This document shows positions 1 through 55,200 of a stretch of DNA of 55,200 bases, piece after piece. Under the pieces are notes generated by a model, which was not told where the DNA came from, did no database searches, and saw only the letters and a list, made by a program, of their open reading frames with translations. The DNA is from a virus, in the IMG/VR virus record IMGVR_UViG_3300046694_000640, positions 1 to 55,200 of that record; one strand, written 5' to 3'. Every line of letters starts with the position of its first letter. The first letter of the stretch is position 1. The translations under genes were made by a program, and so were the position numbers.

Positions 1-1176
1 ATGCGGATCAGCTTAAAAATATTATTGTATAAACAAAAAACATATTCAGATGGCACCCACCCCATTGTTTTGCAGTATATCACTAACAGGAAAGTGAGAA
101 GAAAAGTACTGGCCAGGTGTAAACATGATGATTGGGATCCAGCTAAGAACCGATTAAAATCCAAAGTGCCTAATGCTATCCGAATCAACCACTACTTAAA
201 CGAAGAGTATGTCAAAGCGGAGCACGACCTATATGATATCAAAAGCGGCGACAAAGTAGTGTCATCTATCTTCAAAGCTACTACTGAGATTACGCTTCAG
301 GAAGCCTTCAACGCTGAACTTACCAGGTTACAAAAAGAATTTAAGTCTGGCTACTATGACAAAATGCTGGCTATTCAAAAACAGATCCCAGATAAATCAA
401 TTCTTGTTTCGGACATTGATGAACGATGGTTTGAAAAAATGATCATCAACCTCACAAATGCCGGCAACAATGGCAATACCATTAAAAAGAAGATCAAACT
501 TATAAGGGGAATGATATTGAGGTATTCTGAAAAGGGGGTAAGCAAGGAAGTAAAATCTGTAACAGTGCCTACACAGAAGCCATTGAAACAAAAATTGTCG
601 CCACAAGAATTTGATGCTTTAGTCAACCTTAAACTTCCAGAGGATGATTTATTGACTGCCACAAGGGATATATTTCTGATGCAGGTATACCTGCGCGGAA
701 TCAGGGTAGGCGATTTACTACAGGCCTATACAGATGACTTTGAAAGCGGAAAGTACGTTTATAGGGCAGATAAAACAGACAAGCCTCAAAGCATTAAATT
801 GATACCAGCAGCTACTGCTATAGTTGATATGTATAAAGGCAAACATTCCAGACTGTTCCCATTCTTTACCTGGGAGTATGATAAGAAAGCAACTAAATTT
901 GATAATGAGCGGGCGCGGCTCAAACACAAAGAAGGATGTACAACAATTATTAACCGGTATTTGAAGGTTTTGGCTAAAATGGCAGGCATCCAAAAACCGC
1001 TTTCATCACACATTGCCAGGCATACGTTTGCCAGAATGGCTATTGATAAGATCAATAATCCCATGGTTACAATGGAGCTTCTTGGGCATTCGTCGTTGGC
1101 CGTTCACCAGCAGTATCTTAATGATATCAGGAAGGAAGATGTTTTGGATCAGGCAGCAGATGATATTTTTGGTTAA
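1..1176 (+). CDS. int: Tyrosine-type site-specific integrase
   Basis: Catalyses integration and excision of the prophage by Cre/XerD-type strand exchange. The 391-residue protein has an N-terminal arm-type DNA-binding domain (about 1-95), a SAM-like core-binding domain (about 100-185) and a catalytic domain (about 195-391). The catalytic set is visible: Arg235 in RGIRVGD, a likely beta-hairpin Lys258, His337 and Arg340 in HIAR, His363 in LLGHSS and the nucleophile Tyr372 in QQYLND. The length and the arm domain are typical of Bacteroidota phage and conjugative-element integrases. The ATG is the first base of the window, so upstream signals and attL are not visible. It sits at the opposite end of the element from the attR candidate near 54.49 kb, as expected for a prophage. 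Confidence 0.96.
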   Translation: MRISLKILLYKQKTYSDGTHPIVLQYITNRKVRRKVLARCKHDDWDPAKNRLKSKVPNAIRINHYLNEEYVKAEHDLYDIKSGDKVVSSIFKATTEITLQEAFNAELTRLQKEFKSGYYDKMLAIQKQIPDKSILVSDIDERWFEKMIINLTNAGNNGNTIKKKIKLIRGMILRYSEKGVSKEVKSVTVPTQKPLKQKLSPQEFDALVNLKLPEDDLLTATRDIFLMQVYLRGIRVGDLLQAYTDDFESGKYVYRADKTDKPQSIKLIPAATAIVDMYKGKHSRLFPFFTWEYDKKATKFDNERARLKHKEGCTTIINRYLKVLAKMAGIQKPLSSHIARHTFARMAIDKINNPMVTMELLGHSSLAVHQQYLNDIRKEDVLDQAADDIFG

Positions 1177-1180
1177 TGTT

Positions 1181-1414
1181 ATGGATACTTTGAAATTTGA
1201 TGTACCGGTTGGCGATAGTGTTGAAAATGTATGGATTCATGTGCCTTTAGGTAGCGGCAGCAATATATGGCACATCAATATCAATAATTATTTTTGTGGA
1301 TCTGTTATCAAGCGGGAAGATAAATGGCGACAACTACACATTAACCGGCATGAGTTCACGTCTGATGATATTGATGCAATAGGTGAAAGAATAGAAGAAT
1401 TTCTCAAAACCTGA
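1181..1414 (+). CDS. Small hypothetical protein downstream of integrase
   Basis: A 77-residue acidic protein starting 4 bases after the integrase stop, so probably co-transcribed with it. The open frame extends upstream inside the integrase gene, but the ATG at 1181 is the sensible start because the upstream part is shadow sequence. It has no signal peptide or membrane segment. The sequence alternates polar and aromatic residues (NVWIHVPLGSG, GSNIWHININNYF), suggesting a small beta-rich fold with a C-terminal helix. Its end overlaps the end of the convergent gene by 11 bases. I do not recognise a family; an excision or integration accessory role is possible from position only. Confidence 0.6.
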   Translation: MDTLKFDVPVGDSVENVWIHVPLGSGSNIWHININNYFCGSVIKREDKWRQLHINRHEFTSDDIDAIGERIEEFLKT

Positions 1415-2201
1415 CCAAATCATATCTTGCCCCAATTGATGGCCGCCAGGTATTACTATTAAAGTCATAATAATATTGGCCTACCAGGCTAATACGATTG
1501 ATATCAAACTGAATACCCGGTCCTATATTCAATGATTGTCTTGAAAAACTATAATTGCTTACTGCTTGCAATCTGACACCAATAGCTGGTTCTTTTTGCT
1601 CAAACTCAACATAATCAGCCCCGTTTATTTTAAACATAGGATTATCTGAAGAAACAGCTAATATTGATTTTTTAGCGCCCAACAACCAATTTCTCTTCCA
1701 GTACTGCGTAGCTTTTATTCTTACATCGGCGCTAAAGTCTGCCCTGCCAATGCTATCAGATGCGTCAGGCGGGGTAAACCTTAATTTTAAGCCATTGCCA
1801 TTATAAGTATAGAAAACACGCTTGGTGCTGTCCAATTGTTTTTTTAGCTTCAGATTTGCGGCTTCCAGTGACGATTTAATGACTAGTATTTCTTTTAATT
1901 GCTTTGTTCTGATATCCAACGCAAGCGCTGTAGTATCTATGATACCTCTGGTAGACTCGTTAGATGCCAGCTGGGGAGCTGTACCTTTATTTACGGTCAC
2001 ATCATAAAGGACTGTTTCAATACCTTTCTTATCAACCTGTTTCTTTATTTCTGTTGCTTCAGCCTGGATCTGTTTTGCTACCTTCGTATCCACCTGCTCT
2101 TTGTCAGCAAGCTTCTGGCTTTTTTCAACATACTTGAAAATAAGGAGCCCTACCAGTAAAAGCACTACACCTGCAACTATATAGTATTTAAAATTTTTCA
2201 T
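1404..2201 (-). CDS. Membrane-anchored phage protein, possible lysis or spanin component
   Basis: A 265-residue protein with one N-terminal membrane segment (about 7-24, VAGVVLLLVGLLIFKYV), a Lys/Gln-rich probable coiled coil (about 30-60 and 95-125), and a C-terminal beta-rich domain (about 130-265) ending in an outer-membrane-like pattern of alternating aromatics (YSFSRQSLNIGPGIQFDI). It follows the 109-residue membrane protein with a 1-base gap and lies two genes after the endolysin-like gene, so it belongs to the lysis end of the late operon. An inner-membrane anchor plus coiled coil plus beta domain would suit a spanin-like envelope-spanning role. That is inference; I recognise no named family with certainty. 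Confidence 0.7.
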   Translation of the reverse strand: MKNFKYYIVAGVVLLLVGLLIFKYVEKSQKLADKEQVDTKVAKQIQAEATEIKKQVDKKGIETVLYDVTVNKGTAPQLASNESTRGIIDTTALALDIRTKQLKEILVIKSSLEAANLKLKKQLDSTKRVFYTYNGNGLKLRFTPPDASDSIGRADFSADVRIKATQYWKRNWLLGAKKSILAVSSDNPMFKINGADYVEFEQKEPAIGVRLQAVSNYSFSRQSLNIGPGIQFDINRISLVGQYYYDFNSNTWRPSIGARYDLVRF

Positions 2202-2202
2202 C

Positions 2203-2532
2203 TTAGTTTTCTTTAACTATCTTTTTTGCTTTCTTACCTACTTTTGTTCGTATCGTGCTATCAAGATCGGCTTGATCCTGAGCCTGCTTAAGTATGATCC
2301 CATTTTTAACCAATAGGGCTGTAGTTAAGGCATCTTTGTCAGCCTTGTATTGTGCGTTTTCTTTTCGCAACTCTGCTTTTTCAGCCTCGCAGTTTACGTT
2401 GACCTGGTCAGATGCATTTCCAAACTTGGTAACAAAAAACATCATGATCGCAACTGCTACCATAAGCATATAAGTTGCCGGCGCTTTTACTACCTGGGAA
2501 AATGTTATTCTATTAATATCGTTAAGAGCCAT
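2203..2532 (-). CDS. Small membrane protein with coiled coil, possible holin or inner spanin
   Basis: A 109-residue protein with one hydrophobic segment (about 19-36, YMLMVAVAIMMFFVTKF) followed by a charged, heptad-like region (about 48-80). The tail is very basic (KKAKKIVKEN). This topology, located directly between the cell-wall hydrolase and another membrane-anchored protein, fits an inner-membrane spanin subunit (Rz-like) or a single-pass holin. No lipobox is present. The gene starts 12 bases after the hydrolase stop. The role rests on topology and neighbourhood only. Confidence 0.65.
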   Translation of the reverse strand: MALNDINRITFSQVVKAPATYMLMVAVAIMMFFVTKFGNASDQVNVNCEAEKAELRKENAQYKADKDALTTALLVKNGIILKQAQDQADLDSTIRTKVGKKAKKIVKEN

Positions 2533-2544
2533 GTTAGTTATTCC

Positions 2545-3078
2545 CTACGCCTCATTTATACTTAAATCACTTGCTTCTGTAAGGATGATCTTCCTAATGT
2601 TCTTAGGAATACCAACTCTGTATGCCGGACGTCTAACTGCAATACACCTGTCTTTTGATATCCAAGAAAATCCAACAGCATTTGATTGATTGCCGCCATA
2701 TACAAGATATGAAGTAGCATTTTCCCCAACATAAAAACCGACGTGCCCTCCTCCGGGCCTCTGGAATACCAAAATATCACAAAGCTTTGCTGTGTCAGCC
2801 TTAACGCCGTAATTCGCCCATTCTTTGGCAGCAAGTAGTTTATTAGAACTGAATGGATATTTAGCCCGCAAGGCACAAACTCCGACGAACAGGCCGCACC
2901 AGGGAATATCATCATCAGTGTACCAACCGCTTACCCCAACTTCTTTAGCCCATTCGCTTATATCCGGATTGCTTCCCTTCCCGGGGTGCTCCATTGTCCC
3001 AAAGTGCCGCAATGCTTCTACCAGCATCGCCGGCGCTCCCTCACTGTTTAACCAAGCGTATTTATCAGGTAATTTCAT
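2545..3078 (-). CDS. Endolysin-like cysteine hydrolase (TIGR02594/NlpC-P60-CHAP type)
   Basis: Predicted peptidoglycan hydrolase of 177 residues. It resembles the TIGR02594 family, which belongs to the papain-like NlpC/P60-CHAP superfamily. The visible catalytic elements are Cys61 in DIPWCGLFVG, His112 in GGGHVGFYVG, and a likely third polar residue at Asn130 in YGGNQSN. The N-terminal segment (ALRHFGTMEHPG) matches the lead-in commonly seen in this family. There is no signal peptide, so export would depend on a holin, consistent with the small membrane protein that follows. It is the last enzymatic gene of the late operon and could serve in host lysis or entry; lysis is more likely by position. 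Confidence 0.85.
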   Translation of the reverse strand: MKLPDKYAWLNSEGAPAMLVEALRHFGTMEHPGKGSNPDISEWAKEVGVSGWYTDDDIPWCGLFVGVCALRAKYPFSSNKLLAAKEWANYGVKADTAKLCDILVFQRPGGGHVGFYVGENATSYLVYGGNQSNAVGFSWISKDRCIAVRRPAYRVGIPKNIRKIILTEASDLSINEA

Positions 3079-3148
3079 TGTATCAAATTTAAGGCTAAAG
3101 ATAGCCGATGATTAAGACCGGGATTTATTACCGTTATTTGGTAAGATA

Positions 3149-5803
3149 CTATAGTGCGACATCGCTTATCAATATCCCATTTTTAAAAGTCATTTTTCTG
3201 TTATCACCAGTAGCCCCCTTATACTGTATATCGTAATCAGTAGGAGCTGTTTTACCAGCCGTAGTTATAGCCCCTGGCCCTAAATGGATATCGCCATTTA
3301 CAATCTCTAACGCGACATTCGTATCTGCATGATCGGCTTCAAGTATCAGGGCATAGTTGATCCCAGTCCCCAGCAATTCATTTTCAACTATATTCCTTAA
3401 AATACCTGTAGCCTTTAAATTTGGAGCTGTCGCCGGGAGGACATCATCACCAAATAGCACCTGGTTAACATTGCCATCATGATCGACATTTAAGGCCAAT
3501 TGCCCATTCAAAATGCTAAAGTCTCCTATCTTTCCAGAGTTGGCTGTAATGTCACCTGATATCGTGGCATTTGTCGCATACATTTTACCGTTATCAAGAA
3601 CCTTGAACTGATCAGCAGGCCCTGCCGCGAAACGGATAGAATTGGCTCCGGCATCGGTCACGCCTGAAATCCGAGCATTGATCTGTCCATCAGAACCAAC
3701 CTGGACTACTTTGGCTACGGTAAAGCCACGGATAGTTAACGTGGCTGGCGTGGTGATATTCCAGTCAAGCCCGGCAGCTTCATCCCCCAGATTAAACTGA
3801 GCACTATTCAGATCAAAGAAATTTTGTCCTGTGATATCTTTTATTCTGCCTGTGGTTATCTGATCGCCCACTATGTATGTCATACCTTTAGTAAATTCAA
3901 AGTCTCTGTATCCGTCAGTATTTACTTCGTAAAGGATGCCAACATTGAAAGCATAATATCCAGGGATGTCATTCGCGTTTACTGGTGTTTCAGATATCTC
4001 CCAGGTACCTGTTAACGCAACTTTGGAGCATTTGGCATACACATAATAAAACTTCACCGGATCAAGGCCCGTCCATTCATTAGGCTCAATCGCCCATGTA
4101 TAGCCAAATCCTTCAATTTTATAGATCCTATGCACCAACTGGCCGCCAGATATGCTTAATACATTTGCATCAGCCTCATGATTCGGGGATATCGTCACAT
4201 CATTCAGGTTGAAATTCTGTGAGTCATAACCAAAGCTGGCCATCCCAGCAACCAGGCTGTCTATACCTGTAAATAAAGTACCATCAGGGTTAAATATCCG
4301 GGATTGTAGTTTTTTAAGGTTCAAAGCGTTTAACCGGGCCCTCTCCGCATTGGTGCGGTTAACAATCTGAATATCCTTTTGGTTGTCAATGGTGTCTGAT
4401 ATAACCCGTTCGGTAGTAGTATAGGGTACAAAGTTAGCAATGGTAGCAGATATCTTTGTATTAGGCGTGATCACTGCAGGAAAGTTAACCGGATAGCTAA
4501 CGCTGGTCACCCGGATCAATGCATCAATACCCAGTGCAGCATGCTGTACAGTGATCCTGTCTCCTGGTTTTAACATAATGCCGTTATCACGCGCGTATAA
4601 AGGATCCAACTCCAGGTTATAAAGTACCCTAGGAATACAATTTTCGTTTAACCATTCCTGTGTTTTCGTGCGCAGTAGCTCTTCTGCTGCTGTCACAACT
4701 TCATCAGGCAAATACATGTCTACCAATGTGTATGTGTCGCCAACCTCAGGCCTTATTACGTCACTGGGGAGCGCATTGCCGGCTGCGTCAGTATTTACCT
4801 TTAGCTTGATGGTTTTAGATGTATTGTCGTAAGACTGAACATCAAACTCCTGCCCCATCAACTGACCTGTTAAAAACGAAACCTTCGCTGTATCAGTCGA
4901 AAAATATATATTTAGGTTGAATGATAAGGTGCTATCACCAATGGTAAATACACTTGAGGTAGCATCATACGCGCTTACTGCCGATACCAGCCCATTGATC
5001 TTAGGATAAATATCTTCATCTATATAATTACCTTCTTTTACCCTGTACAAAAATCCTTGTGCTGGATCGTTATTATTATAAACATTCTTTTCCAGATAAA
5101 AGCCATCGAACATTAGTTCAGTTGCGCCATCTCTGTAATTTTTAGGCAGGTTTCTGCTACTCCCATAACCGAAAGCCCTGGTAACAATATTTTCATCACT
5201 TTGATAGGCATAACCTAATGAGTATAACCCCTTCCTGCGGCCATACTGGAATACCAATGTAGTCAGGCTGCCAGCCTGCTTAACAAAATTGATAGTTTTG
5301 CCGGTTCCACTCAAATACCACTCGCAAGAAAATGCTTCTGCTATAGTATCAAGAGCCGAACGGCATGTATGTTTATCAAAGTCGATGCTCTTTTCTCCCA
5401 TGTCATCACAAATACCTACTGTCCATCCTGAATCTATAGAATTGATGTTGTCTACGATCAGATAGCATAAGCTTTCAAGATCACCATAAAATGAGAACGT
5501 TTTATTGTTTAGATGCTTGAACCCTTTATCGTAAAGCCTGTATAAATACGATTCAAAAATAATAGTGTACTTATACCTTAGACCATTGGCATCTCCTGTT
5601 AATTGAGGGCTGGGAATGGTATTGACTGTATAGTTCTGGTTGTTATAGATGATATATGAACCGATGGGGCAATAAAGCACACCCGGCAATTCAATTTCAG
5701 CCTGTATCTCATTGGGCCCCATTAGCTGCCAGTTTATGGCGAGATCATCATAAACTGGCAGCTGAGATATAACTTCATCATTTAAATATATTGGTAAATA
5801 CAT
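3149..5803 (-). CDS. Tail hub / tail-tip protein (Tal-like)
   Basis: A large protein (884 residues from this start) following the fibre and Dit genes, the usual place of the siphophage tail-associated hub. The N-terminal half (about 1-480) has the hub-like pattern of short beta segments: RYKYTIIFESYLYRL, CEWYLSGTGKTINFV, then a region ending PGDRITVQHAALGID. The C-terminal half (about 520-884) looks like a fibrous region, with DGQINARISGV and ISGDITANSGKIGDFSI repeats typical of tail-tip proteins. The open frame reaches back to 5833, overlapping the fibre gene by 28 bases. I prefer the ATG at 5803, which begins MYLPIYLND 2 bases after the upstream stop. A peptidase activity is not evident. 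Confidence 0.8.
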   Translation of the reverse strand: MYLPIYLNDEVISQLPVYDDLAINWQLMGPNEIQAEIELPGVLYCPIGSYIIYNNQNYTVNTIPSPQLTGDANGLRYKYTIIFESYLYRLYDKGFKHLNNKTFSFYGDLESLCYLIVDNINSIDSGWTVGICDDMGEKSIDFDKHTCRSALDTIAEAFSCEWYLSGTGKTINFVKQAGSLTTLVFQYGRRKGLYSLGYAYQSDENIVTRAFGYGSSRNLPKNYRDGATELMFDGFYLEKNVYNNNDPAQGFLYRVKEGNYIDEDIYPKINGLVSAVSAYDATSSVFTIGDSTLSFNLNIYFSTDTAKVSFLTGQLMGQEFDVQSYDNTSKTIKLKVNTDAAGNALPSDVIRPEVGDTYTLVDMYLPDEVVTAAEELLRTKTQEWLNENCIPRVLYNLELDPLYARDNGIMLKPGDRITVQHAALGIDALIRVTSVSYPVNFPAVITPNTKISATIANFVPYTTTERVISDTIDNQKDIQIVNRTNAERARLNALNLKKLQSRIFNPDGTLFTGIDSLVAGMASFGYDSQNFNLNDVTISPNHEADANVLSISGGQLVHRIYKIEGFGYTWAIEPNEWTGLDPVKFYYVYAKCSKVALTGTWEISETPVNANDIPGYYAFNVGILYEVNTDGYRDFEFTKGMTYIVGDQITTGRIKDITGQNFFDLNSAQFNLGDEAAGLDWNITTPATLTIRGFTVAKVVQVGSDGQINARISGVTDAGANSIRFAAGPADQFKVLDNGKMYATNATISGDITANSGKIGDFSILNGQLALNVDHDGNVNQVLFGDDVLPATAPNLKATGILRNIVENELLGTGINYALILEADHADTNVALEIVNGDIHLGPGAITTAGKTAPTDYDIQYKGATGDNRKMTFKNGILISDVAL

Positions 5804-5805
5804 AA

Positions 5806-8691
5806 TTAACCTATGAATTTGATCAATGCCCAAATACTATCAGAGATCTGCTGATAACCTGCAGTGGCCGGGTGAATGGCATCATTAAGGACTGTTATCT
5901 GTGTGCCGGTATTCCGCGCACTCAGGTTAATGGTAGTAGTTGGGAAATTGTTATCGGTATCCATGTTAAGATTAGCAGGGATCAGATATATACCAGCAGT
6001 ACGTTTTGCAGATGTATCGAGGTGAGTTATTACAGCAGCACGCCACAGCGCAAAGTTGCGTACGACACGGTCACGTTGAGTACCCGAAGCAAATGTAGCT
6101 GCAAAGCCATCCTGACTACCTGCAGGGCCGAATGTCATGACATATCCAACCTTACCACCAGATACCGCACTTTGATAACTTGCTATCATCTGATCGAGTT
6201 GAGCAAGAGAGCTTGTGATCATGGTATTAACGCCTGCATCATCAGTTGCAAACCTGAAGTCATTTATACCTAACTGAATAATAAACCAATCGCCTGAAGC
6301 CATTGTGAAACTGTTATTTGTCAGGTAATAAGAATAATCAAAGAGACTGGTGGCTGCCTTGTAGTATGGGTTTGATGCAGCGCTGCTGAATGAAGAAAAT
6401 GTAATACTTGCATCACCAGCGCTGCCATTAGTTTTAGTAAGCGTGCCTGATGATGCCGGAGCAGTACCCGAAACAAGTGTACATATAATCGTACCTGATC
6501 CGCTGGTTATATTAACAGTTTGCACGAGGAATACAGCGCCATTGTTTGAATACTGGGCGCTTGCTATTGCAGGCGGGGTAGTAACCCCTGCTACATTGAA
6601 TGTGTAGTTTACAGTGCCAGCACCAGAGTAAGCCGCAAATGTATATCCGCCACGCCCCTCATGCTTAGTTGCCCCAGCTCCTAAAATCCCTATTTGAGTC
6701 AGTTTTAAAAGATTGCCTGATGCATTTTGCAGGTTATTTAATTCAATCGTCTCCTGGTTAGAGGCAATAGTACTATCGCCCATCACGTTTATTTTACGGG
6801 TTGCATTGCCATTGCCAACAGCTGCAATATTAACTGTAGTTGAGGCGGTGGTATACAACACATTCCGGTAATAAACATTTACTGTAAGCACAAATGACCC
6901 CGTTTCGGTAGTGTCAGGGGTATACCTCCAAAAATCTGCATACTGCCTGCCTTTAGCGCAAACCACGTCGATGACAACATCACTCAGTGGCATGTTGCAG
7001 TAAATGAGATTCTTCAGGTAAATATTGATTTCCTGCGTTTGCATCACGTACAGTTGCGATTGCAGGTTAATAAAGCATTCAAATGGGTAAGTTGTGGTTG
7101 ATGACGGTACAAGCGTTTTTATATAATTTTCTGTTGCTGTAGCAAAGCCGCCAACAACAGAGACATTTAGCAATTGCATCCACAGCCCTTTCACAACAGT
7201 ATCGCTAGTTAAAGTAGCAGGCTCTGTGGTAAGATCTGTAGCAGTTGCGTATAGCCTTTTATTAGTACTTGTGGTGATCGTATTACCAAAAAATCCGCAT
7301 CGTCCGTTGGTCAGGTACTCAACCCATAAAGGAACGTTGCTGGTATTAGGAATAACTGAATCGAACATCAGCGTGAGCACGTTGATCACGCTATCGGTAG
7401 TAATAGTCAGCCCGGTGAACGTTTTGGTGACCAATACAGTGCCGCTACTATTATTTTCACGGATAATGATCTTTATACTGGTAACTGGATTTCCAACATA
7501 TCCGCAACCCATACCAAACTTGATGCCGTTGAAATTTTGTGCAGCGGGTATTTGAGATCCCCATGATGTAGATGGTGACGAAGTGTTAAAGTCCAATACC
7601 GAACCAGACTGTGTAAGCTGTTCGGAAACAATGGTTGTAAGCGTAACATCTTTCAGCGTTTTGTCTGCCTGATCAATGTTGGTTTTAAGCTTATCTCCGG
7701 CAGCTGTTTTAGCATATAACACAGAGTTGTCAGGCAACGTAGGTATTGCTGTCGGCTTTACGTTGTATACCGGTGTTCCTTGCTTATAAAACTGGATCCA
7801 AAACCCAAAGAATATACTTTCGGTTCCGGCAGTTGCTGGCTCTGTATTGACATTAAGGGCAGATGTGTAAAGAGCCTTATTTGTAGTACCAGTTATTACT
7901 CCACCATATCTACCACAACGACCATTACAGCTTATGCCTATCCACAAGGGCACATTGCTGGCATTAGGAACATTGGCATCCAACATTACATTGATATTTT
8001 GAGCTGTACCCGTAACGAATGTTAGCCCCGTAACGGATTTGCTTGATAATATGGTTCCTGTACTGTTATTTTCCCTGATGACTACTTTTAGTGAAGTGAT
8101 AGGAAAAGAAGCATCATATTGACGAAGTTTGAAAGTTATGTTATCAAAATTCTGAATTGCAGGCGCTTGTGTAGCCCAACCGCTAAAGCTGGGCGCTTCG
8201 AATGAAAATGCGCTTCCTGATTCTGTCAGCTGCTCCCCTACCTTATTATTAGGGGTAACTATATTAAATGACGATGCAAGCGTATCAAACGTAGGCTTAG
8301 GGGTGTATCCTGAAAGATCCTGAACCGGCAATGGTAATTCCTGCCAAATAGGATCCCAGTAAGTCCCCTTCCATGTTGCCTTCGCACCAAATATACCATT
8401 GCCGGTTGCTGGTGTAGGTATTACTATTGGCGTACTTGCTGCTTTTAAAAGATTGGTATACGTGCCGCTTGGCTTTGATCCTGGAGTTCCATCACCAACA
8501 AGCTCAACGCTCTGGCCTAACAATTGGCCTGTAGGTGCCGAATCAGTAGTTTTAAAAGATCCGATGTTATTCCTTACAATTTGCGCTAATGGAAACTGCG
8601 CATCAACACCAGCCGATGTTAACCCTATTACGTTAGCATTGGTTAGGTCCGTTATAACTGGCAATTGATTCGTCTTTACTACTTTGGCCAT
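5806..8691 (-). CDS. Tail fibre/spike with duplicated beta domain and C-terminal SGNH esterase
   Basis: A 961-residue receptor-interaction protein. Residues 1-110 resemble fibre-attachment regions. Residues about 152-303 and 355-509 are two diverged copies of one domain: both contain EQLT.SGS, VIRENNS/IIRENNSSGT, NVPLW, NGRCG and TNKALY/TNKRLY. The C-terminal domain (about 630-961) is an SGNH/GDSL hydrolase: GDS with Ser640, Gly680 in GRGGYT, Asn810 in LGINDF, and Asp937/His940 in NDAIHPATAGY. Such domains de-acetylate or de-esterify surface polysaccharides. The placement between Dit and tail hub supports a host-recognition role. The gene starts 2 bases after the Dit-like stop. The substrate cannot be read from sequence. 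Confidence 0.85.
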   Translation of the reverse strand: MAKVVKTNQLPVITDLTNANVIGLTSAGVDAQFPLAQIVRNNIGSFKTTDSAPTGQLLGQSVELVGDGTPGSKPSGTYTNLLKAASTPIVIPTPATGNGIFGAKATWKGTYWDPIWQELPLPVQDLSGYTPKPTFDTLASSFNIVTPNNKVGEQLTESGSAFSFEAPSFSGWATQAPAIQNFDNITFKLRQYDASFPITSLKVVIRENNSTGTILSSKSVTGLTFVTGTAQNINVMLDANVPNASNVPLWIGISCNGRCGRYGGVITGTTNKALYTSALNVNTEPATAGTESIFFGFWIQFYKQGTPVYNVKPTAIPTLPDNSVLYAKTAAGDKLKTNIDQADKTLKDVTLTTIVSEQLTQSGSVLDFNTSSPSTSWGSQIPAAQNFNGIKFGMGCGYVGNPVTSIKIIIRENNSSGTVLVTKTFTGLTITTDSVINVLTLMFDSVIPNTSNVPLWVEYLTNGRCGFFGNTITTSTNKRLYATATDLTTEPATLTSDTVVKGLWMQLLNVSVVGGFATATENYIKTLVPSSTTTYPFECFINLQSQLYVMQTQEINIYLKNLIYCNMPLSDVVIDVVCAKGRQYADFWRYTPDTTETGSFVLTVNVYYRNVLYTTASTTVNIAAVGNGNATRKINVMGDSTIASNQETIELNNLQNASGNLLKLTQIGILGAGATKHEGRGGYTFAAYSGAGTVNYTFNVAGVTTPPAIASAQYSNNGAVFLVQTVNITSGSGTIICTLVSGTAPASSGTLTKTNGSAGDASITFSSFSSAASNPYYKAATSLFDYSYYLTNNSFTMASGDWFIIQLGINDFRFATDDAGVNTMITSSLAQLDQMIASYQSAVSGGKVGYVMTFGPAGSQDGFAATFASGTQRDRVVRNFALWRAAVITHLDTSAKRTAGIYLIPANLNMDTDNNFPTTTINLSARNTGTQITVLNDAIHPATAGYQQISDSIWALIKFIG

Positions 8692-8693
8692 GC

Positions 8694-9215
8694 TTATAAA
8701 ATCAAAAATTTATTGTCTTGTGTATTATAATATCTAAGCTCGTTGTTAACCAGGTATGCGATCGTTGGTAGTCCATCGTCTTTATAAGGCGCATCCTGCA
8801 ATACTTCATCGAGCTGAAATGACATATCTATCACTATTTGCCTATCTCCATCCAATGGTGTTTTTCTATTCCATTTAATAGTACCGGGCTTCAGTCTGGC
8901 ATTGACCTTGATCCCGAGCGCGCCATCATCTTCAACGGTTACGTAGTTTTGATAAATGACAGATTCAAGAGCCATTTGGGTAGCCATATATTCGTCAACG
9001 TTATCAACTGTGATATATCCGCTGATGGTGAATACTCTTGGTGCCAGCGTCGGAGTGGCATCGAGATCATACTCAACCACCCCATCTTCCCAAGTGTGCG
9101 AAAAAACAGGGTTTACATCGTTGGGGGCCTCAAAACTATTGGCAGTAGACCGATCTCCATTAAGGTTAATCCCAAATGCCAGATATAAGTCGTACCCATT
9201 TATTTTGCTAATCAT
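8694..9215 (-). CDS. Distal tail (Dit-like) protein
   Basis: A 173-residue protein immediately after the tape measure gene, the canonical position of the distal tail protein that closes the tube and seats the hub. The N-terminus (MISKINGYDLYLAFGI) and the mid-region (RVFTISGYITVDNVDEYMATQMALESVI) follow the Dit-like pattern of beta strands and an alpha segment. The segment VTVEDDGALGIKVNARL fits the second half of such a domain. No signal peptide. The assignment is from position plus weak sequence pattern. About 90 non-coding bases with a hairpin separate it from the tape measure stop. Confidence 0.7.
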   Translation of the reverse strand: MISKINGYDLYLAFGINLNGDRSTANSFEAPNDVNPVFSHTWEDGVVEYDLDATPTLAPRVFTISGYITVDNVDEYMATQMALESVIYQNYVTVEDDGALGIKVNARLKPGTIKWNRKTPLDGDRQIVIDMSFQLDEVLQDAPYKDDGLPTIAYLVNNELRYYNTQDNKFLIL

Positions 9216-9250
9216 TACCGGCTTTGGCGTTACTTTTCAAAGGTACTTTG

Positions 9251-9276
9251 AGGGGTTGGTTATACTACCAACCCCT
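9251..9276. other. Perfect 10-bp hairpin between tape measure and Dit genes
   Basis: Arms AGGGGTTGGT and ACCAACCCCT flank a 6-base loop. No U-tract follows on the minus strand, so it is not a convincing terminator of the tape measure message. It may stabilise or space the mRNA. A further ggttggt at 9291-9297 could pair alternatively with accaacc at 9267-9273. Confidence 0.6.
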
Positions 9277-9302
9277 ATTTTACCTATAATGGTTGGTAAG
9301 TA

Positions 9303-12300
9303 CTATCCTAATCCTGATCCTCTTAGGGAAGTAGTGCTACCAGTGTTTTTAATAATTTCCTTTAGTGCCGGTATTAAGCCCTCAGTATTATCAGCTCCCC
9401 TGCGGGTGTTAGCTTCGATCTGGATAGTTACATTTAAGTGATCTCTTGCTGTCTGATATGATTGGGCAAAGCTGGCACTAAGTACCTTCACTTCGTCACG
9501 TACCTGTAGCACCCCTGTTTGTGTGCCGGCAAATACTCCGTAAAGTCGGGTAGCTGTATCTTCAGTTATTGAAGCTTCAATTTGGCCTTTAGCACTGGTG
9601 TTGGTGCTTGAGTTAGGATCTGGTAGATAATCCTTTATAGCCTCCAATCCTTGAGTATACAGATCACCCTTTTCTTTGATAGCTTTTTTCCATGTATCGA
9701 AGTCAAACCCGACTACACTATTCTCATGCTGCTTAGCATATTCTGTCAAGTCATTTGTAAAATCGTTAATGATTGGATCCAGTAACTTTAATTGAAGGCT
9801 ATTCTTAACAGCATTAGCAATCACCTGATTAAATACATCCTCAAACCTGCCGGCAGAATCTTCTCCACTTGCAAAAGCTTCTGAAAATGCATCAGATAAG
9901 CTTTTCGACAGATCCTTAAAGGTTGTCTGGATCAGGTTTTGGCTGATAGCTTTATTGATATCGTCAATCTTATTAGGAATATCAGCTATCTGATTATTAT
10001 AATCGTCTATTTTACCCTGATCTGCCTTTTTCTTTTGAGCCTCAGCATCACGCATTTGGCCTAACTTGATCTGTTGCTGCTGAAGGTTTTTGATTTGTGC
10101 ATGTTGGTCAGTGTAAATATCTTCACCAACGGCATTTTTAACCTGTTGGTCAAGTTGCTTATAGGCGGCCCCCAATTGATCCAATTCCTTTTTATAGCCA
10201 TCTATCTTTTTTTGTAGGTCAGCATCTTTATGGCTGAAAAGGCTAATGGCTGATGTAAGGAATTTTACAGATCCAGATATCATGTCTATCGGGTTGCCGG
10301 TCGCGTATCCCTTAGCAAATTGCCCGGCACCTGACACCATTCCTGATACACTTTTCAGAGTAGTTTGCAACTTTTCTCCGCCAACACCGAGACTGTCAAA
10401 AACCTCGCCTACGCCCTGTACAGCTTGAGCTGCAACTTCAGCACCATCGGCTATTTTATTGAAGAGATCTGCTCTGGCATCTTCTACTGCGATCTTCTTC
10501 CCAGTATCGTAAGATGCATTATCAAAGGCTTTCTTTGCATCTTTATAATTTTTGATTGCATTTGATAGTCCGTTAAAAATACCGTTCCTTGTGTATTGAT
10601 CAACCCGTGAATTTATTTCTCTGATTCTGTCGAAATAAAACTTAGCTTTTACAGTTCCATCTTTAAATTGCTTAGTATATTTATCCTTAGCTTGTTCAAG
10701 TTCTGATATCGCTTGCTCCCTCGTCAATCCATCAATCTGCTCCAACAAATCCGCATAGCCAGATAATTGATCAGCATTGCCTTCATTCTCGTTTTTGATT
10801 CGTTGATCCCGTTCCCTGGTTAAGTTGGCAATCTGTTCGGCAGATGCACTCGCGCCCAGGGCTTTCACCTTTGTTTGATAGTCTGTCTCTATATTTAACA
10901 AGGCCTGAGCATTGGTTAGTGCTGCCTGGTATGAATTAGCATATATTTCAGAGTCCTTCTTTTTATTGGCAATTATTTCAGCAGCTATTTCTTTATCTAC
11001 AACCTTTAATTGTTCCTGAACAGCCGCAGAATTAACATCAGATCCTCCTTTAGCTTTAGGATCACCATTTAACAATGCAGCTCGCTTCGATTTAAGACTT
11101 TCTAAATAGGTTTTATCTGTGTCGATCTGATCGGCATAATACTTATCAGCATTTTCTTTACCTACTTTTAATTTATAGGCCTCAAAATCATCGTAAAGCT
11201 TTTTTTGATCATCAAGGTTGATCTTTAGCTTTGCTGCAGATTGCTTATCATCCAAAGCTACAAGCTCGCGATCCTGCGCCCGTAACAACCCACTACCATC
11301 AACTTTTAACCCCTTCTTTTGATTCGCAGGGTCATTATTAAAGGCAATGGCAGCCTGAATCATTTTTTTATACTTGTCCTTAACAGATTCCACCTCCTGC
11401 TCATCGGCCGTAAGCTGTTTATCTGTTCCTTTTTTGGTCAGCTCAGATATTTTTGCCTGCAAGTCATTGCGAGACTTTAAAGCTGTTTTGTATTGATTTT
11501 CGGCAGTAATAGCTTCGGTATCTTTCCCACCTTCAGACAATTTTAACTCTTTTTTAAACCCTTTAAGTTGCTCCACATAGTCTTTATAGGCTTTACTGGC
11601 AACATCAAGCGGTTTTTTAAGTTCGGTTACACGCTTAATATCGGCTTTGATATCATCTACAGTTCTTGCCACTGGGGTATCAGTAGTAGTATCTTCACCA
11701 TCACCTACAATTGTTGCAGGGGTTTTGGCAGCAGCTTTAGGCTTGTTCTGCACCTCGTAATAGTCGATGATTGCTTTTTGAGCCTTGGTTAGCTCCCCAC
11801 CCAAGGTCCTTACTGCTTTTGCTGCCTGATAAGCCTGGTCATTTAAGGTGGTTATATTGTCTTTGGTGGCCTGAATCCTGTCTTTCTTTATATCTCCGCC
11901 AAACAAATCTTGTAACTTATCAATGGCATCACGGGGCCGGGTAACCTCTACGAGTTGTTCTTGCTTGGCAATTGGTAGCGCTGCCTGAGCTTGATCAAAT
12001 TGTTTATTTGCTTTTTTTAAAGCATCCCTGTTCTGTAATTCCAATAGATCTCGCTGAGCTTTAGTCAGCTGCTCAACTTTACCACGATTAATATCAATGG
12101 CGTTCCCATAGTTATCAAAAGCGGTAGTAACTCCCGGCAATAAATCCCCTATTTTAGCCGTTACTTTCCTTAATTCTTCCTGTTCATCGCTGTTAAGCTT
12201 TGATTTCCCCTTTAACTCATCATACCTTTTAACAATTGGATCAAGTGATGACTCCAATTCATCTAAACTGTGTTTATTATTAAGATACGCATCTGAAAGC

Positions 12301-14348
12301 CGTTCAGCCTCGGTTTTATTATCGGTTAATCCGTTTAACAACTCTGCTAACCTTCTGGAAAATGAAGAGTTTGTAAAAGCATTAACAACGCTATTGGTCA
12401 GTTTGTCAAACGCGGCAGCCAGTGAGTTATTAGCCAATTCAAAGTTATGGGCTACACTGGTACCGTCCTCATATCCCTTGTTGGCGATCTTTGTTTTTTC
12501 AAATAATTGATCCTGAGCCTCGGCCAGTGATATAACAGTACTTTTAACCCGGCCGGCAGTCAGGTGCAATGTTTGTAACCTATCAGCAGTTTCAGTCTGA
12601 GTTGGATTGCCGGCCTTTAAGCCCTTGAAAAATGATTCCAGCGCTGCGTTGGTATCTGTATTGATGAGATTGGTAAATTTCTCAAGCGTTAACGTGCTAT
12701 CTGCCAATTGGGCAATAGCAAAGTATTTATCCCGCTTTGTAGACAGGTCGGATATTAATCTGGTAACACCTGTGGCGGCGGTTGATGCCTGCACACCAGC
12801 CTTTGATAACACAGCTCCGTAAGCAAGTATGGTAGGTAGTGATATCTGGGCAATCTGAGCAATACTGGCAGTCTTTAAAGAAAACTCTTGCAGGTACTGA
12901 ACTGTAGCCCCGCCATTATGAGATACCTCCAATATGGAGCTGCCCACTTTACGTAGGGCCTCTTGCATTGTCAACCCTTCGCGTTGAGTTATCTTATATA
13001 CTGATATAATTTTACCCAAGGAAGTAACAACAGCGTCAGCGCCACCTGGGAACTCTTTTTTAAGAACTACAGCAAGCTCATCCACTTCCTGAACGAAACC
13101 AACCAGATCTTCCTTAGCAACTCCTAACCGGCCACCAATAAAACCTATATCCAATAATCCTTCGAGGGTTGTCCGGGTGTTTATTTTTTTAAGTTGCTCA
13201 CCTAAACGGTCCACTTCGTCGGCAGATAATTTGGCTGTTCTTTGAACATCAACAAAGTTATCTGATATTTCAACGTTATGATTAAAAGCAGCTTTAGCAG
13301 CAGTCCATGCCGCAGTAAACAATGCTATAGGGCCGATAGCGCTTAGTATGTTTGATTTTATAGATCCGAAAAAAGCAGCGATACCGTCAGCATAATTACC
13401 TACATTTCGTCCGTACCTTCCTGTTTCAAACTCAAGAACCTTAACCTGATCACTAACACCTTTAATGGTATCTTTTAGCCTAACGCCCCATGAAGTGTCG
13501 CGCTCCGCCTTTGATAGCCTGTCGTATTCCGTGGTCAATCTGATCAATGCTGCCCGGCGCTGTTCCAAAGATCCTTTGGCATTAAGCATTTCCCTGGCAT
13601 TATTTTTAAGCTCGGCAGTAGATTGCTGCTGCCTGTACTTTTCTTCAGCAAGAGCCTGCGCCAACTGCTGCTTAGTTAAAGTAACTGCTTTGGTAGCAGT
13701 AGCCTGAGAGTTTGATGCAGCTACATACGATTGCTCGACAAGGGCGAGATTGTTGGTAGTCGCAGCAGCTTTTGCACTTTCAGAAGTTAATCTTGCTCTC
13801 GCTACAGTTTCGGCATTGATTGCCGAAGTCATTCTAGTTGTACTCTCCTGAAACTTAGCGTTTGAATCTAAATCAAATGTTGTAAAATCAGTTGTACGCT
13901 TAGTAGGATTTGCAGCTGCCTGTTGAGCAGCCAGCCTATTAGCTGCTATCTGAGTATTGAGCTGCTCGCGAGCCAACCGCTCATCCCGGATCGCCTGAAT
14001 TTTATCTAACGAGGCTTGTTTATCTGCTCGGTCAGCTTCCTGCTTTGTTTTAGCCAGATCGATTACCTGCTGCTTTAATTCTAACTGTTTAGCCTGGTAT
14101 TCAGTTAATGGCTTCACGGCGGCAGCGTCGGCAGCTGTTGATGCCGCCTGAGCAACTGCTTTGGCTTTTATTGCTTCTGTAGCTCCTTGCACAGCAGCTT
14201 TCTCCAAATCCGCCGACTTTGCAATCCCGGTAGCCGAAACCGACAGATCACTGAGGATTTTTTTTAATCGTTCAGCATTTCTTTCGGCTTGACTGATATC
14301 GAGCTTTGCGGTATAATTTAATTGACCGGAATTTCCAGTATTGCTCAT
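9303..14348 (-). CDS. Tail tape measure protein
   Basis: The longest gene in the window (1681 residues). Tape measure proteins set tail length and are threaded into the tube. Residues about 1-300 are Ala/Gln/Lys-rich and strongly coiled-coil-like. Residues about 355-590 match the TP901/PhageMin_Tail core pattern (NVEISDNFVDVQRTAKLSAD, then TTLEGLLDIGFIGGRLGVA and SLPTILAYGAVLSKAGV). Hydrophobic stretches near 330-350 are typical. More coiled coil and Gly/Ala-rich segments fill 700-1500. It overlaps the preceding gene by one base (TAATG). If tail length scales with the protein, a long flexible siphovirus tail is expected. Confidence 0.95.
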   Translation of the reverse strand: MSNTGNSGQLNYTAKLDISQAERNAERLKKILSDLSVSATGIAKSADLEKAAVQGATEAIKAKAVAQAASTAADAAAVKPLTEYQAKQLELKQQVIDLAKTKQEADRADKQASLDKIQAIRDERLAREQLNTQIAANRLAAQQAAANPTKRTTDFTTFDLDSNAKFQESTTRMTSAINAETVARARLTSESAKAAATTNNLALVEQSYVAASNSQATATKAVTLTKQQLAQALAEEKYRQQQSTAELKNNAREMLNAKGSLEQRRAALIRLTTEYDRLSKAERDTSWGVRLKDTIKGVSDQVKVLEFETGRYGRNVGNYADGIAAFFGSIKSNILSAIGPIALFTAAWTAAKAAFNHNVEISDNFVDVQRTAKLSADEVDRLGEQLKKINTRTTLEGLLDIGFIGGRLGVAKEDLVGFVQEVDELAVVLKKEFPGGADAVVTSLGKIISVYKITQREGLTMQEALRKVGSSILEVSHNGGATVQYLQEFSLKTASIAQIAQISLPTILAYGAVLSKAGVQASTAATGVTRLISDLSTKRDKYFAIAQLADSTLTLEKFTNLINTDTNAALESFFKGLKAGNPTQTETADRLQTLHLTAGRVKSTVISLAEAQDQLFEKTKIANKGYEDGTSVAHNFELANNSLAAAFDKLTNSVVNAFTNSSFSRRLAELLNGLTDNKTEAERLSDAYLNNKHSLDELESSLDPIVKRYDELKGKSKLNSDEQEELRKVTAKIGDLLPGVTTAFDNYGNAIDINRGKVEQLTKAQRDLLELQNRDALKKANKQFDQAQAALPIAKQEQLVEVTRPRDAIDKLQDLFGGDIKKDRIQATKDNITTLNDQAYQAAKAVRTLGGELTKAQKAIIDYYEVQNKPKAAAKTPATIVGDGEDTTTDTPVARTVDDIKADIKRVTELKKPLDVASKAYKDYVEQLKGFKKELKLSEGGKDTEAITAENQYKTALKSRNDLQAKISELTKKGTDKQLTADEQEVESVKDKYKKMIQAAIAFNNDPANQKKGLKVDGSGLLRAQDRELVALDDKQSAAKLKINLDDQKKLYDDFEAYKLKVGKENADKYYADQIDTDKTYLESLKSKRAALLNGDPKAKGGSDVNSAAVQEQLKVVDKEIAAEIIANKKKDSEIYANSYQAALTNAQALLNIETDYQTKVKALGASASAEQIANLTRERDQRIKNENEGNADQLSGYADLLEQIDGLTREQAISELEQAKDKYTKQFKDGTVKAKFYFDRIREINSRVDQYTRNGIFNGLSNAIKNYKDAKKAFDNASYDTGKKIAVEDARADLFNKIADGAEVAAQAVQGVGEVFDSLGVGGEKLQTTLKSVSGMVSGAGQFAKGYATGNPIDMISGSVKFLTSAISLFSHKDADLQKKIDGYKKELDQLGAAYKQLDQQVKNAVGEDIYTDQHAQIKNLQQQQIKLGQMRDAEAQKKKADQGKIDDYNNQIADIPNKIDDINKAISQNLIQTTFKDLSKSLSDAFSEAFASGEDSAGRFEDVFNQVIANAVKNSLQLKLLDPIINDFTNDLTEYAKQHENSVVGFDFDTWKKAIKEKGDLYTQGLEAIKDYLPDPNSSTNTSAKGQIEASITEDTATRLYGVFAGTQTGVLQVRDEVKVLSASFAQSYQTARDHLNVTIQIEANTRRGADNTEGLIPALKEIIKNTGSTTSLRGSGLG

Positions 14349-14863
14349 TAGTAAGAATTTTTGTTTTTGTGAACGACCTTGATGATGGCATTATCCTTTG
14401 CGTTGTGGGTTACCTGAGCATACCGGTAAACATTCACCATTACTTTGCTATTACCACTCGCTTTGATATCCAGTACGGCATTCTCAAAGCAGTCTATAAC
14501 CACAAAGGCATCATCGAAAACATTGATAGTAGCTTTAGAAGAATGTTTAACAAATAATTGGCTCACAGCATATCCCTGCACGGTCAAATGGGCGGTACTG
14601 GCGCCCAGCAAAACAATAAAGTCTCCATTAGGGGCGGTAATTTCCTTGTCGATATAGATACCATGATGTGCCAGGCGATCCCTGCCAAGCCTCATCAGAT
14701 CTTTGTTGGTAGGGAAGTTTTTTTCTAAGCAGAAGTCAATTCCTTTTTTATACAACTGCAATAGCTCATCAACGCTGTCAGTAGTGCCGACCAGACCGGC
14801 CCACTCATCACATATCCCGGCTACTTTTGCCTTTTTAAGTATGTATTGTCCTAATTTGTCCAT
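14348..14863 (-). CDS. Conserved tail-module protein with beta-solenoid-like repeats
   Basis: A 171-residue protein between the tail chaperone and the tape measure. The N-terminal third is helical (MDKLGQYILKKAKVAGICDEW). The C-terminal two thirds show a short repetitive beta pattern (ATINVFDDAFVVIDCFENAV, KVMVNVYRYAQVTHNAKDNA) as in a small right-handed solenoid. Similar sequences are, as I recall, common in Bacteroidota phage tail modules without known function. It starts one base after the frameshifted chaperone stop and overlaps the tape measure start by one base, so tight translational coupling is likely. A helper role for tape measure folding is inference. Confidence 0.7.
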   Translation of the reverse strand: MDKLGQYILKKAKVAGICDEWAGLVGTTDSVDELLQLYKKGIDFCLEKNFPTNKDLMRLGRDRLAHHGIYIDKEITAPNGDFIVLLGASTAHLTVQGYAVSQLFVKHSSKATINVFDDAFVVIDCFENAVLDIKASGNSKVMVNVYRYAQVTHNAKDNAIIKVVHKNKNSY

Positions 14864-14864
14864 T

Positions 14865-15583
14865 TTAACACCATTGTTCTATGTTCATTTCCTTCAGTTT
14901 GGGCTTCTCGTCTTTATCGTCAGTATCGTATTTTGGTATAGAAGCCACGTATAGGGTGTAGTTTGCCCAGGTCATTGTATTGATGAAATCAGGAGGCCAT
15001 CTGAAATACTTCATTGCGCTCCCTATTGTACTGTGTGGGAGGCTATCTACTCGCTCCCGTCCGTTGGACTTGTCTTTGGTTTTAGGATCTTTGCCACCCC
15101 GTTCATTAAGACAATAGAAGTCAAAAAAGACTGCATGTTAGCCGCTTGCAGTGAAGCGCTCAGAATCTGTACTACATCGATGTTATCCAGATTACGCTCG
15201 AAAAATTGGATCAATTCCGGATCAGGTTCCCGATAGTCGTTTTGAACTGCAGATGCTATGATGTAAATCATTTTTGGCAGATGTTCTGGTACCAAGGCCA
15301 GCATATCAGTCGAGTTTTCGAATAACTCTGAAGGAAGCGTAATAGCTACCCCGGCAATACGATACTGATTAACGGCTACACATGGCCATATCTCAAATGT
15401 TCGTTCAATTTCTGGCAGCGGCCCGGCTTCTGGCTTTCTACCCCTGATACGATCCCATAAAGTAGGCACGTAAACGTTCATAGGCTCAACACGCTTCACC
15501 TGAACTGTGAACTTATACAGCAATTTGCCGGTAAGCGTATCTACGGCGCCGGAAATGATATTATTTTCTTCTAATTCGGTCAT
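14865..15583 (-). CDS. Tail assembly chaperone, -1 frameshift (gpGT-like) product
   Basis: Predicted 239-residue fusion: 154 codons of the gene starting at 15583, then a -1 shift at the T_TTT_TTG heptamer (15122-15128) and 85 further residues in the -1 frame to the TAA at 14865-14867. The -1 frame is open throughout and clearly protein-like (HSTIGSAMKYFRWPPDFI, TMTWANYTLYVASIPKYD). This is the classical arrangement of lambda gpG/gpGT tail chaperones upstream of a tape measure gene: the short form coats the tape measure and the extended form recruits tube protein. Frame, slippery site and position all agree; shift efficiency is unknown. Confidence 0.8.
15047..15583 (-). CDS. Tail assembly chaperone, short (gpG-like) form
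   Basis: A 178-residue zero-frame product ending at the TAG at 15047-15049. It follows the tail tube gene and precedes the tape measure gene by two cistrons, the standard location of the tape measure chaperone. It is soluble and mixed alpha/beta, with a helical C-terminal half (DPELIQFFERNLDNIDVVQI). The slippery heptamer lies near codon 154, so the last 24 residues differ between the short and long forms. A strong hairpin-U terminator just upstream (15601-15635) probably reduces its expression relative to the tube protein. Confidence 0.85.
   Translation of the reverse strand: MTELEENNIISGAVDTLTGKLLYKFTVQVKRVEPMNVYVPTLWDRIRGRKPEAGPLPEIERTFEIWPCVAVNQYRIAGVAITLPSELFENSTDMLALVPEHLPKMIYIIASAVQNDYREPDPELIQFFERNLDNIDVVQILSASLQAANMQSFLTSIVLMNGVAKILKPKTSPTDGSE
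15122..15128 (-). promoter_or_regulatory. Programmed -1 frameshift slippery heptamer TTTTTTG
   Basis: Minus-strand zero-frame codons are TCT TTT TTG, giving the canonical X_XXY_YYZ heptamer T_TTT_TTG. After slippage the P-site tRNA re-pairs perfectly on TTT and the A-site tRNA mismatches only at the wobble position. The -1 frame is then open for 85 codons. A downstream stimulatory structure was not worked out. Confidence 0.75.
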
Positions 15584-15600
15584 AGAAATTATCAGTTATC

Positions 15601-15635
15601 AAAAAGGCCTCGCCTAATGACAAGCGAGGCCTTTT
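15601..15635 (-). terminator. Intrinsic terminator or attenuator between tube and chaperone genes
   Basis: A 12-bp perfect stem (AAAAGGCCTCGC with GCGAGGCCTTTT, 10-base loop), followed by a U-tract on the minus strand. It lies within an operon, so it probably works as a partial terminator, keeping the abundant tube protein above the low-copy chaperone and tape measure. Confidence 0.8.
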
Positions 15636-15657
15636 AATTCTATTAATCAGTGTTTAA

Positions 15658-16473
15658 TTAAGCTACTGTTGCTGTTACCTGAGTAGTAGCTGATGTTTCA
15701 ACGCCTGCACTGTCAACGACAGTCAGTTTAAACACGTACACACCAGTTACCAGGCCACCCACGGTATTTGATAGCGCAGTCGGCGCTGTCATAGTAGCGG
15801 TAGTTGGGCCCGAAACTTGTGTCCAGTACTGCTGGATAATTGTTTTACCAGCAGCAGGTGTTGCGGTACCTGTTAATGCTTTGGTAGCTACACTTGTAGT
15901 ACTGTTTGCGCCAGCTGATACTGTTGCAGGAGTACTGTTTATTGGTGACCCATCTTCATTTACCCACTGCTGTGTATAAATAGCTTCCTGACCTAAATAC
16001 AAATACGGCTTGATTGTGCCCGTGATGGCTAATGCCTCGTTGACACCTTTAGCTATATTGTTTGAATAACCAGTTAATGCGTCAATGTAGTAGTAAGTGA
16101 TAATAGACCTACGGCCATTTACAGGGCGGCTGGTTAATCTAATTGCCAGGTTAGCAACCTTCTCTTTAGCCAATACTACAATGGTGCTGGTGGCGGCATC
16201 CCAAACAGTGTTAAACAGTTTCTGCATGATGGTAGGACTTTGTTCTACCAAACCAATTGCAATTGTGCCAGGTGTTTCAGCTGGTGTATAAACTGTAAAC
16301 AATGGCGCATCCTTATCTTCAGGGGTAAATCCTGTTAACGTGCCGTTGTTTTTTGTTCTGGTGACTGAATCAGGCTGCAGGTTTTCTACCTGTGTCCAGT
16401 CAGTCACGTTGCCGTAGCGATCACCGGTTCCCCACTCGGCCTTGTCAACGCCTTTCATTACGAATGTTTCCAT
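15658..16473 (-). CDS. Major tail tube protein with C-terminal Ig-like domain
   Basis: A 271-residue protein just upstream of the tail chaperone, the usual site of the major tail protein. Residues about 1-175 form the probable tube domain, including TRPVNGRRSIITYYYIDALTG, where a beta-hairpin is plausible. Residues about 185-271 form a decoration-like PKD/Ig-like domain, recognised by QYWTQVSGPTTATMTAP and VTGVYVFKLTVVDSAG. Such C-terminal Ig-like domains project from the tail surface in several phages and may bind cell-surface glycans. No sheath gene is nearby, consistent with a non-contractile tail. Confidence 0.85.
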   Translation of the reverse strand: METFVMKGVDKAEWGTGDRYGNVTDWTQVENLQPDSVTRTKNNGTLTGFTPEDKDAPLFTVYTPAETPGTIAIGLVEQSPTIMQKLFNTVWDAATSTIVVLAKEKVANLAIRLTSRPVNGRRSIITYYYIDALTGYSNNIAKGVNEALAITGTIKPYLYLGQEAIYTQQWVNEDGSPINSTPATVSAGANSTTSVATKALTGTATPAAGKTIIQQYWTQVSGPTTATMTAPTALSNTVGGLVTGVYVFKLTVVDSAGVETSATTQVTATVA

Positions 16474-16508
16474 ATTGCTATTTTTGTTTTATGCCCGTGG
16501 GCGGTTGT

Positions 16509-16916
16509 TTAATAGTTGTTAAATTGTTTGTTATATGATTCATAGCTCAACTGCATACTTAAGAACCAATTGCCATCAGCATCTCTTAACAGTGTTCCAG
16601 GATCAGTAACTTCAGTTCTGAAGCTGAGCTTCCATTGCACATCTACCAGTGGTAAAATAGCTTTGGATATCATTGTAAGCTTTTCATAGTTCGGTCGGCC
16701 ATCAGTAAGGCAAGGCGCATAAACATTAATATTGGCTGTCCCTTTTTGGAACTGATTATTATTAATGCCCAGTGTATTAATGACAATGTCAACCTTATCT
16801 GCCCTATCAGTAGGCCGAACATCCGGATAAATCTTACCGTCCCCCAAAAGCGTGATGATAGCAGGCACATTGATCAGAGAGCGAACATCGATGCCCATAT
16901 CGAAATTATCTTTCAT
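16509..16916 (-). CDS. Tail terminator/completion-like protein
   Basis: A 135-residue soluble protein between the gp10-like neck protein and the tail tube, where lambda-type phages encode the tail terminator that caps the tube and binds the connector. The fold pattern (NVPAIITLLGDGKIYPDV, KVDIVINTLGINNNQFQKG, ANINVYAPCL, LSMQLSYESYN) alternates strands and helices in a way that fits that family. The start overlaps the previous gene's stop by 4 bases (ATGA), indicating coupling. The function is inferred from order; the sequence alone is not diagnostic. Confidence 0.65.
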   Translation of the reverse strand: MKDNFDMGIDVRSLINVPAIITLLGDGKIYPDVRPTDRADKVDIVINTLGINNNQFQKGTANINVYAPCLTDGRPNYEKLTMISKAILPLVDVQWKLSFRTEVTDPGTLLRDADGNWFLSMQLSYESYNKQFNNY

Positions 16917-17380
16917 TTGAGCAGCTTATTTAGTGCATCTCCAATATTATCGCCTACCACATGGGTGATTACGTCTTTACTTCCACTGCCGCCAGGCATG
17001 CCCTGCCGCTCAACAAGGAGCGCGTATTCCATACCAGCGACGATGACCAGCTGAACACCCTGATACTCGTTAATCAATGTTGCGACGTATCTGGCATAAT
17101 CTTCACCTGTAGCAGAACCTTCCGCACCAGTTTCAAGGACCGGGAAATATGTTTCAATTACTTCGCCGTTATACATCAGCAGGTACCCGATTGAAGAGCG
17201 CAAATTCCAGGTAATGTTTCCCCAGCCGCCAATAGCTTTTGTTTGTGCGCGGGCCCTATCAACCAGATCGCGTCCAGTTACTCTGAATGGCTCAATGAGC
17301 GATTTAAACCAAGCGTCTGTTTCCTGCTTAATAAAGCTTGAAACATCATTAGGTGTAAAATTGGCTGTGATATTAAACAT
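16913..17380 (-). CDS. HK97 gp10-like neck protein
   Basis: A 155-residue protein with the pattern of the HK97 gp10-like family: a helical N-terminus (SFIKQETDAWFKSLIEPF), a segment DLVDRARAQTKAIGGWGNIT, and a C-terminal EYALLVERQGMPGGSG stretch resembling the YA..VE.G..... signature of that family. These proteins join the head-tail connector to the tail. It overlaps the upstream head-closure gene by 8 bases and the downstream terminator-like gene by 4, so the connector genes form one tightly coupled block. Confidence 0.72.
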   Translation of the reverse strand: MFNITANFTPNDVSSFIKQETDAWFKSLIEPFRVTGRDLVDRARAQTKAIGGWGNITWNLRSSIGYLLMYNGEVIETYFPVLETGAEGSATGEDYARYVATLINEYQGVQLVIVAGMEYALLVERQGMPGGSGSKDVITHVVGDNIGDALNKLLK

Positions 17381-17681
17381 CTATCCTATAACTTAATTGG
17401 CCTCTGTAAATGTCCTGAACCTTGCCCTTGAATTGCCCAACAACCTCGATCATTTGCCCTACCTCTGGCAAATCAACACCGGCATCAAGACGTATCTTAC
17501 CGATCTGGTTTATTTGATTGCTGTCCTCGTTCCTGAATACCTTGGTACCACCTAAGTGAAACCGGCAAGGCACTGATTTTTGCTCACCTGGTGCAGCAGG
17601 AATCGGATATCCTGTTTCAGGATCTTCGCCCGCAGGTGTTCCAGCTGTTACCCAGTTCATGATATGTGGCCTTGTTACCAA
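17373..17681 (-). CDS. Head-closure / head-tail joining protein
   Basis: A 102-residue beta-rich protein (QKSVPCRFHLGG, VEVVG-type strand QMIEVVGQFKGKVQDIYRG) at the position of the head-closure protein that plugs the connector in siphophages. The compact all-beta pattern suits the gp16/FII-like fold. It overlaps both neighbours (7 bases upstream, 8 downstream). Assignment comes mostly from gene order between the adaptor and the gp10-like protein. Confidence 0.65.
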   Translation of the reverse strand: MVTRPHIMNWVTAGTPAGEDPETGYPIPAAPGEQKSVPCRFHLGGTKVFRNEDSNQINQIGKIRLDAGVDLPEVGQMIEVVGQFKGKVQDIYRGQLSYRIDV

Positions 17682-17992
17682 AATGCTATTTTTTTAACTG
17701 AGGGCTTAGCTGGTGCGAATGCATCAGGTATCCCCCATTGGTTGCAGATTGCCGAATAAACCTTCAATAGTATATCCCTTGAAGGCAGCACAATAGCCAC
17801 ATCATCCTCAGTGAGGTTAGCACTGGTGATAAGGGTAAAAAGAAGCCCTGTCATAGCTACTGCAACCTGCTTTGCATAACTCTTGGCATAAGTAGCTGAT
17901 CCGTCCAAATCGCCATCAATCAATGCCTTCTCAATCGCGGTATCCGGCAAAGGGAAGTTTACAGTGCTGGTCAGGGCTTCTTTTATGGTCAT
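17675..17992 (-). CDS. Head-tail connector adaptor-like protein
   Basis: A 105-residue, mostly helical protein (TIKEALTSTVNFPLPDTAIE, YAKQVAVAMTGLLFTLI, VLPSRDILLKVYSAICNQWG) following the major capsid region, consistent with the helical adaptor ring that binds the portal (gp15/gp6-like). I associate it loosely with DUF6706-type proteins of Bacteroidota phages, but that name is from memory. The start lies 12 bases after the upstream stop; the end overlaps the head-closure gene by 7 bases. Confidence 0.62.
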   Translation of the reverse strand: MTIKEALTSTVNFPLPDTAIEKALIDGDLDGSATYAKSYAKQVAVAMTGLLFTLITSANLTEDDVAIVLPSRDILLKVYSAICNQWGIPDAFAPAKPSVKKIAFW

Positions 17993-18004
17993 GTTGATAT
18001 ACGG

Positions 18005-18346
18005 CTAAACAGTTTCGATTAAGCCTCGCTCAACCAGGTCGGCCTTACGATCTTCGTCGAAATGTGAAACATCTTCGCCTACTTTGTAAAGCTTAGCGAA
18101 ATCGTTTTTATCCCTGAACTCAGACTTAACGATATGACCTTTTACTTTTTTGGCTTTAGGTTCTTTCGGCTGGTCATCGCCGGGATCAGCGGTGATGGCT
18201 GCAAAGATCTCGTCGATACCTTCAGGCTCAAAAGCCTTTTCATCACCAGCTATCGCTGCTCTGATTTCCTCTTCTGATTTACCTTCGGTAAACAGGGGGC
18301 CGTATTTCTTAACGGCCGCCCCTAATGTTGCGTGATGTAATCCCAT
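18005..18346 (-). CDS. Small acidic/basic linker protein after the capsid gene
   Basis: A 113-residue protein with a helical N-terminus (GAAVKKYGPLFTEGKSEEEI), a charged middle (DPGDDQPKEPKAKKVKGH) and a C-terminal domain (KSEFRDKNDFAKLYKVGEDV, SHFDEDRKADLVERGLIE). The last part resembles short phage motifs often found next to head genes. The start shares a base with the capsid stop. It has no membrane segment. It may be a head-completion or capsid accessory protein, but I do not recognise a defined family. Confidence 0.6.
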   Translation of the reverse strand: MGLHHATLGAAVKKYGPLFTEGKSEEEIRAAIAGDEKAFEPEGIDEIFAAITADPGDDQPKEPKAKKVKGHIVKSEFRDKNDFAKLYKVGEDVSHFDEDRKADLVERGLIETV

Positions 18347-19425
18347 TATGCCTGAACTACTTTAGTGTCTAACTGGAATACCTGCTCAACGCCGTTGATA
18401 ACCGGCACTCGCCGTGCCTGGACATCTGTCCACTCGCCAAATGGCTTATGAGTAACGTATTTGGATACCAGAGTGCCTAAATCCGCGTTTACATAGTCCA
18501 CTGCTTTTGAGCGGTGACTATCCTCAACAGGTTTTTTCCAAACTAAGTCACCTACGTTGTTGTCAGTTAACAGGATTATTTTACCTTCATCCCATGCCTT
18601 AACAGTTTTCTTAACGCCATCTTTCTCAAATTTAACTGAGCGATCTACGATATCGAATTGAAGGCCGGTTTCATCCTGCCATACTTCTAAAAACTGTTTG
18701 TAGGTAGGGGTTGGTTTGGTGTTGCCAAAATTACCTATACTTGTGGCGTATAAGTCTTTACCCTCAACTGATCTACGAGCCAGGTTAAAGGTCACCTTAT
18801 CCATCATGATGTAAGAAACTGTATATCCGGCATCAGAAGCTAAGGCAATCAAGTTATTTACGTCAGTAATTGGAGTTGAACTGCCAACATTTGACCACAC
18901 AAAAGGCACACCGGCTTTGTTGATATCCAAGTACCCGTAGTTTACACGCACACCGGTACCAACATTGTCTGAATCAGTTAAAGCAATACCAGATGATAGT
19001 CCGCGAAGGAATAAGTATTCTGTTTGCTCCTCAACACCGATTAAACCACGTTTAGCATCGTCGAACAGATCAGTCAGGATATCTGATATATCAGCATTTT
19101 TAGCTATCAGGGTATCTAACTGATCCAGCTGATTCTCGTTCATCTTCATCTCCATACCCAGTTTTGGGATATCTCCTGAAGCAGTGGCAATAGCCGGACG
19201 AGTTTTTAATGGCAGTGGGCTGTCCATAGCAACAACATCAGCAGCCACATTTTGGTTATCGGCAGTGATAGAGCTCCATTTACCGTCTACGGACTGCTTT
19301 GGAGTAAGCATCGTTTTGTAACGGTATTTTAGAGGATCTTTGCTGCCATTGATGGTTTTAGTGACCAGTGCCACAAAACCGGTGAAGTACTTTTGTATGT
19401 ACTTAACAAATTTTGATTGTTCCAT
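18346..19425 (-). CDS. Major capsid protein (phage capsid E-like)
   Basis: A 359-residue protein between the decoration protein and the connectors, in the standard lambda-like head order (scaffold, decoration, capsid). The pattern fits the gpE-type HK97-fold family: an extended N-arm, PLPLKTRPAIATASGDIPKL, a spine helix region (IEEQTEYLFLRGLSSGIALT-like stretch at about 130-150), the sensor-like DAGYTVSYIMMDKVTFNLA and a C-terminal P/A-domain region (GKIILLTDNNVGDLVWKKP). It has no protease domain. It overlaps the decoration gene by one base. Confidence 0.9.
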   Translation of the reverse strand: MEQSKFVKYIQKYFTGFVALVTKTINGSKDPLKYRYKTMLTPKQSVDGKWSSITADNQNVAADVVAMDSPLPLKTRPAIATASGDIPKLGMEMKMNENQLDQLDTLIAKNADISDILTDLFDDAKRGLIGVEEQTEYLFLRGLSSGIALTDSDNVGTGVRVNYGYLDINKAGVPFVWSNVGSSTPITDVNNLIALASDAGYTVSYIMMDKVTFNLARRSVEGKDLYATSIGNFGNTKPTPTYKQFLEVWQDETGLQFDIVDRSVKFEKDGVKKTVKAWDEGKIILLTDNNVGDLVWKKPVEDSHRSKAVDYVNADLGTLVSKYVTHKPFGEWTDVQARRVPVINGVEQVFQLDTKVVQA

Positions 19426-20099
19426 TATGATAAGTCTCCTCTGAATTTAATTAGGTTATTAGTTGCGGTCAGGAACGCTGATTTGATGCCAGATACTGGG
19501 AATGGAGAAGCATTTTCATTCACCCATCCTTCCAACATCACACCTGCAAAAGGTCGTTTAGTTAAGATAGATGCTACCAGAATGCCAGCGTAAGTATGTC
19601 CTGATGGCAAAGAGCCGTAAGCTGCTGCAACGTCTGCGATTGATGCTACAGGGATCGATGCGCCCGAGCCAGTGCCGCCTGCATAAATACCAGGGATAGC
19701 CAATACATCGCCTACAATGTAGCCTTCTCCGGCTTTTGTAATGGTTACAGTGCTTACCACGGTGCTGCCTACTACTATTGTAGCTAAGGCACCTTTACCA
19801 GAGCCACCTAAAAGAGGTACGTTCTCGTAAGTACCGTTAGCGTAACCCGTACCAGGTGTAACCGTACCGACCGAAGCAACACCGGCAGAAGCTAACTCTG
19901 TTGCAGGCATCGGCTTATAGTTACCTGTCGCAGTTTCTCTTATAATGACGTGCCCTGCTTGCAACACGTCATATGCGTACCCGGTCACATCAAGTGACTT
20001 GCCGCCAGGGATTGAAAAGTCGTTTTTGATAATAACAATGCTGTCAAGCGAGCTATTTACCTGTACGCCTTTATCCACTAAATCAACAACTACTGCCAT
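19425..20099 (-). CDS. Capsid decoration (gpD-like) protein with glycine-rich insertion
   Basis: A 224-residue protein directly before the capsid gene. The N-terminal part (GKSLDVTGYAYDVLQAGHVI, IRETATGNYKPMP) and the C-terminal part (HTYAGILVASILTKRPFAGV, MLEGWVNENASPF) resemble head-decoration proteins that trim the capsid surface. Between them (about 75-155) lies a Gly/Thr-rich block with imperfect repeats (TVTPGTGYANGTYENVPLLG, TITKAGEGYIVGDVLAIPG), likely a surface-exposed beta insertion. Such insertions are common in phage virion proteins that touch the host surface. Its stop is followed by the capsid ATG with a 1-base overlap. Confidence 0.75.
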   Translation of the reverse strand: MAVVVDLVDKGVQVNSSLDSIVIIKNDFSIPGGKSLDVTGYAYDVLQAGHVIIRETATGNYKPMPATELASAGVASVGTVTPGTGYANGTYENVPLLGGSGKGALATIVVGSTVVSTVTITKAGEGYIVGDVLAIPGIYAGGTGSGASIPVASIADVAAAYGSLPSGHTYAGILVASILTKRPFAGVMLEGWVNENASPFPVSGIKSAFLTATNNLIKFRGDLS

Positions 20100-20103
20100 T
20101 TAT

Positions 20104-20784
20104 TTAAAGTTTAAAGTTTTTAAATGCTGCATCTATTTCGGCTTGTGATGCTTCGCCTTTTTTTGTTTCAGTACTAACCCCTGATCCAGAGGGCCTATCA
20201 CCACCCAATCCACCGTTAGCTTCTTCCTGAACAGCCCCTGCATGATCATCTTTGGTATCTTCAAGGAATGTTTTGAAATCCTCGTCATCCTTAAAAGTGA
20301 TCCTGTCGAATCGTTTCAGTTCTTTAGCTTGGTATGCTTCAGAAGTGCCCTCCATTGATTTAATGAACTGCTCCCTTCGGGTCGATGCCACTTTTTCGCC
20401 TTTGATTGAGGTGATTTCATCACGCAAAAGCTTATTTTGTTCAGCCTGCTGTTTCATGAATGTTTTCATCCATTCAGGAGTATCTGCAGGTAATTCATCA
20501 GGCTCTGGCGTTTTGCCTTCTTCAATTGCCTTTAATCTTGCTGCTTCCTTATCAGCTTTTATCTTTGCTTCTTTTGCCCTTTCGTGATCATCAAGTGCCG
20601 CTATATCCTTGAATGGAGTAAGCTCGTTAATGGTGTCCAGGTTGGCATCAATGGCCGCATCATCCGATTCATCAGTGAGACCTTTTTCTGCGCGGGTTAC
20701 AATTGCATCGATACGTTTTTGAGATAAGTTTACTCCTGCGGCCTTAACCTTCAGTCGTGCTGCGATCTTAATTTTAAGTGACAT
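20104..20784 (-). CDS. Capsid scaffolding protein
   Basis: A 226-residue, highly charged, helical protein preceding decoration and capsid genes, the position of the internal scaffold. Features: a basic N-terminus (SLKIKIAARLKVKAAGVNLS), a charged coiled coil (about 85-140, HERAKEAKIKADKEAARL), and a disordered Gly/Ser stretch before a conserved C-terminal helix (EASQAEIDAAFKNFKL) that would bind capsid protein. The open frame extends to 20865, but the ATG at 20784 is preferred: the upstream 27 residues do not look like scaffold sequence. It is the first gene of the head operon and lies below a copy of the shared promoter box. Confidence 0.82.
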   Translation of the reverse strand: MSLKIKIAARLKVKAAGVNLSQKRIDAIVTRAEKGLTDESDDAAIDANLDTINELTPFKDIAALDDHERAKEAKIKADKEAARLKAIEEGKTPEPDELPADTPEWMKTFMKQQAEQNKLLRDEITSIKGEKVASTRREQFIKSMEGTSEAYQAKELKRFDRITFKDDEDFKTFLEDTKDDHAGAVQEEANGGLGGDRPSGSGVSTETKKGEASQAEIDAAFKNFKL

Positions 20785-20917
20785 AATGTTAAATTGGGTG
20801 ATTGCTAAGTTGCATCCGTTAATTACTCGTACTACACCTTGCGGATATGCCACGAATTTACCCATGTATGGGCTGGTGCTAAAGTTTGCGGACTTACTAA
20901 GTAGGGTTAGAAAATCC

Positions 20918-20942
20918 TATCGAAACCAAACAAACATTTGAT
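20918..20942 (-). promoter_or_regulatory. Degenerate copy of the shared promoter box ahead of the head operon
   Basis: Minus-strand AT-CAAATGTTTG followed by 8 bases and CGATA (20922-20918), matching the other boxes except for one changed base in the first half-site. No clear TAnnTTTG element was found at the right spacing, so promoter activity is uncertain. It lies between the cargo-block terminator and the scaffold gene, where a late promoter is needed. Confidence 0.5.
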
Positions 20943-20961
20943 GACCGAACCCTGTAAAAAC

Positions 20962-20992
20962 AAAAAAGCCTCACCAAATGGTAAAGCTTTTT
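20962..20992 (-). terminator. Intrinsic terminator at the end of the tRNA/RlmN cargo operon
   Basis: On the minus strand the RNA forms AAAAGCTTTACC-ATTT-GGTGAGGCTTTT, with two G.U pairs, then a U-tract. Compensating wobble pairs exist only on this strand, which supports minus-strand termination. It separates the cargo block from the head operon. Confidence 0.8.
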
Positions 20993-21011
20993 AAAATTAT
21001 ATGAGTAGAGG

Positions 21012-21137
21012 TCAGTCAAGAATTGAGTTGTGATCGCCGGTGTCGTCCCGCCGGTTAAACTCTTTAACCAATAATGTGAATCGCCAAATGAAGATAGCGG
21101 CTAAGGTTATGAATATGATGATGGATATGGTTTTCAT
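21012..21137 (-). CDS. 41-residue single-pass membrane protein
   Basis: The ATG overlaps the stop of the radical-SAM gene in an ATGA junction, which supports expression. The protein has a membrane helix at residues 3-19 (TISIIIFITLAAIFIWR) and a charged tail with EFNRRDDTGD. No family is recognised. It is one of several mini membrane proteins in this phage arranged as the second gene of an ATGA pair. It is followed by about 20 bases and then the operon terminator. Confidence 0.6.
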   Translation of the reverse strand: MKTISIIIFITLAAIFIWRFTLLVKEFNRRDDTGDHNSILD

Positions 21138-22069
21138 GATTCTGTTGGGGTATGGATAACATCAAGGCCAAAGCCCACTGATTTTTTAGCTTTATCTGGA
21201 TTGTTTTGCATCCAGTTTTGAACAAACCAAAGTTGTCCACAACCACCGCCAATATCATCTTGACCAGCAGGATCAAACATTCGGGTTGAAAACCCTAATT
21301 CGTTCAGGTACCCCATAAATATGCTTGCAAGGGTTCTTTGACGTTCATTTGCGGCGGCAATACTCTCATCTCGTTCACAAATTACTGAAATAGTTGCCTG
21401 CCATACATTAGGATCAAAAACATTACCTATAAGCATTGCATCGATTTCGGATGAATTCTTATCACCAGCGCAATAATTAAAAAACGGCTGCCTGCCTGTA
21501 CGGATAAGGAAAACTTCACCCACTTCAGATATTTCTTTCAAAGTCAATTTTGATTTGAAAGGGATTAACTCGTTTCTTTTTTGATCAGTTGGTTCATGGA
21601 CTGAAAACTGAAGGCCAACGGTAGGTATTCTTTCAGCCATCAGCATTACCGGTTCGTAATCTATACGAGGGCCGATAGTGCTTATCAATAGCCTGGCTTC
21701 AGGATACTTTGCGTAAAGTATTTCAAATGCCTTTTCCAGTTCCTTGAAGTTAAGCAGGGGTTCGCCCATACTCATTACCATGATCTGAAAGCGTTTGATT
21801 TTGGCCGCGTCTATGTTTTGGCTCTCAAGGCAATGATCAACCTGGTAAACTATTTCTTCAGCCTTCAAGCTGCGAACAAAGTAATCACCGGCACCGCAAA
21901 AACGGCAACCAACAGGGCAACCGCTTTGTGTTGAGCAACAAATTACAGTCCGATCTTCATAGGTTGGGTATTTGTAAAGAACCGCTTCAGCAACGGCACT
22001 TTCTTTCTCAAAAACGAATTTCATTACGTTCTCGTCAGAACTTTGGATTGATTTAATATTTGTAAACAT
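21134..22069 (-). CDS. RlmN/Cfr-family radical SAM RNA methyltransferase
   Basis: A 311-residue enzyme of the family that methylates C2 or C8 of adenosine in 23S rRNA (and, for RlmN, some tRNAs). It carries the CxxxCxxC cluster motif at Cys51/55/58, a preceding Cys44 spaced as in the catalytic Cys118 of E. coli RlmN, the GEP motif at 101-103 and the C-terminal CGQL motif with Cys276, equivalent to the methyl-carrying Cys355. So both catalytic cysteines are present. It is shorter than chromosomal RlmN (about 380) because the N-terminal helix-hairpin-helix accessory domain is missing. It is co-oriented with three phage tRNAs, suggesting a translation-related role during infection. The substrate (rRNA position or tRNA) cannot be told from sequence. 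Confidence 0.88.
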   Translation of the reverse strand: MFTNIKSIQSSDENVMKFVFEKESAVAEAVLYKYPTYEDRTVICCSTQSGCPVGCRFCGAGDYFVRSLKAEEIVYQVDHCLESQNIDAAKIKRFQIMVMSMGEPLLNFKELEKAFEILYAKYPEARLLISTIGPRIDYEPVMLMAERIPTVGLQFSVHEPTDQKRNELIPFKSKLTLKEISEVGEVFLIRTGRQPFFNYCAGDKNSSEIDAMLIGNVFDPNVWQATISVICERDESIAAANERQRTLASIFMGYLNELGFSTRMFDPAGQDDIGGGCGQLWFVQNWMQNNPDKAKKSVGFGLDVIHTPTES

Positions 22070-22078
22070 GATTTTTTA

Positions 22079-22237
22079 TTAGGGATAAGTTATTAATTCA
22101 AGTAAATCAGCCACCATTTTAGCGGCTGATTCAATAAGTAAAAAACCAACTATTGTTGCACCTATAATTAGGGCTGTGATCAAGCTGCATATGCAAATGA
22201 TGACCACCGATATTATGGATATCCAATTACTGTTCAC
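22079..22237 (-). CDS. 52-residue membrane protein with GTG start
   Basis: A short gene starting GTG at 22237, overlapping the last codons of the upstream gene. It encodes one or two closely packed membrane helices (ISIISVVIICICSLITALII, GATIVGFLLI) followed by an amphipathic tail (AAKMVADLLELITYP). The composition is clearly membrane-protein-like and the frame ends just before the radical-SAM start. No ATG start is available in frame, which lowers confidence. No known family. Confidence 0.5.
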   Translation of the reverse strand: MNSNWISIISVVIICICSLITALIIGATIVGFLLIESAAKMVADLLELITYP

Positions 22238-22469
22238 CGGGCATAGATTCATAATGATAATCTACAGTACTAAACTTAGTACCATTCATATTAGCCAGGT
22301 GCACATTGATTTCTTCGCCCAGGTGCATGCCTACATTCTTTTCGCATTTCCTTAGAAGATTAGTGGTTTGTTCACGCTCCTGATCTAGTGCTTCCGCGAT
22401 CTTGAGGGCTTTGTCGATATTGATAACGCCATTAACTGAGGCGTTTTTGATTGTTTGGGTGATGGTCAT
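22227..22469 (-). CDS. Small hypothetical protein
   Basis: An 80-residue soluble protein with a helical N-terminal half (VINIDKALKIAEALDQERE) and a C-terminal region that contains NVGMHLGEEINVHLANMNG and several His/Glu residues. It lies in the cargo operon after the tRNA region and starts 2 bases after the upstream stop. No recognised family or motif. Confidence 0.6.
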   Translation of the reverse strand: MTITQTIKNASVNGVINIDKALKIAEALDQEREQTTNLLRKCEKNVGMHLGEEINVHLANMNGTKFSTVDYHYESMPGEQ

Positions 22470-22471
22470 TA

Positions 22472-22654
22472 TTATTTATTTAATTCAGTGATTAAAGCAT
22501 CAGCGAGGTTAACAGATATCTGCACACACTCAAAATCTGATGCATAATTTGCCCCGTGGTTGGATAGCAATCCCTGCAGGGCCATAGCGGCGAAATACTC
22601 TTTCTTGGTTAAGCCTGGTTCAGGTGAGGATATCAGGTCGTTTGGATTGGTCAA
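22472..22654 (-). CDS. Small conserved phage protein
   Basis: A 60-residue protein with the pattern TKKEYFAAMALQGLLSN ... AVNLADALITELNK, a signature I have seen repeatedly in small phage proteins annotated only as hypothetical (two helices with a conserved ADAL tail). It overlaps the upstream gene by 4 bases (ATGA). The role is unknown. Confidence 0.65.
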   Translation of the reverse strand: MTNPNDLISSPEPGLTKKEYFAAMALQGLLSNHGANYASDFECVQISVNLADALITELNK

Positions 22655-22968
22655 TTTGCTTTCCTCCTTTTCAATTTAGCATTATGCGAATACCTTAACT
22701 GGTTACTACGTTTGGTACCGCCACGGCCGAAACGCTGGCCATATTCTTTAGGTGATAGGCCGTAAGGATTAGATGGTGCAAAATCGAGGCCACCAGCAAC
22801 ATCGTTGACAGTGATCTTTTCTTTTTTAGATTTACGATCTGTGGTAGCTTTATACTCAACGGTACTTGCTGCTGATTGAGTGTGAGCGGAGGCAACTTGC
22901 CCAGCACCGGCGAGACCTGCCATAGCAAGGCCGCTTAATAATAGGTTTTTTGTGAAATTTCTACGCAT
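22651..22968 (-). CDS. Small basic protein with signal-peptide-like N-terminus
   Basis: From the ATG at 22968 (MRRNFTKNLLLSGLAM) the protein has 105 residues; an earlier start at 22992 adds eight. Residues 1-27 look like a signal peptide ending in VASA-H. The mature part is Lys/Arg-rich (DRKSKKEKITVNDVAGGLD, GRGGTKRSNQLRYSH, AKLKRRKAN). An exported basic protein could bind envelope polymers, but the tail also resembles nucleic-acid-binding or ribosomal-type sequence. It is the first protein gene after the tRNAs. Confidence 0.55.
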   Translation of the reverse strand: MRRNFTKNLLLSGLAMAGLAGAGQVASAHTQSAASTVEYKATTDRKSKKEKITVNDVAGGLDFAPSNPYGLSPKEYGQRFGRGGTKRSNQLRYSHNAKLKRRKAN

Positions 22969-22992
22969 GGTTATATTGTTTGATACTGACAA

Positions 22993-23180
22993 AGGCCCTT
23001 GTCGGGCCAGTATGTCAAGCTATTCCTACCATGGCGCTGAAATAATTACACTGCTCGCGCCTTCATCAATTACAAGCTAAGATTGCCACCTGTGAGGGTC
23101 TTGTAATTGCATTATGGTAGTTCTCATTGCATCAAGCGGGATGCACACGGTCTCATGGAGCAACAACCTCACAGTACGAT
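22993..23180 (-). other. Non-coding stretch downstream of tRNA-Trp
   Basis: I see no coding frame. It holds hairpins: GGCCC/GGGCC near 22994-23010 nested in ATACTG/CAGTAT, a 10-bp inverted repeat CAATTACAAG/CTTGTAATTG (23067-23109), and GCATC/GATGC near 23130. Together with the tRNA spacers it looks like a structured RNA leader of the cargo operon. Confidence 0.5.
23067..23109. repeat. 10-bp perfect inverted repeat
   Basis: CAATTACAAG at 23067-23076 and CTTGTAATTG at 23100-23109 with a 23-base loop. It is not followed by a U-tract on either strand, so a structural or processing role is more likely than termination. Confidence 0.65.
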
Positions 23181-23253
23181 GCACACCTAAGGGAATCGAA
23201 CCCATAACTACAGTTTTGGAGACCGTTGTTTTACCAGTTAAACTATCGGTGCG
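23181..23253 (-). tRNA. tRNA-Trp (CCA anticodon)
   Basis: A cloverleaf on the minus strand: D arm GTTT/AAAC, anticodon stem ACGGT/ACTGT with loop CTCCAAA (anticodon CCA) and T arm with GGGTTCGATTCCC. The acceptor pairs CGCACC with GGTGTG. There is one extra base before the D stem and one mismatch in the T stem, so it is slightly degenerate. CCA is not encoded. It is part of a phage tRNA set. Confidence 0.78.
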
Positions 23254-23348
23254 TTTTGCAGGGAATAGTTACTCACCCTACTATGGCTCATGGAACTTTA
23301 AAGCCTTCAACCGTTTTTTGTTATACCGCTACAGTCATTATGCGGGTA

Positions 23349-23425
23349 TGGTGGAGAAGAACGGATTCGAACCGTTGACATCCTGATTGCAAATCAGGCG
23401 CTCTATCCATCTGAGCTACAACCCC
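23349..23425 (-). tRNA. tRNA-Ala (TGC anticodon)
   Basis: A cloverleaf with GTAGCTCAGATGG D arm, anticodon stem CCTGA/TCAGG, loop TTTGCAA (anticodon TGC) and T arm AACGG-TTCGAAT-CCGTT. The G3.T70 wobble that identifies alanine tRNAs is present. The 3' CCA is encoded. Two T.T mismatches sit in the acceptor stem at positions 5 and 6. Confidence 0.88.
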
Positions 23426-23990
23426 ATTTTGTCCGTCTTTCCGGACTGTCATTACTCGATTTTCATTTCGGGTGTAACTCCCTGCACGTGTTATCCACCC
23501 ACGGGATGGTAGCTTTGCTGCCCTTTAGGGTTTTACGCTTCCATTGGCTACTAATGGCCTTGCCTTTCCAAGGTGTCACGATTTTATGAGTTTGCTGGAC
23601 AATTGTTTTGCCACACTATTACACCGTACTCATTTGGAGGGCATTCGCTACAGCTCGCTATTGCCATTTACTTTATTTCAGCTGGGTAAAGAATTTCTTT
23701 AACCGACTTACAAGGATTGCCCTAAGCGGTTGTTTTGTTTTAACTAAGGTAGCCGGATGGTGTATCGCATGCTACCTATACCCATTTGCATGTATATGGG
23801 TTAAACTCCTAACATAGCCCCGGCATTTTACACCGGGGCTTCTTTCGTCTGCTACGGCCCGCGTCACCATTTTTCGTTTTCCATCAGTAACTAAATTACT
23901 GCCTCGAATAAAAACTGTATTGATGGCTGCCAGTTTCTATTACACTCCGATCGCTTTATATGGCCCTTCTCTCTGTTGGTTGTTGGAATG
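23426..23990 (-). other. Structured non-coding spacer between tRNA-Gln and tRNA-Ala
   Basis: No convincing coding frame in 565 bases, although short start-stop stretches exist. On the minus strand the sequence is a chain of perfect short hairpins: CCATCA/TGATGG with CAGTAA/TTACTG inside, AGCCCCGG/CCGGGGCT (near 23816-23840), ACCCAT/ATGGGT, GGTAGC/GCTACC, AACCG/CGGTT, ATGAGT/ACTCAT, CCTTG/CAAGG and GTCCG/CGGAC beside tRNA-Ala. It could hold processing signals, a small regulatory RNA, or remains of further tRNAs. Confidence 0.5.
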
Positions 23991-24064
23991 TTACACAGTT
24001 AGGATTCGAACCTAAAACCTTTTGAACCAAAATCAAACGCTCTACCAGGTTGAGCTACTATGCA
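23991..24064 (-). tRNA. tRNA-Gln (TTG anticodon)
   Basis: All four stems pair: acceptor TGCATAG/CTGTGTA (with U1-A72, typical of glutamine tRNA), D arm GCTC/GAGC, anticodon stem TTTGA/TCAAA with loop TTTTGGT (anticodon TTG), T arm TTAGG/CCTAA around TTCGAAT. The discriminator is A and CCA is not encoded. First gene downstream of the cargo promoter. Confidence 0.9.
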
Positions 24065-24136
24065 ATGTTTAACAAATTAAGACCAGCAATTACTCACTGA
24101 TCTTAACCTCTTTCCCCTATTAATTAAAATACGATA

Positions 24137-24175
24137 CGAATATAGTTATTTATCGTAAATAAACAAACATTTGTT
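24137..24175 (-). promoter_or_regulatory. Cargo-operon promoter with shared box
   Basis: Minus strand: AACAAATGTTTG (24175-24164), 8 bases, CGATA (24155-24151), and a -7 element TATATTCG (24144-24137), one mismatch from TAnnTTTG, exactly 19 bases after the TTTG. It points at tRNA-Gln and the rest of the cargo block. Confidence 0.75.
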
Positions 24176-24180
24176 TGATT

Positions 24181-24579
24181 TTATTTTATTTTTCTTAAAA
24201 GGTTCAAACATTGCAGCATCAGATGAGTGTGCAAGTAAGCTTCTGCCTCATGTTCCCGGTTACGATCAAGTATCTTAGGCAAATAGAACTGGCAGATGTG
24301 GAGGCACTCATGAGCCAGCGTGGCGTAGTGCTGATCAGTGAATTTAAACTTTCGGTTGATGACGATATAATACAAATCAGATTTACCAGCGATCCTACGC
24401 ATCGCGCAATAATCTGTATTATCAATAAACTCCTTTTCACCTTTAATTGCGGCAATCAATTCATGGCAATCCTGTTTTTTGAGCTCCTTAATGATCTGTT
24501 TATACTTATATCCATAAACAAAAAGGCATTTACCAGGGTAAACACCGAAATCTATGGATGACATTATGCCTTTTTTCAT
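24181..24579 (-). CDS. Small HExxH putative metallopeptidase
   Basis: A 132-residue protein with the zincin motif HECLH (90-94) followed about 17 residues later by a Glu-rich segment REHEAEAYLH (109-117) that could supply the third zinc ligand. The preceding strand (KSDLYYIVINRKFKFTD) fits the edge strand of a minimal zincin. No signal peptide, so it acts in the cytoplasm or in the virion. It overlaps the DUF6527-like gene by 4 bases (ATGA), forming a pair immediately after the portal gene. The target is unknown; proteolysis is inferred from the motif. Confidence 0.72.
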   Translation of the reverse strand: MKKGIMSSIDFGVYPGKCLFVYGYKYKQIIKELKKQDCHELIAAIKGEKEFIDNTDYCAMRRIAGKSDLYYIVINRKFKFTDQHYATLAHECLHICQFYLPKILDRNREHEAEAYLHTHLMLQCLNLLRKIK

Positions 24580-24860
24580 ACAAAATTAGCTACGTTATCA
24601 GTAATTATATAATGAGATTTGCATTCAAATGCGAAGTTACCAACCGATCCTATGAATGATACCTTATCGCCATTCTCAACCAACCTCCACCACTTAGTAC
24701 CATCATCCAGCGGCATGATAGTCATCTGCCCACAGCCACACAAACAAAGGTGCTTACTGCAATTATGCTCTTTGCTGATATAAACTACACCCTGCTCATA
24801 AAAATCAGGCATCCATTCCACGAATACCGGTTTGATAGTAACTTTCTTTAAGGTTTTCAT
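24576..24860 (-). CDS. DUF6527-like cysteine-rich protein
   Basis: A 94-residue protein with a compact Cys/His-rich core (EHNCSKHLCLCGCGQMT) that could bind zinc, a WWRL motif and the C-terminal pattern SFIGSVGNFAFECKSHYII. I recognise this as the DUF6527 pattern; members are recalled from phages and from bacterial ubiquitin-like gene neighbourhoods. It overlaps the portal stop by one base and the metallopeptidase gene by 4, so the pair looks like a functional unit inserted after the portal. Confidence 0.72.
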   Translation of the reverse strand: MKTLKKVTIKPVFVEWMPDFYEQGVVYISKEHNCSKHLCLCGCGQMTIMPLDDGTKWWRLVENGDKVSFIGSVGNFAFECKSHYIITDNVANFV

Positions 24861-26311
24861 TAGGCCGTGGGTACAGGTGGAGTAATAATAGGAGCTTTTA
24901 ATTTAGCAGCATCAGCAGCTTCTTTTTTGATCCTCTCTATCTCAGCAATAGGATCATCAGTAAAGGCCAGCATTTTTACAGCAGTTTCAATGCTCAGCAG
25001 GCCTGCAGTGAATAGAGTAGCTATGTTGGTATACTCCTCAGTAAGGTTACGCGGCAACTCGATCTTAAATTTAGGTTTCACCTGCATGCTAATTGACTGT
25101 TTAACTCCAACATTGATAACAGCCATGGCAGACTTTAAGAAATTAAGGTGCCGTTGCCATTCCATACCCAGATCGCCTTGCTGATTAGCACGAGCCTTAT
25201 TGGTAGCCGGTAAAAACATTAGTTCGATGGTAACACCAGGTATATTTGCACTCCCTGATAGCTGCTCCATTGATATTTGTGGCGTACTGGATTCATCATA
25301 AATGTCCCGGCGCAGGTTTTTACGCTCATCTGTTGCTGATTGCTGAGATCCATCAGCCTCAACATACTTTAAATCACCTCCATCAGCTAATTGGAAGGTT
25401 TTGCGGGTATTTTTAGCACCCCCACCGGTTGCATCGGTAATATCACCTATGGCAGCCAGAATTGGGAACGCGCTAATCTGGTTTTCATCGGCAGTATCGC
25501 TATCAACCTCCTCAACTCGTTCAATTTTTGGCAATACATCGGCATATTCTGGTCGTTTCTGGCCGTGGAATACAAAATTAGCCTTGCCGTACGCTATCGG
25601 GGTTTCTTTATCTACTTGCCATCCCTGATCCTGGTTGATGTAGGTAATGTATTTGTCGCTCAGGAACAGATCCATCTTTGAAACGTCCTTGCCATCCAAA
25701 ATAACCGTGTATTCACGGGCGCAGCCGATCATAGCTTTGTACTGGTCATATATCGGGATGATCTTATCACCATCTTCTGGGCTAAAGATCGTGCAGCGCA
25801 TTTTATACTTGCTATTGGCAGGCGCAATACCTTCCCAGAATCCAGCTTCGGCATCCTGTGAATACCAAACAACCAGGCACTGGGTGTAATTCTTTTTAAG
25901 CCTGTCAATTTTTTGAGCGAGGTAATCAAGCTTATTATCTTCCCAGGTACGCTTGAGCATGGCGACCATGGTTTCATCTGTTGCCTTGAAAGTATCGCGG
26001 ATGATAGCTTCAATTTCAATACCTCCGCTCAGATTCATACGGACTGCCCAGTCCAGTATTTGCTTTTGGGTGGATGATGGTATCCGGTGAACGTCTTTGT
26101 GCTCTTTACGGTAAATCTTTTCCTGCTGGTCATTTACCTCGCCAGTATCGATATCAATCTCTTTCCATGGCCGGTAAGCAAGATCCTTAACGACTTTATG
26201 ATTTTCCGGCTCTATGTCGTAAGCATAGGCAGGAATTTCTGGTTCAAGGGCTTGTATTGAACTGATTAGTTTTGGTACGTCAGAAAGAAGGGATTGTAAT
26301 TCGGTGAGCTC
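24860..26311 (-). CDS. Portal protein (SPP1 gp6-like)
   Basis: A 483-residue protein (487 if the ATG at 26323 is used) with the portal-like order of an N-terminal helical wing, a mid-protein IAYGKANFVFHGQKRP strand region, and a C-terminal helical crown with EWQRHLNFLKSAMAVINVGV and AGLLSIETAVKMLAFTDD, the stretch in which SPP1-type portals carry the channel helix and clip. The tail (about 460-483) is Ala/Pro-rich. It forms the packaging and connector ring together with the terminase. Unusually, it is separated from the scaffold and capsid genes by about 4 kb of cargo. Confidence 0.85.
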   Translation of the reverse strand, partial: ELTELQSLLSDVPKLISSIQALEPEIPAYAYDIEPENHKVVKDLAYRPWKEIDIDTGEVNDQQEKIYRKEHKDVHRIPSSTQKQILDWAVRMNLSGGIEIEAIIRDTFKATDETMVAMLKRTWEDNKLDYLAQKIDRLKKNYTQCLVVWYSQDAEAGFWEGIAPANSKYKMRCTIFSPEDGDKIIPIYDQYKAMIGCAREYTVILDGKDVSKMDLFLSDKYITYINQDQGWQVDKETPIAYGKANFVFHGQKRPEYADVLPKIERVEEVDSDTADENQISAFPILAAIGDITDATGGGAKNTRKTFQLADGGDLKYVEADGSQQSATDERKNLRRDIYDESSTPQISMEQLSGSANIPGVTIELMFLPATNKARANQQGDLGMEWQRHLNFLKSAMAVINVGVKQSISMQVKPKFKIELPRNLTEEYTNIATLFTAGLLSIETAVKMLAFTDDPIAEIERIKKEAADAAKLKAPIITPPVPTA

Positions 26312-26319
26312 CATTAGTA

Positions 26320-26352
26320 ACAAAAATACCCTTGCTTATTGGCAGGGGTATT
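26320..26352 (-). terminator. Terminator or attenuator just upstream of the portal
   Basis: Minus strand AATACCCCTGC-CAATAA-GCAAGGGTATT with one G.U pair, followed by UUUUU. It lies about 10 bases before the portal ATG, so most transcripts of the accessory operon should end there unless readthrough or antitermination occurs. Confidence 0.72.
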
Positions 26353-26383
26353 ATTTATGGGCTTACTAACAGCGTGGAGTAAG

Positions 26384-26515
26384 TCAGTTAAAAAACCAAT
26401 AAATCCAACAATGCCAGGCTACGGCCACAGCAGCAAGCAAAATCACAGCCACAATAAACTTTCGATCCTTCAAAACCTCGCCCTGACTGATCACATTGAC
26501 AAATCGCCTGATCAT
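26384..26515 (-). CDS. 43-residue membrane protein
   Basis: The ATG overlaps the stop of the lipoprotein gene in an ATGA junction. A basic N-terminus (MIRRFVNVISQGEVLKDRK) precedes a membrane helix (FIVAVILLAAVAVAW) and an aromatic end (HCWIYWFF). The type of sequence and coupling match the other mini membrane proteins in this phage. No known family. Confidence 0.6.
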   Translation of the reverse strand: MIRRFVNVISQGEVLKDRKFIVAVILLAAVAVAWHCWIYWFFN

Positions 26516-26907
26516 TTCAGATTAAGGTAAATTGTTGTATCAATCAAATCACTTTTGGTGCCAAACCCCATGTTCCGGCTTAACACAACCTCCCGATGAT
26601 CATTGGTGGTGATGGTACCTTTAACAGGCATAGCGGGAGCCAAAGCCCCCAGATAAACATGCAGTGATGCCTGCTTGAGAGTATCATTATCGAAGCTGTA
26701 AGTAAACTGGCCATCAACTAAAAAATGTTTGCTTTTGGCAGCCGGCTGCTCGTTGCCGGCATTGCTGTAATTGTCAGTTACGTAAACAGAGCAATGATAG
26801 CAGCTCACATTGTAAGTTACGGTTTGCTTTTCAGGCTGGATGCTTTCTTTCTGGCAGCTTGCAAACAGCATAGCTACGCCTGTTAAGGTTAGTAAAATCT
26901 TTTTCAT
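26512..26907 (-). CDS. Lipoprotein with beta-rich mature domain
   Basis: From the ATG at 26907 (MKKILLTLTGVAMLFASC) the protein has a lipobox FASC, so Cys18 should be lipidated and the 131-residue mature protein surface- or periplasm-anchored. The start at 26931 would add nine residues that block the signal. The mature part contains SCYHCSVYVTDNYSN, possibly a disulfide-linked beta hairpin, and a Ser/Thr-rich beta domain. Prophage lipoproteins often act in superinfection exclusion; this is inference. Confidence 0.75.
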   Translation of the reverse strand: MKKILLTLTGVAMLFASCQKESIQPEKQTVTYNVSCYHCSVYVTDNYSNAGNEQPAAKSKHFLVDGQFTYSFDNDTLKQASLHVYLGALAPAMPVKGTITTNDHREVVLSRNMGFGTKSDLIDTTIYLNLK

Positions 26908-26946
26908 AATGTGATTATTTTTTACCGGCAAATCCCCGGCTTTGTC

Positions 26947-27138
26947 TCAGGCCGGGGTATATCTAATCTTGCGGAGCTGTCGCGCTAATACAACATGCTT
27001 AATTCCACTTTCAAACTCAACCAACATAGTTGAAAGTGGCGACCGCCTGCATTTGCCATTAGGTCTACGTACAGCCCTGCATGGCTGACTTTTAAGTGTT
27101 GGGCTTGTCAGTTTATCGCCCAGGTATATGTAATCCAT
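26947..27138 (-). CDS. Small conserved phage protein
   Basis: From the ATG at 27138 (MDYIYLGDKLTSP) it encodes 63 residues. The pattern GDKLTSPTLKSQPCRAVRR, CRRSPLSTMLVEFESG, VVLARQLRKI matches small proteins I recall from many phages, in which a gene of this shape sits in the accessory block. No catalytic motif; possibly a small nucleic-acid-binding or anti-host protein. The earlier ATG at 27147 adds only three residues. Confidence 0.65.
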   Translation of the reverse strand: MDYIYLGDKLTSPTLKSQPCRAVRRPNGKCRRSPLSTMLVEFESGIKHVVLARQLRKIRYTPA

Positions 27139-27143
27139 TGTCA

Positions 27144-27239
27144 TCACGTTATACTTTCATAAATTACCCACCCTACCAAAGCAAACACCAATAGTATTAA
27201 TGCGTTGGTTAGGATGGTGCGGGTAGTTGGGTGATTCAT
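27144..27239 (-). CDS. 31-residue membrane peptide
   Basis: The ATG overlaps the stop of the DNA glycosylase gene (ATGA) and the stop overlaps the start region of the next gene. A single membrane helix (ALILLVFALVGWVIY) follows a polar N-terminus (MNHPTTRTILTN). It is another short ATGA-coupled membrane protein of this phage. Confidence 0.5.
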   Translation of the reverse strand: MNHPTTRTILTNALILLVFALVGWVIYESIT

Positions 27240-27778
27240 ATCCAACCCAAATTAGCAGACCTCCATAATACGATATCAACAACCGATACTTTATCTCCTG
27301 TTTGTTTACTTAGTTGCTCACACATATCCTCACATGTCATCAGATATCCCTTTGCTATCCTTACCAAATGCCTATCAGGCTTAACACAATCGTGCCCTAA
27401 GTTTTTAGCAAGATGGTATTTAGTTATCCCGCCTATGAATGGTATTTCTTGTAGGTATTCTATTTTATGGGCTGCATTTAAATATCCTTCAAAAATTGAT
27501 TGATAATTGAGATAAATATGCTTGATAGCTGATACCTTCCCTTTATGTCCAAAAGCCTGTGATATATCAATACCCTCTTTTACTGCAAACTTTATTCTTT
27601 CCCAAATCAAACGTGCAATTTGTTCTTTCATTCCGCTATTAAGAATCACCCAAATCGTTTCATCCCTAAAGACTTCAGATTCTGTAACGGGTTGCAAATT
27701 AGTTTGCCAATTAATTTCGTTTTCGTAACCTTCTTCAAGGAGGCTACTTTTTAACTGTAGATAATAATCGGGTTTCAT
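27236..27778 (-). CDS. HhH-GPD superfamily DNA glycosylase-like protein
   Basis: A 180-residue protein with a helix-hairpin-helix at about 112-126 (IPFIGGITKYHLAKN), Lys120 at the position of the endonuclease III catalytic lysine, and Asp135 in VKPDRHLVRIA at the position of the conserved GPD aspartate. This pattern fits base-excision glycosylases such as endonuclease III or 3-methyladenine glycosylase. There is no C-terminal FeS cysteine set. It could repair phage DNA or remove modified bases; the substrate is unknown. It overlaps the downstream mini membrane gene by 4 bases and follows the DUF551 gene remnant. Confidence 0.75.
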   Translation of the reverse strand: MKPDYYLQLKSSLLEEGYENEINWQTNLQPVTESEVFRDETIWVILNSGMKEQIARLIWERIKFAVKEGIDISQAFGHKGKVSAIKHIYLNYQSIFEGYLNAAHKIEYLQEIPFIGGITKYHLAKNLGHDCVKPDRHLVRIAKGYLMTCEDMCEQLSKQTGDKVSVVDIVLWRSANLGWI

Positions 27779-28437
27779 GGTTGTTTCTTTAGTTTGGTTA
27801 AAGTCCTTTGTAATTCATCAAGTGCTATCTTTAAGCCATGATTAAAGGCCATATCTTCTATAGTAGCTTCAGAAATGTAATCGGCAACTCTGTCAATAGT
27901 TCCCTCAATAACGCTTATCGCGTTTGGTTGAGGTTGGGAGGATTGGCATGGAGGGGCTGGTAATGGTTGCCAATGAGTAATATTAGAACTGCCAAAATCA
28001 AACCTCTTGAATGAGGAAGAATAACCTGATGTAAATACATTCCATTTTTCATTGTTCATAAGATAACATGCGTTGTATTGAGCATCTTTTTCTGGCAACC
28101 TGTCCTGAACACTCACCCATTGGCTACCCTCGCTTATACCGATGGCAGGTGTTTGAAACTGTGATGCGTATTAGCGCATGGCTTGAAGCGCATGAAACAG
28201 AAATACGTAATCCGGGGCTTCGTCGGGTGTCTGAACATATGGCATCAATATTTCCTCCGCGCTTCTAACCTGTTTTACCGGCTGTTGGGTTTGGTATTTT
28301 TGAAGCCAGGAAACGGCACTATGAAACCCCTTAATAAAATCGTCAGATTGTTCATAAGGTATGTTTGCTTCGGCAATGCTATTTATGATAGCCTCGTTTA
28401 TTTCTGCCTCTGTAGGCTGTTTTGGTGTTGGGTTCAT
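27775..28437 (-). pseudogene. DUF551-type gene split by an in-frame TAA
   Basis: Two same-frame pieces: 28437 down to the TAA at 28171-28173 (88 residues, ending HALQAMR) and 27775-28116 (113 residues from a GTG). The codons between the TAA and the GTG are open and protein-like (YASQFQTPAIGISEGSQWVS). Read across the stop, HALQAMR-x-YASQF resembles a motif of related phage proteins (ALQAMEEYASQF), followed by the DUF551 signature DRLPEKD...THWQPLPAPP. So a GAA-to-TAA nonsense change, or readthrough, splits one gene. The second piece may still be translated from GTG. Confidence 0.6.
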
Positions 28438-28634
28438 AGCTGTTTAATTAGGAAGTTAATGGCATTATTTTTACCAATTATTAGTTCTGCTTTTGACCGA
28501 TTGACAGGCTCTACCCACCATTCGCCCCTTACGCATCCTTTAGATATCTGTCCGATATTTTCATCAGCCATGAAAACTTGATGCGTGCCATTTACTATGT
28601 CGTAAATCTTTACTATCTGTTTAAAATTGGTCAT
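28434..28634 (-). CDS. Small hypothetical protein
   Basis: A 66-residue protein from the ATG at 28634 (MTNFKQIVKIYDIVNG); an earlier ATG at 28661 overlaps the upstream gene. The sequence is beta-rich (IYDIVNGTHQVFMADEN, RGEWWVEPVNR). It overlaps the start of the split DUF551 gene by 4 bases. No family recognised. Confidence 0.55.
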   Translation of the reverse strand: MTNFKQIVKIYDIVNGTHQVFMADENIGQISKGCVRGEWWVEPVNRSKAELIIGKNNAINFLIKQL

Positions 28635-28638
28635 AGGG

Positions 28639-29313
28639 TTATTTGATAAATGTAAATTCAACGTGATTTAGTTCAGTTCTTTTTTCGATGACAAACGCAA
28701 CTGTTTTATCTTCTAACTTAAGGCATGATAAACGTGTTTCGCTGTTGGTAAATTCCTGAACTTCAACATGCGGATTTTTGCCATCAAATGGGAAAGCAAC
28801 ACTTACAAAAAAGTCTGAAACTGGATCGCTGCAATGTTCAACAAGTAATCGAACTTGATCAACAATACTCATGTGCTTCACCTCTTTTTCTTCCTGCTTA
28901 ACAGGCTGTTCAAAAATGGAGTTATATACCGCATCAACATTAAATTCTGTCATTTCTTCTGACGTTGGCTTAACAGGCTGTTTGAGGCGAAGATATAGGC
29001 GAGGTATAAAACCAGGAGACATTTTAGCAGTTAATTCCGTAACGGTTATATATTCAGCATCTTTACCTGAATCAGATAATATCTGCCAAACAATTTCCAA
29101 ATCATCAACCTTATACACCCCATCCTTAATAGATGGATCGGCGGTGATCGGTGGCTGCGTGGATAGCCATGTTTCAAAGGCAGCGTAATGCTTATTGTTT
29201 TCCTTAATTGCAGTGATAGAAAATACCCTACGGGGATTGTTTATATCTAGCTTTTTTGTTGGATTAACCGCAAACACTTTGCCTCCGGTTATTTGGTAGT
29301 GGGTGAATTGCAT
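28639..29313 (-). CDS. Hypothetical accessory protein
   Basis: A 224-residue soluble protein. The N-terminal half alternates strands and helices (HYQITGGKVFAVNPTKKL, AFETWLSTQPPITADPS); the middle contains two copies of a short spacer motif, LKQPVKPTSEEM and FEQPVKQEEKEV, and the C-terminal 75 residues form another alpha/beta segment (MSIVDQVRLLVEHCSD, CLKLEDKTVAFVIEKR). The duplicated QPVK linker, also found in the split gene downstream (QQPVKQV), suggests modular exchange between neighbours. No known family. Confidence 0.6.
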   Translation of the reverse strand: MQFTHYQITGGKVFAVNPTKKLDINNPRRVFSITAIKENNKHYAAFETWLSTQPPITADPSIKDGVYKVDDLEIVWQILSDSGKDAEYITVTELTAKMSPGFIPRLYLRLKQPVKPTSEEMTEFNVDAVYNSIFEQPVKQEEKEVKHMSIVDQVRLLVEHCSDPVSDFFVSVAFPFDGKNPHVEVQEFTNSETRLSCLKLEDKTVAFVIEKRTELNHVEFTFIK

Positions 29314-29317
29314 AAGG

Positions 29318-29536
29318 TTAAATATCTTTATATGAATTGAATTTGTTTACAGCCTCTTCAAGTGATTCTGTTTTTAAAATACACTTGCCTTTTCTCATTA
29401 CCCAATAAATGCCACCTACTTCAGATAATTTAAAGTGATATACTATTTCAATATTTGTATAATGATTTACTTTTTTAAAAGCTATGCTTACCGACTGTGT
29501 AGTTTCAAAAATTCGCATTAAATCTAATTCCGCCAT
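29318..29536 (-). CDS. Small hypothetical protein
   Basis: A 72-residue beta-rich protein (VSIAFKKVNHYTNIEIVYHF, GGIYWVMRKGKCILK) with a C-terminal helix (SLEEAVNKFNSY). It sits among many small genes in the accessory operon. No motif or family seen. A short hairpin, CCCACC/GGTGGG near 29552-29569, lies just upstream. Confidence 0.55.
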   Translation of the reverse strand: MAELDLMRIFETTQSVSIAFKKVNHYTNIEIVYHFKLSEVGGIYWVMRKGKCILKTESLEEAVNKFNSYKDI

Positions 29537-29583
29537 TTATTTTTAAATTTATCCCACCCTTATAGGTGGGGGTTAAGGGTTAG

Positions 29584-29769
29584 TTAAAAACTAAAATCAG
29601 TTAGGTCTTTTAAGTGATATTCTACTTTATTTTCAGAAACGATAACAGTTTCTCCAAACTGAATATAAACCTGCTTTATTTTTATTTCTTGCCTGCCTTT
29701 GTATTTGGCTTTGGTGTAATAAAATTCAATAGTTATATCCTCTTTAAAACCGAATGTATTGCATTCCAT
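29584..29769 (-). CDS. Small hypothetical protein
   Basis: A 61-residue lysine-rich beta protein (EFYYTKAKYKGRQEIKIKQV, YIQFGETVIVSENK). Its start overlaps the end of the preceding gene by 26 bases. No family recognised. Confidence 0.5.
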   Translation of the reverse strand: MECNTFGFKEDITIEFYYTKAKYKGRQEIKIKQVYIQFGETVIVSENKVEYHLKDLTDFSF

Positions 29770-30061
29770 TTTTTAATAGATTATAAAATTCTTGCCACGT
29801 GTATTCTTTAGGAGTTTTATCTGCCCAAGCGGTACAAAACAATGTTACCATTTCATTGCCCATTAATTTAGTCACTTGGTATAGGTGCTCTTTATCAGAA
29901 TACATAGTATTCCATATAAACACCGGTGACTTGTTAATTAACTTATCTTTGAACTCATCAAATGTTGGGTAAACATAGTCTCGTTCAATTCGCTCTTTGA
30001 AAGAGCCTAATCTGTTTTGGTGTGAGGCTTCAAAATGAGCCTGTCTTTGATTGTCTGTCAT
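29744..30061 (-). CDS. Hypothetical protein
   Basis: From the ATG at 30061 (MTDNQRQAHFEASHQ) the protein has 105 residues; an earlier start at 30091 adds ten. It contains FDEFKDKLINKSPVFIWNTM and GNEMVTLFCTAW, a probable alpha/beta fold without membrane segment. Function unknown. It is part of the accessory operon read from the box at 31.2 kb. Confidence 0.6.
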   Translation of the reverse strand: MTDNQRQAHFEASHQNRLGSFKERIERDYVYPTFDEFKDKLINKSPVFIWNTMYSDKEHLYQVTKLMGNEMVTLFCTAWADKTPKEYTWQEFYNLLKNGMQYIRF

Positions 30062-30111
30062 ATCTTCTCTTTTTTTTATCCCCACACTCATGCGGCGAGG
30101 GGTAAGGTTAA

Positions 30112-30330
30112 TTAATTGTGTTTGTCTTGAAGTGCATATTCTATAGCCCTTTTAGCACCTGTTTTATTAACATGACCACCAGTAGGGCAATAAGTATTTA
30201 CATATTTTTGTCCATCTTCTTTAAATACGATAAAAGAATGATTATTATGTTTAGATGCTGGGCAAACAACAATGTAGGACTCGTCATCAACGGTAAACTT
30301 AAATTGAGTCTTGGTGTGTACTATTTTCAT
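30112..30330 (-). CDS. Small hypothetical protein
   Basis: A 72-residue protein with two cysteines (VVCPASKHNN, NTYCPTGGHVN) and a C-terminal helix (KTGAKRAIEYALQDKHN). The Cys/His pattern could bind metal. No recognised family. Confidence 0.55.
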   Translation of the reverse strand: MKIVHTKTQFKFTVDDESYIVVCPASKHNNHSFIVFKEDGQKYVNTYCPTGGHVNKTGAKRAIEYALQDKHN

Positions 30331-30341
30331 CTCTTTCTATT

Positions 30342-30395
30342 TTAACACCCCGCCAGTACAATACAGGCAAGGAGTAGGGTTAAGGTTGGTTTCAT
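30342..30395 (-). CDS. 17-residue lipoprotein-signal peptide ending at its lipobox Cys
   Basis: MKPTLTLLLACIVLAGC followed directly by TAA. The ATG overlaps the stop of the preceding lipoprotein gene (ATGA), so it is probably translated. The sequence is a full lipoprotein signal with lipobox LAGC but no mature protein. It could release a lone lipidated cysteine or be the remnant of a truncated lipoprotein. Confidence 0.5.
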   Translation of the reverse strand: MKPTLTLLLACIVLAGC

Positions 30396-30610
30396 TTATT
30401 GTGAATTGGGTTGTTGCAGTTACCTTTGTGAACAATCATGGTATTAGAATTTGAATACCAGCCATAGAATATGATGTATTGGCAGCCATCAATGTTAACT
30501 ACATTGTAAGTTTCTTCATGGCCAGAATCTTTAATCGGTTTAGTAGCATCTTTTACAGCCGGCTCGCAGGATGACAATATCAGCAATGCAGCTATGAATA
30601 ATCTTTTCAT
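30392..30610 (-). CDS. Small lipoprotein
   Basis: A 72-residue protein with signal MKRLFIAALLILSSC and lipobox LSSC at Cys15, leaving a 58-residue mature chain. The mature part has VNIDGCQYIIFYGWYS and VHKGNCNNPIH, with two cysteines that may form a disulfide. Short prophage lipoproteins of this shape often block receptors or DNA entry of related phages; that is an inference. A shared promoter-type box lies 16 bases upstream. Confidence 0.75.
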   Translation of the reverse strand: MKRLFIAALLILSSCEPAVKDATKPIKDSGHEETYNVVNIDGCQYIIFYGWYSNSNTMIVHKGNCNNPIHNK

Positions 30611-30625
30611 GATTTATAATTTTCG

Positions 30626-30639
30626 AACAAACATTTGTT
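30626..30639 (-). promoter_or_regulatory. Shared 14-bp box without full promoter context
   Basis: AACAAACATTTGTT, identical to the core of the promoter boxes at 24.17, 34.53 and 40.54 kb, but lacking CGATA and a -7 element on the minus strand. It lies right before the small lipoprotein gene, so it may act as a regulator binding site rather than a promoter. Confidence 0.5.
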
Positions 30640-30650
30640 TATTTAAGTCA

Positions 30651-31076
30651 CTAAAAATTTAAAATCGCCCTGGCAAGTGCCCGCGCATCATCTAAAGAGA
30701 TGCTGTTTACCTCTCCCATTGAATCAGTAATGATCAACTCTGACCAGGTTATCTGAACTCTTATTTTTTCACCTTGATATCGCTGGTTATTGTATTCAAG
30801 ATGCTTGATATTCTCCGGATCACGATCTCTAATATTAACCGGTGCATACTTGGTTAGGTATTTCTTTAACAATTTCAAATCATCGACATCACACTGCCTG
30901 AACCATTCTTGATGAGAAAGAAGATGATCAACTTCGCTGTGGTAATTGCTGGCCATGTTTTCTACCAAAGTACCATCGCCGGCAAACTTGATCAAAGCAG
31001 CATGTGTGTTGGGAGCCATTTTAAAACGCAAACGTTCGGCTATCCATTTAGCCCGGTCGCCATTAATTGTTTTCAT
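30651..31076 (-). CDS. Hypothetical protein at head of accessory operon
   Basis: From the ATG at 31076 (MKTINGDRAKWIAERLRF) the protein has 141 residues; the frame continues to 31121, but that upstream part is less protein-like. It is soluble, with a long helical N-terminal region (AALIKFAGDGTLVENMASNY) and a C-terminal beta segment (KIRVQITWSELIITDS). First gene downstream of the promoter box at 31.2 kb. Family unknown. Confidence 0.6.
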   Translation of the reverse strand: MKTINGDRAKWIAERLRFKMAPNTHAALIKFAGDGTLVENMASNYHSEVDHLLSHQEWFRQCDVDDLKLLKKYLTKYAPVNIRDRDPENIKHLEYNNQRYQGEKIRVQITWSELIITDSMGEVNSISLDDARALARAILNF

Positions 31077-31194
31077 GATTTCGTTTAAATATGAAAGCCC
31101 GCGGCATTCTCCCGGTTGCAATCAGGATCACGCCTACAGGCCTCAATAATGTCGTTTTGAATAGCTAACCGAATTGCAACTCATTAGCATGGAT

Positions 31195-31234
31195 CTAAGG
31201 TAGAAAACATATCGTAAATAAACAAATATTTGTT
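31195..31234 (-). promoter_or_regulatory. Accessory-operon promoter with perfect palindromic box
   Basis: Box AACAAATATTTGTT (31221-31234) is a perfect palindrome here. TTTG is followed by 8 bases, CGATA (31214-31210), and TACCTTAG (31202-31195) after 20 bases, one mismatch from TAnnTTTG. The roughly 118-base leader before the gene start can fold (GTTGCAA/TTGCAAC) and holds a 32-codon open frame without an ATG. Confidence 0.72.
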
Positions 31235-31245
31235 TGATTTTATTT

Positions 31246-32694
31246 TTAAATGCCACTCAGCGCCTTAACCCCCAATGATTTTTTCTTGTTGATGAAGGCC
31301 AGATATTCGTTAGCAAAGTTGTGCGTGATGAGGTACCTCTTACAGTCCGTAGCATGCCCGAACTCTTGGAATGGTACTTTGGTAACCGGGTGCTTTTTGG
31401 TGCTTTTAAAAATAGTACCATCGCTGGCCTCTTGAGTATATTGATAGTCGTAAATTGATTTCTTACAGATGTCGCTGATACCAATGGTGATCCCACTGCT
31501 ACCGGTACCGGCATATATCTCATTTATGAAGTTACCAGATTGAACTACAGACGGGTTTACCTTTTGGATCTTTAGCACCGGTTTATAGTCCTTCAACTCC
31601 TTCAGGATATCAGTAAAGTAGTTCTCCCCTACCTCCTTTTTGGTGTCCTCCTTAATGCTGGTCCGGTCACCGCCAACGAATAATCCAGACACCTCTCCGG
31701 CCGGATACCTCTTTTTAAACTCAGCTGCCGCGTGTACTACCCTGTTCTTGGGATCCTCTAAAAATATCTCATCGATCTGCTGCGCATGCTTGCTCTTTAG
31801 TTGCCATACAGTCCACGGGATGTACGGGTTAACGTTCTCATCGCATGATAACCAGATCGGTAAAGACTGGTCCCAACGGTTTTTATTGACATGCAGGGCC
31901 GGTTTAAAATTTTTCCAGAACTCACCTCCAGTACGTAATTTGCCCCAATCTCCGAGGCCATAGATCCGGTAGTACTCGTAATCATTGATTTTATCCTTTT
32001 CAAAATCGTCAATCGTATGCTGATCAACGAAATTGGGGCCGACAATGTACCTGTTGTCAAGGTAATTTGTCTTCATGATCACCAGGTTACCTTTTTCGTT
32101 AACCCACATGCCGGCGATATCGGTCTGATGCTCAGTCAGCGCCTCCAGATCAAATATTTTAGTTTTGATCCAGTGCTCTTCTGATACCGGGTTGAATATG
32201 CCGATGATCTGCTGACCAATACGCCCGCGCAAACGCTTTCTGATCTGCTTTAGGTCTGTTTCATCGAACTGGCTTATCTCCTCCAATACGACGCGCTTAA
32301 AGTTAGCCAGGCCTTTGATTTTCTCGCTATCATCCAAACCACGAAAACGCACGTAGGACCCGGTTATCTTGCAAACGATGTAATTTTGTTGACAGATGAA
32401 ATAATCTTCAAGGCCCCATGATTTAATAATGCTGGTAAAATCGCTGTAAATTGAATCTTTGATATCTACAGCGTACTTACGCAGCACCATAGTGTTCTCG
32501 TCTTTAGCTTCCAGCATCCTAACGATGATCAGCTGAACAACTGAGTACGTTTTACTTGCCGATGATCCACCATAAACCCAAATGAACCTGATAGCCACGT
32601 TTAAGAATGCCGCCTTCAGGTGCCAGTAAATATTATTGAAAATGTCCGCATTGAAATCGAACTTAAGCTCCCTGGTTGTTTTCGCCATACCCAA
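31246..32694 (-). CDS. terL: Terminase large subunit
   Basis: The DNA-packaging motor and nuclease, 482 residues. The ATPase domain has Walker A YGGSSASKT (41-49), followed by an adenine-binding segment, and Walker B VVLEE (135-139) with the catalytic Glu. The nuclease domain shows acidic residues in SCDENVNPY, GGDRTS and GHATDCKRY, as in PBSX/XtmB-type terminases. It acts with the small subunit and the portal. It overlaps the small-subunit gene by 32 bases; the later ATG at 32688 is equally possible. The region after its stop is AT-rich and leads into the box-type promoter of the next operon. Confidence 0.93.
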   Translation of the reverse strand: MGMAKTTRELKFDFNADIFNNIYWHLKAAFLNVAIRFIWVYGGSSASKTYSVVQLIIVRMLEAKDENTMVLRKYAVDIKDSIYSDFTSIIKSWGLEDYFICQQNYIVCKITGSYVRFRGLDDSEKIKGLANFKRVVLEEISQFDETDLKQIRKRLRGRIGQQIIGIFNPVSEEHWIKTKIFDLEALTEHQTDIAGMWVNEKGNLVIMKTNYLDNRYIVGPNFVDQHTIDDFEKDKINDYEYYRIYGLGDWGKLRTGGEFWKNFKPALHVNKNRWDQSLPIWLSCDENVNPYIPWTVWQLKSKHAQQIDEIFLEDPKNRVVHAAAEFKKRYPAGEVSGLFVGGDRTSIKEDTKKEVGENYFTDILKELKDYKPVLKIQKVNPSVVQSGNFINEIYAGTGSSGITIGISDICKKSIYDYQYTQEASDGTIFKSTKKHPVTKVPFQEFGHATDCKRYLITHNFANEYLAFINKKKSLGVKALSGI

Positions 32695-33382
32695 CTTTGA
32701 TTATCGTGTCGACGTTGAGATTCACATCTACTTCTTTATCGCTCATCATACCCCTGATTTTAGCTAATTGGGCTAAAGCATTGTCAGCATTGTACATTTC
32801 TACATGCACGCCATCTTTAGTGTGCTTAACTGATTTTATGATACCTCGCTCTTTATCCTGAATGACCTTAACGAGATCAAGCTCAGCAACCTCAACCATG
32901 ATGGTTTCGCCATCTACGATCCTGAACGCATAAGGATTATCAGCAAGTTCTATCTGCCATCTCAATATTCTATCTCGGCTGATATCCAGTCCAGCTTGAA
33001 ACTTATCATACTCCTCTTCCGTCAAACCTTTTATAGCGCAAAATTTTTCTTCTCGAAGTATGTAAGCCTGTTCAGCCTCTATAAGCCGTTTTAAGCTCAT
33101 TTTAACTTTTGGGGTATATGGCTCAAGCTTAATAACCATATAATCGCTCATGTTGCCCCTCGACATGTCTGTGAACCTTTTAGTGATCTCAGGAGAGGTC
33201 ATGCCTAATAAATCCAGCCTACGGGCTATTTCCTTTTGTATGACAGGTTTTGACAGGTTTTCTGAACCCATCTGACGAGCAGTAGCCTCAGAATACCCAG
33301 AATCCCTTGCCGCTCTTGTAGCATTGAAATCGTGCAGGTACTCATCAATCCATTTTGATTGTTTAGCTGTTAGCTTTGCCAT
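32663..33382 (-). CDS. terS: Terminase small subunit
   Basis: A 239-residue DNA-recognition subunit. The N-terminal HTH region (LTAKQSKWIDEYLHDFNATR, AARDSGYSEATARQMGSENL) is the Terminase_2 signature. The middle and C-terminal parts are charged and helical, consistent with oligomerisation and large-subunit contact. It would bind the pac or cos site of the phage genome. Gene order small then large on the same strand is standard. Confidence 0.9.
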   Translation of the reverse strand: MAKLTAKQSKWIDEYLHDFNATRAARDSGYSEATARQMGSENLSKPVIQKEIARRLDLLGMTSPEITKRFTDMSRGNMSDYMVIKLEPYTPKVKMSLKRLIEAEQAYILREEKFCAIKGLTEEEYDKFQAGLDISRDRILRWQIELADNPYAFRIVDGETIMVEVAELDLVKVIQDKERGIIKSVKHTKDGVHVEMYNADNALAQLAKIRGMMSDKEVDVNLNVDTIIKVGYGENNQGA

Positions 33383-33385
33383 ACC

Positions 33386-33811
33386 TTAAAACAGTTCTAT
33401 CTGTTGTGACTTAACCGAGAACTGCTGAAAGCCCAAAAGGATAGCGCTTACCCTCTCTTTGAATTTTGCCCCTTTGATGTATGCCCGGGCAAGATCTGCG
33501 TAGTAATTGCATACGGGAGCATCATTCCACTCCATAACTTTGCACATCTGCTGACGGATACCGTTAGGCGCTCTGTCGACACCTGAACCCAATAAACAAG
33601 CTGGAGCAAACGCTTGGTATACCGCAGCCGCAAACATGATAGACTCATCGGTACGATCCAAATCAGGATAAGTCTCCTTGATCGCTTTGTGAATGGCCGG
33701 AATGATAGCCGGCTGCGCCAACATCGGCTCACAAACCTTAACAGCAGCGCGGTACTGTTCGGGTGATTGTTTGGCAAGGACTTTTGCCACGGTGGATAGT
33801 TTTATACTCAT
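33386..33811 (-). CDS. Hypothetical protein upstream of terminase genes
   Basis: From the ATG at 33811 (MSIKLSTVAKVLAKQSPEQY) the protein has 141 residues; the start at 33817 adds two. It is helical, with AVYQAFAPACLLGSGVDRAP and CNYYADLARAYIKGAKFKER. Co-transcription with the terminases suggests a packaging or replication role, but no known family is recognised. Confidence 0.6.
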   Translation of the reverse strand: MSIKLSTVAKVLAKQSPEQYRAAVKVCEPMLAQPAIIPAIHKAIKETYPDLDRTDESIMFAAAVYQAFAPACLLGSGVDRAPNGIRQQMCKVMEWNDAPVCNYYADLARAYIKGAKFKERVSAILLGFQQFSVKSQQIELF

Positions 33812-33996
33812 AACCAATCGGGTAATTTTTTTAATTGTTCGTAATCGTTGCTAAACTCTAACTGGCCGCCTTGATCGATAAACTCCTTTGCGGCAAGAAT
33901 CAAGATCAGCGGGTACCGTTGTTCCCAAACTTGTATTACTTCGCCTGGTTGCATGGAGGTGAAGTAGGATTTGATTTTCGGCGTTAGGGTTTGCAT
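33808..33996 (-). CDS. Small hypothetical protein
   Basis: A 62-residue protein: helical start (QTLTPKIKSYFTSMQPGEVI), then a probable strand-helix (VWEQRYPLILILAAKEFIDQ). It overlaps the downstream gene by 4 bases (ATGA with the 33811 start). Function unknown. Confidence 0.6.
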   Translation of the reverse strand: MQTLTPKIKSYFTSMQPGEVIQVWEQRYPLILILAAKEFIDQGGQLEFSNDYEQLKKLPDWL

Positions 33997-34012
33997 AAAA
34001 AATCTGATTAGT

Positions 34013-34486
34013 TTAAGCCGCTTTCTTTTGAGCCTGGTTCAAATTATATATAGCTAACTCTTGCTTGTACTGCTCCGCTTTTTCAGCATCAGAGTAAGGC
34101 GAAATAAAGCGTTTAAAGCCATCCAGAGATCTGTGCTGAATAATGTATCTGACAAAGTAAATTATTTGCTGTGAGGTCCTGAAAATATAAGTATCTAAAC
34201 CATGAGCCTTATGCTGAGCATGAATTGCCTTCTGTGCTGGCGTTACCTGCCCATCAACGTCTTTTACTTCGATAAGGTATAGTTTACCCTCCCAAATAAA
34301 ATGTAAGTCCTGAACGCCAGGTACGACGCCTTGCGCCTTTAACCTTGAGGCCGTCTTCTTATCCCTTAAGCCGCCGTTAGGCACGTGGTAAAAGCAGCCG
34401 TAAGTTTCAGGAAATTCGTTCCTGATCTCAGCGAAGGCAATCTGCTGAATTTTAGCTTCACTATAATTATCTTCCGGGCCTTGCAT
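34013..34486 (-). CDS. VRR-NUC domain nuclease
   Basis: A 157-residue nuclease of the VRR-NUC family (PD-(D/E)XK fold), used by phages as structure-specific or Holliday-junction-type nucleases. Motifs: HVPNGG (34-39), GVVPGVQDLHF with Asp60, EVK at 73-75 (LIEVKDVDG) and Gln85 in the following helix (TPAQKAIH). The C-terminal helical tail (about 130-157) is Gln/Ala-rich. It is the first gene after a consensus promoter, just left of the candidate origin, which suits a role in resolving replication intermediates before packaging. Confidence 0.88.
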   Translation of the reverse strand: MQGPEDNYSEAKIQQIAFAEIRNEFPETYGCFYHVPNGGLRDKKTASRLKAQGVVPGVQDLHFIWEGKLYLIEVKDVDGQVTPAQKAIHAQHKAHGLDTYIFRTSQQIIYFVRYIIQHRSLDGFKRFISPYSDAEKAEQYKQELAIYNLNQAQKKAA

Positions 34487-34505
34487 CGCTTAATTGGCTA
34501 TAAAT

Positions 34506-34545
34506 CAAAGATAAGTATATTATCGAAATCAAACAAACATTTGTT
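34506..34545 (-). promoter_or_regulatory. Consensus promoter for the nuclease-terminase operon
   Basis: Box AACAAATGTTTG (34545-34534), 8 bases, CGATA (34525-34521) and a perfect -7 element TATCTTTG (34513-34506) 20 bases after TTTG. Transcription would start near 34500 and reach the VRR-NUC ATG after about 15 bases. Confidence 0.82.
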
Positions 34546-34551
34546 TATTTC

Positions 34552-34885
34552 CGTAACAGAAAAAAAAACTCGTAACAAACAAAAGTGGCTATACATACTC
34601 AAAAAAGGCGTTTTATATGGGTCTGTTACGATGTTACGAAAAAATTCCCTTATTAGGCTTGCGATTTAATGATATGTGATTTAGTTAAAAAAATAATGAT
34701 ATTCAATTTTATATTATTTGCTATTTTATTAATCTCTTGTGTTATATAATAAATTATAAATTTTCGTAACAACGTAACAAAAAGTAAAAAACAGGCTTTA
34801 TATGTATTTAAACAGTGTTTTATTGTTACGAAAAACATTAAATAATTCGTAACAGATTCGTAACAGCAAGATATAGTTCGTAACA
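34552..34885. repeat. Ten CGTAACA motifs: candidate replication origin
   Basis: CGTAACA occurs at 34552, 34571, 34765, 34773, 34848, 34859 and 34879 on the plus strand and inverted at 34624, 34632 and 34824, all within 334 AT-rich bases. Several are paired 8 to 11 bases apart. I find no credible gene here (a 77-codon frame is low-complexity). The site lies between the end of the replication operon and the nuclease promoter, near the PrimPol-SF3 gene, as expected for an iteron-type origin. Confidence 0.65.
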
Positions 34886-34891
34886 AAGCAT

Positions 34892-34917
34892 AAAAAAAGC
34901 CCCTTCAAAAGGAGCTT
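34892..34917 (-). terminator. Intrinsic terminator of the replication operon
   Basis: Minus strand AAGCTCCTT-TTG-AAGGGGCTT, one G.U pair, followed by seven U residues. Ends transcription coming from 35-51 kb before it enters the repeat region. Confidence 0.82.
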
Positions 34918-35000
34918 AAATAAAAGTATATTTAAAAACTTAATCGGATGATCGATCGACTAAAGAATCGAGGATAGTCGTAGGATTGTATTTTCGGTAT

Positions 35001-35186
35001 CTATAATACCATCGCAATGGCCTCAATAGCTACCGGTTCATGTTGGGAATTGACCAGCAATCCGTCTTGTATAGCTTCAGTATTCAATAATGAAGCGGCT
35101 ATGCTTAATGCTTCAAAATCGGTTAATTTTTTGTAGTCAGATTTAAGATCACTGGCGAGATCTTGCAGTTTTTTGTAATTATTCAT
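35001..35186 (-). CDS. Small hypothetical protein
   Basis: A 61-residue helical acidic protein (LQDLASDLKSDYKKLTDFEA, LSIAASLLNTEAIQDGLLVN). It is the last gene before the operon terminator and starts 8 bases after the primase-helicase stop. No family recognised. Confidence 0.55.
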   Translation of the reverse strand: MNNYKKLQDLASDLKSDYKKLTDFEALSIAASLLNTEAIQDGLLVNSQHEPVAIEAIAMVL

Positions 35187-35194
35187 AAGATATT

Positions 35195-37714
35195 TTAAAA
35201 AGGTTTTTCCAGGTCATCTAGAGTAATTGAACTTATATCAATATTGCCAAATAATCTGCATTTAAATTGTCCATTCTGAAATCTTGCGTTTTTATCAGAA
35301 ATGTAATTTATCTTATGTCTTTCGGCGTATGCTGTTATGGCTTTATTCATTTTTTGCGGCGATGGCCAGTAAGTTTTAATCACATTGTTAGCATTATAAT
35401 AATCTTCCATCAGCTTTTTAAAAGCATCATTGGTGACATATCCATTTTTCATCCAGATATCCCAATTGTCAGTAATGAACCCAGTAGCATTGCCAAAACT
35501 CTGCTCCCATTGCTTTACCCAGCCGGTTTCAGTCAGCTCAGATGATGATAGCTTACAGCCGGCTTTAAGCCATTCCTGAACACATTCTGCAATGTAGTTA
35601 TCATAACCTGAAAAATCATCTTCACTCCAACCATTAGGAAAATGTACGCCAAAATGAACATCAAGGCCGCCGCATTTGGTGAAGTAGTCTGTAAATTCCA
35701 GTGGTATTATTCTGCGCGCCAATCCACCGTCGCTTACATCATAGCTATAGTTAGTCTGGATAATGAATTTAGGTCCTGCCCCTGCCTCCAATGAAACCTC
35801 ATTTGACCAAAGTCTTTTCCAAACAAACGATCCTGTTGCAGGCTCTTTAAGGAAGGAAAACTTAAAATCTTTGTCAACGTCACTTATGCCAAAAATCTTC
35901 TGCCCATTCCAAACCTGAAAGAATTTTTCATCAAATTTAGCCTGAGCACCCGGCTTGCTGATGTATGATGTAGTTAGTTTTAGCAAATTACAAAAGACGT
36001 TTTTACCACTACCACCGCCGTCTTTAGGATCCGAACATGTTTCACTGAGTACGATTATATATCCCATCGTTTCATCTTTGAATTCATGTGATAGGTACCC
36101 CAATACTTTTTTGGCATCAACGGGTTTATTTAAGGCAAGTTCTAAATATTCAACAAATCTTCCTCCGGAGACAAATCCATAATCCCTAGGCTGGACACGA
36201 TCAGACCAAACATATCTATCAAAAAGATCATAAGTATGAAAATCGATTGAATCCTTGGTAATCAGCAAGTACCCGTTTTTATAAAACTTAAAGCACTCGT
36301 CTCGGGTATCCTTTATGATCATAGTCTCGTCAAGCAAAGGCAGGCGCTGACTGATAAACTTAGTGTTATCGCGCACGAACCTTTCAAAAACGTTGCATAG
36401 TTTTTCGTATTCATCAGGATCTTCGTCTATGATATAGTCCTTTAATATGTCCTGCATCTTCCGATTAGTTATTTTTTCAATGATATGCCCTGTTATCAAA
36501 ACTACATCATCTCCAAACGTACGGAGGCCTAAATTAGAGGCAACGCATAGTAGAGATTCATAGCTTACACCCAACTTTTCAGTCTCTGGATCAAATTTGA
36601 TAAAAATTCCATAAGGATGATCTTCAGCTAAATTATTTTTTATCTGCTGAAACTCTGCCTTTGCCTGATCGCTGAAATTAGCAGGTATAGTAGCGCCGGC
36701 CAAAGCGCTCTTTTTGATAATTGCCCGTTCAATTGTTGGCTTAACTTTACCGTAACCATTTGATACAAGGTATTGATAAGTTTGTTTTTTGTCTCCCCCG
36801 AATTTCAATATAGACAGGATCGTAACCGGATGATACCCTTTCGAGGCTTCCAATTCACTTGAAGAGGTGAAGATGTAAAAAATTCGCTTGGTCAAATTCC
36901 AAGATGCAGAAACCCCCTTGTTCTTGCCCGGTCTGGTAAACCAGATGAAATGGTTGTTGCGCTTAAATTCCTCCCAACCAAAGCCTTTAAAAAATTCAAC
37001 TGGATTACATGATCCATTGAAGTGATCCCATGGATTTTCGGTATAGTACTCGCTTTCTGCTTTAGTTGGCTTATAAGTTGGAGCTACTTTAATTATCTCA
37101 TTGTACGTTTCGCACAAAGCAATAAGGCTGCAACGTTCTTCCCAAGTCAAAACAGGAATATCACAATCCTTAGAAATTGTATAACCTAACGAAGGAGGGC
37201 AAAGTATATATCCCCCTTCACCGCGAGTTTCAATGAAATTATAGGTTTTATTTTTAGGATGAGATTCTAGTTCAGCATCTGATGCTTCTCGGCCGGCTAA
37301 TTTAAGATTCCCCGGAATCGTGCCATCAGCAACCCGATACAATATATGCCATCCCCCTGAAGGAGTTTTATGTATGCGTAATTTTGTAAATAATTCGGGA
37401 TAGATGGTTTTGATATCTTGAAATAGTATGGCATCAATTCCTGTTTTATATTTTACATCGATATCAATAGCCTCTAAATTTCCGCTCACCTTGCCGCAGA
37501 CAATACCTACAGCCTCAGTACCATAATGTTCCATAAGGGCCCAAAGCTCACTTTTGTCAATGGCTTTATCCTGATATTTCTTCCATGAGCCAAAAGGTGT
37601 TTTGGCAGGACGCCCTGATGTTTCATCATCCTTATCACGCACCGGGATAACAGATATCCCATCCAATATTAACTTTTCAACCTGGCTCCAAACAGCGGAT
37701 AATGATACACTCAT
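35195..37714 (-). CDS. PrimPol–SF3 helicase replication protein
   Basis: An 839-residue bifunctional replication initiator. The N-terminal PrimPol/AEP domain (about 10-200) has GKVSGNLEAIDIDV (acidic metal ligands near 84-86), GGWHILYR with His123 and ETRGEGGYILCPPS. The C-terminal SF3 AAA+ domain has Walker A KDGGGSGKN (564-572), Walker B-like KIFGISDVD (606-614), sensor 1 FIIQTNYS (650-657) and an arginine-rich ARRI (666-669). Together they would open the origin, unwind and prime DNA. The adjacent repeat cluster downstream is a likely target. No separate DnaG or DnaB-type gene is seen. Confidence 0.9.
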   Translation of the reverse strand: MSVSLSAVWSQVEKLILDGISVIPVRDKDDETSGRPAKTPFGSWKKYQDKAIDKSELWALMEHYGTEAVGIVCGKVSGNLEAIDIDVKYKTGIDAILFQDIKTIYPELFTKLRIHKTPSGGWHILYRVADGTIPGNLKLAGREASDAELESHPKNKTYNFIETRGEGGYILCPPSLGYTISKDCDIPVLTWEERCSLIALCETYNEIIKVAPTYKPTKAESEYYTENPWDHFNGSCNPVEFFKGFGWEEFKRNNHFIWFTRPGKNKGVSASWNLTKRIFYIFTSSSELEASKGYHPVTILSILKFGGDKKQTYQYLVSNGYGKVKPTIERAIIKKSALAGATIPANFSDQAKAEFQQIKNNLAEDHPYGIFIKFDPETEKLGVSYESLLCVASNLGLRTFGDDVVLITGHIIEKITNRKMQDILKDYIIDEDPDEYEKLCNVFERFVRDNTKFISQRLPLLDETMIIKDTRDECFKFYKNGYLLITKDSIDFHTYDLFDRYVWSDRVQPRDYGFVSGGRFVEYLELALNKPVDAKKVLGYLSHEFKDETMGYIIVLSETCSDPKDGGGSGKNVFCNLLKLTTSYISKPGAQAKFDEKFFQVWNGQKIFGISDVDKDFKFSFLKEPATGSFVWKRLWSNEVSLEAGAGPKFIIQTNYSYDVSDGGLARRIIPLEFTDYFTKCGGLDVHFGVHFPNGWSEDDFSGYDNYIAECVQEWLKAGCKLSSSELTETGWVKQWEQSFGNATGFITDNWDIWMKNGYVTNDAFKKLMEDYYNANNVIKTYWPSPQKMNKAITAYAERHKINYISDKNARFQNGQFKCRLFGNIDISSITLDDLEKPF

Positions 37715-37719
37715 GTATA

Positions 37720-39189
37720 CTATTTTAAAACGATATCAATAAATTCTATTCTTTCTTGTGGGATAGACTGGTAATCCAACCACCCACTTTTATATCCCAT
37801 ACATGCTGCGAACTCACTCAGGAAGCCTGGGATAACTTGCTCCTGTGATTTTGCAACCCTGATCGCGAACATTTTTTTATTCTTGAGATTAGCGTATAGC
37901 GAAAGTTCTTTTGGCGTTAACTCACTTATCTTTTTACCGGAAATGGCATCAAAACGTTTAGTAACATCTTCGGCAACTCCAGCTTCAGCCGATACAGGCC
38001 TTTGTGGAATATCTAAACCACAGTATTTACATCTTCTGGCTGAAACCGATATCATGCTCTCACATTGTGGGCAGGAAGTCATAGCAGCTGCATCGAGCTT
38101 ATCATTTTTTTTAGCTTTCTGATCCCACATCTCTATCCATGGATGATCAGCGAAATATGCTCCGTGGCGGTCAAAATTTGATCCGTAGTCAAGGCACCTG
38201 AAAAACATCCCTTCTTTTTTTCTGTCACCCCGAAATAACATCTGCAGGTAAATAATTAAAGAAGTTGTGGCCCGGTAAAGTACAATAAGATCCACTTCAG
38301 GATAATCGTAACCGGTTGTCATTCCGCCAACACTGATAATAATATTAGTTTCGTGAAGCTTATCGAACCTGGCAACCTGGTAGGTTGAATCTTCTCTTTT
38401 ACTATGGTTGATAGAGCATGCCCACCCAGCTTTAACCATTACTTCATACACCTCTTCAGCATGTTCAATACTCGCGCAAAACAACATGCATTTATTGAAT
38501 GGATATTGCCTAAGATCATTGAACAATTCTTGATAATGAGCTTCAGTTCCGAAAAACTTCCTTTGACTTGTTGCTGTAAAATCCCCGGCTTTCTTCTCAA
38601 GATTATCAGTAGCTTTCCCCGATTTTCTTTGAATGTGTTGGTAATCGCACAGAATGTTTTTATCTATAAACCATTGTACAGGATGGGTGGTTACACATGC
38701 TTTATAAAATTCAGGGAGATGTTTTGCATACCTGAAGTCAGGAGTAGCTGTAAATCCCAGTCTGTTACCTTTTTCAAGTTTTTTTAAAACATTGCTATAC
38801 CTACCTGAATGGCACTCATCAATAATAACGTAAAACGTGCAATTTAATTTATTAAACTGATCAATTATGGCTGCACGGCGCTCAAGAGTTTGAGTCATGG
38901 CTACATAAAAACCACCCTGAGCAATATGTACGAACTTTGGTGATTCGTCATTAATGCCAATGGCACCAGCCTCATTGAGATTCTGATTATAAACGTTTTT
39001 ACGCTCTGTCAGGATTAGTGTAACACCGCCTTTATTACAAACCTGGGTACCTATGTAAACAAAAGTTTTTGTTTTACCGGTTCCACCTGGAGATTGTCCA
39101 ATGACATGCTGATGTTTTTTTGATGCTACTGCCATATCGCGGACAAGTGCCTGCTGATAGTCGTATAAGGTATAGTTTAAGGTTCTCAT
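37720..39189 (-). CDS. SF2 helicase with zinc ribbon
   Basis: A 489-residue DEAD/H-type superfamily 2 helicase: Q-motif-like YDYQQALVRDM, Walker A SPGGTGKT (33-40), DECH box (124-127), motif III GFTATP (145-150), and a motif VI-like region with LQMLFRGDRKKEG. A four-cysteine zinc ribbon follows (CPQCESMISVSARRCKYCG, about 370-390). The order SF3, SF2 and Pif1-like helicase within one operon suggests separate roles in initiation, remodelling and recombination. Similar proteins occur in other phage replication modules. Confidence 0.88.
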   Translation of the reverse strand: MRTLNYTLYDYQQALVRDMAVASKKHQHVIGQSPGGTGKTKTFVYIGTQVCNKGGVTLILTERKNVYNQNLNEAGAIGINDESPKFVHIAQGGFYVAMTQTLERRAAIIDQFNKLNCTFYVIIDECHSGRYSNVLKKLEKGNRLGFTATPDFRYAKHLPEFYKACVTTHPVQWFIDKNILCDYQHIQRKSGKATDNLEKKAGDFTATSQRKFFGTEAHYQELFNDLRQYPFNKCMLFCASIEHAEEVYEVMVKAGWACSINHSKREDSTYQVARFDKLHETNIIISVGGMTTGYDYPEVDLIVLYRATTSLIIYLQMLFRGDRKKEGMFFRCLDYGSNFDRHGAYFADHPWIEMWDQKAKKNDKLDAAAMTSCPQCESMISVSARRCKYCGLDIPQRPVSAEAGVAEDVTKRFDAISGKKISELTPKELSLYANLKNKKMFAIRVAKSQEQVIPGFLSEFAACMGYKSGWLDYQSIPQERIEFIDIVLK

Positions 39190-39193
39190 AAGC

Positions 39194-40369
39194 CTACCTT
39201 GTTATAATAGTTAGACCGGCAGGAGTTTTTACACGACTTAAAGCAACATACATTTGACCCTTTGTAAAGCAGGGCAACCTCAGGTCTACAGTAACCTGAT
39301 CAAAGGTAAGGCCGATACTTTTATGTATACTCAATGCATAAGCAAGCCTAATAGGATATTGTGTTATGCTTCCAATTTCTCTCAGCTCCAGCTTATCCTC
39401 TTCTTCGTTTAGAACATACTCTTTCTTTGATAGTTGAACTTGTTCAAGGGCATACTTAACCCCATTAACATCTATAAAATACTTATCATCAATAACCCTG
39501 AATGTACCAATGCTTCCATTAAAAAGATTGTTGTTTTTTGAGTTAACCAAGTACATGATGCTGGCACCATCTTTCATTAAGATTCTTGATTCGAGGTTGA
39601 AATCAGTTGCTTTTACATTGCCTTCAATGATGGCGTCAAATATATACTCCTCGGCATCCAGACCTTTAAGACCAGTCATATTATATTCATGAACGGTAGT
39701 ATTATGAGGTGCAAGTATTACACCCTTAGGCTGAGTTCCTACAAACTGCCTAAAATATTCGCTCTTGCCGCCCTCCCGAACAATATTTAAAGCATTAATG
39801 AAATCTTCATCATTTTGCCTCAGTACCTCATCCAACTCAATAGATTCAACATCTATCTTAGAATATATTTTTGCATTAAAAAATTCTATACCATGATAGG
39901 TTGTGAGCAGCATGCTACGCATATTGTCATCTATTGGGGATTCAGTTTGTTTTAAGTCTCCGACAAATATAATCTGGATTGATTTCAAGCTTTTGCAGCC
40001 ATTTTTAATTAAAGTCCAGTTAATTGCATCTAGATGATCAGGACGTAACATAGATACCTCATCGATAACTATAGCATCTATTTTATTCATCAATCGCCGT
40101 TTTTCAGATTTAAAATAACGGCATGTTTCGAATGTGAGCACACCAAACGGATCCAAAGAAAACATCGAGTGTATAGTTTGGCCGCCTATGTTGTTAGCTG
40201 CAATACCGATAGGAGCTAAAGCAACTACGTTTTTTTTTGCTTTTTTTAATGTTTCAATTGCCTTCTTAGTGACAAAGGATTTACCTGTTCCTGCTTTACC
40301 GGTTAAAAAAACATTCTTTCCGGCAAGAACAGATTTAAGAAACAAATCTTGTTTGCTTGATAGTTGCAT
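39194..40369 (-). CDS. Pif1/RecD2-like SF1B helicase
   Basis: A 391-residue 5'-3' helicase. Walker A GKAGTGKS (24-31), motif Ia region APIGIAANNIGGQTIHSMF, Walker B DEVSM (103-107), motif III GDLKQ (137-141), and near the C-terminus HKSIGLTFDQV and YVALSRVKTPAGL (motifs V and VI). This matches Pif1-type helicases that remove protein blocks and displace strands, as Dda does for T4. It is the first gene after the promoter box at 40.54 kb and has a 130-base structured leader. Confidence 0.92.
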   Translation of the reverse strand: MQLSSKQDLFLKSVLAGKNVFLTGKAGTGKSFVTKKAIETLKKAKKNVVALAPIGIAANNIGGQTIHSMFSLDPFGVLTFETCRYFKSEKRRLMNKIDAIVIDEVSMLRPDHLDAINWTLIKNGCKSLKSIQIIFVGDLKQTESPIDDNMRSMLLTTYHGIEFFNAKIYSKIDVESIELDEVLRQNDEDFINALNIVREGGKSEYFRQFVGTQPKGVILAPHNTTVHEYNMTGLKGLDAEEYIFDAIIEGNVKATDFNLESRILMKDGASIMYLVNSKNNNLFNGSIGTFRVIDDKYFIDVNGVKYALEQVQLSKKEYVLNEEEDKLELREIGSITQYPIRLAYALSIHKSIGLTFDQVTVDLRLPCFTKGQMYVALSRVKTPAGLTIITR

Positions 40370-40399
40370 ATTCAGGAATGGTTATACTTCAAAAAATAT

Positions 40400-40506
40400 C
40401 ATTAACACCGCTGACAATACAGTTTAGCGACAGTGAAAGCCGGATTTGAGATTTCCGGCGCGCCAGCGGTGTTAATGAATGAATGTCTTTTCTGTTGCTA
40501 AACTGT
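40400..40506. repeat. Two interleaved long inverted repeats in the helicase leader
   Basis: A 14-bp perfect repeat (CATTAACACCGCTG at 40400-40413 with its complement at 40464-40477) is interlocked with a 15-bp repeat with one mismatch (ACAGTTTAGCGACAG at 40419-40433 with 40492-40506). An inner hairpin GCCGGA/TCCGGC sits at 40439-40459. The order A-B-A'-B' allows either a pseudoknot or two mutually exclusive structures. Confidence 0.8.
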
Positions 40507-40510
40507 GTTT

Positions 40511-40551
40511 CAAATATAATATAAATTATCGCAATCGAACAAACATTTGTT
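40511..40551 (-). promoter_or_regulatory. Promoter with shared box before the helicase operon
   Basis: AACAAATGTTTG (40551-40540), 8 bases, CGATA (40531-40527), and a perfect TATATTTG -7 element (40518-40511) 21 bases after TTTG. Reads into the structured leader and the Pif1-like gene. Confidence 0.78.
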
Positions 40552-40561
40552 TGATTGAATG

Positions 40562-40822
40562 CTAAATTCTTTTCGCGGTTGCCTCTAACTGTGCAATCCT
40601 GGTACGGGCGGCATCTACGAACCAGCCTTCGCCATTTACTGTGATGTAATTGTTCAGGGCTTGAATCTCTTCACTGGTATTCGTAGATATCCGGCCATGG
40701 TCATTATCGTTAATGATAATCCTTCTGCATTTAACAAAGGATTCAGTTACCCCTATTTCAACTGCTAATTCGCGGATTGATTTTTTAGGGTTGTTTGAAA
40801 TGTATTTGTCGATAATTGTCAT
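40562..40822 (-). CDS. Small HTH protein
   Basis: From the ATG at 40822 (MTIIDKYISNNPKKSIRELA) the protein has 86 residues, with a helix-turn-helix at about 12-38 (KSIRELAVEIGVTESFVKCR) and a C-terminal helical region ending in QLEATAKRI. It could be a transcription regulator of the phage, for example one that binds the shared box, though nothing in the sequence proves this. The frame extends to 40846 with a hydrophobic start that overlaps the upstream gene; the later start looks better. Confidence 0.65.
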   Translation of the reverse strand: MTIIDKYISNNPKKSIRELAVEIGVTESFVKCRRIIINDNDHGRISTNTSEEIQALNNYITVNGEGWFVDAARTRIAQLEATAKRI

Positions 40823-40833
40823 TCTTTCAATAA

Positions 40834-41757
40834 TTATGATGTACAATAACCGCCATGGCAGCCGCCACCGCGCATTTTAAACAAATCAAGCTGAGGTGCT
40901 AAAATTTTGATCTGGCTCATAGATAAGCTTGCATGTAATGTACCGGCCTGCATATCTTCAAGGACCATTGCTGTATGCATTATTCCCGGATGAGTATCGA
41001 AATTATTTCTTAATTGCATTGGATGCTTCCAGAAACAAAATTGGCAATTGCTATCATCCGCAAACTCAACCGGTTTATCCTGCCAGTACCTCTGGATATC
41101 AGACTGGACTATACCCGCTTCAATCAAAGGAAACTCCCCAATTCTAAAGGCTACTTCTTTTTTTCGAATAGCATACGAGTAACCGTTCCTGGTAACTGGG
41201 TAAGTAAGAATGGCGTTAGATTTTTGCTGAAAGTGATTATTTTCATCGATATGCATCTCACAATGGCTGTTCATGATAAAGGTATCCTTAAATGTGTTGG
41301 CACGTTCAGATTCATCAGCCCTGAACCCAATACGCATCTTGCATGGCAATGACCTCCAGTTGTATAGGAATCGAAATATAGGCTCGATCTTAAAAATTGA
41401 TGTGCACCAGCGATGCTGCTTATTTGGAAGCATCGACTTTCCGAAAGTAGTTTGCTGAAAGCATGGTCCACGGAGCCATATGATTTCCCGACCAATGAAC
41501 TGCTCAAGGTCAAACATAGTTTTGATTGTTATAGGATCCTCGGCGGTGCACACAAATTCATGTTGATCACTGCAATATTTTTGCAGCTTATCATTAACCA
41601 TTTGCCTTACTTTTTTGTCGATTGTGAATGTTTTGGAGCCAGCGTTGGAATTGTGATCATCCATACATACCAGCGCGAACACTTCATTATCGGCCGGGTA
41701 ATGCGCGGCTATGTATGAGCTTGTTTTGCCGCCAGATAAACTGTTTACTGTGATCAT
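40834..41757 (-). CDS. PP-loop (PAPS-reductase-fold) family protein
   Basis: A 307-residue protein of the adenine-nucleotide alpha-hydrolase superfamily that includes PAPS reductases and DndC-type sulfur-modification enzymes. The PP-loop SLSGGKTSS is at 6-14. Cysteines that could bind an iron-sulfur cluster are Cys118 (HRWCTS), Cys238 and Cys241 (NCQFCFWKH), and a C-terminal CHGGYC. It overlaps the PcfJ-like gene by 4 bases. No dnd, ssp or tRNA-thiolation partners are visible. Possible roles are DNA or RNA thiolation or simply cysteine supply; the function is not resolved. Confidence 0.8.
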   Translation of the reverse strand: MITVNSLSGGKTSSYIAAHYPADNEVFALVCMDDHNSNAGSKTFTIDKKVRQMVNDKLQKYCSDQHEFVCTAEDPITIKTMFDLEQFIGREIIWLRGPCFQQTTFGKSMLPNKQHRWCTSIFKIEPIFRFLYNWRSLPCKMRIGFRADESERANTFKDTFIMNSHCEMHIDENNHFQQKSNAILTYPVTRNGYSYAIRKKEVAFRIGEFPLIEAGIVQSDIQRYWQDKPVEFADDSNCQFCFWKHPMQLRNNFDTHPGIMHTAMVLEDMQAGTLHASLSMSQIKILAPQLDLFKMRGGGCHGGYCTS

Positions 41758-43049
41758 GCTGCAACTTCCTGGCTAAGCAAATACCTTTGTTGAATTTCGG
41801 GAAAGTGACTTGTCAAAAGGGCTATTATATCTTTGTTGCGTTCAGTAGCACGATTTTGCAAACCTCTGGACTGAATAACCTTCATATCAGATAGTGACAA
41901 CTCAATTGTTTCGATAGATACGCCGTTTACCTGTGCCGAAAAACATAGTGAATTCTCTTTTTTAAAGTATTCATTAGTAAACACGCAATGGTGATGAGTT
42001 TCTCCCTCTTCAAAAAACTCACTAACGTGCTCGAGAACTTTGATTGTTAAATCGTCCTTAGTGAAAATCAAACCGAAGAAAACTTGCTTTGCCTGTTGAT
42101 AATCAATTTGCGAGGCATTTATTTTATCTAACTGATTTTCAAGCTTAAGACGCTTTTCATTCTTAGCTTTGTATGCAACCAAACGATCATGAGCTGCATT
42201 CAGATTTTTTGGACATACATAAACAGGTGAGCGCAAATCCTTACCGCAATACTCGAGCAGTACCAGGTAATCAAGATAGGTTATGGCATCCTTGACTATG
42301 TATCCGCGCCTGAGACATATTTTAATTGAACTCCAAAATTTTCTAACCTGATGAGATCGGTCATGGCCAATTCTGGCACTCATAAGCGCAATTTGATTGG
42401 CCTTAATAAGAGTTTCAGCTATGGAATCAGTGGTGATTGCCCGAAATACAGAAAGCGGACTTTGGTAGCCAACTTTACCTTTAAATCCATTCCTCTGATA
42501 AATTGGAAGTACCTTATATTTTGGATATATACCATCAGGTACACAGTTATATTTGCTATCCATCCAGTCACGATCTCTTATTTCAAGATCGCCGCTAAAA
42601 TTTTCAGCCATGTAATAACCCATCCCGCCCCTGTTCCTGGCAATAACTTCACTTTTGCCATTTGGATTAATATATTGCTGAATTATTTCCCAAAAGAAGG
42701 TCCTTGGAGGGCGGCCGGCTTTCTGATAAACAAATAATTGAAAGTGTCTAACGATTTGAAATCCTTCTTTAACATCTAGCGCACAGACATACACTTTCTG
42801 ATCATTAAGTTTCTTCTTTGTATCCTTCATGATCAATCTTCTATAACATGAGGGGCACTTATCAAATTTACCAGTTGGCTTACCTTTCCAAACATGACCG
42901 CAACTTAAGCATTGAGACTTGGTTTTGGTTCTATAACCTAAATGATCAATAAGCTTATCAAAAGCCCATAGCTTTAAGACATTTTCAAGATTAGGTAATT
43001 CATTAGAAATCCTTGTAACCTGCAGGTGTAATTTGGTGCGTGGTTTCAT
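41754..43049 (-). CDS. PcfJ-like protein with zinc ribbon
   Basis: A 431-residue protein. N-terminal four-cysteine zinc ribbon (SQCLSCGHVWKG, CPSCYRR, about 45-72), followed by a mainly helical region and the C-terminal PcfJ-like block with EGETHHHCVFTNEYFKKENS and VIQSRGLQNRA (about 350-410). PcfJ is named from the pCF10 conjugative plasmid and is common on Bacteroidota mobile elements, but its biochemical role is unknown to me. It is followed on the message by the PP-loop gene and preceded by a PcfK-like gene, the usual partner. Cys/His residues in the C-terminal block suggest metal binding or catalysis. Confidence 0.8.
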   Translation of the reverse strand: MKPRTKLHLQVTRISNELPNLENVLKLWAFDKLIDHLGYRTKTKSQCLSCGHVWKGKPTGKFDKCPSCYRRLIMKDTKKKLNDQKVYVCALDVKEGFQIVRHFQLFVYQKAGRPPRTFFWEIIQQYINPNGKSEVIARNRGGMGYYMAENFSGDLEIRDRDWMDSKYNCVPDGIYPKYKVLPIYQRNGFKGKVGYQSPLSVFRAITTDSIAETLIKANQIALMSARIGHDRSHQVRKFWSSIKICLRRGYIVKDAITYLDYLVLLEYCGKDLRSPVYVCPKNLNAAHDRLVAYKAKNEKRLKLENQLDKINASQIDYQQAKQVFFGLIFTKDDLTIKVLEHVSEFFEEGETHHHCVFTNEYFKKENSLCFSAQVNGVSIETIELSLSDMKVIQSRGLQNRATERNKDIIALLTSHFPEIQQRYLLSQEVAA

Positions 43050-43051
43050 GA

Positions 43052-43444
43052 TTAAAACAATGATTGTTGATTTTCAATGATTAATTTTTTTGTAGCTGGC
43101 TTTTTAGAGGCTACCTGAGGTTCAGTATTTACCTCGCCTTTTGTTGGTTGCTTGTCTGACTTTTTGGCCGGTGCCTCAATATGGTGATTAACCACAACCC
43201 TGCCGCTAACAGGTTTACCAACCTCAATATTATCCTCGTCATAGTAATGCACTGCCATGCCGAATATCTCAGCATCGGCAAAGCCATTTTGACCGCTGGC
43301 TTTTACCTGGTTAAGAATATATGTAGTGCAGTCATCAATATTTTTACCCGGCTTATTTAGCGTTTCAGCAAACAAAGGATCGCTTATGGCCAGATTAAGA
43401 AGATGATCACTGATGACGGTTTTAAATGCTGCTGTTCCTTGCAT
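43052..43444 (-). CDS. PcfK-like protein
   Basis: A 130-residue protein with the PcfK signature: helical N-terminal domain (FKTVISDHLLNLAISDPLFA), then NGFADAEIFGMAVHYYDED (about 74-92) and a charged, disordered C-terminus with Lys/Pro/Ala runs. It is 2 bases upstream of the PcfJ-like gene. The two occur together on plasmids and conjugative elements, so their presence in a prophage suggests exchange with those elements. Confidence 0.78.
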   Translation of the reverse strand: MQGTAAFKTVISDHLLNLAISDPLFAETLNKPGKNIDDCTTYILNQVKASGQNGFADAEIFGMAVHYYDEDNIEVGKPVSGRVVVNHHIEAPAKKSDKQPTKGEVNTEPQVASKKPATKKLIIENQQSLF

Positions 43445-43448
43445 GATC

Positions 43449-43691
43449 TCACCCTCCTATCTGTTTAACATCAAACTGATCAGGTAACCGGCTCACTGTG
43501 CCATTTCCAAGCAAGCGAGCTGCATCAAGCATCAACTTGTTTGACGCTATAACCTGTGATGCAATGCCACTCATGGCATCTGCCTTTTTTATTTCCAGCT
43601 TCATTTGCTCGGGCTTTAACGTTTCATCATTCAGGCGCTCTAACTGCGCGAATAGATGATTATTCAGGTCTGCTATTTTGTTTTGTGCCAT
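43449..43691 (-). CDS. Small helical hypothetical protein
   Basis: An 80-residue helical protein (KIADLNNHLFAQLERLNDET, EIKKADAMSGIASQVIASNK) with a pattern I have met in many phage genomes next to replication genes, annotated only as phage protein. It overlaps the HNH-type gene by 32 bases. No catalytic motif. Confidence 0.65.
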   Translation of the reverse strand: MAQNKIADLNNHLFAQLERLNDETLKPEQMKLEIKKADAMSGIASQVIASNKLMLDAARLLGNGTVSRLPDQFDVKQIGG

Positions 43692-44556
43692 GTTCTTTGA
43701 TTTTTCTATTGATTAATAATTGAGTTCGTTTAGCTTTAATGAGTTCAGGATGGTTAAGTATTTCATCCCTCAGGTCATGATTTATCGATCTGGATGATGT
43801 GGACAAGTAATTCGCGACTCGTTTATCAGAAAGATCCCGGGTGCCAGAGTTTCTGATTCTGTTTTCAAGTCTGGTAATCAGCTCCCAATTATCAGGATCA
43901 CAATCTAATGTATCGCCGAGGCACCACAAGCAATATCCATCGGGGATAGGCCCATGAACTTGCTCCCAGTTATATCGTTGTAGCAATTGCCAGTTACCTA
44001 TGCTTATCCTGATATATTTATATGGTGGATCACCCTTCTTATGCCTAATGCTGATAACCCCATCATGCTCCTTAGTATTATGTGGCTTGTTACCTTTTTG
44101 GAACCTGGTTGATTTAGTACGATCAATGGCTTCCTGAGTCATGTATTCAGCTTGTTTCAGCCCTTTATTAGGTGGAGGTGTACCAGGCTTAATTCTCGTT
44201 TCGACAAGTCTTTTAGCCATAATGTCTGCCGGGATCACAAGGCCTAATCGTTTTATAGCTCCACTAATACCACAATCGCTACGGCCAAGATCTTTGCCTA
44301 ATTGTCCAAAACTATGTGTTAAATAATGTTGTTTTATATAATCGTCCTCAGCCTGAGTGAAAGTTGTCTTTCCTATTTTTTTAAGTGTTCTGAAATGATT
44401 ACTTACTTCCTTTGGAACTATTAAACCGGATCCCCTTAACCATCGGCGTACAACTTGACCGGTACAATTTAAAAGAATGCCTAAATCGTTACTGCTTTTA
44501 GCAAGGTAATTATCTCTCAAATACTGATGTTCCTTTTCGCTAAATATGTGCTTCAT
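43660..44556 (-). CDS. HTH–HNH-like protein with altered HNH histidines
   Basis: A 298-residue protein. Residues about 1-110 hold two HTH-like segments (NDLGILLNCTGQVVRRWLRG and GQLGKDLGRSDCGISGAIKR) that would bind DNA. Residues about 180-235 follow the HNH_3 frame (YNWEQVHGPIPDGYCLWC, DCDPDNWELITRLENR), but the usual histidines in the L-H-R and V-H-H positions are Gln/Tyr and Leu/Trp. Nuclease activity is therefore doubtful. It may be a worn homing endonuclease or a DNA-binding regulator. It overlaps the downstream gene and shares 4 bases with the upstream one. Confidence 0.75.
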   Translation of the reverse strand: MKHIFSEKEHQYLRDNYLAKSSNDLGILLNCTGQVVRRWLRGSGLIVPKEVSNHFRTLKKIGKTTFTQAEDDYIKQHYLTHSFGQLGKDLGRSDCGISGAIKRLGLVIPADIMAKRLVETRIKPGTPPPNKGLKQAEYMTQEAIDRTKSTRFQKGNKPHNTKEHDGVISIRHKKGDPPYKYIRISIGNWQLLQRYNWEQVHGPIPDGYCLWCLGDTLDCDPDNWELITRLENRIRNSGTRDLSDKRVANYLSTSSRSINHDLRDEILNHPELIKAKRTQLLINRKIKEHGTKQNSRPE

Positions 44557-44780
44557 ACCTTTATCACCATTTTATCCCAGGTAAAGCACCCGGCTTTTAA
44601 GTGTATCAACCAGCCATCATGACGACGTATGGTCATATACTCATCCTTCTTTTCAATTACCACACTGATATTACCATCAACTTCGTGCTGGTATCTGCTG
44701 CCTTCTTTTAGGGTGTTAAAGGCCACTCGCGGTTTATCAGGAGGATCAGGGATGTTAATTATTCTGTTACCGAAAGGCAT
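44553..44780 (-). CDS. Small hypothetical protein
   Basis: A 75-residue beta-rich protein (RVAFNTLKEGSRYQHEVDGN, YMTIRRHDGWLIHLKAG) without membrane segment. First gene after the promoter-hairpin region at 44.8 kb. No family recognised. Confidence 0.6.
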   Translation of the reverse strand: MPFGNRIINIPDPPDKPRVAFNTLKEGSRYQHEVDGNISVVIEKKDEYMTIRRHDGWLIHLKAGCFTWDKMVIKV

Positions 44781-44793
44781 ATGTTAAATTTTA

Positions 44794-44818
44794 AGATAGG
44801 TTGCATAACAACCTATCT
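44794..44818. other. Perfect 10-bp hairpin overlapping a promoter
   Basis: AGATAGGTTG and CAACCTATCT flank a 5-base loop. The right arm contains the putative -7 element of the box at 44.83 kb, so folding or dimer binding here could control initiation. A U-tract is absent. Confidence 0.7.
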
Positions 44819-44845
44819 ATTATTAAAAATGAACAAACATTTGTT
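44809..44845 (-). promoter_or_regulatory. Shared box with weak -7 element
   Basis: AACAAATGTTTG at 44845-44834, with TAGGTTG (44815-44809) 18 bases after TTTG; CGATA is replaced by TAATA. Probably drives the 44.8-40.6 kb genes. Confidence 0.6.
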
Positions 44846-44857
44846 TGGTCAACTACC

Positions 44858-45247
44858 TTAGAATGGCAAATCATCGTCTTCACTAACTACACCTGCCGCG
44901 GCTGCACCTGCTGCATCATTGGCAGAACCGGCTGCAAAATCCTTAATGTTACCCAGGATTGGCGAAAGCTTTTTAGCTTCTTCCTTACCAGATTCATCAA
45001 GTCCCTTCCAGATTGATGAATCGGTTGTTTTAGCTATGAATCCGTTTTGCCCGAACTGATCAGCTTCTGTTTTAACCTTAACCTTAACCGACATATAAAC
45101 GGCCTTGTCTTTTTCAACAAGCATGTTAGCGTCAATTGGGATGAACAGGCCGCGAACCATATTGCCGGCTTTGCCTTTTTTCTCCATGATAACATGCTGC
45201 AGCTTTGTAAGTGCGATGCTTCCAGATAGATCTTTGTCTGTACTCAT
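44858..45247 (-). CDS. SSB-like protein with acidic DDDLPF tail
   Basis: A 129-residue protein ending in EDDDLPF, the acidic tip by which SSB proteins recruit replication partners. The body does not look like a standard OB-fold SSB: it starts SIALTKLQHVIMEKKGKAGN, then NMVRGLFIPIDANMLVEKD and VYMSVKVKVKTEADQFGQNG, with an Ala/Gly-rich linker before the tip. The location between the SF3/Sak4 type recombination genes fits a single-strand DNA-binding role. It is read upstream of the promoter at 44.8 kb. Confidence 0.72.
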   Translation of the reverse strand: MSTDKDLSGSIALTKLQHVIMEKKGKAGNMVRGLFIPIDANMLVEKDKAVYMSVKVKVKTEADQFGQNGFIAKTTDSSIWKGLDESGKEEAKKLSPILGNIKDFAAGSANDAAGAAAAGVVSEDDDLPF

Positions 45248-45297
45248 TTTAATTTGATTTTAGTGCCCGAAGGCGATTTATTTTGCCTTTCGGCGGA

Positions 45298-45372
45298 TTA
45301 TATAATTTCGACAGTTATTATAGATACCTGGCTGTCATCACAGGTTATTATTTCGTAGGTGGTGATCAGCAT
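45298..45372 (-). CDS. Possible 24-residue peptide
   Basis: The ATG overlaps the end of the repeat-protein gene by 7 bases and encodes MLITTYEIITCDDSQVSIIT plus four residues. It is polar/hydrophobic alternating, so a beta peptide is possible. Support is only the overlap; it may not be expressed. A hairpin (CCGAAGGC/GCCTTTCGG) follows before the SSB-like gene. Confidence 0.3.
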   Translation of the reverse strand: MLITTYEIITCDDSQVSIITVEII

Positions 45373-46508
45373 TCGAACGTTACTAAAGATTTGAATTTAT
45401 CAAATCCGAATGGGGTTGTCTTTTTAAGTAACTTGAATAAATCAATCGCTTTAATAGGATTAACTTCAACTGTCCTTTCATTGCCAGTCCCCTGATTCTC
45501 TATCTTAAAGGGTATACCATTGGACTCCATGAATGACCGGCATCCAAAGTCACAAGCGCCGGTGATCAGGCGATAGTGATTAACTGTAAGCAGGGTATCT
45601 TCATTTATAGGGTCATTTTTTAACTTTTCGGAAGCAATTTTGAATTGAAGATCAGAAATTGAACCCTTCAAAGTTTCGCCATGAGCATAGAACCCATCTT
45701 TTTCAGACACGAAACAGGCTTTCTTTATCGATTTTCCCTCTTGTATTGATTGTATAACATATCCGGTATAAATTTTAATACCTTTTGAGGTTTTATCAGA
45801 TTCAATCACAAATAACGTATTATCAACTGCCTTCCAGCGCAAATCTTTGATTTGTGGGATGTTCAACGTAGCGCCCTCCTGAACATCGATGTAACCTGAT
45901 ACTTCGGTTAGTGCCGGTGCTGTCAACGTAGCGCCCTGACGAACATAGATGGAACCTGATTTCGTTAGTGCCGGTGCTGTCAACGTAGCGCCCTCCTGAA
46001 CATAGATGGAACCTGATTTCGTTAGTGCCGGTGCTGTCAACGTAGCGCCCTCCTGAACATCGATGTAACCTGATACTTCGGTTAGTGCCGGTGCTGTCAA
46101 CGTAGCGCCCTGACGAACATAGATGGAACCTGATTTCGTTAGTGCCGGTGCTGTCAACGTAGCGCCCTGACGAACATCGATGTAACCTGATTTCGTTAGT
46201 GCCGGTGCTGTCAACGTAGCGCCCTCCTGAACATAGATGGAACCTGATTTCGTTAGTGCCGGTGCTGTCAACGTAGCGCCCTCCTGAACATCGATGTAAC
46301 CTGATACTTCGGTTAGTGCCGGTGCTGTCAACGTAGCGCCCTGACGAACATAGATGGAACCTGATTTCGTTAGTGCCGGTGCTGTCAACGTAGCGCCCTC
46401 CTGAACATCGATGTAACCTGATACTTCGGTTAGGTTTTTAAAGTTGTGCTGATTCTCCAACGTAACAGTCAAGTCACCAGAGATTTTTAATTCTTTTTCT
46501 TTTTTCAT
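45366..46508 (-). CDS. Mosaic tandem-repeat protein
   Basis: A 380-residue protein. After a short lead (KKEKELKISGDLTVTLENQH) come ten repeats of 19-20 residues (26-219) such as LTEVSGYIDVQEGATLTAPA and LTKSGSIYVRQGATLTAPA, then a unique C-terminal domain (about 220-380) with SIQEGKSIKKACFVSEKDGF, LTVNHYRLITGACDFGCRS and CRSFMESNGIPF. The regular spacing suggests a beta-solenoid, with each repeat one or two coils. Copies are nearly identical in DNA, so repeat number is likely to change by recombination. No signal peptide. The function is unknown; a protein-binding or DNA-mimic surface is possible. Confidence 0.8.
   Translation of the reverse strand: MKKEKELKISGDLTVTLENQHNFKNLTEVSGYIDVQEGATLTAPALTKSGSIYVRQGATLTAPALTEVSGYIDVQEGATLTAPALTKSGSIYVQEGATLTAPALTKSGYIDVRQGATLTAPALTKSGSIYVRQGATLTAPALTEVSGYIDVQEGATLTAPALTKSGSIYVQEGATLTAPALTKSGSIYVRQGATLTAPALTEVSGYIDVQEGATLNIPQIKDLRWKAVDNTLFVIESDKTSKGIKIYTGYVIQSIQEGKSIKKACFVSEKDGFYAHGETLKGSISDLQFKIASEKLKNDPINEDTLLTVNHYRLITGACDFGCRSFMESNGIPFKIENQGTGNERTVEVNPIKAIDLFKLLKKTTPFGFDKFKSLVTFEC
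45852..46433 (-). repeat. Tandem 57-60 bp repeat array (10 units)
   Basis: Ten in-frame units with long identical stretches; units differ at three switchable places: TEVSG or TKSG, YID or SIY, and VQEG or VRQG. The combinations are mixed (for example TKSGYIDVRQG occurs once), indicating recombination between copies rather than simple duplication. Confidence 0.9.
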
Positions 46509-46693
46509 TTTAACTTTTGTAGCGAACGTTTGATATTGGTATTGATTGAAGCAAGATTGTTTTTGATGTATTCCCTTAAGTCCCCATGAGCTTTATTCTC
46601 AGTATAAAGCCACAGCAGGTAACTATCGGGAACATTAGCCAGGGCTTTGCCTTTATGCATGCCCCACGGCATCGGTGATTGGTCGGTGTACAT
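46505..46693 (-). CDS. DUF3820-like small protein
   Basis: A 62-residue protein with the DUF3820 signature MPWGMHKGKALANVPDSYLL. This short domain also occurs at the end of exonuclease X-like proteins and in several phages. No catalytic residues are visible. It overlaps the repeat-protein gene by 4 bases and the GHKL gene by 1. Confidence 0.75.
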   Translation of the reverse strand: MYTDQSPMPWGMHKGKALANVPDSYLLWLYTENKAHGDLREYIKNNLASINTNIKRSLQKLK

Positions 46694-47742
46694 TAGGCGG
46701 CATTTTTGATGGTTGATTTTTCATCTACGCGTTCCAAAATCAGCTCAAAATCCATCAGAGCCTCGGCGTCATGAATGTGTTTATCTCTGAACTCAATCAA
46801 CATATCGTAAAGGCCTAATTTCTTTGCAAGGAAATGTTTAAGCCTCTTAATTGCAGATGAGAAGAATCCATCAGATACAAGTACTTCTTTTACGCTGTTG
46901 TTAGATATGATCTTATCATTCCCTTCAGAATCGGTATGCTTGAACTCGATAGAATTACCAACTAACACAGGAGTTATTGATTCCTTTATTGAATCCGGAA
47001 CCTTAGTAATAAAAGATGTATCACTCATTGAGAGATCATTCACTGAATATTTACCTTGCGATTCGTTGATCTTAGATGATGCATAGTTCAAATCAAATGA
47101 CCGGGGAACTGACCTGTCCCGATCAAGTGGCAAAAACTGCGGGTTTATGTTATAAGCCTTGCTTATGTTTTTTGAATGCGTTACAAATAGGCCGCCTGAA
47201 AAAATGTTGCCTGCTTCCTTATCTACAATCTGCCCCCAATAATTGTCATCGTACATTACATCTTCGGGCTTTATTATGCTTGCTAAAAAAGCATCATGAA
47301 CATCTCGATTGCATTCAAATGTAAGGGTATATGGTGTTGGCATCGGTTCCTCGTGCATCGCGTACCTCAAACAAAAGCACTCTCCTATTTCAGGATCGGT
47401 ATAGAAGTCTGGCCAAACTTCGTAGCGTTGAGTTAATATACTGCACTTAAAGCCTTCTCTTAGGAGAATTAAGAATGCCATTTTCATGCCTTCGCCGTGC
47501 TTGCCTATAGCCGATAATTTGTTCTTTTGACTATTGCCAATCCTTAAAAAATCAAGGTTCTCAGGATCCCATCCGTTTTGAATGGAGACGATAAGTTTTT
47601 CTGAATCGTTTATTGGACGATCATCTACCTGGTATTCTCCATAATCAAGGAAGTTTTGATAAATCTCTCGCAAAGCCTCCTTAATGCCCCATTGTGGAAG
47701 ATAATCCTTCCCAAAACCATAATGAATTGTTCCTTCTGTCAT
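46693..47742 (-). CDS. GHKL-type ATPase-like protein
   Basis: A 349-residue protein from the ATG at 47742, one base after the upstream stop. The N-terminal part has an N-box-like EIYQNFLDYG (26-35, with Glu26/Asn30) and a glycine-rich GKHGEGMK (80-87), the layout of the Hsp90/MutL/gyrase-B/histidine-kinase ATP-binding fold. The middle has WPDFYTDPEIGECFCLRY; the C-terminal 100 residues are charged and helical. The D-x-G-x-G box is altered (QNGWDP), so ATPase activity is not certain. It could be a chaperone, a MutL-like clamp or a regulator; no partner such as a kinase domain is seen. Confidence 0.65.
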   Translation of the reverse strand: MTEGTIHYGFGKDYLPQWGIKEALREIYQNFLDYGEYQVDDRPINDSEKLIVSIQNGWDPENLDFLRIGNSQKNKLSAIGKHGEGMKMAFLILLREGFKCSILTQRYEVWPDFYTDPEIGECFCLRYAMHEEPMPTPYTLTFECNRDVHDAFLASIIKPEDVMYDDNYWGQIVDKEAGNIFSGGLFVTHSKNISKAYNINPQFLPLDRDRSVPRSFDLNYASSKINESQGKYSVNDLSMSDTSFITKVPDSIKESITPVLVGNSIEFKHTDSEGNDKIISNNSVKEVLVSDGFFSSAIKRLKHFLAKKLGLYDMLIEFRDKHIHDAEALMDFELILERVDEKSTIKNAA

Positions 47743-47743
47743 T

Positions 47744-48415
47744 TTATTTGCCTCCAAATATTTTAGTGTCGGTGATATATTTCTTGAAGTACTCAATGAA
47801 GTTGATGAACTCAAAAATGTTAAACATCAACTTCTGATGCATTACCGGCGTTGGGATGTAAGTTTCCTGATAGGCCTTATCAAAGTCAGATACCAAGTAC
47901 TTAAAAGCCTTTAATGGATTGCCATTCAGTTCGCGTATCATAGAATAACAAGGATGCTGCGCATGATCTCTATACTTGTTGCACTTGTAATTAGAAGTGG
48001 TTTTAAGATCGGTTATCATTTCAGGAAACGTGTAATCAGATATTCCATATAGCTTGATGTTGCCCAGATGTGACGGTATAATGGCCTCCATGTACTCCTG
48101 TTTCTTGCTTACATGCTCAAGCTTGCTGGCTATTTTTTCAACCAGATCGGCTTTAAATTTGAAATTCTTAGTCAGGTAGTAACCGTCTTTATGTAGTGTC
48201 AAAGAATAGCCCCCTGTTTTAATGCAAGTGATCATATCGTTAACGCACCCTTCAAACTCTTCCCCCATGGCCTGCTGCTCGGTTTGCTCAGTTTTAACAT
48301 GGTTGATCTTGTTGAAAACACCTTGGAATGTCTCATCGTCATCTTTGCGTTTGAACCGCAAGTATGCATCTAACACACTGGGATAGATAGCATAGTTTAT
48401 TTGCTGTGATTCCAT
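47744..48415 (-). CDS. PD-(D/E)XK exonuclease-like protein
   Basis: A 223-residue nuclease of the RecB/lambda-exonuclease type: a likely Glu in the GEEFEGCVND helix (51-60), Asp127 (GISDYTFPE), Asp136-Leu-Lys138 (TDLKTT) and the RecB-type Q-h-x-x-Y motif HAQHPCYSM (151-159). With the Sak4-like ATPase and the SSB-like protein it makes a phage recombination set. It precedes the GHKL gene by one base and follows the hypothetical gene at 48.4-48.9 kb. Confidence 0.82.
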   Translation of the reverse strand: MESQQINYAIYPSVLDAYLRFKRKDDDETFQGVFNKINHVKTEQTEQQAMGEEFEGCVNDMITCIKTGGYSLTLHKDGYYLTKNFKFKADLVEKIASKLEHVSKKQEYMEAIIPSHLGNIKLYGISDYTFPEMITDLKTTSNYKCNKYRDHAQHPCYSMIRELNGNPLKAFKYLVSDFDKAYQETYIPTPVMHQKLMFNIFEFINFIEYFKKYITDTKIFGGK

Positions 48416-48416
48416 G

Positions 48417-48938
48417 TTATTTAAGCGTGAAGATTAATGATTGTCCCCCTATTTTTACTGGCGGGTTAAGTGTTCTGGCCGACATTATAACCTCGCCCGT
48501 TTCTTCGTCAAACTCATCCTCCACTTCAACCGGCTTTGTTATTGTTTTCAGCCGTTTTTCCCTGTCAGCTTTTTTCTCTTGCAATACAAGGATCTGCATA
48601 TTTAAGGCATCCCACACCGAATCATTGCACCCTTCAAAGTAATACCTGACACCAGTAGCCTGCTCCCTGATATCACAGCTATGTTTTTGGTAGTTTTTGC
48701 CTTCAGGTAGCTTTGCCTTACCTTTCATTCCTTCAATAACAGCATCAAAGATGTAGGCTCCCTTCTTTGCCATGATAGTCGTATTCAAAGGGTCGGCGAT
48801 GCCATCATCAACCGCCTCCAATATTTTACTGGCTATTTCCGATAGCTCTGCCTTATTAGCTGTTAAAAGGCTTTTATCCTCAATGGGCACCAATTCAGTT
48901 TGCTGGGCCGGCTGTAGGAATAAGTTAAGATTTTCCAT
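48417..48938 (-). CDS. Conserved hypothetical in recombination operon
   Basis: A 173-residue soluble protein with helical ELSEIASKILEAVDDGIADP, a segment MAKKGAYIFDAVIEGMKGKA and a C-terminal coiled region (QILVLQEKKADREKRLKTIT) then an acidic linker. The position just before the nuclease and after a small protein and the Sak4-like ATPase suggests a recombination accessory factor. No family recognised. Confidence 0.6.
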   Translation of the reverse strand: MENLNLFLQPAQQTELVPIEDKSLLTANKAELSEIASKILEAVDDGIADPLNTTIMAKKGAYIFDAVIEGMKGKAKLPEGKNYQKHSCDIREQATGVRYYFEGCNDSVWDALNMQILVLQEKKADREKRLKTITKPVEVEDEFDEETGEVIMSARTLNPPVKIGGQSLIFTLK

Positions 48939-49074
48939 GTAGTTTAATTTGTTTTGGTGATGCTGCCGGCTTTGGTTTAACCGGCAGCAAAAAGTTATTT
49001 CTGATCTGTGAGATTTCAGTTTCTTGATATTCAGATTCCTGGTACTGAATAAAAGCGTTTTTTGAGTATGACAT
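48925..49074 (-). CDS. Possible 49-residue coupled protein
   Basis: The ATG overlaps the stop of the Sak4-like gene (TAATG) and the frame ends 14 bases inside the next gene. It encodes MSYSKNAFIQYQESEYQETE followed by a Pro/Lys-rich end. It is polar and possibly unstructured. The coupling is the main evidence. Confidence 0.45.
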   Translation of the reverse strand: MSYSKNAFIQYQESEYQETEISQIRNNFLLPVKPKPAASPKQIKLHGKS

Positions 49075-49901
49075 TAGGCAGTAGCAGAGGTTAGCTTAGC
49101 TTTTAGCTCATCCTTCAGCTTCATTTGCTCTTTTTGGTCTGATACAGGCAAAGACTTATATACATTGGCCAGTTCGGTCAGCGTAGTTGCTTCACGTAGT
49201 TTATCAGCTGCAGATTTCATAGTTGCACCTGTTTCACACCAGCTTCTGATCTCTTCACCGGTTGCCTCAGTAATAAGAAAAGGATTTTTTCCTTCAAATA
49301 ACTCGGTCCTGTCCTTGCTTGGTATAGCCAGGTGAGTATCGCGGTCAATGTTAAGTGATACGGTCAACTCATACTCCCAGCCTTCGCGCTGCTGGTCTTT
49401 CATCCCAACCTTTTTAACCTTTTTGTCTTCGCCCATAACAGTCTCCATTTTTGAGCGTGTACATGTGATGATGTGGGCTGTAGATTGTAATACCTTGTTT
49501 ACAAACCTATCATGACGTGGAGTGGTAACTGACCAGGCCGACCAGGTATTGCCACGGAATTTAGCTTGAGCCAATAATTCGTTTTCCTCTATAACACAGT
49601 TCCACTCATGGGTAGTGCTGTCCAGAATAATAACTTCCATGCCTGCCTTTTCGCATATTTCAATTGCTTGTATGTACTTTTCGGGTGTATATGGGGCAGT
49701 CAGACCGATTGTATTGAACCCACCTAAGTTTGAGTAAAGACTTGCAGATTCATTCTCGGTATCAATAACTGCGACTTTTTCCCAATCACCACATAGGCCT
49801 TTGGCCATGCGTAGTGCTGAATAAGTTTTACCGGCACCACTCGGAGCAGATATGTTTAAACGAAGCTTTACTTTACTTCTGGTTGCTTTTTTAAGTTCCA
49901 T
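49074..49901 (-). CDS. Sak4-like RecA-fold ATPase
   Basis: A 275-residue RecA-core ATPase with Walker A APSGAGKT (19-26), an aspartate in VAVIDTEN, and Walker B VIILDS (90-95). No full RecA DNA-binding region or C-terminal domain, like Sak4 single-strand annealing proteins and other phage nucleotide-binding proteins. The C-terminal part (about 225-275) is helical and Lys/Ala-rich. It is in an operon with a PD-(D/E)XK nuclease and an SSB-like protein, so recombination-dependent replication or repair is likely. Confidence 0.82.
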   Translation of the reverse strand: MELKKATRSKVKLRLNISAPSGAGKTYSALRMAKGLCGDWEKVAVIDTENESASLYSNLGGFNTIGLTAPYTPEKYIQAIEICEKAGMEVIILDSTTHEWNCVIEENELLAQAKFRGNTWSAWSVTTPRHDRFVNKVLQSTAHIITCTRSKMETVMGEDKKVKKVGMKDQQREGWEYELTVSLNIDRDTHLAIPSKDRTELFEGKNPFLITEATGEEIRSWCETGATMKSAADKLREATTLTELANVYKSLPVSDQKEQMKLKDELKAKLTSATA

Positions 49902-49907
49902 GATATT

Positions 49908-50357
49908 TTAATTTTTAGTGGTACTACTTAATACTTCCAATGCTTGATACACAGCCGACTCCATCCCGATAGAATCCTCCAACTTGTTAATCCTGTCCAG
50001 GCGCTGAGCATATAAGTTATTAGCCCATGGCTCATTGTTCAGGAATTCAAAAAGTGATAGGCGGCGGATGTGGTTAGCTGTATTCCTTACCTCTTCCTTT
50101 ACATATGCCCGCCATTCCAGATAGTCAGATCCTTTCAATGGTTCGTTAGGATTATAGGAAACAGGATAAATAACCAAACCTACTTTATACACAAGGCATG
50201 ACCTTTTCTTTTTGGTAATGATCATCTTTACCCGGGCTATACCTTTATAGATAGTCCTGAAGGTTGATCTTACAGCCCTTTTAAATGAACTGAAGTCTGG
50301 ATTAGTAGCTAACCATGCTTCGTACTCTTCAATGGTAGTTTCGTGTGTGATGATCAT
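49908..50357 (-). CDS. Hypothetical protein
   Basis: A 149-residue soluble protein. Helical start (ETTIEEYEAWLATNPDFSSF), then a basic region (RTIYKGIARVKMIITKKKRS) and helix-rich end (WANNLYAQRLDRINKLEDSI). The basic patch suggests nucleic-acid binding. No family recognised. Confidence 0.6.
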   Translation of the reverse strand: MIITHETTIEEYEAWLATNPDFSSFKRAVRSTFRTIYKGIARVKMIITKKKRSCLVYKVGLVIYPVSYNPNEPLKGSDYLEWRAYVKEEVRNTANHIRRLSLFEFLNNEPWANNLYAQRLDRINKLEDSIGMESAVYQALEVLSSTTKN

Positions 50358-50359
50358 GT

Positions 50360-50653
50360 TTATTTCCTCCTTGGTGATTTGGTTTTAAAGTAGTTTTGAT
50401 CCATGTAGGCCTCTACATCTTTGCGTTTGAAGCGGATAGTCCTGCCGATATTTGAATAGCCTATATCCTGCTTATGGTCGTTAACCCAGTCTATGCTGAA
50501 TCCGGTTAACTCCATAACTTCCTGAGCTGTCAGGTAAGGCTTCTTTGCATCGCTTAACTCTGAAGCTGTCTTAGCTACAAAGTCTTTCAAATCTCTAACC
50601 TCTGATATCAGGGCTTCAAGGGTTGCTGTTTCAATGATAGATACACCTTGCAT
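50360..50653 (-). CDS. HTH_17/excisionase-like DNA-binding protein
   Basis: A 97-residue protein with an N-terminal helix (LEALISEVRDLKDFVAKTAS) and a winged HTH of the excisionase/MerR type: PYLTAQEVMELTGFSIDWVN then GYSNIGRTIRFKRKDVEAYM. This is the common Bacteroidota pattern in which the small protein acts as excisionase or as a regulator of mobile genes. It is far from int, so the regulator role is at least as likely. Confidence 0.75.
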   Translation of the reverse strand: MQGVSIIETATLEALISEVRDLKDFVAKTASELSDAKKPYLTAQEVMELTGFSIDWVNDHKQDIGYSNIGRTIRFKRKDVEAYMDQNYFKTKSPRRK

Positions 50654-50654
50654 G

Positions 50655-50753
50655 TTAATTCCCCTCTGTTAAAATTGTGGCTAACCTTAAGCCTGATAAC
50701 ACCATAATGATACACAGCATCATCATTGGTATTAAAATCAATAATTGTATCAT
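50655..50753 (-). CDS. 32-residue membrane peptide
   Basis: An ATGA overlap with the upstream gene supports translation. It is almost entirely a membrane helix (LLILIPMMMLCIIMVLSG) with a short polar end (RLATILTEGN). It ends before the HTH gene. One more of the ATGA-linked mini membrane proteins. Confidence 0.55.
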   Translation of the reverse strand: MIQLLILIPMMMLCIIMVLSGLRLATILTEGN

Positions 50754-51148
50754 GGCCTTGTAGATGATTTTAAAATGTGACCTTTAACTATTTCAAGAGC
50801 TTCGGATTGTTCTCCGGCGGTAGCGTCCTGTGTGAACCATTTGATAGGCTCGTTAATCATGATCCTCCCATCATATGGCCTGCCGTGCTCGCTATAAAGA
50901 ATACCTTCATAACTATTAAGTTCTTCAGCTAATATGATCTCTTCAAATTTTGATATTGGTAATTTGAACATGAGCGTCTCGTCCAGAGTAGACTTGATAT
51001 TGTTCTTGTCTTCCAGATATAAGGTTAGGAAGTGATCAGACAAATCATGATCCGCAATATGTATCCGATTAGGATCAAAGTTTGCCGCGCAGAACAATGA
51101 CAATAAACTCATATTGGTGCGCTGAAGTTCTTTAGTTATGGTTTTCAT
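50750..51148 (-). CDS. Hypothetical early-region protein
   Basis: A 132-residue soluble protein with DPNRIHIADHDLSDHFLTLY and a beta region (GILYSEHGRPYDGRIMINEP). It lies in the leftward early operon downstream of the LuxR-type regulator. No known family. Confidence 0.6.
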   Translation of the reverse strand: MKTITKELQRTNMSLLSLFCAANFDPNRIHIADHDLSDHFLTLYLEDKNNIKSTLDETLMFKLPISKFEEIILAEELNSYEGILYSEHGRPYDGRIMINEPIKWFTQDATAGEQSEALEIVKGHILKSSTRP

Positions 51149-51354
51149 TAGGCTACTCTGATTATTGTTAAAGTATCTTCACCCGATTTTGCAGTTCTCC
51201 ATTTCATACCCGGGTGAGAGTATTTCAATTGCCTGCTGATCAATGGAGCAACCGTGTTACGATCATCAATGGATGCCGGCAACTCCTGCCCTATTTCCAT
51301 GCCGGTTAATATCCCGGTCCAGGTAGTCCCTTTTTGTGGTTTTACTACTTCCAT
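51148..51354 (-). CDS. Small early-region protein
   Basis: A 68-residue protein (TGILTGMEIGQELPASIDDR, ISRQLKYSHPGMKWRTAKSG) sharing one base with the next gene. The pattern resembles small DNA-binding or anti-repressor-type proteins but is not diagnostic. Confidence 0.6.
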   Translation of the reverse strand: MEVVKPQKGTTWTGILTGMEIGQELPASIDDRNTVAPLISRQLKYSHPGMKWRTAKSGEDTLTIIRVA

Positions 51355-51359
51355 AATTA

Positions 51360-51599
51360 TTAATTGATTAAACCTTTCTTCATGCCGAAGTACACCAGCT
51401 GCCTTCCATCCTGAATACCTGTCTTGTTCCTGATACTCTTTAAATGGGCCAGAACAGTATAATAACTAATGTCAAGGTCCCAGGCGATTTGCTTGTCAGG
51501 GAATATTGCCCGCTCAACTATCTCGATCTCCCTTTTGGTCAATATGCCCAGGGGTAGGTTTATGGCAGGTACATCGTAATTTTTAGGTAGTAGGCTCAT
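51360..51599 (-). CDS. LuxR-type HTH regulator, Cro position
   Basis: A 79-residue protein that is mostly a GerE/LuxR-type HTH: LTKREIEIVERAIFPDKQIA, DLDISYYTVLAHLKSIRNKT, then DGRQLVYFGMKKGLI. It lacks a sensory domain. It is the first leftward gene across the operator from the repressor, the position of Cro in lambda-like switches. It likely regulates early genes; use of a LuxR-type domain in this place is unusual compared with XRE-type Cro. Confidence 0.8.
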   Translation of the reverse strand: MSLLPKNYDVPAINLPLGILTKREIEIVERAIFPDKQIAWDLDISYYTVLAHLKSIRNKTGIQDGRQLVYFGMKKGLIN

Positions 51600-51640
51600 G
51601 GTAGTACTTATTTGCTATTTCTGCGTTGATTGTTAATGTT

Positions 51641-51648
51641 TATCTTTG
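51641..51648 (+). promoter_or_regulatory. Possible repressor promoter -7 element
   Basis: TATCTTTG on the plus strand matches TAnnTTTG. A -33 element at the expected distance is not clear. It would produce a leader that includes both operator palindromes before the repressor ATG at 51730. Confidence 0.4.
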
Positions 51649-51664
51649 TTGTTATTGAACAATA

Positions 51665-51695
51665 CAAATGTAAATAAGAATATTCTTATTTACAA
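51665..51695 (-). promoter_or_regulatory. Leftward early promoter overlapped by operator
   Basis: On the minus strand TTG (51695-51693) and TACATTTG (51672-51665) are 20 bases apart. The whole spacer is the 26-bp palindrome, so repressor bound there would block leftward transcription. Confidence 0.72.
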
Positions 51696-51715
51696 GAAAA
51701 TTAAGAACATTCTTA
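51669..51715. promoter_or_regulatory. Two operators with TAAGAA-N2-TTCTTA
   Basis: The left operator is a perfect 26-bp palindrome (51669-51694, core TAAGAATATTCTTA at 51675-51688). The right operator (51702-51715) is TAAGAACATTCTTA. Centres are 27 bases apart. They sit in the intergenic region between the LuxR-type regulator and the repressor. Confidence 0.8.
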
Positions 51716-51729
51716 TTATTTATTTATAA

Positions 51730-52515
51730 ATGACTGAAAATCAAAGATTAAAAATTCTTATCAACGAACTCAACTTTAAGAATCAGGCCGATTTTGCTAA
51801 AAGTCTGAATATTACTGCTGGTGGGCTTTCTGACGTGATTAGATCTAAAAATGGAATTGGCGTATCTGATAAGATTAAAAGACAGTTAGAAATTATTCAT
51901 TCGGTCAATATTAAATGGCTTGAAACTGGAGAGGGAGAAATGTTGAATAACAAAAAATCAAATCCTCGCCTTGAAGCTATTCCGCTTCATATATCAGCTG
52001 ATCCGAGTGATCATGATAATGATGGATCGCGTTTCGAAGAACAACCAGATGGAACTTTAAGAATGAGGATACCGGTTGTACCTCATAAAGCATTCGCCGG
52101 TTACCTGCGCGGTTTTAAAGATCCTGATTACTATGAGGACCTCGAATATATTTCCATTGATGTATTCAAGCAGCACCGCGGACATTACCTGGCATTTGAA
52201 GTTAAGGGTGATAGCATGACTACCTTAGAGCCGGGCCTGTTTAGAAGGAGCATATTTGATGGGGTAAAAGTTGTTGGCCGGGAATTACAAAGGCATCATT
52301 GGCAGTATAAACTGCATACCAATAATTACGATGCCTGGATAATAGTTCATAAAACAGAGGGTATCCTTATCAAGCAGATCATTAATCACGATGTAGAGAA
52401 AGGTATCATCACCATTCACTCGCTCAACCCTGATAAAAAGCAATACGCGGACGAAAATCTCCGACTGGATGATATAGAGCAGATTTTTAATGTAGTTAAG
52501 AAAATAGATGAATAA
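51730..52515 (+). CDS. CI/LexA-like phage repressor (XRE HTH + S24 peptidase)
   Basis: A 261-residue lysogeny repressor. The XRE-type HTH (about 14-42) contains FKNQADFAKSLNITAGGLSD. The S24 domain has an Ala123-Gly124 cleavage site in KAFAGYL, Ser162 in KGDSMTT and Lys215 in GILIKQI, so RecA-stimulated self-cleavage is expected. It faces a leftward promoter overlapped by palindromic operators, consistent with repression in lysogeny and SOS induction. The ATG at 51730 is the only sensible start, 14 bases after the right operator. Confidence 0.92.
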   Translation: MTENQRLKILINELNFKNQADFAKSLNITAGGLSDVIRSKNGIGVSDKIKRQLEIIHSVNIKWLETGEGEMLNNKKSNPRLEAIPLHISADPSDHDNDGSRFEEQPDGTLRMRIPVVPHKAFAGYLRGFKDPDYYEDLEYISIDVFKQHRGHYLAFEVKGDSMTTLEPGLFRRSIFDGVKVVGRELQRHHWQYKLHTNNYDAWIIVHKTEGILIKQIINHDVEKGIITIHSLNPDKKQYADENLRLDDIEQIFNVVKKIDE

Positions 52516-52534
52516 TTTAAACCAATATCATAAA

Positions 52535-52918
52535 ATGAAAAGAGTACTATCAATTATCCTGATATCAATTTGCCTAATCTTATTTTCCTGCAAAAAAGAT
52601 AAAAATAAGGCAGATGAAAATCCAAGCAACCTATTGGTAGGACATAAATATAGGGCTTACGCCTTTACAAGCTCCAGCGGGGCTGGAAAGTTTTATTATG
52701 TACTTGAGTTTAAATCGCAAACAGAAGTTTATGATAATTATAGGCTTATCGATAATTCTAATGTTACTGATAAAAATTTATTAAAGTGGGAAAAGACAGG
52801 GAATACCGGCACAAGTATCAACATATATTTTAGTTCTAAGATCTCAAAAGCGACTGTTACTCCAGGTATTATTAGTGTTGACGCGATTGGAGGCGTAAGA
52901 GTATATGAAGAATATTAA
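52535..52918 (+). CDS. Lipoprotein in the immunity region
   Basis: From the ATG at 52535 (MKRVLSIILISICLILFSC) the signal has lipobox FSC at Cys19; an earlier start at 52508 adds nine residues. The mature 109 residues are beta-rich (VGHKYRAYAFTSSSGAGKFY, YYVLEFKSQTEVYDNY). Located after the repressor on the same strand, it is likely expressed in lysogens and could block infection by related phages or change the cell surface. It overlaps the next gene by 14 bases. Confidence 0.75.
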   Translation: MKRVLSIILISICLILFSCKKDKNKADENPSNLLVGHKYRAYAFTSSSGAGKFYYVLEFKSQTEVYDNYRLIDNSNVTDKNLLKWEKTGNTGTSINIYFSSKISKATVTPGIISVDAIGGVRVYEEY

Positions 52919-53528
52919 TATCAAAACTGTATCTGTATTTTTTTTATTGATTTTAGCTTGCTTTAATGGCTTTGCTCAAAAAAAAGTTTCTCAAAAACAA
53001 TCTGAAATAGAAAAAATTAAATTAAAGGCAAAGGCATGGTTCAAAGACTATTATGTTAATCTAAATTTCAAAGACCCATACAGCTATAAGCTACAAAAGA
53101 TAAATGTATATCCAGTGACGTTAAAAGATGCTTGTGATGAAATATTACAAGGTCTTCATACTGACTCTTTAGTATCCGACACAACAAACAATGTTGATTT
53201 TAAAGAAAAGAAAAGTCAATATAACAGAATGTTAAAATATTTGCCTACTGATACAAGCACTCAAAGATACAAAGATGATTTGTATACTCTTCAAAGGTTA
53301 AAAGAGCAAATAGAACCGATTAGAGTTAAATTTAACTCTATAATGGCAGACATAAACGGTATAAGACAAAGCTTAAAAGTAGCCAGTAAATCAGATCTTA
53401 ATAAGACGCACTATCATCAGATATTTTTAGATTGTTACAGCAAAAACAGCTTTGGTAACATGGTATTAGGAAGATTTTCTTTTAAATATCAGTCAGATGG
53501 CACATTTACAAACCCAGAATCATTTTAA
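52905..53528 (+). CDS. Secreted hypothetical protein
   Basis: A 207-residue protein with an N-terminal signal peptide (VSVFFLLILACFNGFA-Q, cleavage near 24). The mature protein is Lys/Tyr-rich, with PYSYKLQKINVYPVTLKD, a coiled-coil-like region and YHQIFLDCYSKNSFGNMVLG. It lacks a lipobox, so periplasmic or secreted. Same probable lysogenic operon as the repressor. No family recognised. Confidence 0.72.
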   Translation: MKNINIKTVSVFFLLILACFNGFAQKKVSQKQSEIEKIKLKAKAWFKDYYVNLNFKDPYSYKLQKINVYPVTLKDACDEILQGLHTDSLVSDTTNNVDFKEKKSQYNRMLKYLPTDTSTQRYKDDLYTLQRLKEQIEPIRVKFNSIMADINGIRQSLKVASKSDLNKTHYHQIFLDCYSKNSFGNMVLGRFSFKYQSDGTFTNPESF

Positions 53529-53530
53529 CC

Positions 53531-53947
53531 ATGCCCAAGCGCGAAGTAGATACCCCGGAGCAAAAGCAGATCCAGTGCGAGATCATAACTGATGTGATTG
53601 ACACAGCGATGCATATACTGCATGAAAGCTACCTCAACGGCAGTGATCTATGGCCGACAGGTGGAATGCTTGTAGGCGGGCCCGGATGGTATAAAAAAGG
53701 ACCACCAGATGCGATATACCTGGGTGTTAACCCTTATGGTTATGAGCAAGAACCAATTAAGGGCCGGTTCTCCTGTAATATGTTCAACACACCCGAAAAG
53801 AGGATGGAAATAACGGCCGAACACCTAAGAATAATTTTTGACCAGGCAATTTCAAATAATATCTACTTCGAAAACGAATTCAAAAGCAGCTATCAACCAG
53901 CAACCCATATTTGGTTCACCTTTACATACCTACCGACAACAAAATGA
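53531..53947 (+). CDS. Hypothetical protein
   Basis: A 138-residue soluble protein (VIDTAMHILHESYLNGSDLW, LWPTGGMLVGGPGWYKKG, PPDAIYLGVNPYGYEQEP). No signal or motif that I can assign. Its stop overlaps the start of the XRE gene by 4 bases (ATGA), so the two are coupled. Confidence 0.65.
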   Translation: MPKREVDTPEQKQIQCEIITDVIDTAMHILHESYLNGSDLWPTGGMLVGGPGWYKKGPPDAIYLGVNPYGYEQEPIKGRFSCNMFNTPEKRMEITAEHLRIIFDQAISNNIYFENEFKSSYQPATHIWFTFTYLPTTK

Positions 53948-54402
53948 ACACAACAAAAGAAAAAATACCGACCCCTGGCGTTGCGCAGCCTATACATGAT
54001 AAAACACTGGCCAACCGTCTAAGATTATTCAGAGAGCAGTATATTGATAAAAGCCAAACGCAGGCAGCTAAAAAGTTAGGCATTGCTCAAAGCACGCTCT
54101 CTTTTATGGAGATATGCAAACTCCCCATCCGGTACGAATTTATTGTGCAGTTGGTAAAAGAGTTTGGGCTTAACCAGGCTTGGTTTGATACCGGTCATGG
54201 TAAACCTCAAAGCAAAGAGCAGCCTAAAGGTGGTTTGTTAACAGATTTAAATGAGTTGAACCTGCAACTGGATATTATTCAAAGGGCGCTTAAAAAGATG
54301 GAATTAAACAATCTTTATTTGCTCAAGATAATAAACAATCAAAATGAAAAAATCCAGCAGCAAGAAAGCAGAATTTCAGCTTTGGAAAAGAAATTATTAT
54401 GA
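53944..54402 (+). CDS. XRE-type HTH regulator with coiled-coil tail
   Basis: From the ATG at 53944 the protein has 152 residues: an XRE HTH (about 23-75, KSQTQAAKKLGIAQSTLSFM), the segment AWFDTGHGKP often seen after such HTHs, then a helical coiled coil (about 97-152, IIQRALKKMELNNLYLLKII). Last phage gene before the attR-like site. It may regulate the conversion genes or control excision. Confidence 0.78.
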   Translation: MNTTKEKIPTPGVAQPIHDKTLANRLRLFREQYIDKSQTQAAKKLGIAQSTLSFMEICKLPIRYEFIVQLVKEFGLNQAWFDTGHGKPQSKEQPKGGLLTDLNELNLQLDIIQRALKKMELNNLYLLKIINNQNEKIQQQESRISALEKKLL

Positions 54403-54481
54403 AAATAGCTAACCCTGTTTACACCAAATCTTAGCAAAAAAGGTAACTTATTGACTTTCAGTTCTAATAAAATTAGTAAAT

Positions 54482-54499
54482 AAATCCCTCCGGCTCCAC
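54482..54499 (+). other. Candidate attR core: 3' end of a tmRNA-like gene
   Basis: AAATCCCTCCGGCTCCAC on the plus strand resembles the T-arm end, acceptor strand CGGCTCC and discriminator A of a tmRNA or alanine-type tRNA, but the 5' part of such a gene is absent. A strong terminator follows. This is what remains at attR when a phage integrates into the 3' end of such a gene and int lies by attL. The complete gene should lie left of position 1. Confidence 0.6.
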
Positions 54500-54512
54500 A
54501 GTTAAATTAACC

Positions 54513-54547
54513 AAAAATGCCCTTATTGATATAATAAGGGCATTTTT
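54513..54547 (+). terminator. Strong terminator after the attR core
   Basis: A perfect 15-bp stem (AAAAATGCCCTTATT with its complement, loop GATAT) followed by T-run on the plus strand. It is nearly symmetric and may end transcription from both directions, including the displaced tmRNA-like transcript. Confidence 0.88.
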
Positions 54548-54666
54548 TATGTGTTTTAATTTTACGGGGTGTAAAAAGGGGTGCAATTTACATCGATTAT
54601 CTATGTCTCAGGATTTTTGGATATGCTACAAAAGACATCGTAACTTATCTATATTTAATTATTTTG

Positions 54667-55200
54667 CTAATCTTTAGGTTTAAAACATTCTTCAAGAATC
54701 TTAAGATTTAATATTGCACTCTCTCCGCTTTCAAAATACTCTTTTAGTTTACTGTTCGAGTCTGTAATAAGTTCTCTGTAGGATCCTGTTACCATGTTGC
54801 TGACGTTAGCATAAAGCAATTCATCAACTTCAAATACTGTTCCAGGCAAAATATTAAGCATACTGAAGTCATCTTCAAAAGCAACAATACATTCGAAAGT
54901 CTTGGTCTTAATGCCGAGCTCTTCAAAGTTCATTATTTTATCTTCAAATTGGCCTGTAAATAAAAGGTCTCTATTTTCTATTTCACTAACGATATGTTTT
55001 GTCTTGGAATAGAGTTTAAATATCTCTCCGCGAAACTTATAAAGATCTTCAACACTCGCTTCTTTATTGAACTTGGCATTTGTTAGACACTTAGTTAAAA
55101 ACTCAATGTCTATGAATTTACTATTATTATTTATTGACTCAGATAACCTGAAATTTTCAATCCACGCCGTTAAGTTTTTTCGATATTTTTCAATTGTCAT
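54667..55200 (-). CDS. Flanking hypothetical gene (probably chromosomal)
   Basis: A 177-residue soluble protein that reaches the window edge, so its start may lie further upstream. Helical N-terminus (EKYRKNLTAWIENFRLSESI), then IENRDLLFTGQFEDKIMNFE, and a beta segment (FECIVAFEDDFSMLNILPGT). Beyond the attR candidate, so more likely host or another island. No family recognised. Confidence 0.6.
   Translation of the reverse strand: MTIEKYRKNLTAWIENFRLSESINNNSKFIDIEFLTKCLTNAKFNKEASVEDLYKFRGEIFKLYSKTKHIVSEIENRDLLFTGQFEDKIMNFEELGIKTKTFECIVAFEDDFSMLNILPGTVFEVDELLYANVSNMVTGSYRELITDSNSKLKEYFESGESAILNLKILEECFKPKD

Follow-up and report, generated by a model that had tools for sequence, protein, structure and literature searches.

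The repeat protein described here resembles several known systems in part. In lamprey variable lymphocyte receptors, LRR-type modules are recombined to alter residues on a beta-sheet face. Diversity-generating retroelements of the Mtd type, which likewise act on phage genes, generate local hypervariability among exposed residues. The BspA-type LRR (Pfam LRR_5, PF13306) consists of short xLxLx-type strands repeated in tandem, and the autotransporter adhesins Ag43 and AIDA-I have a long beta-helix of ~19-residue repeats. Going by the entries listed in PMC11107207 (Fellouse 2005, 2006; Birtalan 2008), synthetic minimalist libraries place a very small Tyr/Ser(/Asp/Arg) alphabet at fixed surface positions, and such sets suffice for synthetic binding proteins.

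The window analysed here is a stretch of 55,200 nucleotides from a 55.2-kb virus record (IMGVR_UViG_3300046694_000640), a metagenomic contig that is possibly incomplete. The repeat protein of the original prediction is borne out as an open frame containing ten near-identical units of 19 or 20 residues. The parts of the gene and three genes of its surroundings are as follows.

45366..46508, minus strand: whole gene, an open reading frame of 380 aa with an N-terminal cap, a repeat array and a C-terminal domain (CTD)
46434..46508, minus strand: N-terminal cap, residues 1-25, from the sequence, with strands in the model
45864..46433, minus strand: array of ten 19/20-aa units, residues 26-215, from the repeats and AlphaFold; predicted beta-solenoid
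45907..46137, minus strand: four-unit block, copy A of a 231-bp tandem duplication, from block comparison
46138..46368, minus strand: four-unit block, copy B of the same duplication, 99% identical to copy A
45369..45845, minus strand: conserved CTD, residues 222-380, five strands and then helices, from alignment and model; new predicted fold
45672..45683, minus strand: CTD motif H-G-[DE]-T from the alignment, with H276, G277 and T279 (H, G and T invariant in 38 sequences)
45552..45563, minus strand: CTD motif T-G-[AS]-C from the alignment, with T316, G317 and C319 invariant, followed by invariant G322
46505..46693, minus strand: gene directly upstream, QSregVF_b family, 62 aa
44858..45247, minus strand: next gene downstream, 129 aa, with an SSB-like acidic tail (EDDDLPF) visible in the sequence
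49074..49901, minus strand: AAA_24 RecA-like (recombinase-like) ATPase in the same early module

Tandem Repeats Finder gives the array a period of 57 nt with 9.7 copies, and higher-order periods of 174 and 231 nt (scores 885-1023). The core unit pattern occurs 10 times in the window against 0 expected from 100 shuffles, which excludes a chance origin. Three switchable segments per unit had been claimed and are present (KS/EVS, SIY/YID and RQ/QE), whereas their "many combinations" were slightly overstated, as 4 of the 8 possible ones are used. Units 1 to 5 read EVS-YID-QE, KS-SIY-RQ, EVS-YID-QE, KS-SIY-QE and KS-YID-RQ, and units 6 to 10 read KS-SIY-RQ, EVS-YID-QE, KS-SIY-QE, KS-SIY-RQ and EVS-YID-QE, so that all four pairings of SIY/YID with RQ/QE occur. 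The nine full units comprise four distinct DNA sequences that have no difference outside the three switches, and copies A and B of the 231-bp block differ at two positions, which together make one SIY/YID switch in one unit. The RQ and QE alternatives are 3 bases apart, which favours exchange between units over recurrent mutation. Both the identity of the unit DNA outside the switches and the block duplication support the proposed recombination between copies; the switch pairings and the duplication are the product of such exchange. The exact copy number cannot be guaranteed for a metagenomic contig, because 31 of 72 related contigs break off inside the array; a random 600-bp stretch would be expected to hold about 2–4 such ends, and 5 are observed just downstream.

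The beta-solenoid structure that had been put forward as a check is what AlphaFold predicts: with four homologues, the array is modelled as a confident, regular solenoid with pLDDT 92–98 over most of its length. A predicted strand covers KSGSIYV, in which the variable S51 and Y53 alternate with the conserved hydrophobic I52 and V54, and based on this strand pattern the switches would sit on one exposed face. The CTD is modelled with pLDDT 90 as five strands with helices after them. Its predicted fold has no structural match in the PDB at E<=0.001, and sequence and structure searches of the PDB returned nothing for the CTD or for the solenoid. Candidate structural matches to Rad52, a kinase and SPARTA were rejected (E>=0.08, very poor superposition), and among the viral predicted structures of BFVD the CTD has only four matches, all uncharacterised, one of them labelled "Lamprin".

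None of the known systems accounts for the whole protein. LRR_5 gives no match above its curated cut-off in the window protein, which shares with it the tandem arrangement of short xLxLx-type strands; a Riemerella homologue carries LRR_5 on the same CTD (E 9e-9, above cut-off), but LRR_5 accounts neither for the CTD nor for the restricted switchable alphabet. Similarity to Ag43 and AIDA-I is weak (26.7 and 23 bits against an NCBIfam cut-off of 1200), and membership was rejected; unlike these adhesins, the window protein has no signal peptide or barrel and is an early gene. Three Pfam families, each matching in two or three stretches, were rejected on the criterion of one match over most of the profile or for their scores: ChlamPMP_M and Hyd_WA exceed their cut-offs through short repeat-driven stretches (at best 34 of 174 and 15 of 30 profile positions, respectively), whereas DUF4097 covers its profile more fully but barely passes its cut-off (23.3 versus 22.9). 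A diversity-generating retroelement was also rejected. A reverse transcriptase (RVT_1) is absent from the virus record, which may be incomplete, the window holds no separate template copy of the repeat unit, and the changes are block duplications, unit indels and paired switches rather than adenine-directed substitutions. The lamprey receptors offer a functional parallel without membership, as the phage arrays are of other phylogeny, lack somatic assembly machinery and carry an unrelated constant domain.

The CTD is the constant part of a wider family. We recovered 78 distinct proteins that contain it, nearly all of them encoded by phages or prophages; at least 70 phages or prophages other than the window's virus have it joined to different repeats. 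By tblastn, it matches Riemerella phages CRP5 and CRP6, Dulem virus 31, Tetrasphaera phage TJE1 and human-gut phages, and Tenacibaculum phages match it in part. Scans of IMG/VR and bacterial genomes contributed loci L009–L115; these were recovered with narrower alignments, and scans of viral contigs with the whole protein or a two-sequence query gave no matches. In a 38-sequence alignment, H55, G56, T58, K69, T95, G96, C98 and G101 of the CTD are invariant. The original prediction that the domain has no recognised family stands, in that the 38 members scanned have no consistent significant match in Pfam, PHROGs, NCBIfam or PADLOC; the best recurrent match is DUF4261 (9 of 38 members, best E 1e-4) and the rest are scattered and weak. 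We found no description of the CTD-plus-repeats architecture in the open-access literature searched. The CTD is a domain without a model in current libraries, and it provides a handle for finding every such gene. These genes get missed where contigs break in them or where annotation reads hypothetical or "ribonuclease inhibitor". In phage TJE1 (L006:3653-4426) the array runs antisense to the annotated orf50 and was overlooked because the deposited orf51 starts beyond the repeats. A single isolate genome (IMG 2548877171) is the source of two virus records that both match the dipeptide-class CTD; one (L124) has a clear [S/Y/D]G array, and the other (L126) yielded no intact frame.

The CTD is nearly always preceded by an array of short repeats, and these fall into at least seven scaffold types that look unrelated to one another: GxLxI..NAxL units (in the window, in L009, L058 and L060, in L109 with three units, and in others), VGG[SY]L[DY]L..LPxx units (35 entries), BspA-like LRRs (the Riemerella homologue among the carriers), [S/Y/D]-Gly dipeptides (14 entries), 8-residue DNSSVVAR units, NNxLTS LRRs and GDYAQLASS units. 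A few entries have no scaffold class, some of them because the contig ends there. In a tree of the 78 distinct CTD sequences, dipeptide arrays are confined to one clade. By contrast, the GxLxI and BspA-like types, which may be remotely related to each other, each require 6 label changes over the whole tree, and the two are intermixed among the 11 CTDs of the clade that includes the window. This pattern suggests exchange of arrays, or their conversion, from one scaffold type to another. The dipeptide arrays, unlike the solenoid, may be disordered.

Across scaffolds, the units are identical or nearly so in DNA save for a few columns, mainly at outward strand positions. In three scaffold types most units vary at fixed outward positions and draw on a very small alphabet, S/Y, then D/Y, then R/E/S. 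Among 142 VGG-type units, position 1 is S/Y in 73%, position 2 is D/Y in 89% and position 3 is R/S/E in 83%; the corresponding values for the first two positions of 50 GxLxI units are 78% and 72%. The 418 dipeptides consist of S/Y/D to 92% and include no Ala. Synonymous codons for one choice differ among arrays (TCC/TAC/GAC versus TCT/TAT/GAT), and the alphabet is therefore not merely inherited DNA. Its likeness to the Y/S/D/R sets of the synthetic libraries, as listed in PMC11107207, supports a binding role by analogy, short of proof; unlike those libraries, these arrays are natural phage genes, and their binding is putative.

Arrays also change between close relatives, as had been foreseen, and do so faster than the sequence around them; their order is not fixed. 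Two near-identical phages (L047 and L048) have 11 internal differences in 8.9 kb of common sequence, of which 9, namely eight substitutions and a 6-bp indel, fall inside the 180-bp array. In the cultured Riemerella phages CRP5 and CRP6, ~3.5 kb around the gene contains 0 substitutions, yet one array is longer than the other by 132 bp, which is exactly two 22-aa units. L111 and L112 have a CTD in common, but the first has 22 dipeptide units and the second at least 34. Yet the contig trio L096–L098 has identical arrays. Outside phages, or apparently so, Parabacteroides sp. PM6-13 (L056:6921-8480) encodes a CTD protein with a long, decayed array beside an AgcS-type symporter gene; its unit identity is about 0.5, compared with 0.82–0.96 in the phage-type arrays measured, and this single case is consistent with turnover being a phage-side process.

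The gene directly upstream, the SSB-like gene and the AAA_24 ATPase place the window gene in an early module. The 129-aa downstream gene has no Pfam and no PDB match. Beyond it lies an HNH_3 endonuclease-type gene (43660-44556), possibly an inserted homing-type gene, situated between the SSB-like gene and PcfK/PcfJ-like genes. The PcfJ-like gene (41754-43444) matches Pfam with E 3e-34, and the adjoining 130-aa gene has ~75% DNA similarity to the PcfK-like gene found in Polaribacter Freya phages, which suggests that the host of the window virus belongs to the Bacteroidota. Neighbours at other loci include RecT, ERF, SSB, exonuclease, methylases, helicases, ParB and RusA. There is no general conserved partner gene among the loci examined; only the dipeptide class has a candidate, a conserved gene at 8 loci upstream of many of its members (for example, L023:4279-4593). 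DUF6948 matched 8 scanned neighbours, and a gene of this type may be a class-specific partner of dipeptide arrays. Since the loci are early DNA-metabolism modules and not tail genes, any partner is probably inside the cell. Judged by the neighbouring genes and the lack of a general partner, the protein would appear to be early, cytoplasmic and stand-alone.

Based on these sequence data and predictions, our best reading, to which we assign a probability of about 0.5, is that the protein carries a recombination-diversified, putative binding array on a constant effector or anchor domain and recognises a changing intracellular partner. The main rival, which we consider rather unlikely, is neutral turnover: the array would be an unstable tandem repeat of the ordinary kind, acting as a spacer or rigid stalk, which slippage would expand, contract and homogenise with no new surfaces being selected, and the CTD alone would matter. 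Array length varies widely among family members, and this on its own may reflect the usual instability of tandem repeats. In CRP5 and CRP6 a second, unrelated gene, a replication gene with DTVSDTVLDTVSDTDI repeats upstream of the replicative helicase (L118:812-1495, L119:37673-38203), also differs in length, by 96 bp, so that length change by itself is no proof of a diversification function. Furthermore, the variable columns over 22 arrays number 91 nonsynonymous and 39 synonymous-only; this ratio is about the neutral expectation, with no clear excess, and the column count does not support positive selection. A spacer, however, needs no S/Y and D/Y alternatives. Most VGG-type arrays have their variable columns mainly at outward strand positions, and separate scaffolds use the same residue pairs but encode them with different codons; Ala is missing from the dipeptide arrays.

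A different view of the same residues is that the repeats are multivalent sticky modules, in one class with Tyr stickers on Gly/Ser spacers, that form oligomers or condensates with phage recombination or replication proteins, their variation tuning valency rather than specificity. Tyr/Gly/Ser phase-separating tails are known, the pure [S/Y/D]-Gly arrays are alike in composition, and recombination and replication genes are frequent neighbours; but for the window array the prediction is a well-ordered solenoid, and valency alone requires no R/E or D/Y switching, and we regard this explanation as improbable. The neighbourhood weighs against a virion-surface or receptor-binding protein whose repeats track changes of the bacterial surface. 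Surface proteins often have variable repeats and the window protein has its weak adhesin matches, but the genes are surrounded by those of early DNA metabolism, the neighbour tallies shown include no tail or head family, no signal peptide or membrane stretch is visible on inspection of cap residues 1-25 and the Ag43 score is far below its cut-off; we think such a role very improbable. That the window pattern is an assembly artefact of a metagenomic contig is hardly credible. The many contigs that terminate within arrays indicate that assemblers struggle there, but arrays of the same kind precede the CTD in many unrelated contigs and in the finished genomes of the cultured phages CRP5, CRP6 and TJE1.

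For the preferred reading, a recombining array that recognises a changing partner, we propose the following mechanism. The protein would be made early in infection and act in the cytoplasm. Its N-terminal array would form a solenoid of stacked beta-strands with the conserved hydrophobic residues pointing inward, and each rung would present two or three outward switchable residues (S/Y; D/Y; R/E/Q/S), yielding a combinatorial surface. Recombination and slippage between near-identical unit DNAs would add, delete, reorder and switch rungs, and the surface could thereby evolve faster than the remaining phage. The CTD would contribute a constant function, which may be anchoring, oligomerisation or a putative activity via H-G-[DE]-T and T-G-[AS]-C. 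The likeliest use of such a surface would be to recognise a protein partner that itself changes, and in the infected cell this could be a defence protein, a host factor or a competing element; our guess is that counter-defence or competitor recognition is the most natural specific version.

The system may thus represent a natural means by which phages remodel a binding surface rapidly inside the infected cell. A broader proposal, which we advance tentatively and hold to be doubtful, is that phages of many hosts carry an undescribed combinatorial binder with interchangeable scaffolds, a near-minimal Tyr/Ser/Asp(/Arg/Glu) code reshuffled by recombination and one constant domain of predicted new fold. 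The Y/S/D code common to separate scaffolds makes the presumed target directly testable. If the proposal is true, prokaryotic viruses would have, in these arrays, an intracellular analogue of repeat-based recognition repertoires, and the arrays would provide phages with a general, retroelement-free route to change a recognition surface within a few generations.
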